From Maribacter arcticus (GTDB lineage Bacteria > Bacteroidota > Bacteroidia > Flavobacteriales > Flavobacteriaceae), in contig NZ_FUYL01000014.1 of the NCBI RefSeq assembly GCF_900167935.1, positions 1 through 64,000 of the forward strand: 64,000 nucleotides of DNA, read 5' to 3'. Shown in pieces: positions 1 through 64,000 of this stretch (the stretch's first letter is position 1; each line of letters starts with the position of its first letter). The translations under genes were made by a program, and so were the position numbers. Below the pieces are notes generated by a model. The model saw nothing but the letters and a program-made list of their open reading frames with translations. It was not told the DNA's origin and searched no databases.

Positions 1-2519
1 AGAACATCCCCAGAGGTTGCTGTTGCATCGTCTGGCAGTTCGATTTCGTTCTGGTCATCGGTGTCCCCGTCGTTTGTAATGTGCGTATTGATTAAAGTAG
101 TGTTCGCCGTAATCGCTACGGTCTCTTCCAAAGCAGAAAGATCTACCGTCAACGGTATTTCACTATCATTTTCTAACGAAATGCTCAACAAGTTACCGGC
201 TCCGAAAAGAAACTCGTCTACTGTTTGTTCATCTAAACTAGCTGGAAGAGCGGCCCATATAACATCTCCATTTATATCTGTTGTAAGAATTTCTCCGTTC
301 CCTCCTTGTTCAATTTTATCTGGAGTTACATTATTGTCTGCAATATCAATTTCTAATATCGTACCATCTAAAATATTATCTGTTTCTACCCCGCCTAGTG
401 CTATATCTACGGAACCAATTGTACCATTGGCGATATTTGTGGATAAAATAGTTTCAGCTTCAATTTGAACTGAGGTAATACTACCATCAATTACCTGTAA
501 TGGATTTAGGCTACTACCATTACCTTCAATTGTTGTATTGTCAGCTTCTACCGTACCACCAGTACCTGCGGGTAAGTTTGCCCAAGTAACTAAACCCGCA
601 GTTGTATTTAAAAATTGTCCGTTAGCTCCTGGTTCAATTTTAAATGGATCTGCATTGCTACCTATTCCTGTAATTGTGCTACCATCTGCTTCTTCAGTAG
701 AACCAGAATTTAACAATGCAGCATCAATGCCAGCTAAATGTGCTTCTACATCTTGGGTGCTGGCTATATAATTAATTGGAACAGCAGTTACCTCTACCTC
801 ATTTGCAACTTGGTTATCTAAAAATTGAGTTAGGTTTATAGGAGTTGCGTCATTTGTTATTGTAAGCAGATTTCCTGCTTCTAATGTTAGTTGTTGGTTG
901 TCACTACCGGCAGGTAAGGCTGCAATTTCATCGTCTACATATTGTTTGGTTGCGGCATCGCTGTTAGCGGAAGGAGTGGGTAAGTTGGTTATTGTTGTAC
1001 CATTAGCATTGTTGTTTAAGACTAAGATTTCGGTTAGACTTTGTTCATCAACCGTCTTTATATATCCAAAAGCCCCAATTTCAGCGTCGGATAATTGGGT
1101 ATTCGTATCAATAGAAGATATCGGCACCGAAAAAGTACCTGATATATCGGTTATTCTAAGTTCGCCAGCAACAATACCAAATGCTTGATTTTGCTCATTA
1201 ATTGGGTCACTACCACCAGAAGTGACAATATCTGCAATTTCGGTATCTACATAAACCTTTACTGCATTTTGAGTTGGATAAAGAACTGTTGAGTTACCTA
1301 AAGTTTCAATATTTGATTTATTTATAATATTTTCTTTGCCTGCTAAACCGGCTGTTACGACCGCGTCGGTGGCGAAAGCGCTCAAATTTGCTGTGGTGGG
1401 GTTTCCGTTTTGGATATTGATGGTAAGCTGTTCATTGGCCAAAGTTGCCGTACCTAAATTTTGTATATCGGTATTATCTATGTATTTACTTAAGTTAATA
1501 GTATTGCCGCCACTAATTGCTAAATCATCATTAGCGGCAAGGTTTAAGGTTTGTTCATCAGTATTGTCTAAATAGGTGGTAAGGTCGATATCAGCACCAC
1601 CCTCTTCTAGCGATAAGTTATTATCTTCAAGAGTCAATTGTTGATCATCAGAACCTACCAAACCACTTAAATCTACCGAGGCTCCTACAGGAGTTGCAGA
1701 TTGGCTGATACTTAAGGTATTGGTTAATTTGGTGAAGGTTAAATCTATTAATTCATTGGTGTCATCGGTATCTTGATCATCAATAATATGATCTGCAATT
1801 AATGCGGTATTATTTGAAATATTCAATTGTATGCCTTCGGTAATTTGCAGCGGATTGGCTGGTGTGCCACTTCCGGTAATGGTTATTTCGTCTCCTACTG
1901 CACCCATTAGGTCGCCCGCATCTCCCCACTGAACTATTCCATTTTCATCGGTAATTAATACTTGTCCTGGTATAAAGTTAGCGATATCACTTGGTGCAAT
2001 ACTACCATCTCGTATCTCATCTGAACCTACCGCATTCTGGCGTATTTCACTAGAACCAACAGATTCTGCCGCTAATTTATCTTGTGTAATACTGTTATCT
2101 TGTATGTCGTCTGGCCCAATGCCACCATCTACTATATTATCGCCAAGTATGCCATTTTTAGCAATTTCTAGGTTATAACCGCTTGCAGTTTGTGTAATTT
2201 CTATGGTAGCTCTATTGTTAATTATAGGGTCGTTGGTAATGGTGAAATTGACTGCATCGCAAAGGTTTACCCATTGTGTGCCATCATAATAATTAATACA
2301 CTCGGTGTCGATATTATAAACGATACCACCTCTTTGCGGAGTTATAGCTTCCATTTCTAAAGTACTGACCCGTGTAATTACTAAGACTTTTGAAGTGCTT
2401 TCTAATTCTAGTACCGATGCAGGATCAATGTTTTGGGGATTATCACCTATTTTTATTTGCCCAAATACAGTTGGTATTGTGAGCATTATAAACAAAATAA
2501 ACAGAATTATGGCTTTCAT
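1..2519 (-). CDS. Very large secreted beta-strand-repeat protein, tail-fibre-like (C-terminus outside window)
   Basis: The reading frame is open from the ATG at 2519 to the window edge (839 codons, no stop). It starts with a signal peptide (MKAIILFILF, ending near TVFGQ) and a head resembling Bacteroidota fibre proteins (NIDPASVLELES, then YYDGTQWVNLC). The rest is low-complexity, rich in Asn, Asp, Thr, Ile and Leu. It has recurring units of the type DxQxLxLxxNxLxI...DNTD, several blocks of the type DGSIxxxDIA, and two stretches like phage tail-fibre repeats (SDAATKQYVDDEIA and TQNAVKVYVDTEIA). No catalytic domain is visible. It is probably an exported, possibly trimeric, surface fibre or adhesin. 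The missing C-terminus would show whether it ends in a T9SS sorting signal or an S74-type chaperone. Several short plus-strand reading frames across this region are shadows. Confidence 0.85.
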   Translation of the reverse strand, partial: MKAIILFILFIMLTIPTVFGQIKIGDNPQNIDPASVLELESTSKVLVITRVSTLEMEAITPQRGGIVYNIDTECINYYDGTQWVNLCDAVNFTITNDPIINNRATIEITQTASGYNLEIAKNGILGDNIVDGGIGPDDIQDNSITQDKLAAESVGSSEIRQNAVGSDEIRDGSIAPSDIANFIPGQVLITDENGIVQWGDAGDLMGAVGDEITITGSGTPANPLQITEGIQLNISNNTALIADHIIDDQDTDDTNELIDLTFTKLTNTLSISQSATPVGASVDLSGLVGSDDQQLTLEDNNLSLEEGGADIDLTTYLDNTDEQTLNLAANDDLAISGGNTINLSKYIDNTDIQNLGTATLANEQLTINIQNGNPTTANLSAFATDAVVTAGLAGKENIINKSNIETLGNSTVLYPTQNAVKVYVDTEIADIVTSGGSDPINEQNQAFGIVAGELRITDISGTFSVPISSIDTNTQLSDAEIGAFGYIKTVDEQSLTEILVLNNNANGTTITNLPTPSANSDAATKQYVDDEIAALPAGSDNQQLTLEAGNLLTITNDATPINLTQFLDNQVANEVEVTAVPINYIASTQDVEAHLAGIDAALLNSGSTEEADGSTITGIGSNADPFKIEPGANGQFLNTTAGLVTWANLPAGTGGTVEADNTTIEGNGSSLNPLQVIDGSITSVQIEAETILSTNIANGTIGSVDIALGGVETDNILDGTILEIDIADNNVTPDKIEQGGNGEILTTDINGDVIWAALPASLDEQTVDEFLFGAGNLLSISLENDSEIPLTVDLSALEETVAITANTTLINTHITNDGDTDDQNEIELPDDATATSGDV

Positions 2520-2553
2520 ACTAAGCGTTTTATAACCTTAAAATGGTGGAAAA

Positions 2554-2561
2554 CAAAAATA
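2554..2561 (-). promoter_or_regulatory. Candidate -7 element (TAnnTTTG) of the repeat-protein gene
   Basis: TATTTTTG on the minus strand lies 35 nt upstream of the ATG at 2519 and fits the Bacteroidota -7 consensus exactly. I see no TTG at the expected -33 distance, so this is a motif match only. Confidence 0.35.
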
Positions 2562-2809
2562 GTATTATCTTCTTATCTAGCTTTATTTATAAGTTGAAAT
2601 AGTATGCTAATAGGTTAAAGAACATTAAACTTCGTTGAAAGGATGTATAACTTTAACCTATGGGTGCATATTTGTATAACAGTCTAAAAAAAGGCTGTTC
2701 TAATAAATTAACAAAAGTTTATTGACGCGTTTTTTTTTATCATATTAACATATCTTTACTTTATATCCTGAATACCCTATTATAGGGGTTCTTAGCTCAA
2801 AATAAAATA

Positions 2810-3553
2810 ATGACCAAAAAATTACTCTTCTTAATAGTATTACTTACAACAGTAACCGGTTTTTCACAAGATGATGAAAGACGTCTTTTATTAGGTTCTG
2901 TTCTTTATATGAATGTTGCTGTACCTAATGAAAACGTGATTAACTCCACCTCTGAAAGGGCAACTATTACAAATGACCAAGGGAATTTTAAAATTAATGT
3001 AAAGCTGGGTGATCAGCTAGTATTTACTGCTGTCAACTACAATATTAAAGTGGTTACGATTACCGAAGAAATTTTGGCAAATAATCGCTTAGTTGTTGAG
3101 GTAAATGAAAAGGTGACCGAGTTAGATGAAGTGGTAATTACTCCAGATCAACAAGAGCGTTTTTTAAAGTTAAAGAATGAAGAGTTTAAAGCGTATGAAT
3201 ATGAAATTGATCGTAGTACAGAAGTAGAAAACATTTCATTATCTCAATCAGAAAGAGGAATGCAAGATGGTTTGAATTTCGTTAATATTTTCAGGGCAAT
3301 TTTCAAGGCGCAGAACGAATCAGATGAACCCGGACCTAAGTTAAAGGTAAGTGATGTACTAAGACAAGTATATGATGATTCATTTTTTGTGGTTGATTTA
3401 GCGATACCTCAAGATAGAATAGATGAGTTCTTAATATTCTGCGATACAAGAATGCCAGCGCAATCTTTACTTAGGAAAGAAAATGAGTTTCAACTTATTG
3501 ATGCCTTGGTTACTAACAGCAAATCGTTTCTGAAGGGAGTAGATGAGGAGTAG
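2810..3553 (+). CDS. Secreted CarboxypepD_reg-like protein (first of two tandem paralogues)
   Basis: The 247-aa protein begins with a signal peptide (MTKKLLFLIVLL... ending near GFSQ). A beta-sandwich of the carboxypeptidase regulatory-like type covers about residues 25-100, with the typical ATITNDQGNFKI strand. It closes with VTELDEVVITP, which resembles the junction that precedes the plug in SusC/TonB receptors, but no beta-barrel follows. The C-terminal 140 residues are charged and have no recognised domain. The gene overlaps the next by 11 bp and shares its architecture, so the pair arose by tandem duplication and is co-expressed. The function is unknown; location in the periplasm or outer membrane is inferred. 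Confidence 0.8.
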   Translation: MTKKLLFLIVLLTTVTGFSQDDERRLLLGSVLYMNVAVPNENVINSTSERATITNDQGNFKINVKLGDQLVFTAVNYNIKVVTITEEILANNRLVVEVNEKVTELDEVVITPDQQERFLKLKNEEFKAYEYEIDRSTEVENISLSQSERGMQDGLNFVNIFRAIFKAQNESDEPGPKLKVSDVLRQVYDDSFFVVDLAIPQDRIDEFLIFCDTRMPAQSLLRKENEFQLIDALVTNSKSFLKGVDEE

Positions 3554-4316
3554 TCTCCTAATTTTACTTTTATTATCTAGCGTTGCAGTTGTAGCTCAAA
3601 TTGGTGAACCTAAAAATTTAGAGGGTAGAGTATATAGCGATGATGGCGATGTAGCTGCCACACATGTTTTAAACTTAACGACAAAGCGAGCAACCATTAC
3701 CGATGTAAACGGTTTTTTTACCATTGCCGTTCATCTATTTGATACTTTAGAGTTTTCTGCAATTCAATACAAAAAGAAGATTGTAATAATATCAACGTCT
3801 ATTTTAGAAAGTAAGTTGGTGTCTATTGGTTTAGAAGAAGCTTTGACCGAGTTAGACGAGGTTACGGTAACACCTTATAACCTTAGTGGTGACCTCATTA
3901 AAGATTTAGCTACTTTAGAATTAGACCCAATAGTTACGGCATCTACCTTAGGCTTACCTAACGCATACGTTAAAATACCAACAAAGGCAGAACGAGAACT
4001 TACCGCTGCAACAGCCAACCCTATTATGAGTTTTGACCCATTAATAAACGCTATAACGGGTCGTACCAAAATGTTGAAGCAACGGGTGGAAAGAAATAAA
4101 CTGTACGATCGAACAGAGCGTGTACGTGATTTTTATGAGGATAGTGTGTACCAAAAAGATTTAGGTATACCGTTAGAGAAAATAGATGATTTTCTCTATT
4201 TCTGTGAAGTAGACCCTAGGTTTCAAGAGATAGTTGATACCCATGACCAGATTAAAATTTGGGACTATTTTCTTCAGAAGAGTTTAATTTATAGAAAAAA
4301 TAACTTCTTAGATTAG
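3543..4316 (+). CDS. Secreted CarboxypepD_reg-like protein (second tandem paralogue)
   Basis: The 257-aa protein has a signal peptide (MRSSLLILLLLSS... ending near VVAQ), the same regulatory-like beta-sandwich (ATITDVNGFFTI) and the same closing motif LTELDEVTVTP as its upstream neighbour. Both C-termini carry a DLxIPxxxIDxFLxFC motif, which shows homology over the full length. It starts inside the 3' end of the upstream gene in another frame, so translational coupling is likely. No catalytic residues are recognisable. Confidence 0.8.
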   Translation: MRSSLLILLLLSSVAVVAQIGEPKNLEGRVYSDDGDVAATHVLNLTTKRATITDVNGFFTIAVHLFDTLEFSAIQYKKKIVIISTSILESKLVSIGLEEALTELDEVTVTPYNLSGDLIKDLATLELDPIVTASTLGLPNAYVKIPTKAERELTAATANPIMSFDPLINAITGRTKMLKQRVERNKLYDRTERVRDFYEDSVYQKDLGIPLEKIDDFLYFCEVDPRFQEIVDTHDQIKIWDYFLQKSLIYRKNNFLD

Positions 4317-4320
4317 CAAT

Positions 4321-4328
4321 TAAATTTG
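4321..4328 (+). promoter_or_regulatory. Candidate -7 element (TAAATTTG) of the DUF6702 gene
   Basis: An exact TAnnTTTG match lies 37 nt upstream of the ATG at 4366. It overlaps the region just before an upstream in-frame ATG at 4333, so it argues for the downstream start. No matching -33 TTG was found at the usual spacing. Confidence 0.4.
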
Positions 4329-4365
4329 GCATATGCTTTGCAAACAGGTATTTAAACAAGACAAT

Positions 4366-4872
4366 ATGAAATTTTTTAGAACAGCATTGTTAGTAATCTT
4401 ATTGCCGCTATTTGCTTTTGCAGGAGCACATAAATTCTATATCAGTGTTACCAACGTTGATTATTCTGAAAAAGACCAATCGGTGCAGATTATAACCCGC
4501 GTTTTTATTGATGATATAAATGCAGTATTGAAAGAGCGCTACGGTATACCCTCAAAATTAGGTACTGATAGCGAATCATCTGTTGATAGAGAGTATTTAG
4601 AGAAATACATTCGCACTAAATTTTTGGTAGAAATTAATGGAGAAACTGCTAAATATGATTTTATTGGTAAGAAGTATGATGCTGATATGGTCATTTGTTA
4701 TTTAGAAGTAACCGATGTTCCACTAAAGAATTTGAAACAAATCGGTATTCAAAATGAAGTACTCACAGATATATATGATGATCAACAAAATGTTGTCCAT
4801 TTTAATGTTAATGGGAAGAAAAAGAGTCACGTTTTGGTGAAATCACATACTAAAGGAATGTTAAATTTGTAA
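4366..4872 (+). CDS. DUF6702 family exported protein
   Basis: From the ATG at 4366 the protein has 168 residues and starts with a clear signal peptide (MKFFRTALLVILLPLFAFAG) followed by HKFYISVTNVDYSEKDQ, the typical start of the flavobacterial DUF6702 family. An in-frame ATG at 4333 would add 11 residues before the signal peptide and lies next to the candidate promoter, so I reject it. The family is usually found next to the M1 metallopeptidase, as here (57-bp gap). Its biochemical role is unknown to me. Confidence 0.85.
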   Translation: MKFFRTALLVILLPLFAFAGAHKFYISVTNVDYSEKDQSVQIITRVFIDDINAVLKERYGIPSKLGTDSESSVDREYLEKYIRTKFLVEINGETAKYDFIGKKYDADMVICYLEVTDVPLKNLKQIGIQNEVLTDIYDDQQNVVHFNVNGKKKSHVLVKSHTKGMLNL

Positions 4873-4929
4873 CATATATTAAGAAATCTTTTTAAAAACT
4901 CTAAATTTCGCACACTAAATAATTAGATA

Positions 4930-7200
4930 ATGATAAGAATAAAGTACGCGTTTGCCTCTGTATTATTTCTTTTTGTGGCACTTGGGTTTGCGCAAGAGAA
5001 AGTAACCAAAGAAAAGGAACCAGGGCATTATAATCAGAGTAAATTTAAACAATTATACGAGGAGTTTTCGACCCCAAATACTTACAGGTCAGCATCTGGT
5101 GCGCCAGGACCAGATTACTACCAACAACAGGCCGACTATGTGATGGACATTCTCTTAGATGATAAGAATGCCAAAATTTCAGGCCAAGAAACAATTACCT
5201 ATACCAACAATTCTCCTGATGATTTAGAATATTTATGGTTACAATTAGATCAAAATATAAGGACTAAGGATTCAAAAGCAGCATTGAAAAATGGAGGTAA
5301 TGTAAAAGAATCAGAAGATACGGCAGATTTTGTACAAAAGTATATCACAGAATCTTTTGATGGCGGTTTTAATATAGATTATATAAAAGATGCCTCTGGT
5401 AAAGCACTGCCATATACTATTAACTTTACTATGATGCGTGTCGATTTACCTACACCTCTCAAAAGTGGTGAAAAATATTCTTTTGATATAAAATGGAATT
5501 ATAATATTCCTGATCATACCGTAAATAGAGCAAGATCTGGATATGAGTATTTTAAGGAGGATGGAAACAGGGCTTACGTAATTGCTCAGTTTTTTCCAAG
5601 AATGGCAGTTTACAGTGATGTAGAAGGCTGGCAGAATCATCAATTTTGGGGTAATGGAGAATTTGCCCTTCCATTTGGTAATTATGAAGTGAATATTACA
5701 GTGCCTGCAGATCATATCTTAGACGGTACTGGCGTACTTCAAAATCGAAAAGAAGTGTACTCAAAAGAAATGATGAGTCGTTACGAGCAAGCAAAAAAAT
5801 CTTATGATAAGCCTGTAATAATAGTTACTCAAGCAGAAGCAGAAGCTGCTGAGAAAGGTTTTTCAAATAAAACGAAAACATGGAAGCTTAAAGCTGAAAA
5901 TGTTCGTGATTTCGGTTTTGCAACATCAAGAAAATTCATTTGGGATATGCAAGCGGTGAAATTAGGAGGTAAGGATATCATGGCAGTATCCATGTATCCA
6001 AAAGAAGGTAACCCATTATGGGAAGAGTATTCAACTAAGGCAGTAGCACATACGCTAAAGTCATACTCGTCTCATACATTCGATTATCCTTATCCAAAAG
6101 CAATTTCAGTACATGCTAAGAATCAGGGGATGGAATACCCAATGATTTGTTGGAATTATGGTAGACCAAATGAAGATGGTAGCTATTCTGATAGAACTAA
6201 ATACGGAATGATTAGCGTAATTATTCATGAAGTTGGTCATAACTTCTTCCCTATGATTGTTAACTCTGATGAACGTCAATGGGGATGGATGGATGAAGGC
6301 TTAGATACCTTTATGCAGTATATGGCTGAACAAGAGTTCGGAGAAGCTTATCCGGCAGCAATTGCACCAAATGATAAGTATCCTTCAAGAAGAGGTGATC
6401 CAACGAAGATAGTGCCTTATATGAGCGGCGATCAAAGCACAATTTCTCCGATTATGTCAAATCCTGAGAATGTATTTCAATTAGGGGCAAATGCTTATGG
6501 TAAGCCTGCAACTGCATTAAATATATTAAGAGAGACTGTAATGGGGCGTGAGGTTTTTGATCATGCTTTTAAAACCTATTCGCGCCGTTGGATGTTTAAA
6601 CATCCAACTCCAGAAGATTTTTTCAGAACAATGGAAGACGCATCTGCCGTTGATTTAGATTGGTATTGGAGAGGGTGGTTCTATACGACCGATTATGTAG
6701 ATATGGGAGTGAAGAATATTAAAAAGTTTCAGGTAGCAAAAAAACCTGTTACAGGTGATTTGATGTCGAAAGTATTTTTGGTGTCTTCTGACAGTGAAAG
6801 CTATGATCCTGCTTTAGATGGGGTAAACCCTTCTGAAACTTCAAAAACTCTTAAGGAGTTTATGATGGATAATATGACCGAGGCTGAAAGAGCTGCAGTG
6901 AAAGAACCAAAATATTTTTATGAGGTAACCTATAATAGTCCGGGTGGTTTACCTATGCCATTAATCGTAGAATATACCTATGCAGATGGTTCGGTTAAAA
7001 ATATAACCTACCCACCAGAAATTTGGAGAAAGAACAGTAAAGAAGTGAGTATGGTGCTTTCTTCAACTTCTGAACTTACTGGTATTAATATTGATCCTAA
7101 AATGGAAACAGCAGATATTGATACTACGAACAACAGCTGGCCAAAGAAAGAACAGGAAAGCGAATTTGATAAAATGAAAGAGGAGATTAAAGGAAAATAA
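4930..7200 (+). CDS. M1 family zinc metallopeptidase (gluzincin aminopeptidase-like)
   Basis: The 756-aa protein has a signal peptide (ending near LGFAQ). The zinc site is HEVGH at residues 433-437, followed 19 residues later by Glu456 in WMDEGLD, which is the M1 pattern HEXXH-X18-E. The N-terminal beta domain and the long C-terminus fit large periplasmic M1 peptidases of Bacteroidota. The classical GAMEN exopeptidase motif appears as GMEYP at about residues 399-403. It likely trims peptides in the periplasm. A strong terminator follows, so it ends its transcription unit. Confidence 0.92.
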   Translation: MIRIKYAFASVLFLFVALGFAQEKVTKEKEPGHYNQSKFKQLYEEFSTPNTYRSASGAPGPDYYQQQADYVMDILLDDKNAKISGQETITYTNNSPDDLEYLWLQLDQNIRTKDSKAALKNGGNVKESEDTADFVQKYITESFDGGFNIDYIKDASGKALPYTINFTMMRVDLPTPLKSGEKYSFDIKWNYNIPDHTVNRARSGYEYFKEDGNRAYVIAQFFPRMAVYSDVEGWQNHQFWGNGEFALPFGNYEVNITVPADHILDGTGVLQNRKEVYSKEMMSRYEQAKKSYDKPVIIVTQAEAEAAEKGFSNKTKTWKLKAENVRDFGFATSRKFIWDMQAVKLGGKDIMAVSMYPKEGNPLWEEYSTKAVAHTLKSYSSHTFDYPYPKAISVHAKNQGMEYPMICWNYGRPNEDGSYSDRTKYGMISVIIHEVGHNFFPMIVNSDERQWGWMDEGLDTFMQYMAEQEFGEAYPAAIAPNDKYPSRRGDPTKIVPYMSGDQSTISPIMSNPENVFQLGANAYGKPATALNILRETVMGREVFDHAFKTYSRRWMFKHPTPEDFFRTMEDASAVDLDWYWRGWFYTTDYVDMGVKNIKKFQVAKKPVTGDLMSKVFLVSSDSESYDPALDGVNPSETSKTLKEFMMDNMTEAERAAVKEPKYFYEVTYNSPGGLPMPLIVEYTYADGSVKNITYPPEIWRKNSKEVSMVLSSTSELTGINIDPKMETADIDTTNNSWPKKEQESEFDKMKEEIKGK

Positions 7201-7220
7201 GCCTAAAAAATATTTCTATA

Positions 7221-7250
7221 AAAAGCCTCGTAGTTATACGAGGCTTTTTT
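7221..7250 (+). terminator. Rho-independent terminator after the M1 peptidase
   Basis: A perfect 12-bp stem (arms 7221-7232 and 7237-7248) with a GTTA loop contains the GC-rich core GCCTCG/CGAGGC and ends in a run of T. It separates the M1 peptidase from tatA/E. Confidence 0.9.
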
Positions 7251-7271
7251 AATTTGGATACTAAACTTGTT

Positions 7272-7279
7272 TATATTTG
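7272..7279 (+). promoter_or_regulatory. Candidate -7 element (TATATTTG) of the tatA/E gene
   Basis: An exact TAnnTTTG match sits just after the terminator. A TTG at 7254-7256 lies 15 nt upstream, slightly closer than the usual 17-23. The element ends only 4 nt before the ATG at 7284, which favours the next ATG at 7293. Confidence 0.45.
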
Positions 7280-7292
7280 TAGTATGATTGCT

Positions 7293-7622
7293 ATGTATTC
7301 GTTATTTATAAGTGGCGCAGAAATTTTCTTCATTATGTTTATCGTAGTGATGGTTTTTGGTGCCGACAAAATTCCTGGTATTGCCAAGGGGTTGGGTAAG
7401 GGTATGCGCCAATTGAAGGATGCGACCGAAGATATTAAACAAGAAATTCAAAAGAGTGCTGACAAGCAGGGTATTGATACTAGTTTTGTGACAGATATCA
7501 AGAAAGATATCGATGATATGAAAAAAGATATTGGTTCGGGCTTGGCAAAAGATGTTAAGAAGCAAATAAGTGATGTAGGCAAGAATATCAGCGATGTAAC
7601 TGGCAGCATAAAGAGAAAGTAG
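7293..7622 (+). CDS. tatA: Twin-arginine translocase subunit, TatA/TatE family
   Basis: From the ATG at 7293 the protein has 109 residues. One N-terminal membrane segment (IFFIMFIVVMVFG) is followed by the TatA hinge and amphipathic helix (GADKIPGIAKGLGKGMRQLKDATEDI), then a long charged tail rich in Lys and Asp. This matches the TatA/B/E fold, which forms the pore for folded proteins carrying RR signals. Upstream starts at 7254 and 7284 collide with the candidate promoter. TatA, TatB and TatE cannot be told apart from the sequence alone. A Tat-type client may be the dienelactone hydrolase at 38800. Confidence 0.85.
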   Translation: MYSLFISGAEIFFIMFIVVMVFGADKIPGIAKGLGKGMRQLKDATEDIKQEIQKSADKQGIDTSFVTDIKKDIDDMKKDIGSGLAKDVKKQISDVGKNISDVTGSIKRK

Positions 7623-7628
7623 CCTATT

Positions 7629-8204
7629 ATGTTAGATAAGATTTTACAATGGGATCGAGAGACCTTTGTCTATCTTAACAGTTTAGGTATTGAGCAGTAC
7701 GATATGTTTTGGTCAATAGTGACCAAGTTTCCACCTTGGATTCCACTTTTTGTACTTATTATCACACTTTTTTTTATAAAATTTTCGAAACGCGAAGCTT
7801 CATTCATGATTTTGACCCTTTTGGCTATGGTTTTGTTCGTGAGCACGTTAACAGATTTGACCAAGAACGTAGTTGCACGGTTGAGGCCAAACAACGATGA
7901 AGAAATAAATACCTTAATTCGTATTTTAAAGAGTCCGTCTGGGTTTAGTTTCTTTTCAGGGCACGCTTCGTCATCTTTTTCTATAATAACTTTAGTTGTC
8001 CTGTTTCTAAGGCAACATGTTAAATGGATATACCTACTTTATATTTGGCCCATCTTATTTGCTATGAGTAGAATTTACGTAGGGGTACATTTTCCAATAG
8101 ACGTAATAATAGGTGCCTTGGTAGGAATATTTTCTGCTTGGATGTTTTATAAGTTGTATGGCTTACTTATTTCACCCTACTTAAAGTTAAACCATCGCGT
8201 ATAG
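7629..8204 (+). CDS. PAP2 family phosphatase, membrane-bound
   Basis: The 191-aa membrane protein carries the three PAP2 motifs in order: KNVVARLRP (motif 1, KxxxxxxRP), FSGHAS (motif 2, PSGH-like with Phe for Pro) and SRIYVGVHFPIDV (motif 3, SRxxxxxHxxxD). These form the acid phosphatase site acting on lipid phosphates such as phosphatidic acid or undecaprenyl pyrophosphate. Several hydrophobic helices surround them. The gene follows tatA/E by 6 bp and probably shares its transcript. Its 3' end overlaps the convergent methyltransferase gene by 38 bp. Confidence 0.9.
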   Translation: MLDKILQWDRETFVYLNSLGIEQYDMFWSIVTKFPPWIPLFVLIITLFFIKFSKREASFMILTLLAMVLFVSTLTDLTKNVVARLRPNNDEEINTLIRILKSPSGFSFFSGHASSSFSIITLVVLFLRQHVKWIYLLYIWPILFAMSRIYVGVHFPIDVIIGALVGIFSAWMFYKLYGLLISPYLKLNHRV

Positions 8205-8808
8205 GCAATAATACAGTCTCTAAAAGCGGATGTTTGCTTAGTTTTTTATTGTAATCTAATAATACTTTCGTAGTAGTATCTTTTGGGTCTAAGGGTTCTA
8301 CAACTTTACCAGACCATAAGACATTGTCAGAAAGTATAATTGTGCCCGATTTTGTTTTAGGTAAAACTTTTTCAAGATACTTATCGTATTGTTTTTTTTC
8401 TGCATCAATAAATATAAGGTCGAAAGTTATGTCAAGTTCAGGTATTATATCTAAAGCATTACCCACGTGTTGAATAATCTGATTTCCATAATCACTACGG
8501 TCAAAGAAAGTTCGTTGAATGTGTTTTAATTCGGCATTTACGTCGATGGTATGCAGTTCACCTTCTTTACATAATCCTTCGGCCAAGCATAAAGCTGAAT
8601 AACCAGTGTAGGTTCCGATTTCAAGAATATAAGTAGGATTAATTATTTTAGACAACAAACTTAGAACTCTGCCTTGAAAATGGCCAGTAAGCATTCTCGG
8701 TTGAATCACTTTTAAATGAGTTTCGCGAGTAAGATCTTGTAATAATTTAGGTTCCTCTTGCGAATTATCTGCCAAATAGCTTTCTAAAAGTGGCGATATA
8801 AAATGCAT
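8167..8808 (-). CDS. SAM-dependent O-methyltransferase (class I, COMT/CCoAOMT-like)
   Basis: The 213-aa protein shows the Rossmann motif I EIGTYTGYSALCLAEGL, the acidic motif HTIDVNAE and the DLIFIDAEKKQYDKYL strand typical of the family-3 O-methyltransferases, followed by VLSDNVLWSGKV. These enzymes methylate catechol-type hydroxyls with a divalent metal; the substrate here is unknown. The start at 8808 is preceded by a TATTTTTG -7 match at 8822-8829. Confidence 0.9.
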   Translation of the reverse strand: MHFISPLLESYLADNSQEEPKLLQDLTRETHLKVIQPRMLTGHFQGRVLSLLSKIINPTYILEIGTYTGYSALCLAEGLCKEGELHTIDVNAELKHIQRTFFDRSDYGNQIIQHVGNALDIIPELDITFDLIFIDAEKKQYDKYLEKVLPKTKSGTIILSDNVLWSGKVVEPLDPKDTTTKVLLDYNKKLSKHPLLETVLLPIRDGLTLSRVK

Positions 8809-8821
8809 ACGTTTCTTTTTG

Positions 8822-8829
8822 CAAAAATA
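8822..8829 (-). promoter_or_regulatory. Candidate -7 element of the O-methyltransferase gene
   Basis: TATTTTTG on the minus strand fits TAnnTTTG and lies 13 nt upstream of the ATG at 8808. A TTG lies about 26 nt further upstream, a little too far for the usual -33 spacing. Confidence 0.35.
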
Positions 8830-8868
8830 GGGTTTTAAGCCTTAATTTCATGACATCAAATTTAGCGC

Positions 8869-9342
8869 ATGATAAACCAAGAAATTAGTATTAGGGAAGC
8901 TGTAATTGAAGATTTACCAGTGCTTTTACAACATGAGCAAGGAGTTGTTACCTCTGAGCGCCCTTTCGATCCTACAATTAGAAATAGTGATGTAACGTAT
9001 TATGATTTAAATGCTTTGATGTCAAATTCACGAGCATTGGTTTTAGTTGCTTGTGACGGAGAAAAGATAGTAGCTACGGGTTATGCTTTAGAAAAGCCTG
9101 CACGACATTATTTAGATCATGAGACTTTTGCTTATTTTGGTTTTATGTACACCGACCCTGAATATAGGGGTAGGGGAATTAACGGCAAAATTATAAGTGG
9201 TTTACAAGAATGGGCAAGTTCTTTGGGGTTAGCAGAAATTAGATTACATGTTTATAGCGAGAATGAACCAGCTATTCGCGCCTATGAAAAAGTTGGGTTC
9301 AAAAAACACATGATAGAAATGCGACTGCGTACTAAATCGTAG
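8869..9342 (+). CDS. GNAT family N-acetyltransferase
   Basis: The 157-aa protein has the GNAT acetyl-CoA pyrophosphate loop PEYRGRGINGKII (Q/RxxGxG/A form), the upstream strand AYFGFMYTDP, and the C-terminal LHVYSENEPAIRAYEKVGF strand-helix typical of the fold. It should transfer acetyl from acetyl-CoA to an amine; the substrate cannot be read from sequence. It stands alone, 65 bp before kynureninase. Confidence 0.88.
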   Translation: MINQEISIREAVIEDLPVLLQHEQGVVTSERPFDPTIRNSDVTYYDLNALMSNSRALVLVACDGEKIVATGYALEKPARHYLDHETFAYFGFMYTDPEYRGRGINGKIISGLQEWASSLGLAEIRLHVYSENEPAIRAYEKVGFKKHMIEMRLRTKS

Positions 9343-9407
9343 CAAGCAATTATTCATTTGGACACATTAGATTATAGGCTTATGATTACTTTTATATAAA
9401 ATTGGTT

Positions 9408-10676
9408 ATGGAATTTAAAAATACGCTTGAGTTTGCACAATCATTAGATGCTCAAGACAACTTAAGAAGCTATAGAGATGAATTTATTTTCCCTAAAATA
9501 AACGGGAAAGAGGTGATATATTTCACAGGTAATTCTTTAGGTCTTCAACCAAAACGAACAAAAGGTTTTGTTGATGAGGTTATGAAAGATTGGGCAGAAC
9601 TGGCAGTAGAAGGCCATTTTTATGCTGAAAAACCTTGGTGGGATTATCATGAACGCCTTGCGGAACCTTTAGCAAAGGTTGTGGGCGCATTGCCAGAAGA
9701 AGTTTCTGTGATGAATACTTTGACGGTAAATCTTCACTTATTGATGGTGTCTTTTTACAGACCTACCAAAACTCGATTCAAAATTCTATGTGAGGAAAAA
9801 GCTTTTCCTAGTGACCAATATATGTTTCAAAGTCAAGTGCGATTTCATGGGTTAGACCCAGATGAAACAATAGTGGAGATTAAAAAACGCGATGGTGAAC
9901 ATCATTGGAGAACCGAAGATATTCTTGAAAAAATAGAAGAATTGGGCGATGAACTGTCGCTTGTTTTAATAGGTGGCGTAAATTATTACAATGGCCAAGT
10001 GATGGATATGGAAGCCATTACCAGAGCAGGGAAAACGGCAGGAGCAAATGTAGGCTGGGACTTGGCTCATGCAGTGGGTAATGTGGAATTGAAGTTACAT
10101 GATTGGGATGCCGATTTTGCATCATGGTGTAGTTATAAGTATATGAATAGTGGGCCAGGTAATGCATCAGGTATCTATGTGAATAAAAGACACTTGAATA
10201 AAAAAGATATTCAAAGATTCGAAGGATGGTGGGGAACAAAAAAAGAAACTCGATTTCTTATGAAACCTGAGTTTGAACCCATGGAAAATGCCGATGCATG
10301 GCAAATAAGTAATGTTCCTATACTGTCTGTTGCACCTTATTTAGCATCACTTACCATGTTTGAAGAAGTTGGGATGAATAAATTGATAGACAAGAGAAAT
10401 ACAATTGTCGCCTATTTAGAATTTATTCTGCATGAAATTGATAAAGAGGTCGATAGTTCTTTTGAAATTATAACACCAAAAGATAGAGGCTGTCAATTAT
10501 CTGTCTTTTTGCACGGACAAGGAAAATCGTTGTTCAATTATTTGATGGAAAATGGAGTAGTTACCGATTGGCGCGAACCAAATGTAATACGGTTGGCACC
10601 TGCACCTTTTTATTCTTCGTATGAAGATATGTATCGTTTCGGGCAAATTTTGAAAGCAGGGGTTCTTGCGAACTAA
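9408..10676 (+). CDS. kynU: Kynureninase
   Basis: The 422-aa PLP enzyme cleaves kynurenine or 3-hydroxykynurenine to (3-hydroxy)anthranilate plus alanine. The family-specific segments YFTGNSLGLQPK, NTLTVNLHLLM and WDLAHAVGN are present, and the PLP lysine lies in SWCSYKYMNSGPGN (Lys about 244). I use the ATG at 9408, since the open frame begins with a TTG two codons earlier. Together with the kynurenine 3-monooxygenase at 20286 it gives two consecutive steps toward 3-hydroxyanthranilate and de novo NAD synthesis or tryptophan breakdown. Confidence 0.95.
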   Translation: MEFKNTLEFAQSLDAQDNLRSYRDEFIFPKINGKEVIYFTGNSLGLQPKRTKGFVDEVMKDWAELAVEGHFYAEKPWWDYHERLAEPLAKVVGALPEEVSVMNTLTVNLHLLMVSFYRPTKTRFKILCEEKAFPSDQYMFQSQVRFHGLDPDETIVEIKKRDGEHHWRTEDILEKIEELGDELSLVLIGGVNYYNGQVMDMEAITRAGKTAGANVGWDLAHAVGNVELKLHDWDADFASWCSYKYMNSGPGNASGIYVNKRHLNKKDIQRFEGWWGTKKETRFLMKPEFEPMENADAWQISNVPILSVAPYLASLTMFEEVGMNKLIDKRNTIVAYLEFILHEIDKEVDSSFEIITPKDRGCQLSVFLHGQGKSLFNYLMENGVVTDWREPNVIRLAPAPFYSSYEDMYRFGQILKAGVLAN

Positions 10677-10734
10677 TTTGTAGTTAGAGGCTAGTCTTTA
10701 TTGTATGGCTAGTAATATTCTTAAAAAACCTTTT

Positions 10735-10751
10735 GCTGAGCGAAGTCGAAG
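10735..10751. repeat. Dispersed flavobacterial short repeat (GCTGAGCGAAGTCGAAG)
   Basis: This 17-nt sequence in the kynU-MFS gap matches, from memory, a short dispersed motif frequent between genes of Flavobacteriia and other bacteria (its complement is CTTCGACTTCGCTCAGC). Only one clear copy was noticed in this window. Its role is unknown. Confidence 0.4.
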
Positions 10752-10782
10752 TAAACAACCAATAACCAACAACCAGCTGTAG

Positions 10783-11931
10783 ATGAAATCATTAAAGTTA
10801 ATTTTAGGTAATGCACGCTATTTCGGACCCTCTTGGGTTTTTGCAAGTATCAATATACTTTTTGGTACTTGGGCAATCTACATACCTACGGTAAAAGACA
10901 CTTTAGATATTAGTAAGTCTGAATTGGGAATTGCTATTTTCTTTTTGGCATTAGGGGTATTCACTATTTTTCCGTTTGCATCTTCAATAATAAATAGGGT
11001 AGGAGTTGGTAAATCTACTTTCTATGGAGTTTTGTTGAGCTGTGCAGCTGCAATGTTACCTTTATTGGCACCAAACTATTATGTTTTAATGGCTGCGCTT
11101 TTTCTCTTCGGCGCATCGAATGGTATCACCGATATATCTATGAATACCTTGGTGACAGAAATAGAGAAAAAAGATAAAGTGAAATTTATGGCTGCTTCAC
11201 ATGGCTTTTTTAGCTTGGGCGGTGTATTGGCGGGTATGGGAAGTTTTTTAATTGGTCCGCTATCGAATCCTGTACTTCATATGTCAATTGCAGTTTTATT
11301 GGTTCTTGTAGTTAATTTTATATTTAGAAGGAAGTATATTTCTGAAATAGCCGAAGAAATAGAAAATGAACCATTTAGTTTTGGGTTGCTAAAACCACTT
11401 TTACTATTAGCGCTTATATCGTTTGTTGCCATGGGTAGTGAAGGAGCAATTGTTGATTGGAGTGGACTTTATTTAAAGGAAATTACCATGGCACCAGAAG
11501 CTTTATGGGGATTAGGCTTTTTAGGTTTTCAGGTAACAATGACCCTAGGTAGATTTTTAGGTGATGGAATTAGTGAAAAAATAGGCTCCATAAAAATTGT
11601 AGCCTTAGGAGCTATATTAGCAATTGTAGGGTATGTATTAGTATTGACCACAGATATTTATTTAAGTATTATAGGTTTTGCTTTAAATGGACTAGGTTTT
11701 TCGGTAATGGTGCCCGAAGTTTTTAGAATAGGTGGAAATGTGAAAGGTGTAGATTCCTCGAAAGGAATAGCTTTTATAGCTGGTTCTGGTTATGCGGGGT
11801 TTCTATGTGCTCCACCAATTTTAGGGTTCTTGGCAGAGAATTATAGTCTTACCAGAAGTTTTGTAGTACTTCTTGCCTGCGGATTTTTAATATTACTATT
11901 TACACTATTATTAAAAAGGAAAAAGGCATAA
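10783..11931 (+). CDS. MFS transporter
   Basis: The 382-aa protein consists of about twelve hydrophobic helices with a central loop near residues 183-195 (RRKYISEIAEEIENE), as in major facilitator superfamily carriers. Features such as FFLALGVFTIFPFASSI in the first repeat and MGSEGAIVDWSGLYL in helix 7 resemble the fucose-permease-like/YfkF-like branch. The substrate is not predictable. It is separated from kynU by 106 bp containing a dispersed repeat, so a shared operon is uncertain. Confidence 0.88.
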   Translation: MKSLKLILGNARYFGPSWVFASINILFGTWAIYIPTVKDTLDISKSELGIAIFFLALGVFTIFPFASSIINRVGVGKSTFYGVLLSCAAAMLPLLAPNYYVLMAALFLFGASNGITDISMNTLVTEIEKKDKVKFMAASHGFFSLGGVLAGMGSFLIGPLSNPVLHMSIAVLLVLVVNFIFRRKYISEIAEEIENEPFSFGLLKPLLLLALISFVAMGSEGAIVDWSGLYLKEITMAPEALWGLGFLGFQVTMTLGRFLGDGISEKIGSIKIVALGAILAIVGYVLVLTTDIYLSIIGFALNGLGFSVMVPEVFRIGGNVKGVDSSKGIAFIAGSGYAGFLCAPPILGFLAENYSLTRSFVVLLACGFLILLFTLLLKRKKA

Positions 11932-11947
11932 GTAATTCTGCACAATT

Positions 11948-13114
11948 TTAATTCTTGATGTTACTTCTTACTTTAAATTCGTTGTTTGGGTCTTGTACCT
12001 TTTCAATAAAATCTAACATTTCTTCTGTTAGCAATAACTGGTTTTGAGTATTCCAATAACTTTGGTCGTAAGGATAATTTATTTTGAATAAGTCTTTAGA
12101 TGTACTGACATTTTTTTTGACGTCAAAATCACCTTCGTTATCTGATGTGGTCAAAATAAAAGAAACGTCGTAAAAGGAAGTATAAGAATTATTTTCATCG
12201 GTTTGTTCAATTACTACATGGTATTTTGATGATTCAATATAGTATTTTTGATTTTTACGAGATTTTGAAAGTGATATTTCTTTATCAATAGAAATTGTCC
12301 TGTATCTGCTGTCTTCATTTTCTGAAAATGGATTGTTTTCAAATTCAAAAACTATTTTAAACTGCTCTATCGCGTTGTTTTTAGCATTGATAATATAATG
12401 TCCCGTTACTTTCTCATTTGCAAATTCGGGTTTGGTTTGAAAGCTTAGATTAATTTTGCTGCCATTCTCAAATGTGGATTCAATCAAATCAAAAGCATCT
12501 CCGGTGGCATTCACAGGTATCAAGTTCATGAATAAACCGTAAAATGAATCGAAAATAAAATAAATGTCATTTTCATCAAGTACCAAACCGACTTTACGCA
12601 TATTGGTCAGTTCAACTTTAAAATCTTTTTTATCTGGCTCAATTTCTTGAGTATACAGTAGCGTTCTTCTTTCCAGTTTTCCTTGTAGGTCCTGTATTCT
12701 GGTAATTTCACCATTATATCTTAAAACTCCCCTTAATAAGAATTTCTCCTTATAAGGATATAAAGGGTAATTAGAATCAATGGAATCTTTTACTTTTTGC
12801 CATAATGTTTTTTCATTGGTAACGGTGACCTCATTTAATTCTAAAACACTTTTGTTGAGATAAATGGTGTCATTGGTTTTCTGAAATGTAGTACTGATTT
12901 TATCATAACCAGGGCGGTAAATAATAATAGAATCAGAAGTAGAAGAAAACTGAAAACGCCCGTCAGCATTGGTCATCGTGTGGTCGGACTTGTTGTAAAT
13001 ACCAACAAATTCTAATGGGGAATTATCTGAAATATCCACTACAATTCCACTTAATTCATTTTGAGAATAAAGAAGAGTAGAAAACAGGCAAATAATAAAA
13101 AACTGAAGTTTCAT
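11948..13114 (-). CDS. Secreted CarboxypepD_reg-like domain protein
   Basis: From the ATG at 13114 the protein has 388 residues: signal peptide (MKLQFFIICLFSTLLYSQ), then a carboxypeptidase-regulatory-like beta-sandwich (ELSGIVVDISDNSPLEFVGIYN, residues about 20-90). It ends in VLELNEVTVTNEKTLWQKV, resembling the pre-plug junction of TonB receptors. A beta-rich C-terminal part of about 280 residues follows, similar to flavobacterial DUF5686-like proteins but shorter. The open frame extends upstream to 13144, but those ten residues precede a complete signal peptide. The role is unknown. Confidence 0.78.
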   Translation of the reverse strand: MKLQFFIICLFSTLLYSQNELSGIVVDISDNSPLEFVGIYNKSDHTMTNADGRFQFSSTSDSIIIYRPGYDKISTTFQKTNDTIYLNKSVLELNEVTVTNEKTLWQKVKDSIDSNYPLYPYKEKFLLRGVLRYNGEITRIQDLQGKLERRTLLYTQEIEPDKKDFKVELTNMRKVGLVLDENDIYFIFDSFYGLFMNLIPVNATGDAFDLIESTFENGSKINLSFQTKPEFANEKVTGHYIINAKNNAIEQFKIVFEFENNPFSENEDSRYRTISIDKEISLSKSRKNQKYYIESSKYHVVIEQTDENNSYTSFYDVSFILTTSDNEGDFDVKKNVSTSKDLFKINYPYDQSYWNTQNQLLLTEEMLDFIEKVQDPNNEFKVRSNIKN

Positions 13115-13157
13115 AGGGTGTTTGATGTATATTGAAATTATCAAACACTATACCACA

Positions 13158-13838
13158 TTACTTCACTTCAACACCAGTAAAGAAAAGTGAAAAATCTGCA
13201 TCAGGTCTTTTGTGCATCATGCTAATTTTTAATCCTTTTAGTTCTTTATAATCTTCCCAACTTGTAACCATGTTAGGTTCTGCTTGGTTTTCTTTTCTAT
13301 ATGCCCACTCTTTAATGATGTAATCATCTCCAAAATAATAATCATAAGCATCGCCAGGGGTATAACCGCCTTCATTTGCATAAACGGTCGTTAACTTATT
13401 CATTTTGGTTTTGCTAATAGGTGCTTCTATACTTTCTGTAAGCTCGTAGGTAAAACCTTTTTGGTCCCAAACTAATTGATAAGGCGCCAATAGCCAAAAT
13501 TTATCATTAACGAAACCGCCATCGGTACCTGCCATGGTACTATCTACAGCCTTTCTATTATACGTAATTGTATCTTGCCGTGTCATCATAGTGACATCGT
13601 TAGACCCTGTTTTCCATAACCAAGTACGTTCAAAATGTGAAGAATCGCGATCTACATTAAAAGTGAATTTTATGCTTGAGACATTCTTCCAGTTTTCATA
13701 TCCATTTGCATGCGCAATTTTTTCTAGAACGGTCAATTCCGTATCTTCGGCCACTTCAATTTTCGTCTTATTGTTGTCGGTTTTGCAACTTGTAATAATA
13801 CTTGATAATACTATGGAAAGGATAATTAATTTTTTCAT
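13158..13838 (-). CDS. Outer-membrane lipoprotein of unknown function
   Basis: From the ATG at 13838 the protein has 226 residues with a lipoprotein signal peptide (MKKLIILSIVLSSIITSC, lipobox ITSC). The mature part contains ANGYENWKNVSSIKFTFNVD and many beta strands, a pattern seen in conserved flavobacterial exported proteins. Some of these resemble LolA/LolB-like half-barrels; that link is my inference. It lies 43 bp upstream of the CarboxypepD_reg-like gene on the same strand, so the two are probably co-transcribed from the candidate promoter at 13857-13864. Confidence 0.75.
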   Translation of the reverse strand: MKKLIILSIVLSSIITSCKTDNNKTKIEVAEDTELTVLEKIAHANGYENWKNVSSIKFTFNVDRDSSHFERTWLWKTGSNDVTMMTRQDTITYNRKAVDSTMAGTDGGFVNDKFWLLAPYQLVWDQKGFTYELTESIEAPISKTKMNKLTTVYANEGGYTPGDAYDYYFGDDYIIKEWAYRKENQAEPNMVTSWEDYKELKGLKISMMHKRPDADFSLFFTGVEVK

Positions 13839-13856
13839 TTTCAGCACATTTTAAAT

Positions 13857-13864
13857 CAAATATA
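13857..13864 (-). promoter_or_regulatory. Candidate -7 element (TATATTTG) of the lipoprotein operon
   Basis: An exact TAnnTTTG match on the minus strand, 18 nt upstream of the ATG at 13838. No TTG is found at the usual -33 distance. Confidence 0.35.
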
Positions 13865-13916
13865 TCAATTACAGTATCTTTAACCTACTTTTATTTTTTG
13901 TAAACAAAACACTAGA

Positions 13917-14540
13917 GTGACATTTCTTAAGAAGCTATGTTTTATTATAATTGGAAGTGAATTCAGTAAGAGTTCTTCTAATACGGTACATGATAAATAT
14001 ACCGACGATGAACTGATAGAGCAAATTGTCAAGAACAAGGATGCTTTGTTGTTTGGAGAGCTCTATGATAGATATTCCAAATTAGTCTACAACAAATGTT
14101 TGGGGTTTGCAAAATCTAATAAAGAGGCAGAAGATCTTACGCAAGATGTTTTTTTAATGCTCTATGTGAAATTAGGCTCTTTTAAAGGAACATCTAAATT
14201 TTCTACATGGTTATATTCTTTTACTTACAATTTTTGCGTCAATTACGTGAATAGAAATAAGGAAAGGAAGATTAATGATAATTCAGTAAAATTTGATACA
14301 CAAGAAGAAGTACCAGTAGATGTTACCGATAATCTATTGCTGCAAATGCAAGTAGATAAACTTAAAAAAGCTTTAGAGCTAATTGCGCCAGAAGATAAAA
14401 CACTTTTGTTGTTGAAATATCAAGACGGAGCTTCAATTAAAGAATTAGAAGATGTATTAGAGATTAAATCAAGCGCCATTAAAATGAGGCTTAAGAGGGC
14501 TAAAGCTAAAGTTGTGGAAATGTATAATACCATACCCTAA
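13917..14540 (+). CDS. RNA polymerase sigma-70 family (ECF-type) sigma factor
   Basis: The 207-aa protein has a region 2 helix set (LFGELYDRYSKLVYNKCLGF, then EAEDLTQDVFL and FSTWLYSFTYNFCVNYVNR) and a region 4 helix-turn-helix (PEDKTLLLLKYQDGASIKEL and SSAIKMRLKRAKAK). The start is a GTG; the preceding region offers no ATG in frame. Its stop codon overlaps the start of the next small gene (TAATG), and a MscS-like channel follows, so the three form one operon. The partner of this sigma factor may be the small downstream protein rather than a classical anti-sigma factor. Confidence 0.88.
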   Translation: MTFLKKLCFIIIGSEFSKSSSNTVHDKYTDDELIEQIVKNKDALLFGELYDRYSKLVYNKCLGFAKSNKEAEDLTQDVFLMLYVKLGSFKGTSKFSTWLYSFTYNFCVNYVNRNKERKINDNSVKFDTQEEVPVDVTDNLLLQMQVDKLKKALELIAPEDKTLLLLKYQDGASIKELEDVLEIKSSAIKMRLKRAKAKVVEMYNTIP

Positions 14541-14725
14541 TGACAGAACAGAACAATAATCCATTTAAAAATTTAGAAGGGGATCTTAAAGATGTTCCAC
14601 CTGAACTACGTAAGAAAGTTATGGATGATGTAGCCGCAGCTAAGTTAATTATGGAATTGAGCAATCTGTTCACGGGTAATTTTGCCTCGATTATTGAGGG
14701 CATGATGAAAACGAAAACCAAATAA
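14540..14725 (+). CDS. Small conserved protein between sigma factor and MscS channel
   Basis: This 61-aa acidic-to-basic peptide (MTEQNNNPFKNLEGDLKDV at its start) has no signal peptide or membrane helix and is predicted to be mostly helical. Its ATG shares one base with the sigma factor stop (TAATG), a strong sign of translational coupling, and 26 bp separate it from the channel gene. It does not match a family that I can name. A role as regulator of the sigma factor is inferred only from position. Confidence 0.7.
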   Translation: MTEQNNNPFKNLEGDLKDVPPELRKKVMDDVAAAKLIMELSNLFTGNFASIIEGMMKTKTK

Positions 14726-14751
14726 ATATAATTAAAAGTAAAACTATATTC

Positions 14752-15585
14752 ATGGAAACAGTAGATAAGTGGAAAGACCTAGCCTTTGAATCTTTGAGTG
14801 CCATTTTCAAAGATATTGCGGCTGCCTTGCCAGGTATATTTGGTGCATTTGTAGTGCTTATTTTTGGATGGATTATCATTAAAATAACCACATTCGTTTT
14901 AAAACGAATTTTTAAGGCGATTCAATTACATCGTTTTTCAGAAAAAATTAATGAAGCGAAACTTTTTGGCGAGGCTGATCTTAAAATAGATTTACCAAAA
15001 GTCATTGTCACTTTTATTAAGGTATTACTTTGGTTGGTATTTATAATTGTGGCATCTGATATTATGGGCCTAACTATAATATCTACAGAAATTGCAAACC
15101 TATTACGATACCTACCCATTTTACTATCGGCACTTATTATTTTTATGATAGGTCTGTATTTGGCTAAAATAATCAAAGAAATGATTGTTAAAGTATTCGA
15201 TTCTATCGGTATGGGCGGTGGTAAAGTTTTAGGTAACGCCTTATTTTATTTGATTATTATTTTTGTAAGTATTACTGCTTTAAATCAAGCAGGTATTGAT
15301 ACTCAAATTATCACCAATAATTTCACCATAATACTTGGAGCTTTCTTATTGGCAATTGCATTGGCTTTAGGTTTAGGGGCAAGAGAAGTAGTTGGTGATT
15401 TATTAAGAACATTTTATACAAGAAAAATTTACGTAATAGGTGATAAGGTTAAAATCGGAAAACTAGAAGGTACTGTTATCGGTATAGATAGTATTTCAAT
15501 GATTCTTAAAACTAAAAAAGGTAAAGTTGTAATACCTATTAAAAAGGTAGTTGAGAAAACCGTTGAGGTTGAAGAACAATTGTAA
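14752..15585 (+). CDS. Mechanosensitive ion channel (MscS-like) family protein
   Basis: The 277-aa protein has about five hydrophobic helices (near residues 22-45, 82-105, 115-140, 158-178 and 190-212). The last runs into ALALGLGAREVVGDLLRTFYTRK, the pore-lining TM3-like helix that precedes the MscS beta domain. A short beta domain follows (GDKVKIGKLEGTVIGIDSIS...). The C-terminus is shorter than in E. coli MscS, and the N-terminal helices resemble the TM-helix-repeat branch (CmpX-like). It probably protects against hypo-osmotic shock. It is last in the operon with the sigma factor. Confidence 0.85.
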   Translation: METVDKWKDLAFESLSAIFKDIAAALPGIFGAFVVLIFGWIIIKITTFVLKRIFKAIQLHRFSEKINEAKLFGEADLKIDLPKVIVTFIKVLLWLVFIIVASDIMGLTIISTEIANLLRYLPILLSALIIFMIGLYLAKIIKEMIVKVFDSIGMGGGKVLGNALFYLIIIFVSITALNQAGIDTQIITNNFTIILGAFLLAIALALGLGAREVVGDLLRTFYTRKIYVIGDKVKIGKLEGTVIGIDSISMILKTKKGKVVIPIKKVVEKTVEVEEQL

Positions 15586-15653
15586 AGCCTAAATTTCGTT
15601 TTCATTTATGAATGATGAAATTAGGATAGTAATTCGGTTGTCTTATGTCACAT

Positions 15654-15681
15654 TTGTTTATGAATTAATTGATTAATTTTG
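15654..15681 (+). promoter_or_regulatory. Flavobacterial promoter of the clpP-like gene (TTG-N17-TAATTTTG)
   Basis: TTG at 15654-15656, a 17-nt spacer and TAATTTTG at 15674-15681 fit the published Flavobacterium consensus TTG-N17-23-TAnnTTTG. The start codon follows 23 nt later. This is one of the two best promoter matches in the window. Confidence 0.55.
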
Positions 15682-15704
15682 TTAGAGATAATTAAACTTA
15701 AAAT

Positions 15705-16253
15705 ATGAGTGCTAAAAAAGGAAAAATTCAGGAAGCCATAGATGAGAAAATGCTAGAGGAAAGAAAGGTATTCCTATGGGGTATGGTTGATGACGATTCT
15801 GCAAAACATGTAATTGATAGGTTATTGTATCTAGATATGCAGAATAACAAAGAAATTCAGCTGTATATTAATAGTCCTGGTGGTTATGTTACTTCTGGTT
15901 TTGCAATGTATGACACCATAAAATCTTTAAAGAGTCCGGTTTCTACAATCTGTACTGGTTTGGCAGCATCAATGGGTTCTATTTTATTGTCAGTAGGTAA
16001 AAAAGGTAGAAGATTCATTCAGCCACATGCTCAGGTTATGATTCACCAACCAAGTGGTGGTGCAAGAGGCCAAGCTTCGAATATAGAAATTCAGGCAAGA
16101 GAAATCATTAAAACTAAAGAGCTCAGTGCACATATATTAGCAGATAACTGTGGTCAAGAATTTGAAAAAGTCTTAAGGGATTTTGATAGAGATTATTGGA
16201 TGAATGCAGAAGAGTCAATAAAATATGGTATCGTTGACGGAATAATGGAATAA
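15705..16253 (+). CDS. clpP: ATP-dependent Clp protease proteolytic subunit-like (ClpP)
   Basis: The 182-aa protein has the ClpP fold with all catalytic residues: Ser89 (AASMGS), His114 (MIHQPSGG) and Asp163 (DRDYWM). The oxyanion stretch YINSPGGYVTSGFAMYD is intact. It lacks the usual longer C-terminus and stands alone, with no tig or clpX nearby, so it is likely a second ClpP paralogue. It should form a self-compartmentalised peptidase fed by a ClpX/ClpA-type unfoldase encoded elsewhere. A terminator lies 60 bp downstream. Confidence 0.9.
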   Translation: MSAKKGKIQEAIDEKMLEERKVFLWGMVDDDSAKHVIDRLLYLDMQNNKEIQLYINSPGGYVTSGFAMYDTIKSLKSPVSTICTGLAASMGSILLSVGKKGRRFIQPHAQVMIHQPSGGARGQASNIEIQAREIIKTKELSAHILADNCGQEFEKVLRDFDRDYWMNAEESIKYGIVDGIME

Positions 16254-16314
16254 ATTCAGATTACTCGGTTACGGTGGTTTACGGCATCGTATTTGAATGT
16301 TCTGCTTAAAAAAC

Positions 16315-16351
16315 AAAAACTCCTTTTTCTTTAGTTGAAAAAGGAGTTTTT
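16315..16351. terminator. Bidirectional terminator between clpP and the photolyase operon
   Basis: A perfect 15-bp stem (16315-16329 and 16337-16351) with a 7-nt loop has the core ACTCC/GGAGT flanked by A and T runs on both sides, so it can stop transcription from either direction. Confidence 0.88.
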
Positions 16352-16435
16352 TATATATAGACGCTCTCGCGGAATGTTCTTTTTATGTACGGTTCAAAAA
16401 TATGTTTTGGACGCCCAAATCCTGTTAAATAGACA

Positions 16436-17968
16436 TTAAAAATCATCCATATGCTCAATAATGTATGTGCCCCGTTCTTGTAATTCCTCTAATTTTCCTG
16501 AATCCATTCTATCCAATAAACTCAGCATCATAGTCATTCTATGATTATTCTTAAAGTGTTCTTTTTTGGTCTCAAGAAAATTCCAATATAGGGCGTTGAA
16601 CGGACAGGCATTCGAGCCTATTTTTTTGGTGTGACTATAATGGCAATTACCACAATAATTACTCATTTTATTAATGTAGTTAGCGCTACTTACATAAGGT
16701 TTCGTAGCTACAATACCTCCATCTGCAAATTGGCTCATTCCTCTAGTATTGGTGATTTCGACCCATTCAATAGCGTCGATATAAACTCCTAGATACCATT
16801 TGTCAACTTCATTGGGGTCTATTTGGGTCAATAGCGCAAAATTGCCAATGACCATTAGCCTTTGAATATGATGTGCGTAAGCAGTATCGAGGCTTTGGCC
16901 AATAGCATGTTTCAAGCAGTTCATTTTTGTCTTACCCGTCCAGAAGAAATCTGGTAATTTGTTTGTGTTGTTTAGAGCATTTAGTTGTTTGTATTTCGGC
17001 ATTTCTTTCCAATAGATACCTCTCATGTATTCTCGCCAACCCAATATTTGGCGAACAAAACCCTCAACTTGAGATATGTCAATCTCTTTGGCATGCTCAT
17101 AGAAATGGTTTAAAACAGAATCAATTACTTCTTTTGGTGATAGTATTTTGGCGTTCATCGCAAATGATAGACGAGAATGAAAAAGGAATTTTTCATTCTC
17201 GTGCATTGCATCTTGATAGTCTCCAAAGTGATGTAAAAGTTCTTTGCAGAAATAATTTAAATTAGAAAGACATTCTGTTCTTGATGTTGGCCAATTAAAA
17301 GATTCGGGTTCTATATTTCCAAAAGTTTCAACATTAGCTTTTTTCACTTCTTGAATAATTTCGAGAACATCTTGGTTGAATTTTTTTTCGGAAGGAATGG
17401 CTGGCTGGCCTGTCCATTTTTTACGGTTGTTTTGGTCAAAATTCCATTTACCACCTTCAGGGTGGTTGTTAATCATCATAATTTGATGCTTTTTTCGCAT
17501 CATTCTATAAAAATTTTCCATGACCATTTGCTTTTTACCCTTGTAAAAGTCTTTTAATTCAAATCTTGTGGTGTAAAAATGTTCGGTATCAACACAGCTT
17601 GATTCAATTTCTAATGATTCACATATTTGAAGTAATTGCTGGTCTAATCGATATTCATCTGGTAACTGATACTCAAATTTTTCAGCATTGTTTTCTATAG
17701 TGCACTGTGAAATTACTTTTTCTAAATCTTGAAGATTATTAGGGTCATTTAGTTCTAAGTAAATAAAATGATGACCTTGATGTGAAAGGTCTTTTTTAAA
17801 ATTTCGCATCGCTAAAAAGAATGCGACTACTTTTTGAATATGATGTTTTACATAATCTGTTTCTTGACGCATTTCTGCCATTAAGTAAACAACATCATTA
17901 TCTATGGTATTAAACCAAGAATGATTTTGGTTTAATTGGTCGCCTAATATCAAGCGTATTGTTTTCAT
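16436..17968 (-). CDS. FeS-type bacterial (6-4) photolyase / cryptochrome-photolyase family protein
   Basis: The 510-aa protein matches the prokaryotic (6-4) photolyase family (DPRP domain, FeS-BCP, PhrB-like), which repairs UV (6-4) photoproducts with light through FAD. The four [4Fe-4S] cysteines are visible at Cys351, Cys439, Cys442 and Cys455 (NYCGNC...NACPFN). This is the spacing known for Agrobacterium PhrB (350, 438, 441, 454). Length and the conserved stretches VEGFVRQILGWREYMRG and TNTRGMSQFADGG also fit. It is the last gene of the operon with cryptochrome DASH, DUF2256 and a flavin reductase-like gene. Confidence 0.93.
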   Translation of the reverse strand: MKTIRLILGDQLNQNHSWFNTIDNDVVYLMAEMRQETDYVKHHIQKVVAFFLAMRNFKKDLSHQGHHFIYLELNDPNNLQDLEKVISQCTIENNAEKFEYQLPDEYRLDQQLLQICESLEIESSCVDTEHFYTTRFELKDFYKGKKQMVMENFYRMMRKKHQIMMINNHPEGGKWNFDQNNRKKWTGQPAIPSEKKFNQDVLEIIQEVKKANVETFGNIEPESFNWPTSRTECLSNLNYFCKELLHHFGDYQDAMHENEKFLFHSRLSFAMNAKILSPKEVIDSVLNHFYEHAKEIDISQVEGFVRQILGWREYMRGIYWKEMPKYKQLNALNNTNKLPDFFWTGKTKMNCLKHAIGQSLDTAYAHHIQRLMVIGNFALLTQIDPNEVDKWYLGVYIDAIEWVEITNTRGMSQFADGGIVATKPYVSSANYINKMSNYCGNCHYSHTKKIGSNACPFNALYWNFLETKKEHFKNNHRMTMMLSLLDRMDSGKLEELQERGTYIIEHMDDF

Positions 17969-18050
17969 TTTAGTGTATCGTTTTATTTAAAATTTTATAA
18001 AGTGGTCATCGGTTAATTACATAGTGAAGTAAACTAGATGTATTTACAAA

Positions 18051-19346
18051 TTAAAACAAGGTTTCTTGCAACCACATTCTTTGAAATTTACCACTGCCGT
18101 CATAACGTTCGGCCTGACTTTTTATATTGAATTTACGGTCTCTGGGGTCATTGCCAACACCGCTAGTGTACATCCAATTTCCCCAATTACTATGTACATC
18201 GTAGTCTATTAACATACTCTCAAAATAAGCCGCACCTATTCTCCAATCTTGCTCTAGTTCTTTTGACCAAAAACTAGCTGCATTTTGCCTGCCTCGATTA
18301 CTCATCCACCCGGTTAGTAACAATTCTTTCATATTTGCATTCACGAATGGTTCTTTGGTAGCCCCGGTTATCCAGTTATTTCTTTGTTGAATAGTTTCTT
18401 TCCATTCATACTTTTTCTGAAGGATACCACCGATTTGAAATATTCGGTTCTGGTGCTTTAGAGAAACATATTTAAAATAATCTCTCCAAATAAGTTCAAA
18501 AATAAGCCAGTAGGTATCTTGGTTTTTAGTCACTTCATCTTCAAATTTCTTCACCTCCCAATATATTGTTCTAGGAGAAATACTGCCATTTGCCAACCAT
18601 GCAGATAATTTTGAGCTGTAATCTTTACCTACTAATCCGTTTCTAGTTTTCTTATAAAAAGCTAGTTTTTTGGTTTCCCAAAAGTAATTTTGAATTCTGT
18701 CTAAGGCAGCTACTTCACCACCAACAAAAGGGAAAGCAGTGCGTTCATCAGCAAAGAAATCATCTAAACCCAAATCTTTTAATGTTGGTATTCGTGTTTC
18801 ATTCAGAACTAAATTATCGCAAGACATTATGTTAGAAATAATGGTAAGTGGTCTTACATCGACTTGATTTTCACACTTTTTTCTAAAATTGGTGAACACC
18901 TCTGGTAACGCATCAAAGTGGTTGTAGGGGATATCGTCTGGGTGGTATAGGAATTGGTCAAAAGTTTCAATAAAATCGGTTGTGGTTGAAACTTTCTTCT
19001 TAACAGATTCTAATATGTTCTGCTCGTCTCTTGTCCATTCCTTCTGCAAATAGACGGTCTCAATATTATACTTAAGAATCAATTGAGGTAGGTAGTTGGC
19101 AGATTTACCCACATATATAAATAACGGGATATTAATTTTTTTTAATTCCTTTCGAAGTTGAGTTACCGTTTCAATTAAAAATTTGGCTCTGAATTTTTCA
19201 GTTCTCTTAAATTCGAATTGATCCTTTTCAAAGTATATAGATTCAAAACAGAAAAAACCAATTACTTTTTCACCACTCATTGCTTTACAGAGAGAGGTAT
19301 TATCTTGTACTCTTAAATCGTTTTTGAACCATATTAAATTATTCAT
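18051..19346 (-). CDS. Cryptochrome DASH (DASH-type photolyase/cryptochrome)
   Basis: The 431-aa protein starts with the photolyase antenna domain (NNLIWFKNDLRVQDNTSL) and has the FAD-binding helical domain with the DASH-type segments GGEVAALDRIQNYFW, KTRNGLVGKDYSSKLSAWL and SISPRTIYWEV. It ends with NWGNWMYTSGVGNDPRDRKFN. DASH cryptochromes bind FAD and a folate antenna and repair pyrimidine dimers in single-stranded DNA; some act in light signalling. It lies 16 bp downstream of the DUF2256 gene and 82 bp upstream of the (6-4) photolyase gene. Confidence 0.93.
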   Translation of the reverse strand: MNNLIWFKNDLRVQDNTSLCKAMSGEKVIGFFCFESIYFEKDQFEFKRTEKFRAKFLIETVTQLRKELKKINIPLFIYVGKSANYLPQLILKYNIETVYLQKEWTRDEQNILESVKKKVSTTTDFIETFDQFLYHPDDIPYNHFDALPEVFTNFRKKCENQVDVRPLTIISNIMSCDNLVLNETRIPTLKDLGLDDFFADERTAFPFVGGEVAALDRIQNYFWETKKLAFYKKTRNGLVGKDYSSKLSAWLANGSISPRTIYWEVKKFEDEVTKNQDTYWLIFELIWRDYFKYVSLKHQNRIFQIGGILQKKYEWKETIQQRNNWITGATKEPFVNANMKELLLTGWMSNRGRQNAASFWSKELEQDWRIGAAYFESMLIDYDVHSNWGNWMYTSGVGNDPRDRKFNIKSQAERYDGSGKFQRMWLQETLF

Positions 19347-19362
19347 ATATTTTCAACATCTT

Positions 19363-19497
19363 TTATTTATTTCTTCTACATTTTTCGCTGCAATATTTTA
19401 CATCCTTCCAATTCTTTTCCCACTTTTTACGCCAAGTAAAAGGTCTTGCACAAGTTGCACAAATCTTGGTCGCTAGATTTTCTTTCTTGTGGGCCAT
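19363..19497 (-). CDS. DUF2256 small zinc-finger-like protein (44 aa)
   Basis: A very short gene encodes a basic 44-residue peptide with the pattern CATC (Cys13, Cys16) and CSEKC (Cys36, Cys40), plus the motif [13 protein letters not shown]. This is the DUF2256 family, which is often found beside cryptochrome/photolyase genes. Four cysteines in a C-x2-C...C-x3-C arrangement suggest one bound zinc; this is inferred. The ATG shares one base with the stop of the upstream flavin reductase-like gene (TAATG), so it is translationally coupled. Its biochemical role is unknown. Confidence 0.88.
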
Positions 19498-20132
19498 TAT
19501 GTTATCGGTATTGTTGGTTCGTCGGGTTTTGAGTAATTGAACCGGTTTAAAAGCTTGGGTAAGGCATAACCATCTAAGCCTACTATAGCAACGGTATTAG
19601 CTTTATCTAAATTTACCCAACCATCTTCTTCGAGTATGTCGTCAGATAAATAGATATGCTCAATAGCACCAATAATTAATAGGCAGTTGTTTTCTTTAAT
19701 TTCATATTCGTTGATATAGCGACAACCAAGTTTAATACTACTTTGACTTACATAAGGAGCATGAAAATCATCTAAATATGATTCGGTTAAATTGGTTTTA
19801 GAAAATTCAGAAATTTGCTCATTATAACTTGCAGCTGTATGGTGAGCGTCTTTAATCATATCCTTATTTACTTGATTAACAGTGAAGAAACCAGTTTCTT
19901 TAAAGTTTTTATAGGTATCTCTTTTAACGGTTAATGGTCTAAGAATAAAGCCTAACATAGGCGGGTTACTGCCGATATGAATCACCGAATTGAATATCGC
20001 TAAATTGGTTTCGCCATTCTTTGATTTCGTTCCCAGAAGGTTGGCAGACTTATAACCAGTGCAACTATTAATTAGATGAGCTCTTTTTCTACTAGGCATA
20101 TGACCTAGGTCTGTTGTGTTTAAATATTTCAA
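19497..20132 (-). CDS. Flavin reductase-like protein (FMN-binding split barrel)
   Basis: Starting at the TTG at 20132, the protein has 211 residues. It carries the split-barrel pattern [39 protein letters not shown] and [12 protein letters not shown], typical of flavin reductase-like proteins that bind FMN. The family N-terminus ([11 protein letters not shown]...) is reached only from this TTG; the next ATG (20099) would cut it. A near-match -7 element (GATATTTG, one mismatch) lies at 20159-20166. It heads the operon with DUF2256 and the two photolyase genes, and may supply reduced flavin; that link is inferred. Confidence 0.82.
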
Positions 20133-20285
20133 AACTTTTATTTTGTTTATTAAAAGTACAAATATCTTAAACAAATTGATAAAAGATTAGAAAAATTATT
20201 TGCTTAGTTTGTGCTTGTAATAGTTGAAGTAGGGCATAATTTGCTACTTTTAACGCTCGCTTAATTTAGGCGTAAAGCTTAATGC

Positions 20286-21629
20286 ATGACCCAAAGTAAA
20301 AAAAACATAGCCATCATTGGCTCAGGATTGGTAGGTTCGTTACTTGCTATTTATTTGAAGAAGTACGGCCATCAAATCACAGTTTTTGATAGACGACCTG
20401 ACATTCGAAATATTGAATTTTCAGGTAGATCAATAAATCTAGCAATGAGCAATAGGGGGTGGAATGCCTTAAGAGCTGTTGGCATTGAAGATGAAATAAA
20501 AGAAATTGCCATACCGCTAGATAAACGTGCAATGCATGTGGTGGGTAAACCAGAGTATTATCAAAAGTATGGTAAAGATGGAGAGGCTATCTGGTCCATT
20601 TCTCGTGGTGTGCTTAATAAGCGGATGATAGATTTGGCCGAGAACAATGGCGTAGAATTTCGTTTTGAAGAAAAGGTATGGGATATTGATTTGCCTGAAG
20701 CTAAAGTTTACACTGGTGATACAGAGAAAGGCGAGTGGACGGAGTATCCTTTTGATTTAGTTTTCGGTTGTGACGGGGCATTTTCAAGGGTACGTCATAA
20801 AATGCAACGTCGTAGTCGATTTGATTATTCTCAAGATTTTATTGATGTAGGATATAAAGAATTGACCATTCCGGCCAATAATGACGGCACTCATAAATTA
20901 GACAAGAATTCATTTCATATTTGGCCACGAGGGAAGTTCATGTTCATAGCCATGCCTAATTTAGATGGAAGTTTTACATGTACTTTGTTTATGCCATTTG
21001 AAGGTGAAGTTTCTTTTGAGAGTATAAAAACGAAGAAAGATGCTGTTGACTTTTTTAACACCTACTTTCCTAATGTTAAGAATGAAATTGAGAACCTAAC
21101 AGAAGATTTTTTTAAGAATCCGACCAGCGCAATGGTAACTATGAAATGCTACCCTTGGACCTATTGGGACAAAGTGGCTCTCGTAGGTGATTCTGCGCAT
21201 GCTGTTGTACCTTTTTACGGCCAAGGTATGAATGCTGGTTTTGAAGATATTTTTGTGTTAGACGAGATAATACAGGAATTTGGAGATGATTGGGAAAAGA
21301 TTTTTGATACATACCAAAAGCGGCGTAAGCCAAATGCAGATGCTATTGCTGAACTGAGTTATCGAAATTTTGTAGAAATGAGTAGTAAAACGGCAGATGC
21401 TAATTTTTTACTTCAAAAGAAAATAGAAAAACATTTTTCAGCTAATCATCCTGAGAAATGGATTCCTGCATATAGTAGGGTTACTTTTTCTGAACGACCT
21501 TATGCTGAAGCCTTAGCTGCAGGAGATGCTCAAGAAAGCATAATGAAGGAAGTAATGAAAACACCCAACATCGAGAAAAAATGGGATAGTGAGGAAGTAG
21601 AAAAATTGATGCTAGATTTAATTGGTTGA
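20286..21629 (+). CDS. kmo: Kynurenine 3-monooxygenase (FAD-dependent)
   Basis: The 447-aa protein has the FAD-binding GxGxxG motif (IIGSGLVGSLLAIYLKKYG), the middle motif DLVFGCDGAFSRVR, and the second FAD motif GDSAHAVVPFYGQGMNAGFED. The last is diagnostic for kynurenine 3-monooxygenase among the group A flavoprotein hydroxylases. It hydroxylates kynurenine with NADPH and oxygen to 3-hydroxykynurenine, the preferred substrate of KynU (at 9408). It is divergent from the photolyase operon. Its 3' end overlaps the convergent DUF4174 gene by 12 bp. Confidence 0.95.
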   Translation: MTQSKKNIAIIGSGLVGSLLAIYLKKYGHQITVFDRRPDIRNIEFSGRSINLAMSNRGWNALRAVGIEDEIKEIAIPLDKRAMHVVGKPEYYQKYGKDGEAIWSISRGVLNKRMIDLAENNGVEFRFEEKVWDIDLPEAKVYTGDTEKGEWTEYPFDLVFGCDGAFSRVRHKMQRRSRFDYSQDFIDVGYKELTIPANNDGTHKLDKNSFHIWPRGKFMFIAMPNLDGSFTCTLFMPFEGEVSFESIKTKKDAVDFFNTYFPNVKNEIENLTEDFFKNPTSAMVTMKCYPWTYWDKVALVGDSAHAVVPFYGQGMNAGFEDIFVLDEIIQEFGDDWEKIFDTYQKRRKPNADAIAELSYRNFVEMSSKTADANFLLQKKIEKHFSANHPEKWIPAYSRVTFSERPYAEALAAGDAQESIMKEVMKTPNIEKKWDSEEVEKLMLDLIG

Positions 21630-22031
21630 TTTCATTTCGGCCCTACGCATTGGCATACTATCAATAAGCTCAAAAATTTCTTCCAGTTGTAGTGGATAAG
21701 GTTGTTTTGACTTTATACCGCCATCTTTACCGATTAACAAAAATCCATTCAAATGCTTGATTGTAGTATTTGAATTTTTAAAGAGTACTTCTTTATCGTC
21801 TAGGTTATAGAGGTTATCCTGTTTATATATTAATATAATAAGGTCTCTTTGTTCAATTTCTTTTGAACTGTCTTTAATTACTTGTAAGGCTTTCTTAAAG
21901 TCATTGGTGTGAGTGGGGCTATTAGTAAGAATCAGAACTCTATTTTTCCATTTAAAGTCTGATAATTGTTGAGCTGTTAAAGCAGAACCGTGCATAAGAA
22001 AAAGTAATAAGATTGTTTTTATGGCTTTCAT
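21618..22031 (-). CDS. DUF4174 domain-containing exported protein
   Basis: From the ATG at 22031 the protein has 137 residues: a signal peptide (MKAIKTILLLFLMHGSALTAQ) followed by a DUF4174 domain. Its features are the first strand DFKWKNRVLIL, the central LNGFLLIGKDGGIK and the C-terminal IDSMPMRRAEMK. The domain resembles a thioredoxin fold, but no CxxC pair is present, so redox activity is unlikely. The start at 22049 would add residues before the signal peptide. Confidence 0.85.
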   Translation of the reverse strand: MKAIKTILLLFLMHGSALTAQQLSDFKWKNRVLILTNSPTHTNDFKKALQVIKDSSKEIEQRDLIILIYKQDNLYNLDDKEVLFKNSNTTIKHLNGFLLIGKDGGIKSKQPYPLQLEEIFELIDSMPMRRAEMKSTN

Positions 22032-22047
22032 TGACATGAATTTAAAC

Positions 22048-22080
22048 AAAAAAAGCCATCTAATTAAAGATGGCTTTTTT
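22048..22080 (-). terminator. Terminator downstream of the coiled-coil zf-like gene
   Basis: A 13-bp stem (AAAAAAGCCATCT with its complement) with an AATTAA loop at 22062-22067 is flanked by A/T runs on both sides. It ends transcription of the minus-strand gene at 22100-22879 just before the DUF4174 gene. Confidence 0.85.
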
Positions 22081-22099
22081 ACATATTACTTAAATGCTA

Positions 22100-22879
22100 C
22101 TATAATTTAGCAAACATTTTTTTCATTTTTTCATTTTCTTCCTCAGCCAATGTTGGGTCAACTAAAATACGACCACTATGTTCATCGGTAATGATTTTTT
22201 TTCTTGAAGCGATTTCAACCTGTACTTGAGGTGGAATAGTAAAGAATGAACCACCTGCAGCACCTCTTTCGATTGGTACAACTGCTAAGCCATTCTTAAC
22301 ATTTTTACGAATACGGGAATAAGCCTTAACCAAACGCTCTTCAATTTTATCTTGAAATTTGATTGATTCTTCTAACAACGCTTTTTCTTCTTTCTCAGTT
22401 TCAGCAAGAATAGCATTTAATTCGCTTTTCTTATGCTTTAAGTGAGCATCGCGCTCAGACAAACGTTCTTTCGTTTCAGAAATAACCGTTTTCTTTTGCT
22501 CGATTTGAACTTTGAATTCTTTAATATTCTTATCAGCTAATTGAATTTCCAATTCTTGGAATTCCAATTCTTTACTAATTGAATTGAATTCTCTACTGTT
22601 ACGAACATTTTTTTGTTGCTCGCCGTATTTTTTAATTAGAGTCTTTGCTTCTTCAATAAGGTTTTTCTTAGCACCGATTTCGAAATTTATATTTTCTAAA
22701 TCAGATTTAAGTTTATCCATTCTCGTTTTTAGGCCAAGGACTTCATCTTCCAAATCTTCTACTTCCAAAGGTAGTTCACCACGAACATTCCTTATTTCAT
22801 CAACTCTAGAATCAATTAATTGCAAATCATATAATGCTCTTAACTTTGCTTCTACAGAGGAATCTTCTTTTTTTGCCAT
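22100..22879 (-). CDS. zf-RING_7-like coiled-coil protein lacking zinc-ribbon cysteines
   Basis: The 259-aa protein is a long coiled coil (about residues 15-190, strongly charged heptads). A C-terminal region (RGAAGGSFFTIPPQVQVEI then KKIITDEHSGRILVD) aligns with the C4-type zinc ribbon of CT398/zf-RING_7 proteins. The ribbon normally has two CxxC pairs; here the corresponding positions are Ala, Gly/Ser, Asp/Glu and Ser, and I find no cysteine in the whole protein. The fold may be kept without zinc. Members of the family may act in flagellar, secretion or RNA-related complexes in other bacteria; the function here is unknown. The gene lies just downstream of the Nif3-like gene. Confidence 0.85.
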   Translation of the reverse strand: MAKKEDSSVEAKLRALYDLQLIDSRVDEIRNVRGELPLEVEDLEDEVLGLKTRMDKLKSDLENINFEIGAKKNLIEEAKTLIKKYGEQQKNVRNSREFNSISKELEFQELEIQLADKNIKEFKVQIEQKKTVISETKERLSERDAHLKHKKSELNAILAETEKEEKALLEESIKFQDKIEERLVKAYSRIRKNVKNGLAVVPIERGAAGGSFFTIPPQVQVEIASRKKIITDEHSGRILVDPTLAEEENEKMKKMFAKL

Positions 22880-22880
22880 A

Positions 22881-23975
22881 TTAAAAATAATTGATGGGAT
22901 TTGTTATACTTTCCGATAAATGGATTGCAAAATTAGGAATTTTTTTTGTAAGATAATCAACTAAAAGGGTTTTTGTAAACTGCTCAGTTTCAAAGTGTCC
23001 TATATCTGCCAAAACCATTTGATTTTCAGCTTCGTAAAATTGATGATATTTAAGGTCTGCGGTAATAAAAACATCAGCTCCGGCTGCTTTTGCAGCACTA
23101 ATTGCAAATGATCCACTACCTCCTAAAACTGCCACTCTTTTAATTGGCTTTTTTAATAAATTAGAATGTCTAACCACGGAAGTTTTCATTTTTTGCTTCA
23201 AATCGGATAAAAACTCACGTTCTGATACCTCTTTTAATAGTTCACCAATCATACCCATACCAATATAAGGATTGGTATTATCTAAGCTTTGAATATCATA
23301 CGCCACTTCTTCGTAGGGATGAGCAACCATTAAATTCTTAATAATTGTATACTCATCATTCTTTCCAAAAACACAGGTTAACATAACCTCATGCTCTGTA
23401 TGAGTTTCACCAATTATACCTTTTACAGGGTTGGCTTTGTCATTTGCTTTATACGTTCCTTTGCCTTCGGTAGAAAAACTGCAGTTCGAATAATTTCCTA
23501 TTTCACCCGCCCCGGCTTTGAAAAGAGCTTCTTTAACTTCTTCAACATTTGCTATTGGTACATAGGTGGTCAGTTTTTTTAGGGTACTCTTTTGTGGTAT
23601 AAGTATTTTGGTGTTAGTGAGGCCAAGTACCTCACAAATTTTACCATTGACTCCATGTCCTACATTATCAAGAGCAGTATGCATAGAATAAATAGCAATA
23701 TTATTTTGAATAGCCTTTATAACCACTCGTTCTACATAATTCTTGCCCGTAATTTTCTTAAGTCCGCCAAAAATAATAGGATGAAAACTGACGATTAAGT
23801 TACATTTTTTAGCAATTGCTTCATCAACAACGTTTTCAAGAGTGTCTAAGGTGACTAAAACTCCGGTTAATTTGGAAGATGAGTCACCTACGAGTAGTCC
23901 TACATTATCAAAATCTTCTGCATAGCCTAGTGGGGCAAAGTCTTCTAAAATCTGCGTTATGGTGTTTATAGTCAT
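22881..23975 (-). CDS. Nif3-like dinuclear metal-centre hexameric protein
   Basis: From the ATG at 23975 the protein has 364 residues. It shows the Nif3 motifs DNVGLLVGD, NLIVSFHPIIFGGLK and YSMHTALDNV near the N-terminus, and GGSGSFAISAAKAAGADVFITADLKYH and GHFETEQF near the C-terminus. The His, Asp and Glu in these motifs bind the dinuclear metal centre. The middle section (about residues 120-230) matches the inserted PII-like domain of YqfO-type members. The ATG at 23975 is favoured because the frame's upstream start lies in a TATCTTTG promoter match. It forms a probable operon with the coiled-coil gene (1-bp gap); the two are often neighbours in Bacteroidota. Confidence 0.9.
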   Translation of the reverse strand: MTINTITQILEDFAPLGYAEDFDNVGLLVGDSSSKLTGVLVTLDTLENVVDEAIAKKCNLIVSFHPIIFGGLKKITGKNYVERVVIKAIQNNIAIYSMHTALDNVGHGVNGKICEVLGLTNTKILIPQKSTLKKLTTYVPIANVEEVKEALFKAGAGEIGNYSNCSFSTEGKGTYKANDKANPVKGIIGETHTEHEVMLTCVFGKNDEYTIIKNLMVAHPYEEVAYDIQSLDNTNPYIGMGMIGELLKEVSEREFLSDLKQKMKTSVVRHSNLLKKPIKRVAVLGGSGSFAISAAKAAGADVFITADLKYHQFYEAENQMVLADIGHFETEQFTKTLLVDYLTKKIPNFAIHLSESITNPINYF

Positions 23976-23996
23976 TTTATTAAAAAATAAGGTATT

Positions 23997-24004
23997 CAAA
24001 GATA
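23997..24004 (-). promoter_or_regulatory. Candidate -7 element (TATCTTTG) of the Nif3-like gene
   Basis: An exact TAnnTTTG match on the minus strand, 21 nt upstream of the ATG at 23975, in the 50-bp gap shared with the divergent lpxK gene. Confidence 0.4.
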
Positions 24005-24025
24005 AATTATTATAATTTCGTACTG

Positions 24026-25027
24026 ATGCAGGTGTTACGAAAACTTCTTTTTCCTATTTCATTAGTATACGGTTTAATAGTGTTTTTGAGAAACCGTTGT
24101 TACGATATAGGAATTTTTTCTTCAAAATCATTTAACACAAGAACAATTTGTGTTGGTAATTTAAGTGTTGGTGGAACCGGTAAAACTCCCATGATAGAGT
24201 TATTGGTAAAGTCACTTCATCATGATTATCAATTGGCAATTTTGAGTAGGGGGTACAAGAGAAAATCTAATGGATTTTTGCTTTCCACCGATAAAACTAG
24301 TGTTGAAGACTTAGGGGATGAACCGTTTCAGTTAAAATCTAAATTTCCAAAAGTAGTGGTAGCTGTAGATGCTGATAGAAGTAACGGTATCACACAATTA
24401 GAACAGATAGTTAAGCCCGATGTTATTTTATTAGATGACGCTTTTCAACATCGAAAAGTAAGGCCAGGATACTCAATCCTATTAACGGCCTACAATAATA
24501 TGTATGTGAATGATTGGTATTTACCGACCGGAGATTTAAGAGATTCTAAGAGGGAGGCACGGAGGGCAAATACTATTGTAGTTACCAAATGCCCTAAGAA
24601 TTTATCGATATTAGAAAGAAATGAAATAGTAAATAGAATCAATCTTAAGGAGCATCAAAAAATACTCTTTAGCTGCTTGTCTTATAATAAAGACTTGAAG
24701 GGAGTTAGTGTAAATCTTGCTGTGCTTAAAGATAAAAAAGTGACCTTAGTTACCGGTATTGCAAATCCTGTTCCATTGGTAGATTTTTTATTAGAAGAGG
24801 GTCTCACATTTGATCATATGAAATTTAATGATCACCATTTTTTTACCGAACAGGAAATTAATGTATTAAAGGGAAAAGAATGTATTCTTACTACTGAAAA
24901 GGATTATGTACGGTTGAAATCTAGACTTACCAACTTACACTATATTGAAGTTTCTCACCAATTTATTGGGAATGATAAGGAGGTACTTGAAGAAGAATTA
25001 AAACAATTTATGACTACGAATTCTTAG
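24026..25027 (+). CDS. lpxK: Tetraacyldisaccharide 4'-kinase
   Basis: The 333-aa protein phosphorylates the 4' position of the lipid A disaccharide. The P-loop VGNLSVGGTGKTP (about residues 43-55) and the family segments LSRGYKRKS, VILLDDAFQHRKV and TGIANPVPL are all present. An N-terminal hydrophobic stretch fits membrane association. The last codons overlap the 3' end of the convergent histidine kinase gene by 14 bp. Confidence 0.93.
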   Translation: MQVLRKLLFPISLVYGLIVFLRNRCYDIGIFSSKSFNTRTICVGNLSVGGTGKTPMIELLVKSLHHDYQLAILSRGYKRKSNGFLLSTDKTSVEDLGDEPFQLKSKFPKVVVAVDADRSNGITQLEQIVKPDVILLDDAFQHRKVRPGYSILLTAYNNMYVNDWYLPTGDLRDSKREARRANTIVVTKCPKNLSILERNEIVNRINLKEHQKILFSCLSYNKDLKGVSVNLAVLKDKKVTLVTGIANPVPLVDFLLEEGLTFDHMKFNDHHFFTEQEINVLKGKECILTTEKDYVRLKSRLTNLHYIEVSHQFIGNDKEVLEEELKQFMTTNS

Positions 25028-27224
25028 GTTTTTTGTCAAAAATATTCTCACCTATTTTTTGATAAAATACATCTGGTTTAAAAGGTTTGGTGACTACATC
25101 ATTACAGCCGGCCGCATAAAAACTCTCTAAACTGTCGTCTAGTGAAATTGCTGTTAATGCAATAATCGGTATGTCTTGGTTGAATTTTCTAATTTCAATT
25201 GTAGCCTCTTCGCCACTAATACCAGGCATATGAATATCCATAAGAATGGCATCGTATACATTTTCTTGGGCTAAAGTAATAGCTTCATGACCATTGTTGG
25301 CAATGTCACTCGTCATTTCCTTTTTAGATAGCATTTTTTTAGTGATTACTTGATTGATTTTATTATCCTCAACAATCAATAAGTGAAGATTTTTAAAATC
25401 GTAATCGCGCGGTGTTATTTCGAACGAAAAATCTTCCGGAATATCATCTAGACTTTTCATTTCAATTTCAAAGAAGAAAGAACTTCCTTCGCCTAATGTG
25501 CTCTCAAGTTCTATTTTACTTTTAAACAATCCTAAAAGACTTTTTACAATAGTAAGTCCTAAGCCAGTTCCACCATACTCACGGTTTATTTGAATAGAAC
25601 CTTGTTCAAATCCTTCGAAAATACTTTTTTGTTTTTCTTTTGAAATACCAATACCATTATCGCTAACTTCAAAATAAATAGTTACATCATCTTCAACTTT
25701 ATTAAGTAGTTTGGCAATAACTTTTACTTCACCACCTTTAGTGAACTTGATGGAGTTACCGATCAGGTTCATGAAAATTTGAGAAAGTTTTAATGGATCA
25801 CTTAATAAATGGCTAGGTATTTCAGAATCGTACTCCAGAATCAATTTGGTATTATTTGCTTTAGCACTTTGAGTCAATGAATTAATAACCTCATGAATAA
25901 CCTTGTTTAAGTTAAACTCCATATTAAGAGGTTCTAATTTATTGGCGTCAATTTTATTAATATGAAGTATATCATTTATAAAATTCAATAAATAATCACC
26001 AGAGAATTTTAATGCCTTTAAATGCTCCTTTTGATGTTCTTGTGGCTCCTCTTCTAAAAGAAGATGAGTTAAGCCTGTAACTGCATATAATGGAGTTCTG
26101 AGTTCATGACTAACAGTTGAAAGGAAGTTTGTCTTCGCTTCCATAGCTTGTACCGCGCCATCTCGTGCTATTTGTAATTCTTTATTCTTGGTTTGTAGTA
26201 AATCGTTCGTTTTAAATTTGATTTGATTGTTACGATATAAGGTAACTGCCAAAAGTGAGATAATAATTAAAAATGCCGAGGCTAAAATTGCTGTAAGTTC
26301 AGATCTATTTTGTGATTCTGTTAGCTCTTCAATTTTTTTCTGTTGCCTTGCTATTTCTTCAGTCTTATAATCATCTTTTATTTTATCGGCAGTTTTAGCT
26401 TCAATTTTATTTTTTTCTATGTTGAAGATTGAGTCTTTTAGCTGAAGTAGATTTTGACTGTTGACTAAAGATTTCTGATACAAACCTAATCTTTCATAAA
26501 CAGTGGTTAATAAAGCATTAGCTGTTTTAATATCTTCTAAAAAGCCATTGGTCTGTGCTACGACTAATGCATTTTCTCCATTTTTGGCTGACTCGGCTAA
26601 ATTGTCAGTTCTTAAATTTAACTCTGCCAGAGTTAAATATGCTTGAGTAGTGAGATATTCTTTTTCATGAATATCTGTATTTACAATAAGGGAGTTTAGG
26701 TTTTTTGTAGCACTATCATATTTTTCTAAACTAATATAAACTCTAGCCTCTGTCAATAATAGATTGTTGTAAAAATTTCTGTCATTATTTAGTTGTTTAG
26801 CATCGTTCAGCATAAACAATGATTGGAAATTCTGATTGCTTCGATGCAAGAGAATTGCTTTAATATATTTGTGCATCGCATCTGCATATGGGTATGCGAT
26901 ATCTTTCAATAAAACACTGGCTTGATCCCAATAGAATTCTGTATCTCCTTCTTTGTCAATTTTTAGAGATAACAATGCCAGCTCATGAAGACTATCGATT
27001 AATGCTTTGATATCTTCTTTTTTTTCAGCCTCATTAGCAGCGGTGTTTAAAGTTTCAAGGGCTAAATCTATTTTATCTTGATTCTTAAATTTTCTCGCTT
27101 GGTTAAAATAAGATTGAATGTCATTAGAGCTTACCGAATCTTGTGAAAATAAACAAGTGGTAGTCGCCAAAATAAAAATTGGGACTAAAAAGATTTTAAT
27201 TGCTTTATTTAAGAATAATAGCAT
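25014..27224 (-). CDS. Hybrid sensor histidine kinase with TPR-like sensor and receiver domain
   Basis: From the ATG at 27224 the protein has 736 residues: an N-terminal signal or anchor (about 8-28), a helical TPR-like region (about 35-290), and a membrane helix (about 309-330). A HisKA domain with His373 (VSHELRTP) and a HATPase domain (NLIGNSIKFT, DNGIGISKEK, GGTGLGL) follow, then a receiver with Asp663 (LMDIHMPG). Such TPR-hybrid kinases are frequent in Bacteroidota. The ATG shares one base with the TGA stop of the GAPDH gene (TGATG), so it is co-translated with that enzyme gene. The receiver is the only output module, so a further phosphotransfer partner is expected elsewhere. Confidence 0.9.
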   Translation of the reverse strand: MLLFLNKAIKIFLVPIFILATTTCLFSQDSVSSNDIQSYFNQARKFKNQDKIDLALETLNTAANEAEKKEDIKALIDSLHELALLSLKIDKEGDTEFYWDQASVLLKDIAYPYADAMHKYIKAILLHRSNQNFQSLFMLNDAKQLNNDRNFYNNLLLTEARVYISLEKYDSATKNLNSLIVNTDIHEKEYLTTQAYLTLAELNLRTDNLAESAKNGENALVVAQTNGFLEDIKTANALLTTVYERLGLYQKSLVNSQNLLQLKDSIFNIEKNKIEAKTADKIKDDYKTEEIARQQKKIEELTESQNRSELTAILASAFLIIISLLAVTLYRNNQIKFKTNDLLQTKNKELQIARDGAVQAMEAKTNFLSTVSHELRTPLYAVTGLTHLLLEEEPQEHQKEHLKALKFSGDYLLNFINDILHINKIDANKLEPLNMEFNLNKVIHEVINSLTQSAKANNTKLILEYDSEIPSHLLSDPLKLSQIFMNLIGNSIKFTKGGEVKVIAKLLNKVEDDVTIYFEVSDNGIGISKEKQKSIFEGFEQGSIQINREYGGTGLGLTIVKSLLGLFKSKIELESTLGEGSSFFFEIEMKSLDDIPEDFSFEITPRDYDFKNLHLLIVEDNKINQVITKKMLSKKEMTSDIANNGHEAITLAQENVYDAILMDIHMPGISGEEATIEIRKFNQDIPIIALTAISLDDSLESFYAAGCNDVVTKPFKPDVFYQKIGENIFDKKPKNS

Positions 27225-28234
27225 CAAATATAATTTTTACTGTTCATGTAGTTCATCAAATCAATGATTCTACTGCTATAACCGGTTTCGTTATCGTACC
27301 AACCAATAATCTTCACCATTTTTCCTATTACAGAGGTCATTAAAGAATCAAACGTACAAGAATAGCAACTATTGTTTATATCTATAGAAACTATTGGATC
27401 ATCGGTGAAGCACAATATATTTTTGAATTGGTTTTTCGATGCTTTTTCAAATGTATCGTTTATTTCTTCAATAGTTGTAGTCCTTTTCACATTTAAAGTA
27501 ATATCGGTTAAAGACCCATTTGGTACTGGTACTCTAATACCACAACCACCAATAGAATCAGCTAGTTCGGGAAATATTCTCGTCAAAGCTTTTGCGGCAC
27601 CAGTTGTCGTGGGTACAATAGATTGTGATGCTGCTCGAGCCCTTCTTAAATCTCGATGGGGTTGGTCATGTAAGCTTTGATCTGTGGTGTAGGAGTGTAT
27701 AGTAGTGATGTATGCTTGTTTAATGCCACAAAGGTCATTTATCACCTTAATCATAGGTGCTGCATTATTTGTGGTGCATGATGCGTTTGAAATGATATCG
27801 TCATTGGAGTTCAAAGTACCTTCATTTATGCCGAAGACAATCATTTTTATGTCATCTTCAGTAGGCGGCACTGATAGAATAACTTTTTTTGCCCCATTTG
27901 CAATATGAAAAGATAATGATTCTCGGTCCTTGAACTTGCCCGTGCATTCTACAACCAAGTCAACATTGGTAGAAGACCAGTTTATTTTTGAAGGATGGGT
28001 TTCGTTCGATAGCAGAATTTTCTTGCCATTAACTATAATATGTTTTTCGTCATGCCCAATTATATGGGGTGATGTGCCGTGTATACTATCGTATTTTAAT
28101 AAATGTGAAAGTGTTCTTGTATCTGCTAAATCATTAATGGCAACTACATTTAAATGTTCTTGTTGCTGCAATAGGCGGAATAGGGTTCTTCCTATTCTTC
28201 CAAAACCATTAATGCCAATATTTATTTTTTGCAT
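27224..28234 (-). CDS. gap: Glyceraldehyde-3-phosphate dehydrogenase, type I
   Basis: The 336-aa protein has the NAD motif GINGFGRIGRTLFR, Asp35 (INDLAD) that favours NAD over NADP, and the catalytic Cys153 in NASCTTN. It also has the later segments TTGAAKALTRIFPELADS and GWYDNETGYSSRIIDLMNYM. The residue four after the catalytic Cys, a Cys in most GAPDHs, is Asn here. It oxidises glyceraldehyde 3-phosphate with NAD and phosphate in glycolysis. It is not clustered with pgk or other glycolytic genes but is coupled to a hybrid histidine kinase, so it may be a secondary paralogue. Confidence 0.92.
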   Translation of the reverse strand: MQKINIGINGFGRIGRTLFRLLQQQEHLNVVAINDLADTRTLSHLLKYDSIHGTSPHIIGHDEKHIIVNGKKILLSNETHPSKINWSSTNVDLVVECTGKFKDRESLSFHIANGAKKVILSVPPTEDDIKMIVFGINEGTLNSNDDIISNASCTTNNAAPMIKVINDLCGIKQAYITTIHSYTTDQSLHDQPHRDLRRARAASQSIVPTTTGAAKALTRIFPELADSIGGCGIRVPVPNGSLTDITLNVKRTTTIEEINDTFEKASKNQFKNILCFTDDPIVSIDINNSCYSCTFDSLMTSVIGKMVKIIGWYDNETGYSSRIIDLMNYMNSKNYI

Positions 28235-28336
28235 TGGTTAACGTTGGTGGTGAATATATTATAGAACGATTAAAAAAGTGAACTAGTAATAAAAACAACA
28301 ACTATGTAAAACAATTCTAGTTGATGGTCGTACGAA

Positions 28337-29212
28337 TTAAAGAATGTGTTTATGTGCTTTATAAGATGATCTCACCAATGCACCACTTTCCACATGTCTG
28401 AAACCCATTTCTAAGCCAATTTCCTCATATTTTTTAAATTGCTCTGGAGTGATAAATTCCTTTACAGGAAGATGCTTTTTAGAAGGCTGAAGGTACTGGC
28501 CTATAGTAACTACATCGACATTTACGCTTCTTAAATCGGCCAAAGTAGTAATTACCTCATCTTCATGCTCCCCAAGACCTAGCATGATTCCAGATTTAGT
28601 TCTATTAATACCTTGCTTTTTTAAATAGTTAAGGACCTCAAGACTACGTTCGTATTTTGCTTGTATACGTACTTCTCTAGTTAATCTTTTAACCGTTTCC
28701 ATGTTATGAGAAACCACTTCTGGAGCAACATCTATTATTCTATCCAAATGCTTTTCGATTCCTTGAAAATCAGGAATTAAGGTTTCTAAAGTAGTGGTTG
28801 GGTTCATTCTACGAATAGCCTTTACCGTTTCGGCCCAAATAATCGAGCCCATGTCTTTAAGGTCATCTCTATCTACAGAAGTAACAACAGCATGTTTAAT
28901 ACCCATTATCTTAATTGAACGTGCCACTTTTTCTGGTTCTGCCCAATCAACATTTTCCGGTCTGCCAGTTTTTACTCCACAAAAACCACATGACCTTGTG
29001 CAAACATTTCCTAATATCATGAAAGTAGCAGTTCCTTCGCCCCAACATTCTCCCATATTTGGGCAACTACCACTAGTGCAGATTGTATGAAGATCGTACT
29101 TGTCAACCAAGCCTCTTAGTTGTGTGTATTTTTTACCTGTTGGTAATTTAACCCGAAGCCATTTCGGTTTACCTTTAGGTGGAGCAACATTTTCATTTAA
29201 GACTGTAGACAT
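28337..29212 (-). CDS. lipA: Lipoyl synthase (radical SAM)
   Basis: From the ATG at 29212 the protein has 291 residues. The auxiliary [4Fe-4S] cluster is bound by Cys45, Cys50 and Cys56 ([12 protein letters not shown]), and the radical SAM cluster by Cys71, Cys75 and Cys78 (CTRSCGFC). The C-terminal VRSSY supplies the Ser ligand seen in LipA. The enzyme inserts two sulfurs into octanoylated proteins. The start at 29230 is rejected because it lies within the candidate promoter. Confidence 0.95.
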
Positions 29213-29227
29213 GCAAATATTTTGATA

Positions 29228-29235
29228 CAAATATA
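29228..29235 (-). promoter_or_regulatory. Candidate -7 element (TATATTTG) of lipA
   Basis: An exact TAnnTTTG match on the minus strand, 15 nt upstream of the ATG at 29212. It overlaps an upstream in-frame start, which supports the shorter protein. Confidence 0.4.
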
Positions 29236-29309
29236 CGAACTTAATAAGTGTCTATAAAGTAGAATTACCTACGAAACAATAGGCTTTTAAAATTTAAAAA
29301 TATAGAAGC

Positions 29310-29867
29310 TTACTTCCTTGCTTTAATGATTTCAGAAAGCAGTTTTTTAGCCCTAAGTAGCTTTACTTTAACGCTGTTCATAGGTTCATTTAAATTAGCT
29401 GCTATATCCGCATAGCTTAATTCATTGAAGTACCTTAGGTTTATGACTGTTTGGTAGTGAGGTTTTAATTTCTTAATGTCTCTTAATAAATCGGCTAAAT
29501 TCTGTTCTTGTATCAACTGATCTTCCATAGATGGTGTTACATCTAATGCGCTGGTTATTGCTTCGGCACTGCTTCGAGAGTCTAACAGGCTCTTTTTACG
29601 CTTGCGAACCAAGTCTATGTGTATGTTCTTAGAAATGGTGATTAACCACGTTTTGAAAACATAGGAGTCATTATAGGTGTGTATTTTATCAAAAGCTTTA
29701 GAGAATGTTTGTATGGTAATATCCTCTGAGTCATTTTCGTTTTGGGTACGTTTTAATTGAAAACCATAAACATCGTTCCAAAACATATCCAATAATCGAC
29801 TGAAAGCAATTTGGTTGCCTTCTTTCGCCTTTTGTATTGTTTCTTCTAAATTGTCTACGTTGTTCAA
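29310..29867 (-). CDS. RNA polymerase sigma-70 family (ECF) sigma factor, TTG start
   Basis: The 185-aa protein has sigma region 2 (SRLLDMFWNDVYGFQLKR, DSEDITIQTFSKAFDKI, FKTWLITISKNIHIDLVRKRK) and region 4 (KPHYQTVINLRYFNELSYADIAANL). The start is a TTG giving MNNVDNLEETIQKAKEGN, the usual N-terminus in flavobacterial homologues. No anti-sigma gene is adjacent on the same strand; the neighbour downstream is lipA. The regulon is unknown. Confidence 0.87.
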   Translation of the reverse strand: MNNVDNLEETIQKAKEGNQIAFSRLLDMFWNDVYGFQLKRTQNENDSEDITIQTFSKAFDKIHTYNDSYVFKTWLITISKNIHIDLVRKRKKSLLDSRSSAEAITSALDVTPSMEDQLIQEQNLADLLRDIKKLKPHYQTVINLRYFNELSYADIAANLNEPMNSVKVKLLRAKKLLSEIIKARK

Positions 29868-29911
29868 AAAATGATTTTGGGATAGGTAAGTTCTATAAGA
29901 ATGAATTTACC

Positions 29912-30115
29912 TTATTCAGAAATTATATCTTTTTTGCAATCTTGTTCGGCTGGTAATTTACCGCACATACCACATGCTTGTCCGTCTTGATTTAAAAATG
30001 GACTCTGACTCGCACAAGTTCCAGCAAATTCTCCGTCTTTTTTAGACCAAATTTTAATTGCGATACCTGCAAAAGCCAATGCTAATAAACCGATGGTTAA
30101 AAATAATAGTTTCAT
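29912..30115 (-). CDS. Small membrane or secreted Cys-rich protein
   Basis: The 67-aa protein has one N-terminal membrane segment (LLFLTIGLLALAFAGIAIKIW) and a short soluble tail with four cysteines in the pattern C-x13-C-x2-C-x7-C (GTCASQSP, ACGMCG, QDCKK). Similar peptides are conserved in Flavobacteriaceae as membrane or secreted proteins. The Cys pattern may bind a metal or form disulfides; this is not known. It has its own candidate promoter. Confidence 0.75.
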   Translation of the reverse strand: MKLLFLTIGLLALAFAGIAIKIWSKKDGEFAGTCASQSPFLNQDGQACGMCGKLPAEQDCKKDIISE

Positions 30116-30129
30116 AAGCTAATTTTAAA

Positions 30130-30137
30130 CAAAGATA
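30130..30137 (-). promoter_or_regulatory. Candidate -7 element (TATCTTTG) of the small membrane protein gene
   Basis: An exact TAnnTTTG match on the minus strand, 15 nt upstream of the ATG at 30115, directly after the terminator at 30144-30165 of the preceding operon. Confidence 0.4.
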
Positions 30138-30143
30138 AAAAAT

Positions 30144-30165
30144 AAAGCCCCAAAATAGGGGCTTT
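30144..30165 (-). terminator. Terminator of the sigma/anti-sigma operon
   Basis: An 8-bp perfect stem (AAAGCCCC/GGGGCTTT) with a 6-nt loop is followed on the minus strand by a T-rich run. It lies 24 bp past the anti-sigma stop codon. Confidence 0.85.
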
Positions 30166-30188
30166 AAGAATACTTTATATTTGTAATG

Positions 30189-30947
30189 TTAGTAAGCTAT
30201 ATTCGCTACAATGTTTTCGACGCTAGGAGCGTGATTACCACCTTTCTGTTCAATGGTAATATAGCCAACAGCATTTTCGGCATAAGGTAATGCCATTAAT
30301 TTTTGCTGATTGCCAGCCTCTTCAATGATACCTAGGTTAATCATTTTGCCATTAACCTCAGCCCACATTTGAAAACATTGACTTTCTGGAATGTGAGGTA
30401 ATTTGCTCACATTTATATAAGACAATTTTTTCACAGGATTTATATAAGCAACAGCTTTTAGGTCTTTTGCTTTTTGATTACCTCTAACATTATACTTTTT
30501 TGTTTGTGGGTTGTTTAGTACGATAAACTGGTTACGTACATCTTCCAACTGTTCTTTCATGTTTTCTTCAAGCAACTTTATCTTATTGCTAACCACGCTG
30601 TTCTCTTGTTGTAAACTTTGATTTTGATTCCAGAAGAAAGTTGAAATTCCTGCAAACATGATTGCAGTAATACTTGCCGCGATAGCATACCTGAAGAATT
30701 TTTTTCTTCCACTTCGCTCAGCTTTTAACCTTGATTGAATTTTATCCTTTAGCCCCTGTGGTGCTTCGATAGCGTGTAATTTTGCAAAAATCTCAAGGTT
30801 ATCTTGCAATTCATTATAAGTATCCCGTACTTCAGGATACATAGCAATATATCGCTCAACTTGCATAGCTTCTAAATCGGTAGTAGCTCCTAAAAGATAT
30901 TTTTCTAATAAATCAGAATCTAGAAAAATTTTTATTTTGTCTTTCAT
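30189..30947 (-). CDS. Anti-sigma factor, RskA type
   Basis: The 252-aa protein has an N-terminal cytoplasmic helical domain (LLEKYLLGATTDLEAMQVERYI, about residues 13-35), one membrane helix (about 84-105), a short coiled coil and a C-terminal RskA domain (VAYINPVKKLSYINVSKLP, ESQCFQMWAEVNGK, VGYITIEQKGG). It would hold its cognate sigma factor at the membrane until released by proteolysis. Its ATG overlaps the sigma factor stop in ATGA, a 4-bp overlap, which marks the pair as one translationally coupled unit. Confidence 0.9.
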   Translation of the reverse strand: MKDKIKIFLDSDLLEKYLLGATTDLEAMQVERYIAMYPEVRDTYNELQDNLEIFAKLHAIEAPQGLKDKIQSRLKAERSGRKKFFRYAIAASITAIMFAGISTFFWNQNQSLQQENSVVSNKIKLLEENMKEQLEDVRNQFIVLNNPQTKKYNVRGNQKAKDLKAVAYINPVKKLSYINVSKLPHIPESQCFQMWAEVNGKMINLGIIEEAGNQQKLMALPYAENAVGYITIEQKGGNHAPSVENIVANIAY

Positions 30948-31507
30948 AATACAATATTTAACATCATAGCTATAAGAGCAGGACCATAGATTTTACCTAA
31001 TTCGCGCAAACCTATTTTTAATCTAGACTTAATGGTTCCTAAAGGAATGTCCAACTCATCACTTGCTTCTTGTTGGGTCATGCCTTGAAAGAAAAGAGCT
31101 TCTAGAACAATCTGATATTTATCCTCAATTTTGCTAAGGTGCTCTTTCACATCCATTAACTCTGGCCTTGTACTTTCTACGCCTAATGTATATACGTCAG
31201 AAACATCTATTTGGATTTCCTTATCAGATTTTGTGTTTACACTTCTTAACTTGTCAATTGCTGTATTACGGGTAATCCTAAAAAGCCATGTAAAAAGTTT
31301 TGCTTTCTTAGGGTCATATGTGTCAGCTTTTTTCCAAATTTTCACAAAAGATTCTTGAACAACATCTTGGGCCAATTCTGGATCGCGTACAATTTTATTG
31401 GCGACTCCTAATAAGGTGTCGGCATAATTATCATACAGAAGTGAAATCGCTTTTTCGTTTCGCTCTTGTAATAATTCCACAATATGATTTTCTAATAGAG
31501 TGCTCAT
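30944..31507 (-). CDS. ECF sigma factor, SigK/RskA-paired
   Basis: The 187-aa protein has region 2 (ISLLYDNYADTLLGVANKIV, ELAQDVVQESFVKIWKKAD, TWLFRITRNTAIDKLRSVN) and region 4 (YQIVLEALFFQGMTQQEASDEL, PLGTIKSRLKIGLREL). It ends with a hydrophobic tail. The downstream RskA-like gene is its anti-sigma partner by position and by family knowledge. The signal sensed is not predictable. Confidence 0.9.
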   Translation of the reverse strand: MSTLLENHIVELLQERNEKAISLLYDNYADTLLGVANKIVRDPELAQDVVQESFVKIWKKADTYDPKKAKLFTWLFRITRNTAIDKLRSVNTKSDKEIQIDVSDVYTLGVESTRPELMDVKEHLSKIEDKYQIVLEALFFQGMTQQEASDELDIPLGTIKSRLKIGLRELGKIYGPALIAMMLNIVL

Positions 31508-31684
31508 AATTTAAAAGATGTACATATTTTTTTTAAATGGACATCCAAATACTAAGATTGAATCGTATATGCTTAAACGCTAAATTATAAAATTGATTGT
31601 TAATGATGCGTTATCTAAAAATATATATTGAATAAGTGGTCGGCTGGTAACTGCCCACTTTGTTTTTGGTTGGTTTGGTTTGGT

Positions 31685-31718
31685 AATAACCCTTGTAATT
31701 TATTTTACAGGGGTTATT
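31685..31718. terminator. Terminator hairpin overlapping the murB stop codon
   Basis: A 14-bp stem with one G-T pair (31685-31698 and 31705-31718) and a 6-nt loop is followed by T-rich sequence on the plus side and A-rich sequence on the other. The murB TAA lies inside the right arm. Confidence 0.75.
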
Positions 31719-32730
31719 TTATTATATTAACCTCAGGACTAATTGTAATATTAAATTCATTTTGGACCTCTTCAATAATTTTTGAAGCAAGTGCTAAAAT
31801 TTCTTTTCCTGTAGCATTGTCATAATTTACAAGTACTAATGCCTGATGTTGGTGTACACCAGCATCACCAAATCTTTTTCCTTTAAACCCACATTTTTCA
31901 ATTAACCAACCAGCAGGAATTTTATATATTAAATCAGAAATTTTATAAAAAGGAGCTTCAGGATGCTTGCTGATAAACTCATTAAAAACTTCTGTTGAAA
32001 CCATGGGGTTTTTAAAAAAACTACCACTATTACCTAATACTTTGGGATCGGGCAATTTACTTTGTCGTATGGCAATTATAGCGTTAGAAATATCCTTTAT
32101 GGTAGGGTTTTTAATTGCATCGCGCTCTAATTGCTCTTCTATAGCACCGTAACCAGAATTTATTTTATGATTATTCTTTGTTAATGAAAAAGTAACTGAG
32201 GTAATTACAAATTTATTTTTACCTTCATTTTTAAAGTAAGAATCTCTATACCCAAATTTACATTCTTCTTTAGTAAGTGTTATCAATTGCAGGTCTTCAA
32301 TTCTAATTGCTTCACAGCTTACAAAGCTATCTTTTAATTCTACGCCATAAGCGCCAATGTTCTGTATGGGTGCACTGCCAGTATTCCCTGGAATGAGAGA
32401 CATGTTTTCTAGACCTCCATAGTTATTTTCAAGTGTCCAAAGTACCATTTCGTGCCAATTCTCACCAGCCATTACTTTAACGCTTACAGTGTCATCAGAT
32501 TCATTTACAATCCACTTTCCTTTAAGATTTACATGTATAAATAAAGCATCTATATCATTTGTGAGTAGCATATTACTACCACCACCTATCAATATTTTTC
32601 TAGGATAATCATTGTTGCCAAGTATTTCTTGAAGTTCCTTAACAGAATTAGCTTCCACAAAATATCGTGCCTTGGCATCTATACTAAAAGTATTGTAGTT
32701 CTTTAATGAAAAGTTTTCGTGTATTATCAT
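31714..32730 (-). CDS. murB: UDP-N-acetylmuramate dehydrogenase (MurB)
   Basis: The 338-aa flavoenzyme reduces UDP-GlcNAc-enolpyruvate to UDP-MurNAc. The FAD-binding segments LIGGGSNMLL and IPGNTGSAPIQNIGAYGVEL and the catalytic serine region NSGSFFKNP are present. The C-terminal SPEVNII supplies the catalytic Glu. Length and the YGYRDSYFK-type insert (FGYRDSYFK here) fit the type I, E. coli-like branch. The ATG shares a base with the stop of the aminotransferase gene (TAATG), so the two are coupled. Confidence 0.95.
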   Translation of the reverse strand: MIIHENFSLKNYNTFSIDAKARYFVEANSVKELQEILGNNDYPRKILIGGGSNMLLTNDIDALFIHVNLKGKWIVNESDDTVSVKVMAGENWHEMVLWTLENNYGGLENMSLIPGNTGSAPIQNIGAYGVELKDSFVSCEAIRIEDLQLITLTKEECKFGYRDSYFKNEGKNKFVITSVTFSLTKNNHKINSGYGAIEEQLERDAIKNPTIKDISNAIIAIRQSKLPDPKVLGNSGSFFKNPMVSTEVFNEFISKHPEAPFYKISDLIYKIPAGWLIEKCGFKGKRFGDAGVHQHQALVLVNYDNATGKEILALASKIIEEVQNEFNITISPEVNIIK

Positions 32731-33920
32731 TAACCGTTATAGCTTTTAAGAGCTTCACCTAAAATATGCACTGCTCTTTTAAGGCTATCTTGGTCAAGTA
32801 CATAAGCAATTCTAATTTGGTTCTTGCCGAGCCCTTCTGTAGCATAAAATCCAGCTGCTGGTGCAACCATAACAGTTTCATTATCTACTCTAAAATCTTC
32901 TAAAAGCCATTGAGCAAAATGATCTGCATCTTTAATAGGTAATTCTGCAATACAATAGAAAGCACCTTGAGGTCTGGCAATTTTTATTCCTTTAATTTTT
33001 TCAAGTTCTGCAATTAGTATATTTCTTCTTGCAACATATTCTGTTTTCACTTCTTCAAAATAACTATCCGGAGTATCTAAGGCAGCTTCGCTTGCAATTT
33101 GGGCATACGTGGGTGGTGAAAGTCTAGCTTGTGCGAATTTAAGTGCCGTTGCAATAAACTCTTTGTTTTTAGAAACTAGAAAACCAATTCTAGCGCCGCA
33201 CATGCTGTATCTTTTTGAAACTGAATCGATAATAATTGCATGGTCATCTAATCCGTTTTCTTTTAATATAGAAGCGTGAACTTTGTTATCATATGTAAAC
33301 TCTCTATACACCTCGTCGGCAATAAGAAAGATATTATGCTTTTTAACTAAGGATGCTAATTTTTGAATCTCTTCTTTGCTATAAAGATACCCCGTAGGAT
33401 TACCAGGATTGCATATTAAGATAGCTTTAGTTCTTGGGGTAATCAATTTTTCAAAATCTTCAATTGGAGGTAGGGCAAAGTTATCTTCCAGCTTTGAAAC
33501 AACAGGTACTACTTTAACTCCACAAGCTGTGGCGAATCCATTATAATTGGCGTAAAATGGTTCAGGGATAATAATTTCGTCATCTGTATCGGCAACAGTA
33601 TTCATAGCAAATGCTAGTGCTTCAGACCCACCAGTGGTTACAATAATATCAGACGCGCTTACCGGAATATTATTCTTCACATAGTATTGTGCAATTTTGG
33701 TTCTAAATTCTTCAGAACCTTCTGTACGGCTATATTCTAAAACGTTTATGGTATTGTTCTTAACCGCATCTAAAGCTTGCTGTGGTGTTTTAATGTCTGG
33801 TTGACCTATATTAAGATGAATAACCTTAACCCCTTTCTTTTTTGCATTTTCAGCAAACGGAACTAATTTACGTATAGGTGATTGGGGCATAGAAAGCCCT
33901 TTATTAGAAACAGATGGCAT
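32730..33920 (-). CDS. PLP-dependent class I/II aminotransferase
   Basis: From the ATG at 33920 the protein has 396 residues of aminotransferase fold type I. Visible features are HLNIGQPDIKTP, NPGNPTGYLY, LIADEVYREFTYD and the PLP lysine in DSVSKRYSMCGARIGFL. It resembles aspartate aminotransferase-like enzymes of Bacteroidota, but the amino-acid specificity cannot be read from sequence. The frame extends two codons upstream to a TTG, which I reject in favour of the ATG. It is transcribed with murB. Confidence 0.9.
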   Translation of the reverse strand: MPSVSNKGLSMPQSPIRKLVPFAENAKKKGVKVIHLNIGQPDIKTPQQALDAVKNNTINVLEYSRTEGSEEFRTKIAQYYVKNNIPVSASDIIVTTGGSEALAFAMNTVADTDDEIIIPEPFYANYNGFATACGVKVVPVVSKLEDNFALPPIEDFEKLITPRTKAILICNPGNPTGYLYSKEEIQKLASLVKKHNIFLIADEVYREFTYDNKVHASILKENGLDDHAIIIDSVSKRYSMCGARIGFLVSKNKEFIATALKFAQARLSPPTYAQIASEAALDTPDSYFEEVKTEYVARRNILIAELEKIKGIKIARPQGAFYCIAELPIKDADHFAQWLLEDFRVDNETVMVAPAAGFYATEGLGKNQIRIAYVLDQDSLKRAVHILGEALKSYNG

Positions 33921-34067
33921 AATCAATTTATTTTACACAAAAGTGATAAATGATTATGGTTCTTACAATAATATTAGGTTTTATTTGATTTTTCTACATA
34001 GTGTTAAAATTATTTTTTGTAATCCTAAATTGGGTAACTTTAAGAGGATAACTAATTCATAACGATT

Positions 34068-35399
34068 ATGTTACGAAGGTTAAAAATCTTTTTTGCTATT
34101 TTGACTGTGTGTTTTTCCTTTTCGGGAATAGCACAAACGTATCAATTGCCAGCTGGTAAGAAATTTCACAAAGTAAAGTTTGAGCTCATCAATAACTTGA
34201 TGATTATACCAGTAGAGGTGAACGGTACCGAGCTGTCGTTTGTATTAGATTCTGGTGTTGGTACTCCTATTTTATTCAATTTATCTGATCAAGATTCCAT
34301 TCAACTTAATAGTGTAACTGAAATAACGATAAATGGACTCGGAAAAGGAGACCCTATAAATGCACTTAAATCTACTGGTAATTTTGTAAAGCTTGGTAGT
34401 GTTAAGAATGTATCGCAAGATATTTATGTGGTAATGGATGCTGGTATTAATTTTTCTCCAGATTTGGGTGTGCCTGTGCATGGTATAATTGGCTATGAGC
34501 TATTTCGTGATTTTGTTGTTGACATTAATTACACGAACAAGGCGATTAAATTTTATAATCCTGATACATATAAACATAGGATATCTAAAAAGTCTCGAGT
34601 ATTAGATATGTCCGTTATACGAAAGAAGGCATATTTGAATGCCAGTGTTTTGGTTAAGGGTACAGAAGAAGTTCCTGTTAGATTGTTAATGGATACCGGC
34701 AGTAGTGATGCCGTGTGGTTATTTGAGGATGATCGTCTGCAAATACCACAAAAGTATTACGAAGATTTTTTAGGTAAGGGGCTCGCAGGTGATATATATG
34801 GAAAACGAACTAAAATTCATCATTTGAAAATTTCAGATTATATTTTGAAAGATGCCAAGGCAGCTTTTCCTGATATGGAAACTTTTAATACCATAATGGA
34901 TTTTGGGGGTAGAAATGGAAGTTTAGGTGGCGAAGTTTTGAAGCGATTTAATTTAGTTTTTGATTATGCAAACCGAAAAGTGGTCTTGAAGAAGAATTCT
35001 AATTTTAATAAAATGTTTCAATACAATATCAGTGGAATAAACTTGCAGCATGCAGGCATACGCTATGTATCCGAAAGAATAGCTGATCGTAATGGAATAG
35101 TGTATAGCGACCATAAAACATATGGTGATATACAAATGGTTCTTCAAGGAGCAACAAGACTTAGTGTGGTGCCAGAGATAATCGTGTCAGGAATACGACA
35201 AGGTAGTCCGGCGCATTCAGCTGGTTTGCAGGAAGGTGATGTTATTTTAGCGGTCAATGGTAAACCTATTCATCGGTATAAAATGCAAGAAATTATGAGT
35301 ATGCTAAATGATAATAAAGACAAAAAAGTGAAAGTATTGGTAGAACGTTATAATAATGATTTGTTATTCAGTTTTGTATTGAAACCACTGTTTGAGTAA
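34068..35399 (+). CDS. Retropepsin-like aspartyl protease with C-terminal PDZ domain
   Basis: The 443-aa protein has a signal peptide (ending near SGIAQ), then two retropepsin-like halves: FVLDSGVGTPILFN (DSG, about residue 63) and RLLMDTGSSDAVWLF (DTG, about residue 207). A C-terminal PDZ domain covers about residues 335-440 (GSPAHSAGLQEGDVILAVNGKPI). This architecture is widespread in Bacteroidota. It probably acts in the periplasm on unknown substrates. A TAACTTTA sequence at 34035-34042 is a one-mismatch -7 candidate. A terminator hairpin follows. Confidence 0.88.
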   Translation: MLRRLKIFFAILTVCFSFSGIAQTYQLPAGKKFHKVKFELINNLMIIPVEVNGTELSFVLDSGVGTPILFNLSDQDSIQLNSVTEITINGLGKGDPINALKSTGNFVKLGSVKNVSQDIYVVMDAGINFSPDLGVPVHGIIGYELFRDFVVDINYTNKAIKFYNPDTYKHRISKKSRVLDMSVIRKKAYLNASVLVKGTEEVPVRLLMDTGSSDAVWLFEDDRLQIPQKYYEDFLGKGLAGDIYGKRTKIHHLKISDYILKDAKAAFPDMETFNTIMDFGGRNGSLGGEVLKRFNLVFDYANRKVVLKKNSNFNKMFQYNISGINLQHAGIRYVSERIADRNGIVYSDHKTYGDIQMVLQGATRLSVVPEIIVSGIRQGSPAHSAGLQEGDVILAVNGKPIHRYKMQEIMSMLNDNKDKKVKVLVERYNNDLLFSFVLKPLFE

Positions 35400-35413
35400 A
35401 AATATGACATAAA

Positions 35414-35440
35414 AAAAGCCCAACTTTAAAGTTAGGCTTT
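35414..35440. terminator. Bidirectional terminator between the protease and DUF1573 genes
   Basis: A palindromic hairpin AAAGCC-c-AACTTT/AAAGTT-a-GGCTTT with one internal mismatch lies in the 61-bp gap between two convergent genes and is flanked by A and T runs. Confidence 0.7.
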
Positions 35441-35460
35441 CAAATATTATAACCAAATTT

Positions 35461-35847
35461 TTATTTGGTACCAGTTGCTAAAACTTCTCCTTTGATTTTT
35501 AAAACCTTAGTGGGAGTATCGGCATTAGATATTACTGTGATTGCTTTACGAATAGGACCAACTCTGTTTGTATCATACTTAACTTGAATTTCACCTGTTT
35601 TTCCTGGTAAAATTGGATCTTCTGGTTTTTTTGGAATTGTACAACCACAACTAGAACTAACTTTACTTATAATAAGTGGAGCTGTTCCAGTATTAGTAAA
35701 TTCAAAAACCCTTATTCCATCTGAACCTTTGGCGATTTCGCCATAATCAACTGTCTCTGATTTAAATTCTATTTTAGCTGCTGTATCTTGTGCAGTTAAG
35801 CTTAATCCTAGTAAACCAATAAATAATACAAGTACTATTTTTTTCAT
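35461..35847 (-). CDS. DUF1573 domain-containing exported protein
   Basis: The 128-aa protein has a signal peptide (MKKIVLVLFIGLLGLSLTAQ) and a DUF1573 Ig-like domain with the diagnostic FEFTNTGTAPLIISKVSSSCGCTIPKKP-type region: FTNTGTAPLII, then SSCGCT, and the strand GKTGEIQVKYDTNRVGP. The paired cysteines SCGC are conserved in the family. Function is unknown; an envelope structural role is inferred. An adjacent ATG at 35850 is equally possible. Confidence 0.88.
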   Translation of the reverse strand: MKKIVLVLFIGLLGLSLTAQDTAAKIEFKSETVDYGEIAKGSDGIRVFEFTNTGTAPLIISKVSSSCGCTIPKKPEDPILPGKTGEIQVKYDTNRVGPIRKAITVISNADTPTKVLKIKGEVLATGTK

Positions 35848-35870
35848 CATTTTTAATTTAGGGTGGACAT

Positions 35871-35900
35871 CAAAATTAAATCTTTTCAGATCAACCTCAA
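35871..35900 (-). promoter_or_regulatory. Flavobacterial promoter of the DUF1573 gene (TTG-N19-TAATTTTG)
   Basis: On the minus strand TTG (35900-35898), a 19-nt spacer and TAATTTTG (35878-35871) fit TTG-N17-23-TAnnTTTG exactly. The ATG follows 23 nt later. Confidence 0.55.
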
Positions 35901-36043
35901 AATCCTTTTGTTATACTCTAACGTTACTTATTTTTGTTTCGTATTTATGTTTGGGTAAAATTGGCTGAAATGACCGTTAGATTGTCAATTCGGCTTTATT
36001 TTTAATAACCCTAATTTATTATTATTCAAAAACTGTTCCAAAT

Positions 36044-38674
36044 ATGGAAATTCCTTCAAAATATAATCCGAGATCCACAGAAAGTCATTGGTATGAGTAC
36101 TGGATGAAAAACGGTTATTTTCATTCTGTACCTGATGAAAGAGAGCCTTATAGTATTGTAATACCTCCGCCTAACGTAACCGGAATATTGCATATGGGCC
36201 ACATGTTAAACAATACCATTCAAGATGTATTGATTAGAAGAGCTCGCCTTTTGGGAAAAAATGCCTGTTGGGTGCCTGGTACTGATCATGCTTCAATAGC
36301 TACAGAAGCTAAAGTTGTTGCAAAACTAAAAGAACAAGGCATAAATAAAAATGACCTTACTCGCGATGAGTTTTTAAAGCACGCTTGGGATTGGACACAC
36401 CAATACGGTGGCATCATTCTAGAGCAGTTAAAGAAACTGGGCTGTTCTTGCGATTGGGACCGTACTGCCTTTACAATGGATCAAGAGCGCTATGATAGTG
36501 TTATCAAAGTATTTATTGATTTATATAATAAAGGATTGATTTACCGCGGATATCGAATGGTGAATTGGGATCCAGAGGCCATGACCACATTATCAGATGA
36601 AGAAGTTATATATGAAGAAAGACAGGGTCTATTATACTATTTGGCGTATCAAATAGAAGGTTCTGACGAAAAGGTAACTATTGCGACTACAAGGCCAGAA
36701 ACGATTTTGGGAGATACTGCAATTTGTATAAACCCTAATGATGACCGATTTATCCATCTAAAAGGCAAGAAGGTTATTGTACCAATTTGTAATAGGGTAA
36801 TACCGATAATTGAAGATGAGTATGTAGATATGGAATTCGGTACAGGGTGTTTAAAGGTGACCCCAGCACATGACATAAATGACAAGGCTCTTGGTGAAAA
36901 ACATAATTTAGAAACTATAGATATATTTAATGACAATGCGTCATTGAATAGCTTTGGTTTGCATTATGAAGGTAAAGATCGTTTCGTAGTTAGAAAGGAA
37001 ATTTCTAAAGAACTAGAGGAAAAGGGATTTTTGGTAAAAACCGAAACCCATATTAATAAAGTAGGAACATCAGAACGTACCAAAGCTGTAATAGAGCCTA
37101 AACTGTCTGATCAATGGTTCCTGAAAATGGAAGATTTGGCCAAACCTGCATTAGAAGCAGTTATGGAAAGTGGTGATGTGAAGTTGTACCCAAAGAAATT
37201 TGAAAATACATATCGCCATTGGATGGAAAATGTTCGTGATTGGAATATTTCAAGACAATTATGGTGGGGACAGCAAATACCTGCTTTTTATTTTGGTGAC
37301 GGGCAAGATGATTTTGTTGTAGCAGCTAATGAAGTAGAAGCACTTGAACTTGCTAAGAATAAATCTGGTAATGCTAATTTACATGCGAACGACTTAAGAC
37401 AAGATGCAGATGTATTAGATACTTGGTTCTCATCTTGGTTATGGCCAATAAGTGTTTTCGGTGGAATTTTAGAGCCAGATAATGAGGAAGTGAATTATTA
37501 CTACCCTACCAATGATTTAGTAACCGGTCCGGATATTTTATTTTTCTGGGTAGCCAGAATGATTGTTGCAGGATATGAGTTTAGAGGTAAGCAGCCTTTT
37601 GAAAATGTTTATTTCACAGGTTTAGTGAGAGATAAACAACGTAGAAAAATGTCGAAATCATTAGGAAATTCACCAGATGCATTAAAACTGATAGAAGATT
37701 ATGGTGCTGATGGTGTACGTGTTGGATTATTGTTAAGCTCTGCAGCAGGTAATGATTTAATGTTTGATGAAGATCTTTGTCAACAGGGTAAGAATTTTGC
37801 AAATAAAATATGGAACGGATTTAGATTATTAAAAGGGTGGGAGGTAGCAGATATTCCTCAACCAGAAGCATCTAAACTAGGCTTGTTGTGGTATGAATCA
37901 AAATTGAATAAGACATTATTAGAGATTGAAGACCATTTTAATAAATTCCGTATTTCCGACGCCTTAATGTCTATTTATAAATTGGTTTGGGATGATTATA
38001 GTTCTTGGTTGTTAGAAATTATTAAACCTGCCTACCAACAGCCGATAGATAAAATAACTTTTGATAAGGTTATTTATTTGTTCGAGCAGAATTTGAAATT
38101 GTTACATCCCTTCATGCCATTTTTAACCGAAGAAGTTTGGCAGCATATTTCAGAAAGAAATACGAGTGAGGCATTAGTGATTTCTAAATGGCCAACGGCA
38201 GGTAAAATAGATGAGAAATTAATAGATCAGTTCGAGTTTGCAGCTGAGGTTATTGCTGGAGTAAGAACAATTAGAAAGAATAAAAATATTCCAATGAAAG
38301 AGTCATTAGAGCTTTCAGTGTTAAATACTGAAGTGGTAGATGATAATTGGGATGTTGTGATTTCAAAGTTGACCAATGTTTCTGAAATTACTTATTTAAA
38401 AGAGCAATTAGAAGGCGCATTGACATTTAGGGTGAAAAGTAATGAATACTTTGTACCTATGGAAGGTGCTATAGATATTGAAGCTGAAATTTTGAAAATC
38501 AAAGAAGAGTTAAAGTATACAAAAGGCTTCTTAATGTCAGTTCAGAAAAAACTTTCTAATGAACGTTTTGTGAATAATGCACCTGAAAAGGTTATTACCA
38601 TAGAGCGTCAAAAATTAGCAGATGCAGAAGCTAAGATTGAAACCTTAGAAAAGAGTTTAGCTAGTTTAGAATAA
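36044..38674 (+). CDS. valS: Valine--tRNA ligase
   Basis: The 876-aa class I aminoacyl-tRNA synthetase charges tRNA-Val. The HIGH-type motif [13 protein letters not shown] is at residues 41-53, the KMSKS loop at 535-539 ([16 protein letters not shown]). The CP1 editing domain includes [18 protein letters not shown]. The anticodon-binding region and the C-terminal coiled coil typical of ValRS (about residues 810-876) complete it. It stands alone with a terminator directly downstream. Confidence 0.97.
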
Positions 38675-38691
38675 CATTTAAACTTTAATTT

Positions 38692-38731
38692 AAAAAGCCT
38701 CATTTCTACTTAATTGGGAATGAGGCTTTTT
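38692..38731 (+). terminator. Rho-independent terminator after valS
   Basis: A perfect 13-bp stem (38692-38704 and 38719-38731) with a 14-nt loop and core GCCTCA/TGAGGC ends in five T. Confidence 0.88.
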
Positions 38732-38799
38732 CATGTTATTTAGTGAACTTAAAATCCAGTAGTTTTCGTATATTTAGGTGAGAACAAAACTTTTAGCAA

Positions 38800-39684
38800 A
38801 TGAAGAAACTACATAAAGAAGATATTAAACAAGAAGTTTTTGATTTGTATGATGCTTATGCTCATAATAAAATTGAAAGACGCGATTTTGTTCAAAAACT
38901 TTCGGTGTATGCTGTAGGTGGTATAACTGTCGCATCGCTTATGAGTTTTATGATGCCTAATTATGAGGATACATTTTTAGTGGAAAAAACTAATCCCGAT
39001 TTAGATTCTGAATATATAACTTATAACTCTCCAAAAGGCGGAGGTGATATTAAGGGGTTATTGTCCAAACCAAAATCTGCAAAAGGTAAATTACCCGGTA
39101 TTGTAGTGGTGCATGAGAATAGAGGTCTAAACCCTTATGTGGAAGATACGGCTAGGCGTGCTGCGTTAGCAGGGTTTATTACCATTGCGCCCGATGCATT
39201 AAGCCCTTTAGGGGGATACCCAGGTAATGATGACAAGGGTCGAGAAATGCAAAGTAAGCGTGATAGAAATGAAATGCTTGAAGATTTTATTGCGGCCTTT
39301 AAATATTTAAAAACTAATGAGAATTGTAATGGTAAAATAGGAGTAGTAGGTTTTTGCTTTGGAGGATGGATTTCTAACATGATGGCCGTTAAAGTCCCTG
39401 ATTTGGCAGCAGCGGTACCCTTCTATGGAGGTCAGCCTACAGAAGATATAAAGAATATAAATGCACCTTTAATGTTGCAATATGCAGGTTTAGACGAACG
39501 CGTTAATGCAGGATGGCCCGAATATGAAAAAGCACTGAAAGAAAATAATAAAAAGCATGTTGCATTTTTCTATCCAGACGTTAATCATGGTTTTCACAAT
39601 ACATCAACGCCACGTTATGATAAGGAAGCCGCAGAATTAGCTTGGTCACGAACAATTGATTTTTTTAAAGAAAATTTGATGTAA
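38800..39684 (+). CDS. Dienelactone hydrolase family protein with Tat-like N-terminus
   Basis: The 294-aa alpha/beta hydrolase carries the catalytic triad Cys186 (GFCFGG), Asp232 (AGLDERVN) and His263 (VNHGFHN), as in dienelactone hydrolases. The N-terminus has ERRDFVQKL at about residues 26-34 followed by a hydrophobic stretch to residue 52, which resembles a twin-arginine signal or anchor. The N-terminal extension before RR is unusually long for a Tat signal. The physiological substrate is unknown. A TATATTTA sequence at 38769-38776 is a one-mismatch -7 candidate. Confidence 0.88.
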   Translation: MKKLHKEDIKQEVFDLYDAYAHNKIERRDFVQKLSVYAVGGITVASLMSFMMPNYEDTFLVEKTNPDLDSEYITYNSPKGGGDIKGLLSKPKSAKGKLPGIVVVHENRGLNPYVEDTARRAALAGFITIAPDALSPLGGYPGNDDKGREMQSKRDRNEMLEDFIAAFKYLKTNENCNGKIGVVGFCFGGWISNMMAVKVPDLAAAVPFYGGQPTEDIKNINAPLMLQYAGLDERVNAGWPEYEKALKENNKKHVAFFYPDVNHGFHNTSTPRYDKEAAELAWSRTIDFFKENLM

Positions 39685-39790
39685 ATTATTGATAATGAGT
39701 TTTTTTTGATATTTCTATTATATATTCATTACAGAATTTGAGTTATTATTACTTTGAATTGAGTTAATCGAAAACGAACAATACTATTAA

Positions 39791-39991
<201 letters not shown>

Positions 39992-40027
39992 ATTATATTT
40001 CCAAGACCAATATTGAATAAAATATAT

Positions 40028-40055
40028 ACCCTTGATTTTTTTCAGGGGTTTTTTT
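40028..40055 (+). terminator. Terminator after the lmo0937-type gene
   Basis: An 8-bp stem with one G-T pair (ACCCTTGA/TCAGGGGT) around a T-rich loop is followed by a long T run, 37 bp after the stop codon. Confidence 0.75.
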
Positions 40056-40144
40056 ATACGCTAATATGAATATCTCAATAATTACAAATAGCAAATTGGC
40101 ATCAATGTATTTGCAATTTTAATTTTGCATGTATTTTAACATGC

Positions 40145-40195
40145 TACATAAGGTCTAATCATAGTATCTTTAATACTATGATTAGACCTTATGTA
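40145..40195 (+). promoter_or_regulatory. Perfect 23-bp inverted repeat over the creatininase start codon
   Basis: Arms at 40145-40167 and 40173-40195 are perfectly complementary over 23 bp with a 5-nt CTTTA loop at 40168-40172. The right arm contains the ATG at 40178 and the first six codons (MIRPYV). If transcribed with the left arm, the mRNA would fold into a very stable hairpin with the start codon in the stem. There is no T run behind the right arm, so it is not a standard terminator. A TATCTTTA sequence (one mismatch to the -7 consensus) lies at 40165-40172 across the loop. Confidence 0.85.
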
Positions 40196-40942
40196 CTTGC
40201 AGAAACGAATTGGGAAAGTTTAAAAGATGAACGGTTTGACTTGGCAGTGTTGCCATGGGGCGCTACCGAAGCTCATAATTATCATTTGCCATACGGTACT
40301 GACAATTATCAGGCTCAAAGTTTTGTAGAAGCGGCAGCCAAGATGTCATGGGAGAAGGGAAAAAAGGTAATTGTTTTACCAACAATTCCTTTTGGGGTAA
40401 ATACTGGACAGAAAGATATTTATCTTGATATGAACCTTAACCCTTCTACACAATTGGCGATACTTAAAGACATTATAACTGTTTTGAATAGACAAGGCAT
40501 TTATAAATTATTATTGTTCAATGGTCATGGAGGCAATAATTTCAAGCCTATCGTAAGAGAGTTGGGTTTATTGTTCCCCGATATGTTTATAAGCTTTAGT
40601 TTTTTTCCACAAATGTTAGATAAAACTCAGTATTTCAAGGAAAAAGGTGATCATGCTGACGAAATGGAAACAAGTCTAATGCTTTATTTAAGACCAGATT
40701 TGGTGTTGCCGAATGATAAATGGGGTAGTGGTGATGAAAAAAAATTTAAGATTAAGGCTTTTAATGAAGGATGGGTTTGGGCAGAAAGACAATGGTCAAA
40801 AGTAAGTAGCGACACAGGTATTGGTAATCCAGAATTTGCCACGGCAGAAAAAGGAGAGCGTTTCTTTAATGATATAACAATAAAACTAGACGAGTTGTTT
40901 TGTGCTCTTTGTGAAGCAGATTTAAAAGAGTTATACGAATAG
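40178..40942 (+). CDS. Creatininase family protein
   Basis: The 254-aa protein is a metal-dependent amidohydrolase of the creatininase fold. Metal ligands are seen as Glu31 and His33 (GATEAHN), Asp42 (PYGTDN), His117 (NGHGGN) and Glu164 (HADEMETS). The family also contains ArfB- and MftE-type enzymes, so creatinine is not necessarily the substrate. The N-terminus starting MIRPYVLAETNW agrees with homologues as I remember them, so the ATG at 40178 is probably genuine even though it sits in a hairpin stem. It is transcribed alone. Confidence 0.9.
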   Translation: MIRPYVLAETNWESLKDERFDLAVLPWGATEAHNYHLPYGTDNYQAQSFVEAAAKMSWEKGKKVIVLPTIPFGVNTGQKDIYLDMNLNPSTQLAILKDIITVLNRQGIYKLLLFNGHGGNNFKPIVRELGLLFPDMFISFSFFPQMLDKTQYFKEKGDHADEMETSLMLYLRPDLVLPNDKWGSGDEKKFKIKAFNEGWVWAERQWSKVSSDTGIGNPEFATAEKGERFFNDITIKLDELFCALCEADLKELYE

Positions 40943-40953
40943 TTATAAACTAA

Positions 40954-41430
40954 CTAAATTCCCATTTTTTCACTGAATAAATTTAAAGATAATAGTTTTC
41001 TTTTCATTGACTTTTTTTTACTTGATTCTAAATCTATTTTCAAAGTAAATAGCGCCCCTAAAATGATAATGTTTTTAAAGATATACTGGCTTAATAAGGT
41101 GATAATGAATCTGTTTTCACCAAAAATTTGACCTGGAAATAGAAATAGTGGAGTAAACGTACAGGTAATGTGAGCAATTGCAGCATATATAATTAGTTTG
41201 TTTTGCCAATTTAGAATGAGGCAAATTCCTATAAATGATTCAAATAAAGCTAAAGCTATAAAACCAAAATAAGATGGTAGAAAGCCAAAAGTGAGAACTT
41301 GAATTGTGTTGGTTGCTAATTCTTCAGCTGGGCTTGTACCTGGGAAAAGCTTCAAAAATCCAAAAATTAAATAAACTAAACCAATTGATAAACTAATAAT
41401 TTTGTTTTTGCGTTTTTCTAGATTTTCCAT
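40954..41430 (-). CDS. DoxX-like integral membrane protein
   Basis: The 158-aa protein starting at the ATG at 41430 has four hydrophobic helices (about residues 10-28, 50-70, 75-95 and 115-135). The first helix region IGLVYLIFGFLKLFPGTSPAEEL and the later ALFESFIGICLIL resemble DoxX-like proteins. The frame extends two codons upstream to a TTG, which is not needed. The gene lies 14 bp downstream of the outer-membrane protein gene, on the same strand, so both are probably co-transcribed. Function is unknown. Confidence 0.7.
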   Translation of the reverse strand: MENLEKRKNKIISLSIGLVYLIFGFLKLFPGTSPAEELATNTIQVLTFGFLPSYFGFIALALFESFIGICLILNWQNKLIIYAAIAHITCTFTPLFLFPGQIFGENRFIITLLSQYIFKNIIILGALFTLKIDLESSKKKSMKRKLLSLNLFSEKMGI

Positions 41431-41444
41431 CTCCAATATTTAAT

Positions 41445-42590
41445 TTAGTTAGAATTACCACTTTTAAAATCGTTCAATAATTCTCGTGATATTTTCACCT
41501 TATTTGAAATTATACGATAAGAAACTCCAAAATTTATCACATAATCTGCAAATGCGGCATCTCCATGTCTTGAAGACCCAGTAGAATTCTCTGTTTGTAT
41601 ATCTGTAATGCTTTGTGGACGTTCTCTTCGAACGGCAAATGGAATATTTAGATTAAAGGAAAAATTACTTTTGTTGTAACCTACTCCTGGGTCTATAGAT
41701 AAGACACTGCCAGGTCTTCTAAAGCCATTATTGCCCCCTATTAAATCTCTAACTGGTACACAGTCAAATCGTGCTCCTATTGAGCTTGAAATAGTTGGGG
41801 AGATACTATAACTTATGCCCGTTCTAATTGAATATTGATCAGGAACGGCCATAATAGCTTCATTTTCAAGTAAAGGACTCAAAGTTTCCCTAAAAGTTCT
41901 GATTCCATTTGTCTCCCTTGGATTTAATAGATAAAATCCGCTTGCATAACTAAAAAGGCCATTGGCTATTTTTTGATATAATTGAAAGTCCATAGTAAAC
42001 CCAAAACCCCCATCACCAGGTTGTATAGATTGGTCTACAGGTCTGGTTTGTGGTTCATCATTTGGGCCAACATTGTAAAATATGTCAGAAGCATTATAGT
42101 TTCCAGTAGGTAGTTTAACCCCTAGGCCAATAGCTAAGTTTCCATTTTTATGATTTTCAAGATCAAATAGCCAGTATCCTGCCCCAAGGCGTATGTCTCC
42201 TAAACCCCTAGAAAAGGTTGTATTTCGTTCTTCTCTTCCATGTTCATATAATGATGATCTTGAGTTAAATACGGTAGGTAAGGTTATACTGCTGTATAGT
42301 CTCTCGGTAATTCCATAGGTTAAAAAGAAGTCTGTACTATGTGAATTGTTAACCACTTCAGTATTGCTTGTAATACGGTCAGGTTCCTCTTCTGTGCCTC
42401 TAAAGTGTCTGAATGATTTAAAATATCTATAATTAATTCCTAATTGAACATCACCTTTATTTAAAACATTATTCTCTAGACTATTTCCAACACAAGAAGA
42501 AAAATGTCGAATGGCGACACAGCCTTGGGCTTTTATATACGAAGCTGAAAGAAGAATAAATAAAAAAAGTATTGGTAGTTTGTTTATCAT
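41445..42590 (-). CDS. Outer-membrane beta-barrel protein (transporter-like)
   Basis: The 381-aa protein has a signal peptide (ending near SYIKAQG) and alternating hydrophobic strands with Gly and aromatic girdles (for example GDVQLGINYRYFKSF, LYSSITLPTVF, GNLAIGLGVKLPTGNY). This is the pattern of the MetA/phenol-degradation-type outer-membrane transporter family. Three cysteines lie just after the signal peptide region (GCVAIRHFSSC). Divergent from the two-component pair at 42839, with 248 bp of TTAA-rich sequence between them, so it is a natural target of that regulator; this is inferred. Confidence 0.75.
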   Translation of the reverse strand: MINKLPILFLFILLSASYIKAQGCVAIRHFSSCVGNSLENNVLNKGDVQLGINYRYFKSFRHFRGTEEEPDRITSNTEVVNNSHSTDFFLTYGITERLYSSITLPTVFNSRSSLYEHGREERNTTFSRGLGDIRLGAGYWLFDLENHKNGNLAIGLGVKLPTGNYNASDIFYNVGPNDEPQTRPVDQSIQPGDGGFGFTMDFQLYQKIANGLFSYASGFYLLNPRETNGIRTFRETLSPLLENEAIMAVPDQYSIRTGISYSISPTISSSIGARFDCVPVRDLIGGNNGFRRPGSVLSIDPGVGYNKSNFSFNLNIPFAVRRERPQSITDIQTENSTGSSRHGDAAFADYVINFGVSYRIISNKVKISRELLNDFKSGNSN

Positions 42591-42761
42591 GATGGTTTTG
42601 GTTTGGTGTTTTTATAAAATAAGGCCAACTCATAGCTACTAGAGATGACCATTATTCATAAATGTTTTGAAATCACTTAAATGACTTAAGTTTAATTATA
42701 TTACTACCTACCAAATTAATGTTATAAGCATGCTTTGAGATTAACCGTTTTGTAAAAATGT

Positions 42762-42824
42762 TTAATGAAAAGTTAATAGACTTAATGAAAGATTAAGTTT
42801 GCTTAATTTACCAAACTAATTAAG
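42762..42824. promoter_or_regulatory. TTAA-rich repeated operator upstream of the two-component genes
   Basis: TTAATGAAA occurs at 42762-42770 and again at 42782-42790, exactly 20 bp apart. A third related unit starts at 42802 (CTTAAT) and pairs as an inverted repeat with ATTAAG about 12 bp later. The second unit is itself the inverted repeat CTTAAT-gaaag-ATTAAG. Spacing of one or two helical turns fits binding of an OmpR-type response regulator, which is encoded just downstream. Confidence 0.55.
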
Positions 42825-42838
42825 TTTCTTTAGGGGCC

Positions 42839-44110
42839 ATGTTAAAAAAAAGAAACATATATATAGCTATATTTTTTGTATCTCTTATTGGGTTGGCGGT
42901 TATTCAATATCAATATCTAAGAATTGGTTTGAATTTGGCCAAACTGCAGTTTAATACAAAATTGGGTAATGTTAGCAGTGATATAGCTAAAGGACTAGAG
43001 ACAGAAAATCAATTAACTTTTTTAATAGGCAACGCATTAAAAGAAGATACATCTTACTTTACAAATAGAATTGATAGCGTACAGGAGGCTTCTCGATATT
43101 TTCTAAATGACTATATCACAGAAAAGCTAGTTACTAATGGGATTGATACTGATTTCACTTATACGTTACACTCAAAAGACTCATCTTTTTATCTTCAATC
43201 TCCTAAAAGATTCGAGATAAACGATAATGTCGAATCTTACCCTATTGAGCTAATTGGTTACTTGCCCAGAGAATTTGAGAAGAAAGTTGTTTTAGAATTA
43301 CAATTCAAAAATTTAAACAGTTTCTTTTTATCAAAATTGAACGGACTCACATTGCCAAGCATTCTCTTTATTTTAGGTATCTGCATTGCGGTAATTTGGG
43401 TTCTAAGAACATATTATTGGCAACGAAATGTAATTACAACAACCAATGAATTTATAAATAATCTAACTCATGAGCTAAAAACTCCTGTATTTTCAATAGG
43501 TCTAGCAACTAAAATTTTGGAAGAATCTGCCTTAAATGAACAAAAACCTATTTTAGGTATGATTAGACAACAAGTTAAAAGACTAACTGTGCATATAGAT
43601 AAGGTTTTAGAGTTAGGTAATCTTGAATCTAGTAATAATGTGTTGAAGCTAGAAATTATAGATTTTAGACCCTATTTGTTCAAATTATGTGAAGAATTTG
43701 CAACATTAGTTGCAATTGAAGAAGTTCAATTTATCTATGATTTACAACAAGAAAATTTTAGGATAAAAGCTGAGGTTTTTCATTTAGAAAATACAATCAA
43801 TAATATATTAGATAACGCAAAGAAATATTCGGCTCGGCCAATTATAAAATTAAAAGCCTATAGTTTGAACAATCAATTTATTATTGAAATTATTGACAAT
43901 GGCAAAGGGATATCTGAAGAAGAAAAGAAAAAAATATTCTTAAAGTATTATAGGGTAACTGATACAGAAGTTCAATCTGTGAAAGGGTATGGTCTTGGAT
44001 TGAGCTATGTTAAAAAAGTTATTGAAAAACATAAGGGCAAAGTTTTAATTGAAAGTGAAAAAGGTAAAGGGTCTAAAGTATCTCTAAAAATACCTCTGTA
44101 CAATGAATAA
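42839..44110 (+). CDS. Sensor histidine kinase (two-component)
   Basis: The 423-aa protein has two membrane helices (about residues 6-25 and 172-192) flanking a 145-residue periplasmic sensor domain. A HisKA domain with His211 (NLTHELKTP) and a HATPase domain (NNILDNAKKYS, DNGKGISEEE, GYGLGLSYV) follow. It will autophosphorylate and pass phosphate to the response regulator encoded directly downstream, with which it overlaps by 8 bp. The stimulus is unknown. Confidence 0.92.
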   Translation: MLKKRNIYIAIFFVSLIGLAVIQYQYLRIGLNLAKLQFNTKLGNVSSDIAKGLETENQLTFLIGNALKEDTSYFTNRIDSVQEASRYFLNDYITEKLVTNGIDTDFTYTLHSKDSSFYLQSPKRFEINDNVESYPIELIGYLPREFEKKVVLELQFKNLNSFFLSKLNGLTLPSILFILGICIAVIWVLRTYYWQRNVITTTNEFINNLTHELKTPVFSIGLATKILEESALNEQKPILGMIRQQVKRLTVHIDKVLELGNLESSNNVLKLEIIDFRPYLFKLCEEFATLVAIEEVQFIYDLQQENFRIKAEVFHLENTINNILDNAKKYSARPIIKLKAYSLNNQFIIEIIDNGKGISEEEKKKIFLKYYRVTDTEVQSVKGYGLGLSYVKKVIEKHKGKVLIESEKGKGSKVSLKIPLYNE

Positions 44111-44810
44111 GAAGAAAAATAGAATAATTTTAGTAGAGGACAGTTCAGATTTAGGGTATTTACTTTCTGAATATCTTTCTATGAAAAATTTTGAAGTAAG
44201 CTGGTTTATAAATGGAATTAGTGCATTAAAAAAATTAGAGACTACTAATTATGATTTGGCCATATTGGATATTACCATGCCAGATATGGATGGCTTTTCA
44301 CTAGCAGAGCAGATTAAGGACAGATTTCCTGATTTGCCATTTTTATTTTTATCAGCTCGGTCATTAAAAGTTGATGTGCTTAAAGGGTTCTATTTAGGTG
44401 CTGTTGATTACCTAAAAAAACCTATTGATGAAGAAGAATTGGTAATTAGAATAGAGAACTTATTGAATCGGTTAAATAATGAAAAAAATGTTGAAGAAAA
44501 TACCTACCATTTTAAGCTAGGCCAATTTAATTTTAATTCATTGAACCAAGAGCTTTCGTTTAAAGATGAAATATTTCATTTGACCACTAAAGAAAGTGAA
44601 TTACTCCATTATTTAGCGCTACGTCAAAATAGGTTATGTACTCATAAAGATATATTAATCAAGTTATGGGGAAATAATGATTATTTTAATAAAAAAAGCT
44701 TGAATGTATTTATAACACGCCTTCGTAAATATTTAGAAAAGGATACTGCAATTAGTTTAGATAATGTGCACAGTCAGGGTTTTATATTGCATGTAGAAAA
44801 AATGAATTAA
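44103..44810 (+). CDS. Response regulator, OmpR/PhoB family
   Basis: The 235-aa protein has a receiver domain with phospho-acceptor Asp56 (LAILDITMPDMDGF) and the conserved Lys in VDYLKKPID. A C-terminal winged-helix DNA-binding domain follows (TTKESELLHYLALRQNRLCTHKDIL, NVFITRLRKYLEKD). It overlaps the kinase gene by 8 bp and is therefore its partner. The repeats at 42762-42824 are its likely operator. The convergent ACBP gene ends 3 bp away. Confidence 0.92.
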   Translation: MNKKKNRIILVEDSSDLGYLLSEYLSMKNFEVSWFINGISALKKLETTNYDLAILDITMPDMDGFSLAEQIKDRFPDLPFLFLSARSLKVDVLKGFYLGAVDYLKKPIDEEELVIRIENLLNRLNNEKNVEENTYHFKLGQFNFNSLNQELSFKDEIFHLTTKESELLHYLALRQNRLCTHKDILIKLWGNNDYFNKKSLNVFITRLRKYLEKDTAISLDNVHSQGFILHVEKMN

Positions 44811-44812
44811 TA

Positions 44813-45070
44813 TTATTTCAATTCTTTTGCAACCAATTCGATATAAGATTTCATTGCTTGCTTTTTATTCATGTTCTTGGCTTGAAATAGGGCATTAGCC
44901 TTAAAAGCATTAATAAGTGGAGTCTTACTGCCAGGATTGTCAAAATTATCGTTTGCAATCTTGTAATAAGCATAGAGTTTAAGAAGCACATCTGCGGGTA
45001 TAGGTTCGGTAAAACTATTTACAAAACCTACTGCCTCTTCAAATTTAGTATGTGATTTCTTCTTTTTCAT
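44813..45070 (-). CDS. Acyl-CoA-binding protein
   Basis: From the ATG at 45070 the protein has 85 residues. It shows the ACBP four-helix pattern with FEEAVGFVNSFTEPIPADVLLKLYAYYKIAN and the conserved KANALFQAKNMNKKQAMKSYIELV; the characteristic Tyr and Lys residues for acyl-CoA binding (LYAYYK, AMKSYI) are present. It binds long-chain acyl-CoA and carries it between enzymes. The start overlaps the 3' end of psd by 26 bp, so it belongs to the phospholipid operon. ACBP is more typical of eukaryotes but is known in some Bacteroidota. Confidence 0.88.
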   Translation of the reverse strand: MKKKKSHTKFEEAVGFVNSFTEPIPADVLLKLYAYYKIANDNFDNPGSKTPLINAFKANALFQAKNMNKKQAMKSYIELVAKELK

Positions 45071-45728
45071 TTGGGTCAACAAAAGTAGCTATGCACGTAT
45101 CGGCACCTTTTACTTTTTGGTTCAGTTTTACATTTATCTGACAATCTAAAGGTAAGAATAAGTCAACTCTAGAACCAAATTTAATAAAGCCTGCATCGTC
45201 ACCCTGTTGTACGCTTTCACCTTTTTCAGCATAATTGACAATTCGTCTAGCCATAGCACCAGCAATTTGGCGGTATAATATTTCGCCGAATTTAGGGGTC
45301 TTGATAACTACAGTTGTTCTTTCATTTTCTTCACTCGATTTTGGGTGCCAAGCGACTAAAAATTTACCAGGATGATATTTTGAAAAAGTAATACTACCAC
45401 TAGCTGGGTATCTTGTAACATGTACGTTTATAGGTGACATGAAAATGGATACTTGTTTTCTTTTCTCTTTAAAAAATTCTTTTTCAAAAACTTCTTCAAT
45501 AACAACCACCTTACCATCTACGGGTGAGAGAATTTCATTGAAATTCTTTACAGTTATTCTTTTAGGGTTTCTAAAAAACTGAAGAATTGTTATCATTACA
45601 ACTAAGGCAATTAGCTGAATGGTTAATTTTAACCATGATATGTCAATAAAGAAATGAGCTAAGATTACGCTGATTCCTACTAAACAAAAAGAAAACAAGA
45701 TAATTTTTTGTCCCTCTCTATGAAACAT
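45045..45728 (-). CDS. psd: Phosphatidylserine decarboxylase family protein
   Basis: The 227-aa protein belongs to the short Psd-related branch. The self-cleavage site is Gly185-Ser186 (IKFGSRVDLFLP), where the Ser becomes the pyruvoyl group. The segments SPVDGKV, IFMSPINVHVTRYP and FGEILYRQIAGAMARRI are typical. Two N-terminal helices anchor it to the membrane (about 10-50). It decarboxylates phosphatidylserine to phosphatidylethanolamine. It overlaps cdsA by 11 bp, so both lie in one operon and act in successive parts of phospholipid synthesis. Confidence 0.93.
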   Translation of the reverse strand: MFHREGQKIILFSFCLVGISVILAHFFIDISWLKLTIQLIALVVMITILQFFRNPKRITVKNFNEILSPVDGKVVVIEEVFEKEFFKEKRKQVSIFMSPINVHVTRYPASGSITFSKYHPGKFLVAWHPKSSEENERTTVVIKTPKFGEILYRQIAGAMARRIVNYAEKGESVQQGDDAGFIKFGSRVDLFLPLDCQINVKLNQKVKGADTCIATFVDPNEKEEITY

Positions 45729-46521
45729 AACTAAATATATTTAAAGTTAAATATGCAAATGGCGCTGCAAATACTAAGCTATCTAAACGGTCTAGCATGC
45801 CGCCATGTCCTGGCAAGATAGCACCGCTATCTTTAACACCTGCCGCTCTTTTAAATTTAGATTCTATTAAATCTCCTAAACTACCGGCAATAACTATTAC
45901 AGTTGCTAGGATCATCCATTGTACAGGGCTAATTAGTTCTTCTTGCGTAGCAATTAAATAGGCCGCCCCAAGTGCAAATATAAATCCCCCAACGGTTCCT
46001 TCAATGGTTTTTTTAGGAGAAACTGATGGAAATAATTTAGTTCTACCTATACTTTTACCTACTAAGTATGCAAAAGAATCATTTACCCATATTAAGATAA
46101 ATATTCCCATTATAAGAAGTTTTGCAAATGCATCATTCTTATATGGTATCATGGTTAAGAATATACAACCGCCTCCAATATAAAAAAGGCCTATTACAAA
46201 CTTCTTTAGCTTAGTTAATTTTATAGGCTTTTTAGTGAATAGATTAATAAGTAGATAAACATCGACAATAATTGTAATCACCATTAAAATGTTTACTAAT
46301 TGCTGATCCTTTACTAAATAGATAAATGCCCACCAAAGCGCTAAATATGCAGCGAAAATGTGATATCCTCTTAAGCTTACTAATTTTTTGTATTCGTACA
46401 AACAAGCTAAGCCAAAAGTCATAAACAAGAAGTCGAAAGCATCGGAGCTAAGGAAAACTGCTGATAATAATAAAATAATATAGACAGCCCCTGTTAACGA
46501 CCTTCTTAAAATTTCTTTCAT
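45718..46521 (-). CDS. cdsA: Phosphatidate cytidylyltransferase
   Basis: The 267-aa polytopic membrane protein makes CDP-diacylglycerol from CTP and phosphatidate. The C-terminal signature SKFKRAAGVKDSGAILPGHGG then MLDRLDS is intact, and SPKKTIEGTVGG is also typical. Around seven hydrophobic helices fit the family. It overlaps psd by 11 bp and follows the LUD gene by 1 bp. Confidence 0.95.
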   Translation of the reverse strand: MKEILRRSLTGAVYIILLLSAVFLSSDAFDFLFMTFGLACLYEYKKLVSLRGYHIFAAYLALWWAFIYLVKDQQLVNILMVITIIVDVYLLINLFTKKPIKLTKLKKFVIGLFYIGGGCIFLTMIPYKNDAFAKLLIMGIFILIWVNDSFAYLVGKSIGRTKLFPSVSPKKTIEGTVGGFIFALGAAYLIATQEELISPVQWMILATVIVIAGSLGDLIESKFKRAAGVKDSGAILPGHGGMLDRLDSLVFAAPFAYLTLNIFSYVS

Positions 46522-46522
46522 A

Positions 46523-47134
46523 CTATAAATCTTCCAGAAGTAAAAGATAAAGATTTTTAGTGCTACTACCGTAAGTTAGAAAATCGTCTGAGTTTTCTGC
46601 GGTAGCTTTAAAGTGTTTTAATGTAGTTATATTACCCGGTATTTTTTGACCGTATTTCTTTTTAATAGTCTTTAAGCCTTCACCAATTGATTCTACTAAC
46701 TGACTAGTGGTAGCAAAAACTACAAGATTACTTGGAAGCTCATTTACTTTTTTCTCATGCAATTGATTAGAACAAACGAGAATACTACCATTTTGGGCAA
46801 TGAGATGTTCACAAGTAGTAAAGAACACCTCACTCTGTTTTACTTTATCTGTAAAGGAAATAGGCTCCTTTGCGAATTTTTCTGCGAGTCTTTTATTTAA
46901 CACATAAAAAGGTTCGCTTTGCCAATTATTCTCATCAATTATATTTTGTAATGCCCTAGACACTTCTAAATCTGAAGTACAGTAAATAAATTTTCCTCCG
47001 TTTTGTTTAAAGTGAATTGTAAATTTCTCATCAACAGGAATATTTAAATCTGGCATATGGTCGCCTCGCGTTTCCGCAGTTTCTTTCGAAACCTTTTTCT
47101 TGCCACCACCAAATAAAATATCTAAAAGCCCCAT
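46523..47134 (-). CDS. LUD domain-containing protein (LutC/YkgG-like)
   Basis: The 203-aa protein contains a LUD domain, seen in FVYCTSD-type strands (KFIYCTSDLEV), the central FFTTCEHLIAQNGSILV and the C-terminal KKYGQKIPGNITTLK. LUD proteins act in lactate utilisation with LutA/LutB, but neither partner is nearby; the gene sits between ftsH and cdsA, as in many Flavobacteriaceae. A separate role in the membrane operon is possible but unknown. Confidence 0.82.
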   Translation of the reverse strand: MGLLDILFGGGKKKVSKETAETRGDHMPDLNIPVDEKFTIHFKQNGGKFIYCTSDLEVSRALQNIIDENNWQSEPFYVLNKRLAEKFAKEPISFTDKVKQSEVFFTTCEHLIAQNGSILVCSNQLHEKKVNELPSNLVVFATTSQLVESIGEGLKTIKKKYGQKIPGNITTLKHFKATAENSDDFLTYGSSTKNLYLLLLEDL

Positions 47135-47175
47135 TTATATGTTTATAACAATTGCTGATCTAAATTACTGCAATA

Positions 47176-49182
47176 TTATTTATTATCTGTAATTTCTTCC
47201 TCTTCTGTTTTAGAATCTGAATCTTTAATCTTCTCAAGTTTTTTTTTGTTTTCTAGAGCTAAGATATCTTTTTCGAAATTTCGTACTCCAAATATTTTTT
47301 CTAAATCCTCTTTAAAGATAACTTCTTTCTCCAATAACCTTTCAGCCAAAGTTGTTAATTTGTCTTTATTGTCGGTAAGAACTTTAATAGCTCTTTGATA
47401 CTGCTCCTCTATAATTTTAGATATTTCAGCATCTATTTTTCGAGCCGTATCTTCACTATAAGGTTTTGAAAAACCATAAGAATCTTGTCCTGCAGAATCA
47501 TAATAGGTAATGTTTCCTATTTCATCATTAAGACCATAGATAGTTACCATTGCTCTAGCTTGTTTAGTGACTTTTTCTAAATCACTTAAAGCACCTGTAG
47601 ATATTTTATTGAAAATCACTTTCTCTGCAGCTCTACCGCCCATAGTAGCACACATCTCGTCTAACATTTGCTCAGGTCGAACAATTAAACGTTCTTCTGG
47701 TAGATACCAAGCAGCACCTAACGATTGCCCTCTAGGTACAATAGTTACTTTTACTAATGGAGCAGCATGTTCTAACATCCAACTAGTGGTTGCGTGACCA
47801 GCTTCATGATAAGCAATAGTCTCTTTTTCTCCTGGAGTAATTATTTTGTTTTTCTTTTCAAGACCACCGACTATTCTGTCAACGGCATCTAAGAAATCTT
47901 GCTTAGTAACAGCTTTCTTTTCTTTACGTGCTGCAATTAAAGCAGCTTCGTTACAAACGTTAGCAATATCTGCACCTGAGAAACCAGGAGTTTGTCTTGC
48001 CAAGAAATCTAAATCAAGTGTTTCTGCAGTTTTGATAGGTCTTAGGTGAACTTCAAAAATTTCTTTACGCTCACGAATGTCTGGTAAATCAACATAAATC
48101 TGTCTATCGAATCTACCTGCACGCATTAAAGCCTTGTCCAATACATCTGCACGGTTGGTTGCTGCCAATACAATAACATTTGTATTGGTGCCGAAACCAT
48201 CCATTTCTGTCAATAATTGGTTAAGTGTATTTTCGCGTTCATCGTTAGAACCAGTGAAATTATTTTTACCTCTAGCTCTACCAATAGCATCAATTTCATC
48301 AATAAAGATGATAGCTGGAGATTTATCTTTTGCTTGTTTAAACAAATCTCTTACTCTAGATGCACCAACACCTACGAACATTTCTACGAAATCTGAACCT
48401 GAAAGTGAAAAGAAAGGAACTTTTGCTTCACCAGCAACGGCTTTAGCTAAAAGAGTTTTACCTGTTCCTGGAGGTCCTACTAATAATGCGCCTTTAGGAA
48501 TTTTACCTCCTAGAGAGGTGTATTTATCTGGGTTTCTTAAGAAGTCAACAATTTCTTCAACTTCTTCTTTTGCCCCTTCTAAACCAGCAACATCTTTAAA
48601 TGATGTTCTGGTATCGGTCTTCTCATCGAATAATTTAGCTTTAGATTTTCCGATGTTGAAAATTTGACCACCTGCGCCGCCGCCGCCGCCGCCGGACATT
48701 CTTCGCATTAAATATATCCAAATACCAATAATCAATACAAATGGCAATAAAGAAAGAAGGAAATCTAAAATGGCTGTTGATTCCTTACCAAATTCTATTA
48801 TGGTGGGCAGATTGTTTTCCTTTTTTATTTCGGTTATCTCATTTTGAAAAATTTGAAGATCACCATAATCCAAGGTGTACTGAGGTACGTTATCAGATGT
48901 AGGAAGAAAAGACTTCTCATTAACGTCTTTATGCACTTCTTTAGACATAGCCTCGTCAGTCAAGAAAACTTTCGCCTGATTGGTGTTTGTGATGATCATT
49001 ATTTTTTTGACATCACCATTTCTTAAATACTGTTGTAGTTCTGAAGTAGTAGTTTTATTAGTGCTTGCTAAATCATCACTATTAAATAATTGAAATCCTA
49101 TAAGTAATACTGCTACTAATCCATAAATCCACCAAGAGCTAAACTTTGGTTTTTTCGGACTTGTTTTGTTTTCTTTTGCCAT
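47176..49182 (-). CDS. ftsH: ATP-dependent zinc metalloprotease FtsH
   Basis: The 668-aa membrane protease has two N-terminal helices (about 17-33 and 137-157), an AAA domain with Walker A GPPGTGKT at 236-243 and Walker B IIFIDEIDA (about 291-299), the second region of homology ATNRADVLD, and the zinc site HEAGH at 459-463. A poly-Gly linker (about 164-172) lies between the second helix and the AAA domain. It degrades membrane and cytosolic proteins, including LPS-synthesis enzymes in other bacteria. It is second in an operon that starts with rsfS. Confidence 0.97.
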   Translation of the reverse strand: MAKENKTSPKKPKFSSWWIYGLVAVLLIGFQLFNSDDLASTNKTTTSELQQYLRNGDVKKIMIITNTNQAKVFLTDEAMSKEVHKDVNEKSFLPTSDNVPQYTLDYGDLQIFQNEITEIKKENNLPTIIEFGKESTAILDFLLSLLPFVLIIGIWIYLMRRMSGGGGGGAGGQIFNIGKSKAKLFDEKTDTRTSFKDVAGLEGAKEEVEEIVDFLRNPDKYTSLGGKIPKGALLVGPPGTGKTLLAKAVAGEAKVPFFSLSGSDFVEMFVGVGASRVRDLFKQAKDKSPAIIFIDEIDAIGRARGKNNFTGSNDERENTLNQLLTEMDGFGTNTNVIVLAATNRADVLDKALMRAGRFDRQIYVDLPDIRERKEIFEVHLRPIKTAETLDLDFLARQTPGFSGADIANVCNEAALIAARKEKKAVTKQDFLDAVDRIVGGLEKKNKIITPGEKETIAYHEAGHATTSWMLEHAAPLVKVTIVPRGQSLGAAWYLPEERLIVRPEQMLDEMCATMGGRAAEKVIFNKISTGALSDLEKVTKQARAMVTIYGLNDEIGNITYYDSAGQDSYGFSKPYSEDTARKIDAEISKIIEEQYQRAIKVLTDNKDKLTTLAERLLEKEVIFKEDLEKIFGVRNFEKDILALENKKKLEKIKDSDSKTEEEEITDNK

Positions 49183-49191
49183 TTTAATTTT

Positions 49192-49569
49192 TTATTTATT
49201 AACGCTGCTTTCTATGGTTGTGAACTTCGCATCACCCCATAAGCCTTCTATGTCGTAGAATTCTCGAACTTGCTTTTGAAATACATGAACTACTACATTT
49301 ACGTAGTCCATTAATACCCATTCTGCATTGTCCTCACCTTCTACGTGCCAAGGCTTGTCCTGAATCGCTTTGCTTACTGTTTTTTGGATTGAACCTACGA
49401 TTGCATTTACATGCGTGTTAGAGGTACCGTTACAAACAATGAAGTAATCACATACGGTATTCTCAATTTCTCTTAAATCTAATAGATTTATATTGTGCCC
49501 TTTAACTTCGTCAACTCCCTGTATTATTAATGCAATTAACTCATCTACACTAGCTTTACTTTCCTGCAT
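49192..49569 (-). CDS. rsfS: Ribosome silencing factor RsfS
   Basis: The 125-aa protein has the RsfS/Iojap pattern: LDLREIENTVCDYFIVCNGTSN, the central HVEGEDNAEWVLMDYVNVVVHVF and the final FYDIEGLWGDA. It binds ribosomal protein L14 and blocks subunit joining when nutrients are limiting. It heads the operon with ftsH (9-bp gap). Confidence 0.95.
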   Translation of the reverse strand: MQESKASVDELIALIIQGVDEVKGHNINLLDLREIENTVCDYFIVCNGTSNTHVNAIVGSIQKTVSKAIQDKPWHVEGEDNAEWVLMDYVNVVVHVFQKQVREFYDIEGLWGDAKFTTIESSVNK

Positions 49570-49588
49570 TCAAAAATTTTAGTTTTTA

Positions 49589-49596
49589 CAAAGTTA
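49589..49596 (-). promoter_or_regulatory. Candidate -7 element (TAACTTTG) of the rsfS-ftsH operon
   Basis: An exact TAnnTTTG match on the minus strand, 19 nt upstream of the rsfS ATG at 49569. No TTG at the usual -33 distance. Confidence 0.4.
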
Positions 49597-49662
49597 TTAT
49601 TTTTTTGTTCTTTTATGTCTAGTTTTTAACAATAGATTAAAGATTCACGATAAGTACTGTAA

Positions 49663-50394
49663 ATGCAAATAATCAAACTTGATGCCACGGAGTCTACTAA
49701 TACCTATTTGAAGGAATTATCAGCAAAAAAAGAACTACAAGATTTCACGATAATAACCACTGAAAATCAGACTTTAGGTAGAGGTCAATTAAATTCTAAA
49801 TGGGAATCTGAAAATGGTAAAAATCTAGCAATCAGTGTATTGAAAAAAGATATTGACGTATCTATAGACCGTTTGTATCTAATGAATGTTTGTGTTTCAT
49901 TAAGTATTTTAGAAAGTTTAAATCAATTGAATATTCCGAATTTGAAGGTGAAATGGCCGAACGACATTCTGTCAGGTAATTTTAAAATAGGAGGTATTTT
50001 AATTGAAAATATTATTTCTGGTTCAAAAATAAAACGAAGTATAATTGGGTTTGGGTTAAATGTAAATCAAACTGAATTTAAAAATGCTCCAAATGCCTCT
50101 TCTTTAAAGACTATAATGGGGCATAATTTTAATCTTGATTCAGTATTTTACGCTATCATTGAAAATTTACATCAACAATTAAGTAGCCCCATTTTAACTT
50201 TTGAAAATGAATTGTACGAAAAATACCATTCTCAATTATTTAAAATAGGAGTGAAGAGCACTTTTATAATTAAAAAGGAAGAACTTATTGAAGGTGTTAT
50301 AGAAGGAGTCTCTAAAAATGGAAAACTTAAAGTGCAAATCGAAAATGGAAGCCTTCAGGAATTTGGATTAAAAGAAATACAACTTCAGTATTAA
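49663..50394 (+). CDS. birA: Biotin--[acetyl-CoA-carboxylase] ligase (BirA-type, class I)
   Basis: The 243-aa protein contains the biotin ligase segments DATESTNTYLKEL, GRGQLNSKWESENGKNLAISVL (a variant of the GRGRxGRxW biotinyl-AMP loop) and KWPNDILSGNFKIGGILIEN. There is no N-terminal helix-turn-helix, so it is a ligase without repressor function. It attaches biotin to carboxyl carrier protein. It is divergent from rsfS and overlaps the SRPBCC gene end by 4 bp. Confidence 0.92.
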   Translation: MQIIKLDATESTNTYLKELSAKKELQDFTIITTENQTLGRGQLNSKWESENGKNLAISVLKKDIDVSIDRLYLMNVCVSLSILESLNQLNIPNLKVKWPNDILSGNFKIGGILIENIISGSKIKRSIIGFGLNVNQTEFKNAPNASSLKTIMGHNFNLDSVFYAIIENLHQQLSSPILTFENELYEKYHSQLFKIGVKSTFIIKKEELIEGVIEGVSKNGKLKVQIENGSLQEFGLKEIQLQY

Positions 50395-50783
50395 ATCTTC
50401 GCTAAATTAGTTGAAAGCGTATTTATAAAGTTTGTAATAGGCGTTTTAATCATCATTGCCATCATTGCATTAAATTCACCTGAGAAACTTAAGACTACTT
50501 CACTTTTTTCATTTTCTAACTCTATAATATCTGCAGTTAAAGTAAAAGGAAGTTTTTCGCTCGCAGCACCTAAAACAATTTTGTTAAATTGAGTTTGCTC
50601 TTTTTTCTCTAATACTATTTCTGGCATTCCCTTTAATGCGAACAAAAATCTGTTTTCACTTAAAACTTCGAACTTACTAATGTTTTCAGGCATTAATTGT
50701 CTGAAGTTAGATAATTCGTTTAAAAAGTTAAAAGTATCTTCTTTACTTTTTGATACTTGAGCTTTTGGTGTTTCTATAAACAT
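50391..50783 (-). CDS. SRPBCC-like protein
   Basis: The 130-aa protein has a helix-grip pattern expected for SRPBCC (START-like) domains: the first strand and helix FIETPKAQVSKSKEDTFNFL and the last helix MMAMMIKTPITNFINTLS. Such folds bind hydrophobic ligands. It lies 2 bp downstream of pyrE, so it is co-transcribed, a pairing that I recall from other Flavobacteriaceae. The ligand is unknown. Confidence 0.72.
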   Translation of the reverse strand: MFIETPKAQVSKSKEDTFNFLNELSNFRQLMPENISKFEVLSENRFLFALKGMPEIVLEKKEQTQFNKIVLGAASEKLPFTLTADIIELENEKSEVVLSFSGEFNAMMAMMIKTPITNFINTLSTNLAKI

Positions 50784-50785
50784 AA

Positions 50786-51430
50786 TTATTTATTTGACCA
50801 ATGTGAAGGATCTTTCCTCCATTCCATTAATGTTTTTAACTGCTCTTCTTTCACATATCCCGTGTCAGATGCTTGCTCTATAAGATATTCGTAACTACTT
50901 AAAGTGTGTAGTTCGATGTTTTTTTCTTGAAAATTATTCAATGCTGTTTCAAAACCATAGGTAAAAATAGCCAACATGCCTTTTACATTAGCATCTATAG
51001 CCCTTAAAGCATCTACAGCGTTCAAGCTACTTTTTCCTGTGCTAATTAAGTCTTCGATGACCACTACACTCTGGTGTGCTTCTAAGTGGCCTTCAATCTG
51101 ATTTTGCCTACCATGAGATTTTGCTTCCGGTCTCACATATACAAAGGGGAGATTTAATTTGTCTGCCACTAATGCACCGATACCAATGGCGCCTGTAGCA
51201 ACGCCAACGATGCAATCTGGCTTGCCATATAATTGTTCAACTTGCTTGGCCATTTCATCACGAATATAGTTTCTGATGATAGGATAAGATAGTAAAATTC
51301 TATTGTCGCAATAAATTGGAGATTTCCATCCAGAAGCCCAAGTAAAAGGATTTTCCGGTTTCAATTTTATTGCATTAATTTGCAACAGAAGCTCTGCTGT
51401 TTTTTTAGCCGTGTTTTTGTCTAAAACCAT
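50786..51430 (-). CDS. pyrE: Orotate phosphoribosyltransferase
   Basis: The 214-aa protein converts orotate and PRPP to OMP in pyrimidine synthesis. The PRPP-binding motif VVVIEDLISTGKSSL (about residues 125-140) and the substrate segments PFTWASGWKSPIYCDNR and VRPEAKSHGRQNQIEG are present. Its ATG at 51430 overlaps the start of the divergent Nudix gene in a CATG sequence, so the two transcripts must overlap unless both promoters lie inside the other gene. Confidence 0.95.
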   Translation of the reverse strand: MVLDKNTAKKTAELLLQINAIKLKPENPFTWASGWKSPIYCDNRILLSYPIIRNYIRDEMAKQVEQLYGKPDCIVGVATGAIGIGALVADKLNLPFVYVRPEAKSHGRQNQIEGHLEAHQSVVVIEDLISTGKSSLNAVDALRAIDANVKGMLAIFTYGFETALNNFQEKNIELHTLSSYEYLIEQASDTGYVKEEQLKTLMEWRKDPSHWSNK

Positions 51431-51437
51431 GACGCAA

Positions 51438-52028
51438 ATGTATAAAGTTTTTGTTAATGAATTGCCTTTGATTTTAACAAATAAGCTCTCCGAAACAGCA
51501 AATGGGGAGTATTTTCTACTAAATCAGGATTCTATACATGAGGCAATAAGGTCTTTGAAGAAAGGAAAGCTAGAATCAGCATACATCTACCACCCAAATC
51601 ATGAGGAAATTTTAAAGAAGTTTACTAAAGAAATTCCATTAGTAGTTGCCGCTGGGGGAGTAGTTACTAACGATGAAGGTAAGGTACTATTTATTTATAG
51701 AAATGATAAATGGGACTTGCCAAAAGGTAAATTAGATAAAGGCGAATCAATCGAAGATTGCGCCATTAGAGAAGTCGAGGAAGAAACGGGTGTTAAAGGA
51801 CTCAAAATTGAAAACTTTTTACGTACCACCTATCATATTTTTAAAAATAACGGAATAATTACGCTTAAACAAGTGCATTGGTATGCGATGAAGACCGATT
51901 ACACAGGCAAACTAAAGCCTGAAAAAAAGGAGGGAATCGTAAAAGTGAAATGGAAAGGTCCAGTTAAAATTCAAAAGGCGCTTTTAAATTCATACGCGAA
52001 TATTAAAATTTTGTTTGAAGGCGATTAG
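51438..52028 (+). CDS. Nudix hydrolase
   Basis: The 196-aa protein has a Nudix box at about residues 97-119 in the form GKLDKGE-x7-REVEEETGV, which binds the metal that hydrolyses nucleoside diphosphate derivatives. An 80-residue N-terminal extension precedes the domain. I prefer the ATG at 51438 (MYKVFVNEL); an alternative ATG at 51429 overlaps the pyrE start codon. The substrate is not predictable. Confidence 0.87.
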   Translation: MYKVFVNELPLILTNKLSETANGEYFLLNQDSIHEAIRSLKKGKLESAYIYHPNHEEILKKFTKEIPLVVAAGGVVTNDEGKVLFIYRNDKWDLPKGKLDKGESIEDCAIREVEEETGVKGLKIENFLRTTYHIFKNNGIITLKQVHWYAMKTDYTGKLKPEKKEGIVKVKWKGPVKIQKALLNSYANIKILFEGD

Positions 52029-52034
52029 TTTAAG

Positions 52035-52066
52035 TTTACAATATCCTATAAATAGGATATTGTAAA
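52035..52066. repeat. Perfect 15-bp palindromic hairpin at the end of the M14 peptidase gene
   Basis: Arms at 52035-52049 and 52052-52066 are perfectly complementary with a 2-nt AA centre. The left arm contains the M14 stop codon and the right arm encodes part of its C-terminus. No T run follows on either side, so a standard terminator is uncertain; it may still stop the convergent transcripts or be a processing signal. Confidence 0.7.
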
Positions 52067-53775
52067 TGTGCTTTCTCATAGAGATTACTTTGTTTAAACA
52101 ACCAATCTAACTGAAGATACCAGTTAGAGCTGAAATTCGCGTCTAGTTTCTTTTTGTTGAAGAACGTATTTTTTAGGACTGAATCATTTTCTAGCATTAA
52201 AAGTGCAGTATCTTCAAAAACATAAGGAGAAAAACCTTCTTTTTGCTGAAGAATAGTATCGAAGAAATTCCAATTAAAGAATGAATCTATAGCTGTGGGC
52301 TCTAAAGTTTCTAAAATATATCTAACTCCTGGTTGATTTGTTGGTACTACTATATCGCCAGAATGAAAATTTACATTGGTTTCAATTGAATTTATTGTAC
52401 TGTTATAGTGTAAGTAGTGACCTTCGTAAGGTGTTGAAACCGTTTGATAATCAACTATTTTGTATGCTTCAACCTTTATGATCGTGTCGTTTTTGAGAGT
52501 TGAATACGTTATATGGTTTAAATCTAATCTCTTAAAAACATTCTGCCACTGTTTGCCAATAACATAAGCTTTTGGGATTTTTATCGAATCTGATGCTTTA
52601 AAATAATCTTGATATGCTACTTCATTTTCAATTGGTATATCACGATTGAACTTTAACCGTGGTAACCCAGTCACTTTACTTATAATGGTATCTGCTTTAT
52701 ATCCTTTAAATATAAATTTAGATACTCTCGTTGTGTCTAGTTGCCATGCGATTGGATAATAATCATCTACCTTGAATGAGTTTAACGAATTATCGCGCAA
52801 AGATCTGATGTCGCTTCCATCTTTTTCAGTAATTGAAATCATTTTACACATTAGTTCATAAGTTCCTTCTACACGTTTGTCGTATGGCTTTAACATATGA
52901 GTTTCTACCATCATACCCAAAGTATTCCATAATGTAGTATAACCACTAGAGTATCTTGGGTAGTCCATGAATTGTTGAAACCCTAATTCTGGTGGTTTGT
53001 TGAAGACATTTACATAGGGTGTAATTTCCCAGTCAGATTTTAAAAGTGAATCTTTTAGCTGTGGCATTAACCTGTCATGAACATATTCTCCTAATTTTCC
53101 ACCTAGTTTATTATGTTGTGTAAATAAGTGGGTCAGTGTGTATTGATAATCTGCACCATTGCTTACATGATTATCAATAAAAACATCTGGATTAACAAGA
53201 TGGTATATTTGAGCAAACGTTTCAGCGTTTTTCGTATCTGTTTTAATAAAATCCCTATTGAGGTCATAATTTTTGGCATTACCTCTAAATCCATATTCTT
53301 TAGGTCCGTTTTGATTTGCCCTTGAGGTGCTATTTCGATTTAAAGAGCCGCCAATATTATAGATAGGTATGGTAGCTATGATAGTTTGTGTTGGAGTTTT
53401 TATTTTTTTACTTGCTAAATCTCGAAACAATAACATCGTGGCATCAATTCCGTCACTCTCGCCAGGGTGTATGCCGTTGTTAATAAGCATTAAGGTATGG
53501 TTTTCGCTTAATTTTTTAAAATCAAAATCGCCCTGTGGACTAAAGGTTACTAAATGCAAAGGTTTACCACTATCAGTCGTGCCAATAGTTTGCAAGTTTA
53601 TACTTGAAAATTCTTTAGATAGCTCAAGGTAGAATTCAACCACCTGTTCATAGGTAGCAGTTTCGGTCTTGTTCGAAATTTCGAAAGGAGTAGGGAAATC
53701 AGCTTTGGTATGGTCTGCTTTTTTCTCGCAAGAAATAAATAAAACCAATAGCAGTAATTGTTGTAGTATTCTCAT
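52036..53775 (-). CDS. M14 family zinc carboxypeptidase-like lipoprotein
   Basis: The 579-aa protein has a lipoprotein signal (LLLVLFISC) and an M14 metallopeptidase domain. The zinc ligands lie in NGIHPGESDG (HxxE) and IDNHVSNGADYQY (His). The segments YDLNRDFIK and TLGMMVETHML also fit. The C-terminal 230 residues form a beta-rich extension. It probably acts on peptidoglycan or other peptides from the outer membrane. A perfect hairpin overlaps its stop codon. Confidence 0.88.
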   Translation of the reverse strand: MRILQQLLLLVLFISCEKKADHTKADFPTPFEISNKTETATYEQVVEFYLELSKEFSSINLQTIGTTDSGKPLHLVTFSPQGDFDFKKLSENHTLMLINNGIHPGESDGIDATMLLFRDLASKKIKTPTQTIIATIPIYNIGGSLNRNSTSRANQNGPKEYGFRGNAKNYDLNRDFIKTDTKNAETFAQIYHLVNPDVFIDNHVSNGADYQYTLTHLFTQHNKLGGKLGEYVHDRLMPQLKDSLLKSDWEITPYVNVFNKPPELGFQQFMDYPRYSSGYTTLWNTLGMMVETHMLKPYDKRVEGTYELMCKMISITEKDGSDIRSLRDNSLNSFKVDDYYPIAWQLDTTRVSKFIFKGYKADTIISKVTGLPRLKFNRDIPIENEVAYQDYFKASDSIKIPKAYVIGKQWQNVFKRLDLNHITYSTLKNDTIIKVEAYKIVDYQTVSTPYEGHYLHYNSTINSIETNVNFHSGDIVVPTNQPGVRYILETLEPTAIDSFFNWNFFDTILQQKEGFSPYVFEDTALLMLENDSVLKNTFFNKKKLDANFSSNWYLQLDWLFKQSNLYEKAHLQYPIYRIL

Positions 53776-53841
53776 TGCCGAGCAAGTATTTTAAGATGTA
53801 AGCCTTTATTAACTTAGCTAAAATAATCAATACTTTATTGC

Positions 53842-54246
53842 TTATACAATTTTAGTAATTTCAGCAATTTTATCCCAATCAATTGGCTTTTGATTGAATG
53901 TGATTAAATGGTGACTTTTATTTTTATAAAAATCCCATTGTTTTTTATCAAAAGGGTCAATTGAAGATGTAACTATGTTGATTCTAATTTTGTCAGAAAT
54001 AGGAAGTTTTATAAAAACCTCCAAGAATTCCCAACCATCCATAATAGGCATGTTAATGTCTAAAAAGATAATTTGAGGAATTCGCTCTTTTTGTTCTAAC
54101 CTTTTCTTTATTCCATCGTATGCTAATAATCCATTACCATACGATATTATTGATTCACAATCTACTGTGCGAGAAATTAATTTGCGTAAGCCAAAAACTG
54201 TTATTGCGTCATCGTCAATTATAGTGATATCACTAATCTTTGTCAT
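53842..54246 (-). CDS. Single-domain response regulator
   Basis: The 134-aa protein is a lone receiver with the acidic pocket IIDDDAITVFGL, the phospho-acceptor Asp63 (IFLDINMPIMDGW), and the switch residues VTSSID and NQKPID (Lys). No output domain follows, so it must act by protein contact or phosphotransfer. It overlaps the PAS kinase gene by 14 bp, which marks the two as partners. Confidence 0.9.
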   Translation of the reverse strand: MTKISDITIIDDDAITVFGLRKLISRTVDCESIISYGNGLLAYDGIKKRLEQKERIPQIIFLDINMPIMDGWEFLEVFIKLPISDKIRINIVTSSIDPFDKKQWDFYKNKSHHLITFNQKPIDWDKIAEITKIV

Positions 54247-56086
54247 TAAAGAATATTTTAAATTCTGTTCCTTCTCCTACTTTACTAGTTACTTCTACTT
54301 TACCGTTCATTGCATCAATTTGATTTTTAGTAATATAAAGCCCAATTCCCTTGGCATCTTTATGCTCATGAAAGGTTTTGTACATACCAAATAATTTTTT
54401 ACCATACTTTTCAAGGTCTATGCCTAAGCCATTATCTGCAATCGTTAAGATAGAATAGTTGTTCTTTTTAACTGCACTTAAGGTTATAATTGGTTTTCTA
54501 TTGGGATCCTTATATCTAACAGAATTTGTTATGAAATTAGTTAAAATGTTATCTAAATAAGAAGGTACAGACTTTACATTAAAATTTGTAGGAATATTAT
54601 TTTTTATTGTTGCATTATTATTAAAAAGATATGAAATCAGATTTTGATTTACGCTTATCACTTTGTCGTGCAAGTTAATTTTTTGTTTTTCTATGTTGGT
54701 GTGAGTGTTAATAGAAATAACATCATTTAGATTGTCAAGTGTATCCAATAGATTATTAGAAGCTTCACTAAGCATTCCTATTATTCGAACCTTTTCCTCC
54801 TCATCGGGTTCGCTTTCTAAGAAGTTTAATAACATTGAAAAATTAGCTGAATGGGATCGTAAATTGTGAGAAACAATGTGAGCAAAATTCAGAAGTTTTT
54901 TATTCTGAATTGATGCTATATTAATGATATTTCTTAACTCAGACTCTTTCTCTTTTAGTTTAGAAATATCTAAGCTAATACCTACAAGGCCATAAGCAAT
55001 TCCTTTATTATTAAGTAGGGGTATTTTTGAGCTAAGAAAGGACGTTTCTTTGCCATCTAATTTTATGTTTATAGTTTCTTTGCCAATAACAGGTTTTAAT
55101 GTGCTCATTACCCTTAAGTCTTCTTCTCGCGACTTAATTGCTGATTCTTTAGGATACAATTCAAAATCACTTTTCCCTAAAATATCTTCAGGGTTATCAA
55201 CTCCTAAAAACTCACATTCAGCTTTATTAACTAAAATTTTTCTAGATTCGGTATCCTTTATATAAACATTGACCGGCAAGTTATCGATTAATGTTCTCAA
55301 TAATTTTTCATTATCCAAAGATTTGATGTCAGCCTCAACTTGGTTATGAATATCTTGAAATGTACCCACTAAGCCAACCAATTCACCTTTGTTATAAACG
55401 GGTTTACCACTGGCCATAACCCATTTTTCGTTACCATTAGCTGTTATAATCTGTAATTTTAAATTACTCCATGCCTTACCATTATCTTGAGCTTCGAAAA
55501 GAGCCATAGAGATGGCATTTCTGCTGTGACCTTCTTTATAATAGAATAGTGCGTTCTCAATGTTAGGTTTAAAATGCGGAGGAACCTCATGTATTGCCTT
55601 CGTTGTAGTGCACCAAGTAAGTTTATTGTCTTTTAAATCATATTCCCATCGACCAATTTTGGTTATTTCAGCTTGCTGCTGTAACTGCAGGTCTTTCTTC
55701 CTTAATTCTATTTCGTTATTGATAGAATCGGTTATATCATATAATTGAATAATAGCGCCAACAATATTCTCATCAGAATCATACCAAGGTGCATTTGACC
55801 ACTCAAACCATAATTCTTCTTCATTAATATTCTTTGTTTTATGAATACCCATAGGCTGAGCATTTCCTTTAAAACAATTTTCTAATACCATTTTCCATTT
55901 AGGACTTAGGTGTGGGAAAAGTTTAAATAAGCTTTTAGATTTATAGTTCTCGCTATTATTGCTAAATATGCTCTTCCATTTATTGGATGTATGAACAATA
56001 TTATAATCAGTATCAATAAAAGCCGTTGGTGTAGGCAATTGATTAATTATGTACGAGGTATTTAATGTTAGGGGGACTTTTATCAT
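54233..56086 (-). CDS. PAS domain sensor histidine kinase (soluble)
   Basis: The 617-aa protein has no membrane helix. It carries three PAS domains (about residues 13-120, 140-250 and 260-378), a dimerisation helix with His407 (IVSHNLRSHSANF) and a HATPase domain (NFITNSVRYKD, DNGLGIDLEKYG, GIGLYITKNQID). The SHNLRS-type H-box is common in Bacteroidota PAS kinases. It should sense a cytosolic or redox cue, and the overlapping single-domain regulator is its likely receiver. A decayed copy of its N-terminal part lies upstream at 56160-56745. Confidence 0.92.
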   Translation of the reverse strand: MIKVPLTLNTSYIINQLPTPTAFIDTDYNIVHTSNKWKSIFSNNSENYKSKSLFKLFPHLSPKWKMVLENCFKGNAQPMGIHKTKNINEEELWFEWSNAPWYDSDENIVGAIIQLYDITDSINNEIELRKKDLQLQQQAEITKIGRWEYDLKDNKLTWCTTTKAIHEVPPHFKPNIENALFYYKEGHSRNAISMALFEAQDNGKAWSNLKLQIITANGNEKWVMASGKPVYNKGELVGLVGTFQDIHNQVEADIKSLDNEKLLRTLIDNLPVNVYIKDTESRKILVNKAECEFLGVDNPEDILGKSDFELYPKESAIKSREEDLRVMSTLKPVIGKETINIKLDGKETSFLSSKIPLLNNKGIAYGLVGISLDISKLKEKESELRNIINIASIQNKKLLNFAHIVSHNLRSHSANFSMLLNFLESEPDEEEKVRIIGMLSEASNNLLDTLDNLNDVISINTHTNIEKQKINLHDKVISVNQNLISYLFNNNATIKNNIPTNFNVKSVPSYLDNILTNFITNSVRYKDPNRKPIITLSAVKKNNYSILTIADNGLGIDLEKYGKKLFGMYKTFHEHKDAKGIGLYITKNQIDAMNGKVEVTSKVGEGTEFKIFFNDKD

Positions 56087-56159
56087 ACCGATGTAATTTC
56101 TTACAATAATAAGAGTAAAGTGGAGGTTAGGAGTATAATTGTTGTGAATTAGTAAATTA

Positions 56160-56745
56160 TCGTTGTATAAGTTAATTTAATCTGCTTATTCGTCAGGTTT
56201 TAATATTTTTTATTGAAATATATTTTGAAAGTTGGCTCGTAGTCTTCTGATACTCCATATATTTTATTAACTACTGTTGTTCAGTGTAATGTTTCACTCT
56301 CTACATCGTAATCCCAGCTTTTAATTTTTGTGACAGCGCTTTTTTGATTGAGTATTTGTTTGGTCTTACTGAGTTTTAATTCAAGCTCATGCGTTTTTGA
56401 AATTGATTCTACTTTTATTATCGCACTTATTATGTTACCACAACCATCTTTCCAAGGGTTAAGGTGTTAAATAGAATCGTTTGAAGAATAATTACAATTT
56501 TTTGAATTATACTTAAACTTAATATCCCTTAAACCATCTAAGCTATATTCTAAATGTGTCTTTAACTCTTCAGCTAGTTCAGGAAATAATTCAATAAAAT
56601 TTTGACTTTCTATTTGGTCTAGGTTAATTGAAAACTTGCTTGCCATCTAGGTGAAGCACTTATAAGTTTAAAATTTGTATCAATTATAGCTATAGAAGAA
56701 GGGATTTGCACAATCCAATCTAATGAAAATGAAAGGCTTTATTTA
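56160..56745 (-). pseudogene. Decayed PAS-kinase fragment (N-terminal remnant)
   Basis: Translation of the minus strand gives recognisable PAS sequence: WIVQIPSSIAIIDTNFKLIS, then after a frame change NFIELFPELAEELKTHLEYS, then after a stop PWKDGCGNIISAI and LKLSKTKQILNQKSAVTKIKS. These align in order with residues 13-170 of the intact PAS kinase (54233-56086), for example PWYDSDENIVGAI and LQLQQQAEITKIGRW. I count one frameshift and several in-frame stops, and no start or kinase domain. It is a remnant of a duplicated or ancestral neighbour kinase. Confidence 0.75.
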
Positions 56746-56875
56746 ATTCAAATACATAGAAAGAATTTTCTTATTAATTCATAGGAATATTCTAACTAAT
56801 CATATGTAATTGTTGTGATTTTATCTAAAATTGTTGTTGAAAATCACTTATGTGTTGTGCAATTAAACTGAAAAT
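56746..56875. other. Non-coding gap (no feature recognised)
   Basis: AT-rich sequence between the PAS-kinase remnant and coaD. I see no terminator hairpin, RNA gene or open frame in it. Together with the pseudogene it makes the longest gap in the window without an intact gene, 56087-56875. Confidence 0.6.
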
Positions 56876-57328
56876 CTATTTTCTTACAGAATCTGGTACT
56901 AAGCCTGTGTAGTCTCCATTATTGCGAATTACATCTCTTACAATAGAAGAGCTAATGTATGATTTGCCCGATGAAGTCAATAAAAATACGGTTTCTATCT
57001 CTGACAATTTTCTGTTCGTATGTGCAATTGCTTTCTCAAATTCAAAATCCGCAGGATTTCTTAGACCTCTCAAAATAAAATTGGCATCCTCTTTCTTACA
57101 AAAATCTACTGTTAAACCTTGGTATGTTTTCACTTTAATTGAAGCTTCGTCTTTAAAAGCCTCTTCAATAAATTGCATTCGTTTTTCTAAACTGAACATA
57201 TATTTTTTGTCGGCATTTTTTCCTATAGCAATAATTATTTCGTCGAATAGAGTTATACCTCGCATGATAATATCATGATGGCCTAATGTTAAAGGGTCGA
57301 AAGAACCAGGGAAGATTGCGCGTCTCAT
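56876..57328 (-). CDS. coaD: Phosphopantetheine adenylyltransferase
   Basis: The 150-aa protein makes dephospho-CoA from 4'-phosphopantetheine and ATP. The nucleotidyltransferase motif GSFDPLTLGHHDII and the C-terminal YISSSIVRDVIRNNGD are present, with the substrate-binding LRGLRNPADFEFEKAIAHTNR. It follows ddl by 31 bp on the same strand and probably shares its transcript. Confidence 0.95.
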   Translation of the reverse strand: MRRAIFPGSFDPLTLGHHDIIMRGITLFDEIIIAIGKNADKKYMFSLEKRMQFIEEAFKDEASIKVKTYQGLTVDFCKKEDANFILRGLRNPADFEFEKAIAHTNRKLSEIETVFLLTSSGKSYISSSIVRDVIRNNGDYTGLVPDSVRK

Positions 57329-57359
57329 AGAAAGGTTTTACTTTTTAAATATAACTATT

Positions 57360-58334
57360 TTAAGACAATGCCTCTTTAATGGCGTGTTCAAATAACATAC
57401 CTAGTTCAATACCAGCTGCTTTAGCTTGTTGGGGTAATATGCTGGCGGTCGTTAAACCTGGTGTTGTATTCATTTCTAATAAGAAAGGATCGTCGCCAAT
57501 GAATATGAATTCACTTCTCGAAAAACCTGTCATCTTAAGTACATCGTATATTTTTTTAGCTACTGCTGTGACTTTTTCTAGCTGAGTTTTATTAATTCTT
57601 GCTGGTGTAATTTCTTGTGACTTGCCTTCGTATTTAGCTTCGTAATCAAAGAAATCATTTTCAGTGACAATTTCTGTAATAGGAAAAACTGTTGTTTCGC
57701 CTTTCAGTTTTAGAACGCCCACAGAAACTTCTGTACCTTCAAGAAAACCTTCTATGATTATTTCATCATCCTCTTTGTAAGCTGTTTCTATGGCACTTTT
57801 TAATTCTTCTTTTTTATAGACTTTAGTGATACCATAACTACTACCAGATTTATTTGCTTTCACAAAACAAGGAAGTTTCACCTTATTAATAATATCGGTC
57901 TCATTAATTTCATCACCTAAATTCAAATAATAAGAAGGTGCCGATTTAATGCCATAGGGTTTAAGAACACTTAATAAATCTCTTTTGTTAAAAGTCAGTG
58001 CGGCTTGATAAAAGTTACAAGAGGTATGCTTAATGCCTAATAATTCAAAATAAGCTTGCATTAGTCCGTCCTCACCTGGCGAACCATGTATAGCGTTAAA
58101 AACGCAATCAAATTTTATTGAGCTTCCGTTCAAGGGTATTGAAAAATCATTGCGATCAATCATAGTCTCTTTATCAGAATCATCTACGTAAACCCATTTG
58201 TTTTTGAAAATATGAATTCTAAAAAGGTTGAATTTGTCTTTATTCAAATAATTATAGACCACGTTACCACTATTAAGCGATATTTTATATTCGCTAGAAT
58301 AACCGCCCATTATAATTGCAATATTTTTTTTCAT
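57360..58334 (-). CDS. ddl: D-alanine--D-alanine ligase
   Basis: The 324-aa ATP-grasp enzyme joins two D-alanines for peptidoglycan. It has GGYSSEYKISLNSG, NAIHGSPGEDG, VKANKSGSSYG, EGFLEGTEVSVGVL and the metal-binding LLEMNTTPGLT. Length fits Ddl. It stands first in the ddl-coaD unit and is divergent from the PASTA gene. Confidence 0.95.
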   Translation of the reverse strand: MKKNIAIIMGGYSSEYKISLNSGNVVYNYLNKDKFNLFRIHIFKNKWVYVDDSDKETMIDRNDFSIPLNGSSIKFDCVFNAIHGSPGEDGLMQAYFELLGIKHTSCNFYQAALTFNKRDLLSVLKPYGIKSAPSYYLNLGDEINETDIINKVKLPCFVKANKSGSSYGITKVYKKEELKSAIETAYKEDDEIIIEGFLEGTEVSVGVLKLKGETTVFPITEIVTENDFFDYEAKYEGKSQEITPARINKTQLEKVTAVAKKIYDVLKMTGFSRSEFIFIGDDPFLLEMNTTPGLTTASILPQQAKAAGIELGMLFEHAIKEALS

Positions 58335-58481
58335 TTGTATGGTCTATAAAGAAAGTTAGAACAAAGATGAAGTATTGATATAAAATAAAAAAGAAAACTA
58401 AGTGCATTAATACAAACAATATTGATTTTGGTAATGAAGTAACTATAAACCGAAGCGGCTAAATGGTATGAGGGCATTTAC

Positions 58482-58489
58482 TATATTTG
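58482..58489 (+). promoter_or_regulatory. Candidate -7 element (TATATTTG) of the PASTA-rluD operon
   Basis: An exact TAnnTTTG match, 18 nt upstream of the ATG at 58508. It overlaps the alternative upstream start at 58487, which supports the ATG at 58508. No TTG at the usual -33 distance. Confidence 0.45.
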
Positions 58490-58507
58490 TGGGGTCAAAT
58501 AATAAGT

Positions 58508-59098
58508 ATGAGGAATTTTTTCAATTTTTTAAAAAGTAAGACATTTTTAATTCAATTAGGTCTTGCGTTGTTGGTATTGGTAGTTACGGTTTTTCTTGTG
58601 TTGAGATATCTTAACAGCACTACAAATCATGGTGAATTTGTTGAAGTGCCAGATTTTTCTAAAAAGTCGGTTATGGATATGCGAAAATCGATTGAAGAAG
58701 CCGGACTTAGATATGAAGTGTTAGATTCTGCTAGTTATAATCCAGATTACCCGAGATTTTCTATAATAACTCAAGATCCAGTAGCAGGAGCTAAAGTAAA
58801 GACAAATAGAAAAATATATTTAACGGTTAATCCTTCAGGATATAAAAAGGTTACGGTGCCAAAAATAATACAAGTAACTAAACGTAATGCTTCTTCAATG
58901 TTGAAAGCAGTAGGTTTAGATGTGGAACGTGTAACCTACGTAGACGAATTAGGAAAAGACATGGTTTATCAATTAAAGTTTAAAGGAAAGTATATAAAAC
59001 CTGGAGATAAACTACCTAAAACATCAAAGATAGAATTGATTTGTGGAAATGGCGCCATAACTGAACGTGCCATCATAAAAGCTGAATCAGAACAATAA
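58508..59098 (+). CDS. PASTA domain-containing membrane protein
   Basis: From the ATG at 58508 the protein has 196 residues: an N-terminal membrane helix (about 13-35), then two PASTA-type repeats (VEVPDFSKKSVMDMRKSIEEAGL and VTVPKIIQVTKRNASSMLKAVGL), about residues 45-110 and 115-185. PASTA domains can bind peptidoglycan fragments. In Bacteroidota this gene commonly sits between ddl and rluD as here; no kinase domain is attached. The gene runs directly into rluD (no gap). Confidence 0.9.
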   Translation: MRNFFNFLKSKTFLIQLGLALLVLVVTVFLVLRYLNSTTNHGEFVEVPDFSKKSVMDMRKSIEEAGLRYEVLDSASYNPDYPRFSIITQDPVAGAKVKTNRKIYLTVNPSGYKKVTVPKIIQVTKRNASSMLKAVGLDVERVTYVDELGKDMVYQLKFKGKYIKPGDKLPKTSKIELICGNGAITERAIIKAESEQ

Positions 59099-60127
59099 AT
59101 GGAGAATATAGAGCAACCGGAGAATGAAGATGGTGAACTTTTTGAACATTACCGCTTTGTAGCTTCTAAAGGACAAGTACCCTTAAGAGTAGATAAATTT
59201 TTAATGAATTTCATTGAAAATGCTACTAGAAATAAAATTCAGCAATCTGCAAAAGAAGGCCATGTTTGGGTAAATGATGAGATTGTAAAATCGAATTATA
59301 AGGTTAAGGCAGGTGATGAGGTAAAGGTGTTGTTTGAGCACCCGCCACATGAATTTTTATTGGTTCCTGAAGATATTCCATTAGATATTGTTTATGAAGA
59401 CGATGTGTTATTGGTTGTCAATAAACCAGCAGGTATGGTAGTTCACCCAGGTCATGGTAATTATTCTGGAACTTTAATAAATGCACTTATTTTTCATTCA
59501 GATAATTTACCGGCAAATAGTAACGAAAGACCTGGTTTGGTTCACCGAATAGATAAGGACACGTCTGGGTTATTAGTAGTAGCAAAGACTGAGGCGGCTA
59601 TGACCCATTTAGCAAAGCAGTTCTTTGATAAGACATCTGAACGTGAATACATCGCTTTAGTTTGGGGTAATATTGAGGAAGATGAAGGCACTGTAGTTGG
59701 TCATGTAGGCCGAAACCCTAAGAATCGATTGCAAATGCATGTTTTTCCAGAAGGTGAAGAAGGTAAAGAAGCAGTTACCCATTTTAAAGTACTTGAACGA
59801 TTGGGGTATGTAACCTTAGTTTCTTGTAAATTAGAAACAGGTAGAACACATCAAATTCGTGTTCACATGAAATATATTGGTCACACATTATTTAATGATG
59901 AACGATATGGTGGGGATAAAATTTTAAAGGGAACAACATTTACAAAGTACAAGCAATTTGTAGATAATACTTTTAAATTATTACCAAGACAAGCATTGCA
60001 TGCTAAGACTTTGGGCTTTATTCACCCTGTTACTGGTGAGCACATGAGTTTTGATTCTGTAGTGCCAGAAGATATGATAAATGCAATAGAGAAATGGCGT
60101 AACTATAGTAAGGGCAGTATAGAATAA
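59099..60127 (+). CDS. rluD: 23S rRNA pseudouridine synthase (RluA/RluD family)
   Basis: The 342-aa protein has an N-terminal S4 RNA-binding domain (about residues 28-85: LRVDKFLMNFIENATRNKIQ) and the RluA catalytic core with Asp152 in HRIDKDTSGLLVVAKT. The later LETGRTHQIRVHMKYIGHT is also typical. It converts uridines of 23S rRNA to pseudouridine. It begins on the base after the PASTA stop codon, so both genes are coupled. Confidence 0.94.
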   Translation: MENIEQPENEDGELFEHYRFVASKGQVPLRVDKFLMNFIENATRNKIQQSAKEGHVWVNDEIVKSNYKVKAGDEVKVLFEHPPHEFLLVPEDIPLDIVYEDDVLLVVNKPAGMVVHPGHGNYSGTLINALIFHSDNLPANSNERPGLVHRIDKDTSGLLVVAKTEAAMTHLAKQFFDKTSEREYIALVWGNIEEDEGTVVGHVGRNPKNRLQMHVFPEGEEGKEAVTHFKVLERLGYVTLVSCKLETGRTHQIRVHMKYIGHTLFNDERYGGDKILKGTTFTKYKQFVDNTFKLLPRQALHAKTLGFIHPVTGEHMSFDSVVPEDMINAIEKWRNYSKGSIE

Positions 60128-60191
60128 GATTCTTCGATAACGCTATTTAAACTCTTTTTTATCTTTCGTAGGTCTTCCTACAATTCCTTTT

Positions 60192-60199
60192 TATTTTTG
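60192..60199 (+). promoter_or_regulatory. Candidate -7 element (TATTTTTG) of yaaA
   Basis: An exact TAnnTTTG match, 21 nt upstream of the ATG at 60221. It overlaps the alternative start at 60197, which it argues against. Confidence 0.4.
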
Positions 60200-60220
60200 G
60201 GTCTATTTAAAAATTGCACT

Positions 60221-60982
60221 ATGAAAATTGTTATTTCACCGGCTAAATCATTGAATTACGAAAGTGAACTTCCAACTACTAAATATACATCGCCCGAGTT
60301 TATTGATGATGCTGAGAAGCTGAACAAGCTTTTGGCTAAGAAAAAGCCAAAAGTGCTAGCTGAGCTAATGTCTATTTCAGATAATTTGGCGCAATTAAAT
60401 TGGCAACGAAATCAAGATTTCGAAACTCCGTTTACTCCTGAAAATTCCAGACAGGCTATTTATGCTTTTAATGGTGATGTGTATCAAGGTTTAGATGCGT
60501 ATACGTTATCGGAAGATAAAATAGAGCGTCTGCAAAAAATACTTCGAATTCTATCTGGTCAGTATGGTATCTTAAGACCGCTCGATTTAATGCAACCCTA
60601 TCGATTAGAAATGGGAACGTCTTTAAAGGTCGGTAGAAAGAAAAATCTCTATGAATATTGGGGTAATAGACTTACCGAACATTTAAACAATGAAATGGAA
60701 GAGGGCGAGTTACTTGTTAATTTGGCAAGTAATGAATACTATAGTGCTTTGAAACCAAAGAATATACGTGCAGAAATTATTACGCCCATATTTAAAGACT
60801 GGAAGAATGATAAATTAAAAATTATTAGTTTTTTTGCTAAAAAGGCAAGAGGCTCTATGGTGCGATATATTTTAGATTCTAACGCGAATACCTTAGAAGA
60901 TATTAAATGTTTCAATTTAGATGATTACGAATTCAGTCAAGAGCATACCATAAAGCAAAACGAACCTGTATTTATTAGATAA
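60221..60982 (+). CDS. yaaA: Peroxide stress protein YaaA (DUF328)
   Basis: From the ATG at 60221 the protein has 253 residues. The family start [15 protein letters not shown], the central [15 protein letters not shown] and [21 protein letters not shown], and the final [16 protein letters not shown] are all visible. In E. coli YaaA limits free iron under hydrogen peroxide stress. The protein is monocistronic here. Confidence 0.95.
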
Positions 60983-61029
60983 AATATTATCTACTGTTCT
61001 ACGTTATTAGATATACTTAAATAGCGCAT

Positions 61030-61395
61030 ATGAAACGGATATTATTACTTTCAATTTTTTGCATAGGTTTATTCTTTTCTTGTACGGATAGGGATGATAA
61101 TGTAAACATGGTAAATATTCGTATTCAGAACAGTACAAGTTTGTTTTTTACTGAAGTTCGGGTAACTCAAAATGACACGGTATATGAAAATATCGAAGCG
61201 GGTAAATTCTCTGAATATATAGAGTTTGAAAAGGCTTATCCATATACTTCACTTAACATACTAACTGATTCTACTAGTTTTAATTATTTTCCTACGGAAG
61301 TTTCTACTGATTCTTTACCAATAGGTTTCTATACCTACGAGATAACTTTGGATGAAGAAAATCAAGTAGGTCTAAACTTTAGAATTGACGAATAG
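61030..61395 (+). CDS. Small lipoprotein of unknown function
   Basis: The 121-aa protein starts with a lipoprotein signal (MKRILLLSIFCIGLFFSC) and continues with a beta-rich domain (VNIRIQNSTSLFFTEVRVTQ...). No known domain is recognisable. It lies 47 bp after yaaA on the same strand and ends 2 bp before the convergent THX gene. Confidence 0.72.
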   Translation: MKRILLLSIFCIGLFFSCTDRDDNVNMVNIRIQNSTSLFFTEVRVTQNDTVYENIEAGKFSEYIEFEKAYPYTSLNILTDSTSFNYFPTEVSTDSLPIGFYTYEITLDEENQVGLNFRIDE

Positions 61396-61397
61396 GA

Positions 61398-61526
61398 TTA
61401 CTTTTTTTTGCTAACTTTTATTTTCTCCTCAATCGTTGGTCTTTTTTTGATTTTTCGAGGTCTTCTTGCACCATAAGAATTGTTTGATATTTTCCCTTTT
61501 TTTGACTTTTTGTCTCCTTTACCCAT
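61398..61526 (-). CDS. 30S ribosomal protein THX (42 aa)
   Basis: A short gene encodes a strongly basic 42-residue peptide beginning MGKGDKKSKKGKISNNSYG and containing RRPRK. It matches the small ribosomal subunit protein THX known from Thermus and found in many Bacteroidota. It binds near the top of the 30S head. Another frame in the same place gives an 80-residue reading frame, which is a shadow. A TAACTTTA -7 candidate (one mismatch) lies at 61550-61557. Confidence 0.88.
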   Translation of the reverse strand: MGKGDKKSKKGKISNNSYGARRPRKIKKRPTIEEKIKVSKKK

Positions 61527-61609
61527 AACTCTTTTTCTTTGATTTCACTTAAAGTTAGTAATTTAGGAATGAATAGTCGGTATAAAGAACTTAAGAGAGT
61601 AAACCTATA

Positions 61610-62279
61610 ATGCAAAAAGTATTTCTTCATAGTCATCCTTATGAACCTTTTATTGACCATAATACAGAGAAACTTATTGTAGGTACCTTACCGCCACCAC
61701 GATTTACAACGGGTGATTTAAAAGAAGGTGATGTTAATTTTTGCTACGGTAGTAGAGATGGTCAATTATGGCCAATTCTAGATAGAATATTTAATTTGAA
61801 CTTAAAGTTTGAAACTACCCAAGAAGCTATTGAACAACGAAAATCATTTTTAAAGCAAAGACATATTGGTGTTTGTGATATTGTGGCATCGGCTGAGCGA
61901 GAGAAAGTAGATGCGTCGGATATAGGAATGCAGAATATTGAGTTACGTAATGTACTAGATTATTTAGAAAAGTATCCTAAAGTGAAAACACTTCTTTTTA
62001 CAGGAGGAAAATAGTAAAAACGGACCTGAATATTTTTTCAGAAAACATTTAAAAGAATATGATGTTTCATTGGTTAATATTTTAAACACTGTTCCCCGAT
62101 TACATCAGTTTATTCACCCAATCACAAAGAATAATATAAAAACAGTTTCGTTAATAGCACCTTCTGGCGCTGCGAATAGGGCAATAGGTAGTCTTGAAAG
62201 CTATAAGAGAATGAAACGCGAAAATGCCGAATTCAATACCATAGATTTTAGGGTGCTGCAGTATAAAAATTTTTTCTAA
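61610..62279 (+). pseudogene. Uracil-DNA glycosylase-family gene with a frameshift
   Basis: The first part (61610-62014) encodes LIVGTLPPPRF and VNFCYGSRDGQLWPILDRIF, resembling the N-terminus of Bacteroidota uracil-DNA glycosylase-family proteins. It stops at TAG after LLFTGGK. If one A of the AAAA run near 62008-62011 is skipped, the frame continues as GGNSKNGPEYFFRKH and on to VPRLHQF and IAPSGAANRAIGSLE, ending at 62279. This would give an uninterrupted protein of about 222 residues. The break is a recent frameshift, a sequencing error or, less likely, recoding. Confidence 0.8.
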
Positions 62280-62308
62280 GTATGGTGTGGCTAGAACTTT
62301 TTAAAACT

Positions 62309-62342
62309 AAAAAGAGTCTTGCTTTTAGAACAAGACTCTTTT
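62309..62342 (+). terminator. Rho-independent terminator after the uracil-DNA glycosylase-family gene
   Basis: A perfect 12-bp stem (AAAAGAGTCTTG with its complement) and a 9-nt loop end in TTTT, 30 bp past the stop codon. Confidence 0.85.
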
Positions 62343-62572
62343 ACGAGAACACTATATGAAAATGAAAATTTTATTTGCTTGATTACACTGTAAATGTAAA
62401 TAGCTTTGTTAGTATTTTAGAATATTTGTTGTCAATACATACTATTTTGTGGTATACTTCTAGTAAAATGATATTTCGATGAAATGATTCTCTAGATTCT
62501 CTTGGAATAGCGATATTTATATTCGAAATTTATCAAGTTTGCCATAATGGTATGGCCAAAAGTTTTTGAAAT

Positions 62573-64000
62573 ATGCAACAACAAGAAAGGTTGGCAGAAT
62601 TTAAAAAGTCTGTCCAAAATAAATTTAATGTCTATAACAGTCTATTCCTTAATTTACCTTACAAGAATATAGAGAATGTAGGTATGTTGATACCGTTATT
62701 GCTGAACCAATCAGAAAAGGGTTTGAGTAATGGCCTTAATCCGAAAGAAATTCTAGAGAATTTTTTCGAGAATTTTGTGGAAATAGAATCAGAAAAAGAA
62801 CAAATTGATTTTATGTTTCGCATTATACAATATGTAGAGCGCCAAGTGGTACTTTATGATAGTGTTGAAGATGCAGCATTCCCGAAATTACATAAGCATT
62901 CTAGTTCATTGTCATTGAGAGAATATTTTCAATTGGTTGAAAAGAATAATTCTTGGGATACTATTTGGGATAAACTAAGCACCTTTAGTGCTAGAATTGT
63001 ACTTACGGCTCACCCTACACAATTCTATACTCCGGCTGTATTAGATATTATCACTAATCTTAGAACGTTGATTCTTGAAGATAAAATAGATGAGATAGAT
63101 GTTGGGTTACAACAATTGGGACTTACCTCATTAATTAATGCTACGAAACCTACGCCTTTAGACGAAGCAAAAAACATCATTTATACATTACGAAATGTAT
63201 ATTACGATGCAATTGGTGATATGTATGCCTATATAAAAGCTAGTGTGGGGTCAAAACAATTTGAGAATCATGATATTGTAAAATTAGGATTTTGGCCAGG
63301 AGGTGACCGTGATGGAAATCCTTTTGTAACAGCAGATATTACAAGAGATGTAATGAACGAGCTTCGTTTAACATTAATGAAATGTTATTACAATGAGCTT
63401 AAGAGCCTTTTGCATAAACTTACTTTTAAAGATGTACAAGAGCCATTACAGAAACTACGGTCGAATTTGTATATAGCAATGTTCGATAGTTTAAAAGATA
63501 TTGGATATGAAGATTTGATAATTCCCCTTGAGGAAATTAGACTAATCTTGATTGAAAAATATCAAGGTCTATATTTAAAAGATTTAGAGCGTTTTATTGA
63601 TAAGGTGAAAATTTTTAAAGTTCATTTTGCTACAATAGATATTCGCCAAGATCATAGTATGCATACCAAGGTTATGGTAGAAGTTCTTAAAAAGAAAGAA
63701 TTTATTAAGGAAGAACTTAGTGAACTATCTGAAGAGCGCCTAATTGATATTTTACTGCATGAAAATTTCCAATTAGAACCAAATGATTATGAAGAGGAAA
63801 TTGTAAAGGATACTATTAAGAACATTCTTCAATTACAAACCATACAAGATAAGAATGGTGAGGAAGGTTGTAATAGATATATCATTAGTAATTCTGAAGA
63901 CGTTTTCTCTATTTTGTTTGTATATGCTCTTTTTAGATGGTGTGGTTGGGCAGATAAAAAAATAACATTTGATATAGTGCCGTTATTTGAAACAATGAAA
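62573..64000 (+). CDS. ppc: Phosphoenolpyruvate carboxylase (N-terminal part, cut by window)
   Basis: The frame is open from the ATG at 62573 to the window edge (476 codons). The catalytic His147 lies in VLTAHPTQFY, and the second signature is FWPGGDRDGNPF. The enzyme fixes bicarbonate onto PEP to give oxaloacetate. The C-terminal half, with the third signature and the allosteric aspartate site, is outside the window. The gene follows a terminator and a 231-bp gap in which I see no clear promoter. Confidence 0.95.
   Translation, partial: MQQQERLAEFKKSVQNKFNVYNSLFLNLPYKNIENVGMLIPLLLNQSEKGLSNGLNPKEILENFFENFVEIESEKEQIDFMFRIIQYVERQVVLYDSVEDAAFPKLHKHSSSLSLREYFQLVEKNNSWDTIWDKLSTFSARIVLTAHPTQFYTPAVLDIITNLRTLILEDKIDEIDVGLQQLGLTSLINATKPTPLDEAKNIIYTLRNVYYDAIGDMYAYIKASVGSKQFENHDIVKLGFWPGGDRDGNPFVTADITRDVMNELRLTLMKCYYNELKSLLHKLTFKDVQEPLQKLRSNLYIAMFDSLKDIGYEDLIIPLEEIRLILIEKYQGLYLKDLERFIDKVKIFKVHFATIDIRQDHSMHTKVMVEVLKKKEFIKEELSELSEERLIDILLHENFQLEPNDYEEEIVKDTIKNILQLQTIQDKNGEEGCNRYIISNSEDVFSILFVYALFRWCGWADKKITFDIVPLFETMK

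Follow-up and report, generated by a model that had tools for sequence, protein, structure and literature searches.

A perfect hairpin covers the start codon of a creatininase-family gene in this Maribacter genome. We consider it likely that this structure arose through a replication template switch which, in one step, lengthened an older 7-bp inverted repeat, and that it is probably silent, the mRNA starting inside it. The hairpin lies within the window, by which we mean the whole 64,000-nucleotide stretch of DNA analysed. A preliminary description of the window had pointed out two perfectly complementary 23-nt arms around a 5-nt loop, and this holds exactly: the arms, at 40145-40167 and 40173-40195, pair at 23/23 positions around the loop CTTTA (40168..40172, (+)).

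The left arm, TACATAAGGTCTAATCATAGTAT (40145-40167, (+)), is 100% complementary to 40173-40195 and consists of two parts of different age. More specifically, positions 40161..40167 (+) hold ATAGTAT, the left arm of an older 7-bp inverted repeat that is kept among relatives and is the proposed seed of the switch; its 7-nt partner within the right arm is ATACTAT, at 40173-40179. The remaining 16 nt, TACATAAGGTCTAATC (40145..40160, (+)), are the new part and form an inverse copy of 40180-40195, which corresponds to creatininase codons 1-6 counted from the third base of the ATG. The right arm (40173..40195, (+)) comprises a 5-nt lead and the first six codons of the gene; because the creatininase ATG is at 40178, this arm covers the start codon. 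On the minus strand the left arm does read as the mini-frame MIRPYVAC, as had been remarked, and this reading is a trivial by-product since the left arm is an inverse copy of the gene start.

The hairpin is real and non-random. The 51-nt sequence folds as RNA at -31.9 kcal/mol, which none of 200 shuffles equals, and the left-arm sequence occurs in this genome only at the two arms. To place the structure in its genome, perfect inverted repeats with arms of at least 11 bp and loops of 3-20 nt were surveyed in 385,745 of the 4,211,145 genome bases. This hairpin is the longest of the 39 found, the next having 18 bp, and the longest inverted repeat among 30 copies of the 112-kb contig simulated with a third-order Markov model reaches 17 bp, in agreement with the earlier view that such perfection is unlikely by chance. 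A search of IMG/VR with a 44-nt stretch of the hairpin gave 0 matches. An intrinsic terminator was considered and rejected, as it had been before: the right arm is followed by CTTGCAGAAA, without a T run, and the hairpin is absent from the results of the terminator scan.

The creatininase-family gene itself (40178..40942, (+)) is an intact open reading frame of 254 aa with a Pfam Creatininase match (PF02633, 191 bits). Upstream lies a small gene for a DUF5670 protein of 55 aa (39824..39991, (+); Pfam PF18919), followed downstream by an intrinsic-terminator-like stem found by the terminator scan (40028..40049, (+)). About 90 nt (40050-40144) separate this terminator from the start block, and they can be aligned with the nearest relative, M. 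orientalis DSM 16471. Beyond M. orientalis, the terminator runs almost straight into the block in 16 of 17 other block-bearing relatives; the remaining one, L016, has a long stretch there that looks different by eye. Adjoining the large hairpin is a perfect 6-bp hairpin, GCATGT-ATTTTA-ACATGC (40127-40144), whose M. orientalis counterpart reads ATATGT-ATTTTA-GTATGC, with two adjacent doublet differences.

We compared upstream regions at 30 orthologous loci (our own and 29 others) out of 37 genomes with a match, leaving out G010, G031, G036, G020, G006, G037, the weak G052 match and all secondary matches. The left arm is missing in 29/29 of the genus orthologues examined, and within 195 nt upstream the longest exact inverse copy of the own gene-start region is 7 nt in any of these 29 loci. 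Directly before the ATG, 18 of the 29 loci carry a recognizable block. Nine of these blocks are exactly ATAGTAT-CTTTA-ATACTATG, and the other 9 are near variants whose left arm differs at no more than two positions. The seed ATAGTAT is exact in 12/18 of these other block-bearing Maribacter loci and differs at one or two positions in the remaining 6; together with the CTTTA loop it is also found in M. orientalis. Because it is common to relatives, the 7-bp repeat is older than the hairpin. Counts over 19 sequences given below refer to our own locus plus these 18, L003 and L021-L030 being without the block and left out.

A common layout among the relatives (for example L007, L010, L014 and L018) is ATGC-TTAA-ATAGTATCTTTA, as against ATGC-TACATAAGGTCTAATC-ATAGTATCTTTA here, so that relative to this layout the change begins exactly at the seed. 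At the place of the left arm, the sequence in M. orientalis is unrelated and about 33 nt long, and that in other relatives is about 4 nt long. The stretch that was replaced would have been 4 or about 33 nt, its exact sequence being uncertain, and as far as the alignments go the left arm is clearly new either way. Both flanks of the hairpin are colinear with M. orientalis, the alignment running through on both sides, and in the upstream stretch 92/108 ungapped columns are identical (16/108 differ).

Taken together, these comparisons display the marks of a quasipalindrome-associated template switch. A shorter or imperfect inverted repeat pre-exists in relatives; the new sequence is an exact inverse copy from the seed, all 16/16 added nucleotides copying the adjoining coding sequence; and the flanks are colinear with the relative, as a switch out and back would leave them. 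The preliminary description had proposed that template switching copied the gene start upstream and had named absence of the left arm in relatives as support; with the arm absent from all 29 and the seed shared, the mechanism is supported. We propose that, during leftward strand synthesis, the nascent 3' end would have folded back at the 7-bp repeat, that the folded strand would have used itself as template for 16 nt, and that it would then have returned to the true template beside ATGC(T). Such a switch would have made the hairpin in a single step on the branch leading to this Maribacter. If the mRNA is leaderless, as argued below, the left arm would be upstream DNA, the hairpin would not form in the mRNA and the creatininase gene would stay functional. 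The hairpin would then be a mostly neutral scar, able to affect translation only with transcripts that start upstream or read through the terminator.

To see how such a footprint stands out from background, the contig was aligned to that of M. orientalis (86,658 columns in 20 pieces, 90% identity), and pieces longer than 400 nt were scanned for short segments unlike the relative but identical or close to an inverse copy nearby. The scan covered about 84-86 kb, with a search without complementing as control. The hairpin site explains 14.5 differences in 23 nt, compared to 5 for the next best site and 4 for the better of two non-complement control hits. This result shows that the hairpin is the one clear template-switch footprint in the aligned stretch. 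In total there were 6 inverse-copy hits (2 here and 4 in M. orientalis), some of which are the two arms of one pair. Weaker footprints of a similar kind, with 4-5 differences explained, occur at 52035-52066 and at two places in the M. orientalis contig.

The earlier suggestion that the event is recent fares less well than the mechanism. From the 16/108 differing intergenic columns, the chance that 16 nt remain unchanged over the whole branch is about 0.27, and because of this probability the identity of the arms cannot date the switch. The junction is known from a single genome.

A match to the creatininase protein is present in 34/36 genus genomes, and in 30/30 of those with a completeness of 90% or more and a contamination no higher than 5%. 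The protein is 96% identical to that of M. orientalis, with 11 amino-acid differences in 253 compared residues and 44 synonymous codon differences. Decay of the gene was sought through relative amino-acid change, the polarity of the 11 differences being read by eye from 18 outgroup loci. On this reading some 4-5 seem to have arisen here and 3 in M. orientalis, the other 3-4 having no assigned side; on these counts there is no amino-acid burst on this branch, and decay was rejected. Separately, on contig 16 of one Maribacter genome, G006 (34142-34904), the creatininase match comes in two pieces with internal stops and is likely a pseudogene.

Whether the hairpin matters for expression depends on where transcription starts. 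A near -7 motif had been noticed across the loop, and it corresponds to TATCTTTA (40165..40172, (+)), a putative -7 promoter box that ends 5 nt before the ATG. It matches the consensus TAHHTTTG at 7/8 positions with a spacing of 5, the last base being A where the consensus has G. Its core is conserved: the TA at -13, -12 and the CTTTA at -10 to -6 are invariant in 19/19 block-bearing loci, the whole loop thus being identical in each, and the arms outside the box vary. In the Bacteroidetes -7 element TAHHTTTG, the final G is described as nearly invariant (PMC6847099, PMC9723704), and transcription in F. johnsoniae as starting 4-5 nt after the element (PMC6847099). Applying this spacing to the box at 40165..40172 predicts a transcription start at 40177-40178, at or one base before the ATG. 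We infer that TATCTTTA is the -7 box of a leaderless creatininase mRNA. Because this conserved -7-like box would place the start of transcription at the ATG, the left arm would fall outside the mRNA; it is probably untranscribed and the hairpin silent.

The arrangement upstream bears on the same question. A terminator-like stem with a T run is found upstream in 19/19 block-bearing loci. It ends 27-43 nt before the ATG in 16/19, so close that a further promoter would hardly fit in these 16 loci, and it lies 102-138 nt from the ATG in the window, M. orientalis and L016. A scan for sigma-70-type promoters found 5, compared to 4.7 in shuffles, and was uninformative.

Boxes were counted before genes taken as the longest ORFs of at least 90 aa starting at the first ATG, in the window contig and L118-L180; expected numbers were derived from the remaining distances within those upstream regions. 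Across samples of three Maribacter genomes, 15/125 TAHHTTTG and 12/143 TAHHTTTA boxes lie 4-5 nt before an ATG, with no clear peak there for TAHHTTTT (4/115, 2.6 expected) or TAHHTTTC (0/30, 0.7 expected). The peak first came to notice in the sample of the own genome (G000) and in two contigs, that of the window and that of M. orientalis; it was then tested in two other genomes, G001 and G033, where TAHHTTTG/A at this distance was seen 17 times against 3.84 expected (P=6.6e-7). For TAHHTTTA alone the counts are 6 against 1.18 in G000, the creatininase gene being one of these 6, 4 against 1.01 in G033 and 2 against 0.91 in G001, the last not significant; the creatininase gene is absent from the G001 and G033 stretches. 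These counts suggest a class of leaderless Maribacter genes with a -7 box 4-5 nt before the ATG. Against a leaderless creatininase mRNA stand the final A of its box, the lack of a significant TAHHTTTA peak in G001 and the minority status of leaderless mRNAs in Flavobacterium: they make up only 5.5% in F. psychrophilum (PMC9723704), and in F. johnsoniae 87% of leaders are longer than 10 nt (PMC6847099).

A possible second promoter precedes the hairpin in the window: 21 nt separate a TTG (40096-40098) from a perfect TAATTTTG (40120-40127). M. orientalis is without this candidate and reads TAATTCTA there.

Among the alternatives, we first consider that the structure acts as DNA, the 7-bp repeat that flanks the -7 box binding a regulator symmetrically as an operator and the extension strengthening that binding or extruding a cruciform. 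This we regard as distinctly improbable. The repeat does hold together to some degree over 18 distinct sequences: 94.4% of its cells are paired (reached by 16/500 shuffles), 2/7 pairs are changed on both sides (12/500 shuffles) and the covariation score is 0.144 (7/500 shuffles). Such weak covariation of the 7-bp core is not predicted by the neutral view. However, the double changes fall in only 2 cells, and kinship alone can exceed shuffles of this kind without any structure. Moreover, conservation is stronger in the core TA-CTTTA than elsewhere in the arms, at 5/7 pairs one or more of the sequences cannot pair, and the extension occurs in no relative examined. The simplest reading would be that the promoter box and the start codon are conserved and that a short repeat lies around them by coincidence. 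A combined possibility, that the repeat around a leaderless box is a regulatory DNA element and that a cruciform with 23-nt arms, made by the switch, changes expression in one species, seems to us rather improbable. If true, it would amount to a new form of regulation gained through one copying error, spared a translational cost as transcription would start inside the right arm.

The preliminary description had also raised a selected switch in the mRNA. In such a switch the AUG would lie hidden within a 23-bp hairpin of the leader until temperature, a protein or a ligand opens it. Predicted folding shows what such a leader would do. With a leader of 46 nt, opening the AUG region from -8 to +8 costs 24.8 kcal/mol compared to 4.4 in M. 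orientalis, and the costs are 24.8 versus 7.3 kcal/mol with a 100-nt leader and 1.4 versus 1.1 kcal/mol with none. The start codon would thus be buried only if the hairpin is transcribed. A transcript driven from the candidate TAATTTTG at 40120-40127 could include the hairpin, and its leader would be of the kind that buries the AUG; the box at 40165-40172, on the other hand, would put the 5' end at the ATG. The comparative evidence speaks against selection for pairing. Perfect pairing of more than 7 bp spanning the ATG was seen in 0/29 genus loci and in 0/80 named loci (the best 80 of 434, partly overlapping with the 29), and the longest arm between -60 and +21 in those best 80 of 434 is 13 bp, in L098 at -55. 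Conservation of pairing, as a cis-regulatory RNA would show, is thus absent for the long stem (0/29) and limited to weak covariation in the 7-bp core. Furthermore, with 23 perfect pairs there is no obvious second fold for a bistable switch, and no Rfam family reaches its gathering score in the neighbourhood. The seven matches listed, all to microRNA models below threshold and 6 of them falling on the hairpin, were rejected as generic hairpin matches. With the left arm itself confined to this genome among the loci compared, we find a selected RNA switch very doubtful, and the earlier suggestion is not supported.

Fold-back chimeras yield perfect short-loop inverted repeats of this type and the hairpin is carried by one genome only, but an assembly or library artefact, in which a fold-back read produced the left arm, is highly improbable because a chimera would not continue into the correct upstream sequence, whereas here both flanks follow M. 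orientalis.

The template switch at this site offers a clean natural before-and-after case in bacteria, at a start codon, a place at which such a hairpin would be expected to do harm. That the hairpin is tolerated there suggests a simple reason, since the mRNA seems to begin inside it. The case is also a warning that a long perfect hairpin across a start codon is not necessarily a riboswitch, and the -7 boxes 4-5 nt before the ATG of Maribacter genes make leaderless transcripts a testable prediction.

The hairpin is explained by a known mutational process and represents a known kind of event. None of the papers listed in a literature search mentions Maribacter, from which we claim no absence from print. 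Quasipalindrome-associated template switching follows the Ripley model and is exemplified in E. coli by the hotspot in thyA and by the QP reporters in lacZ (PMC7202029). As in those systems, an imperfect inverted repeat was perfected here, apparently with the nascent strand as template; unlike them, ours is a natural event seen through species comparison, with a repeat extended from 7 to 23 bp over a putative promoter and start codon and not in a reporter gene. That one template switch can create a perfect hairpin stem is reported by Monttinen and Loytynoja (2022, PMC8794818). The present stem resembles theirs in being perfect and in its proposed origin from one switch, and differs from their stems, which lie in RNA genes, in that it spans a coding start together with a putative promoter and that its transcription as a whole is improbable. 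Finally, the putative promoter box resembles the Bacteroidetes -7 element (PMC6847099, PMC9723704) in its initial TA, two middle positions without G, TTT and 4-5 nt spacing; it departs from that consensus in ending with A and not G, and in serving a predicted leaderless mRNA, a minority type in Flavobacterium.
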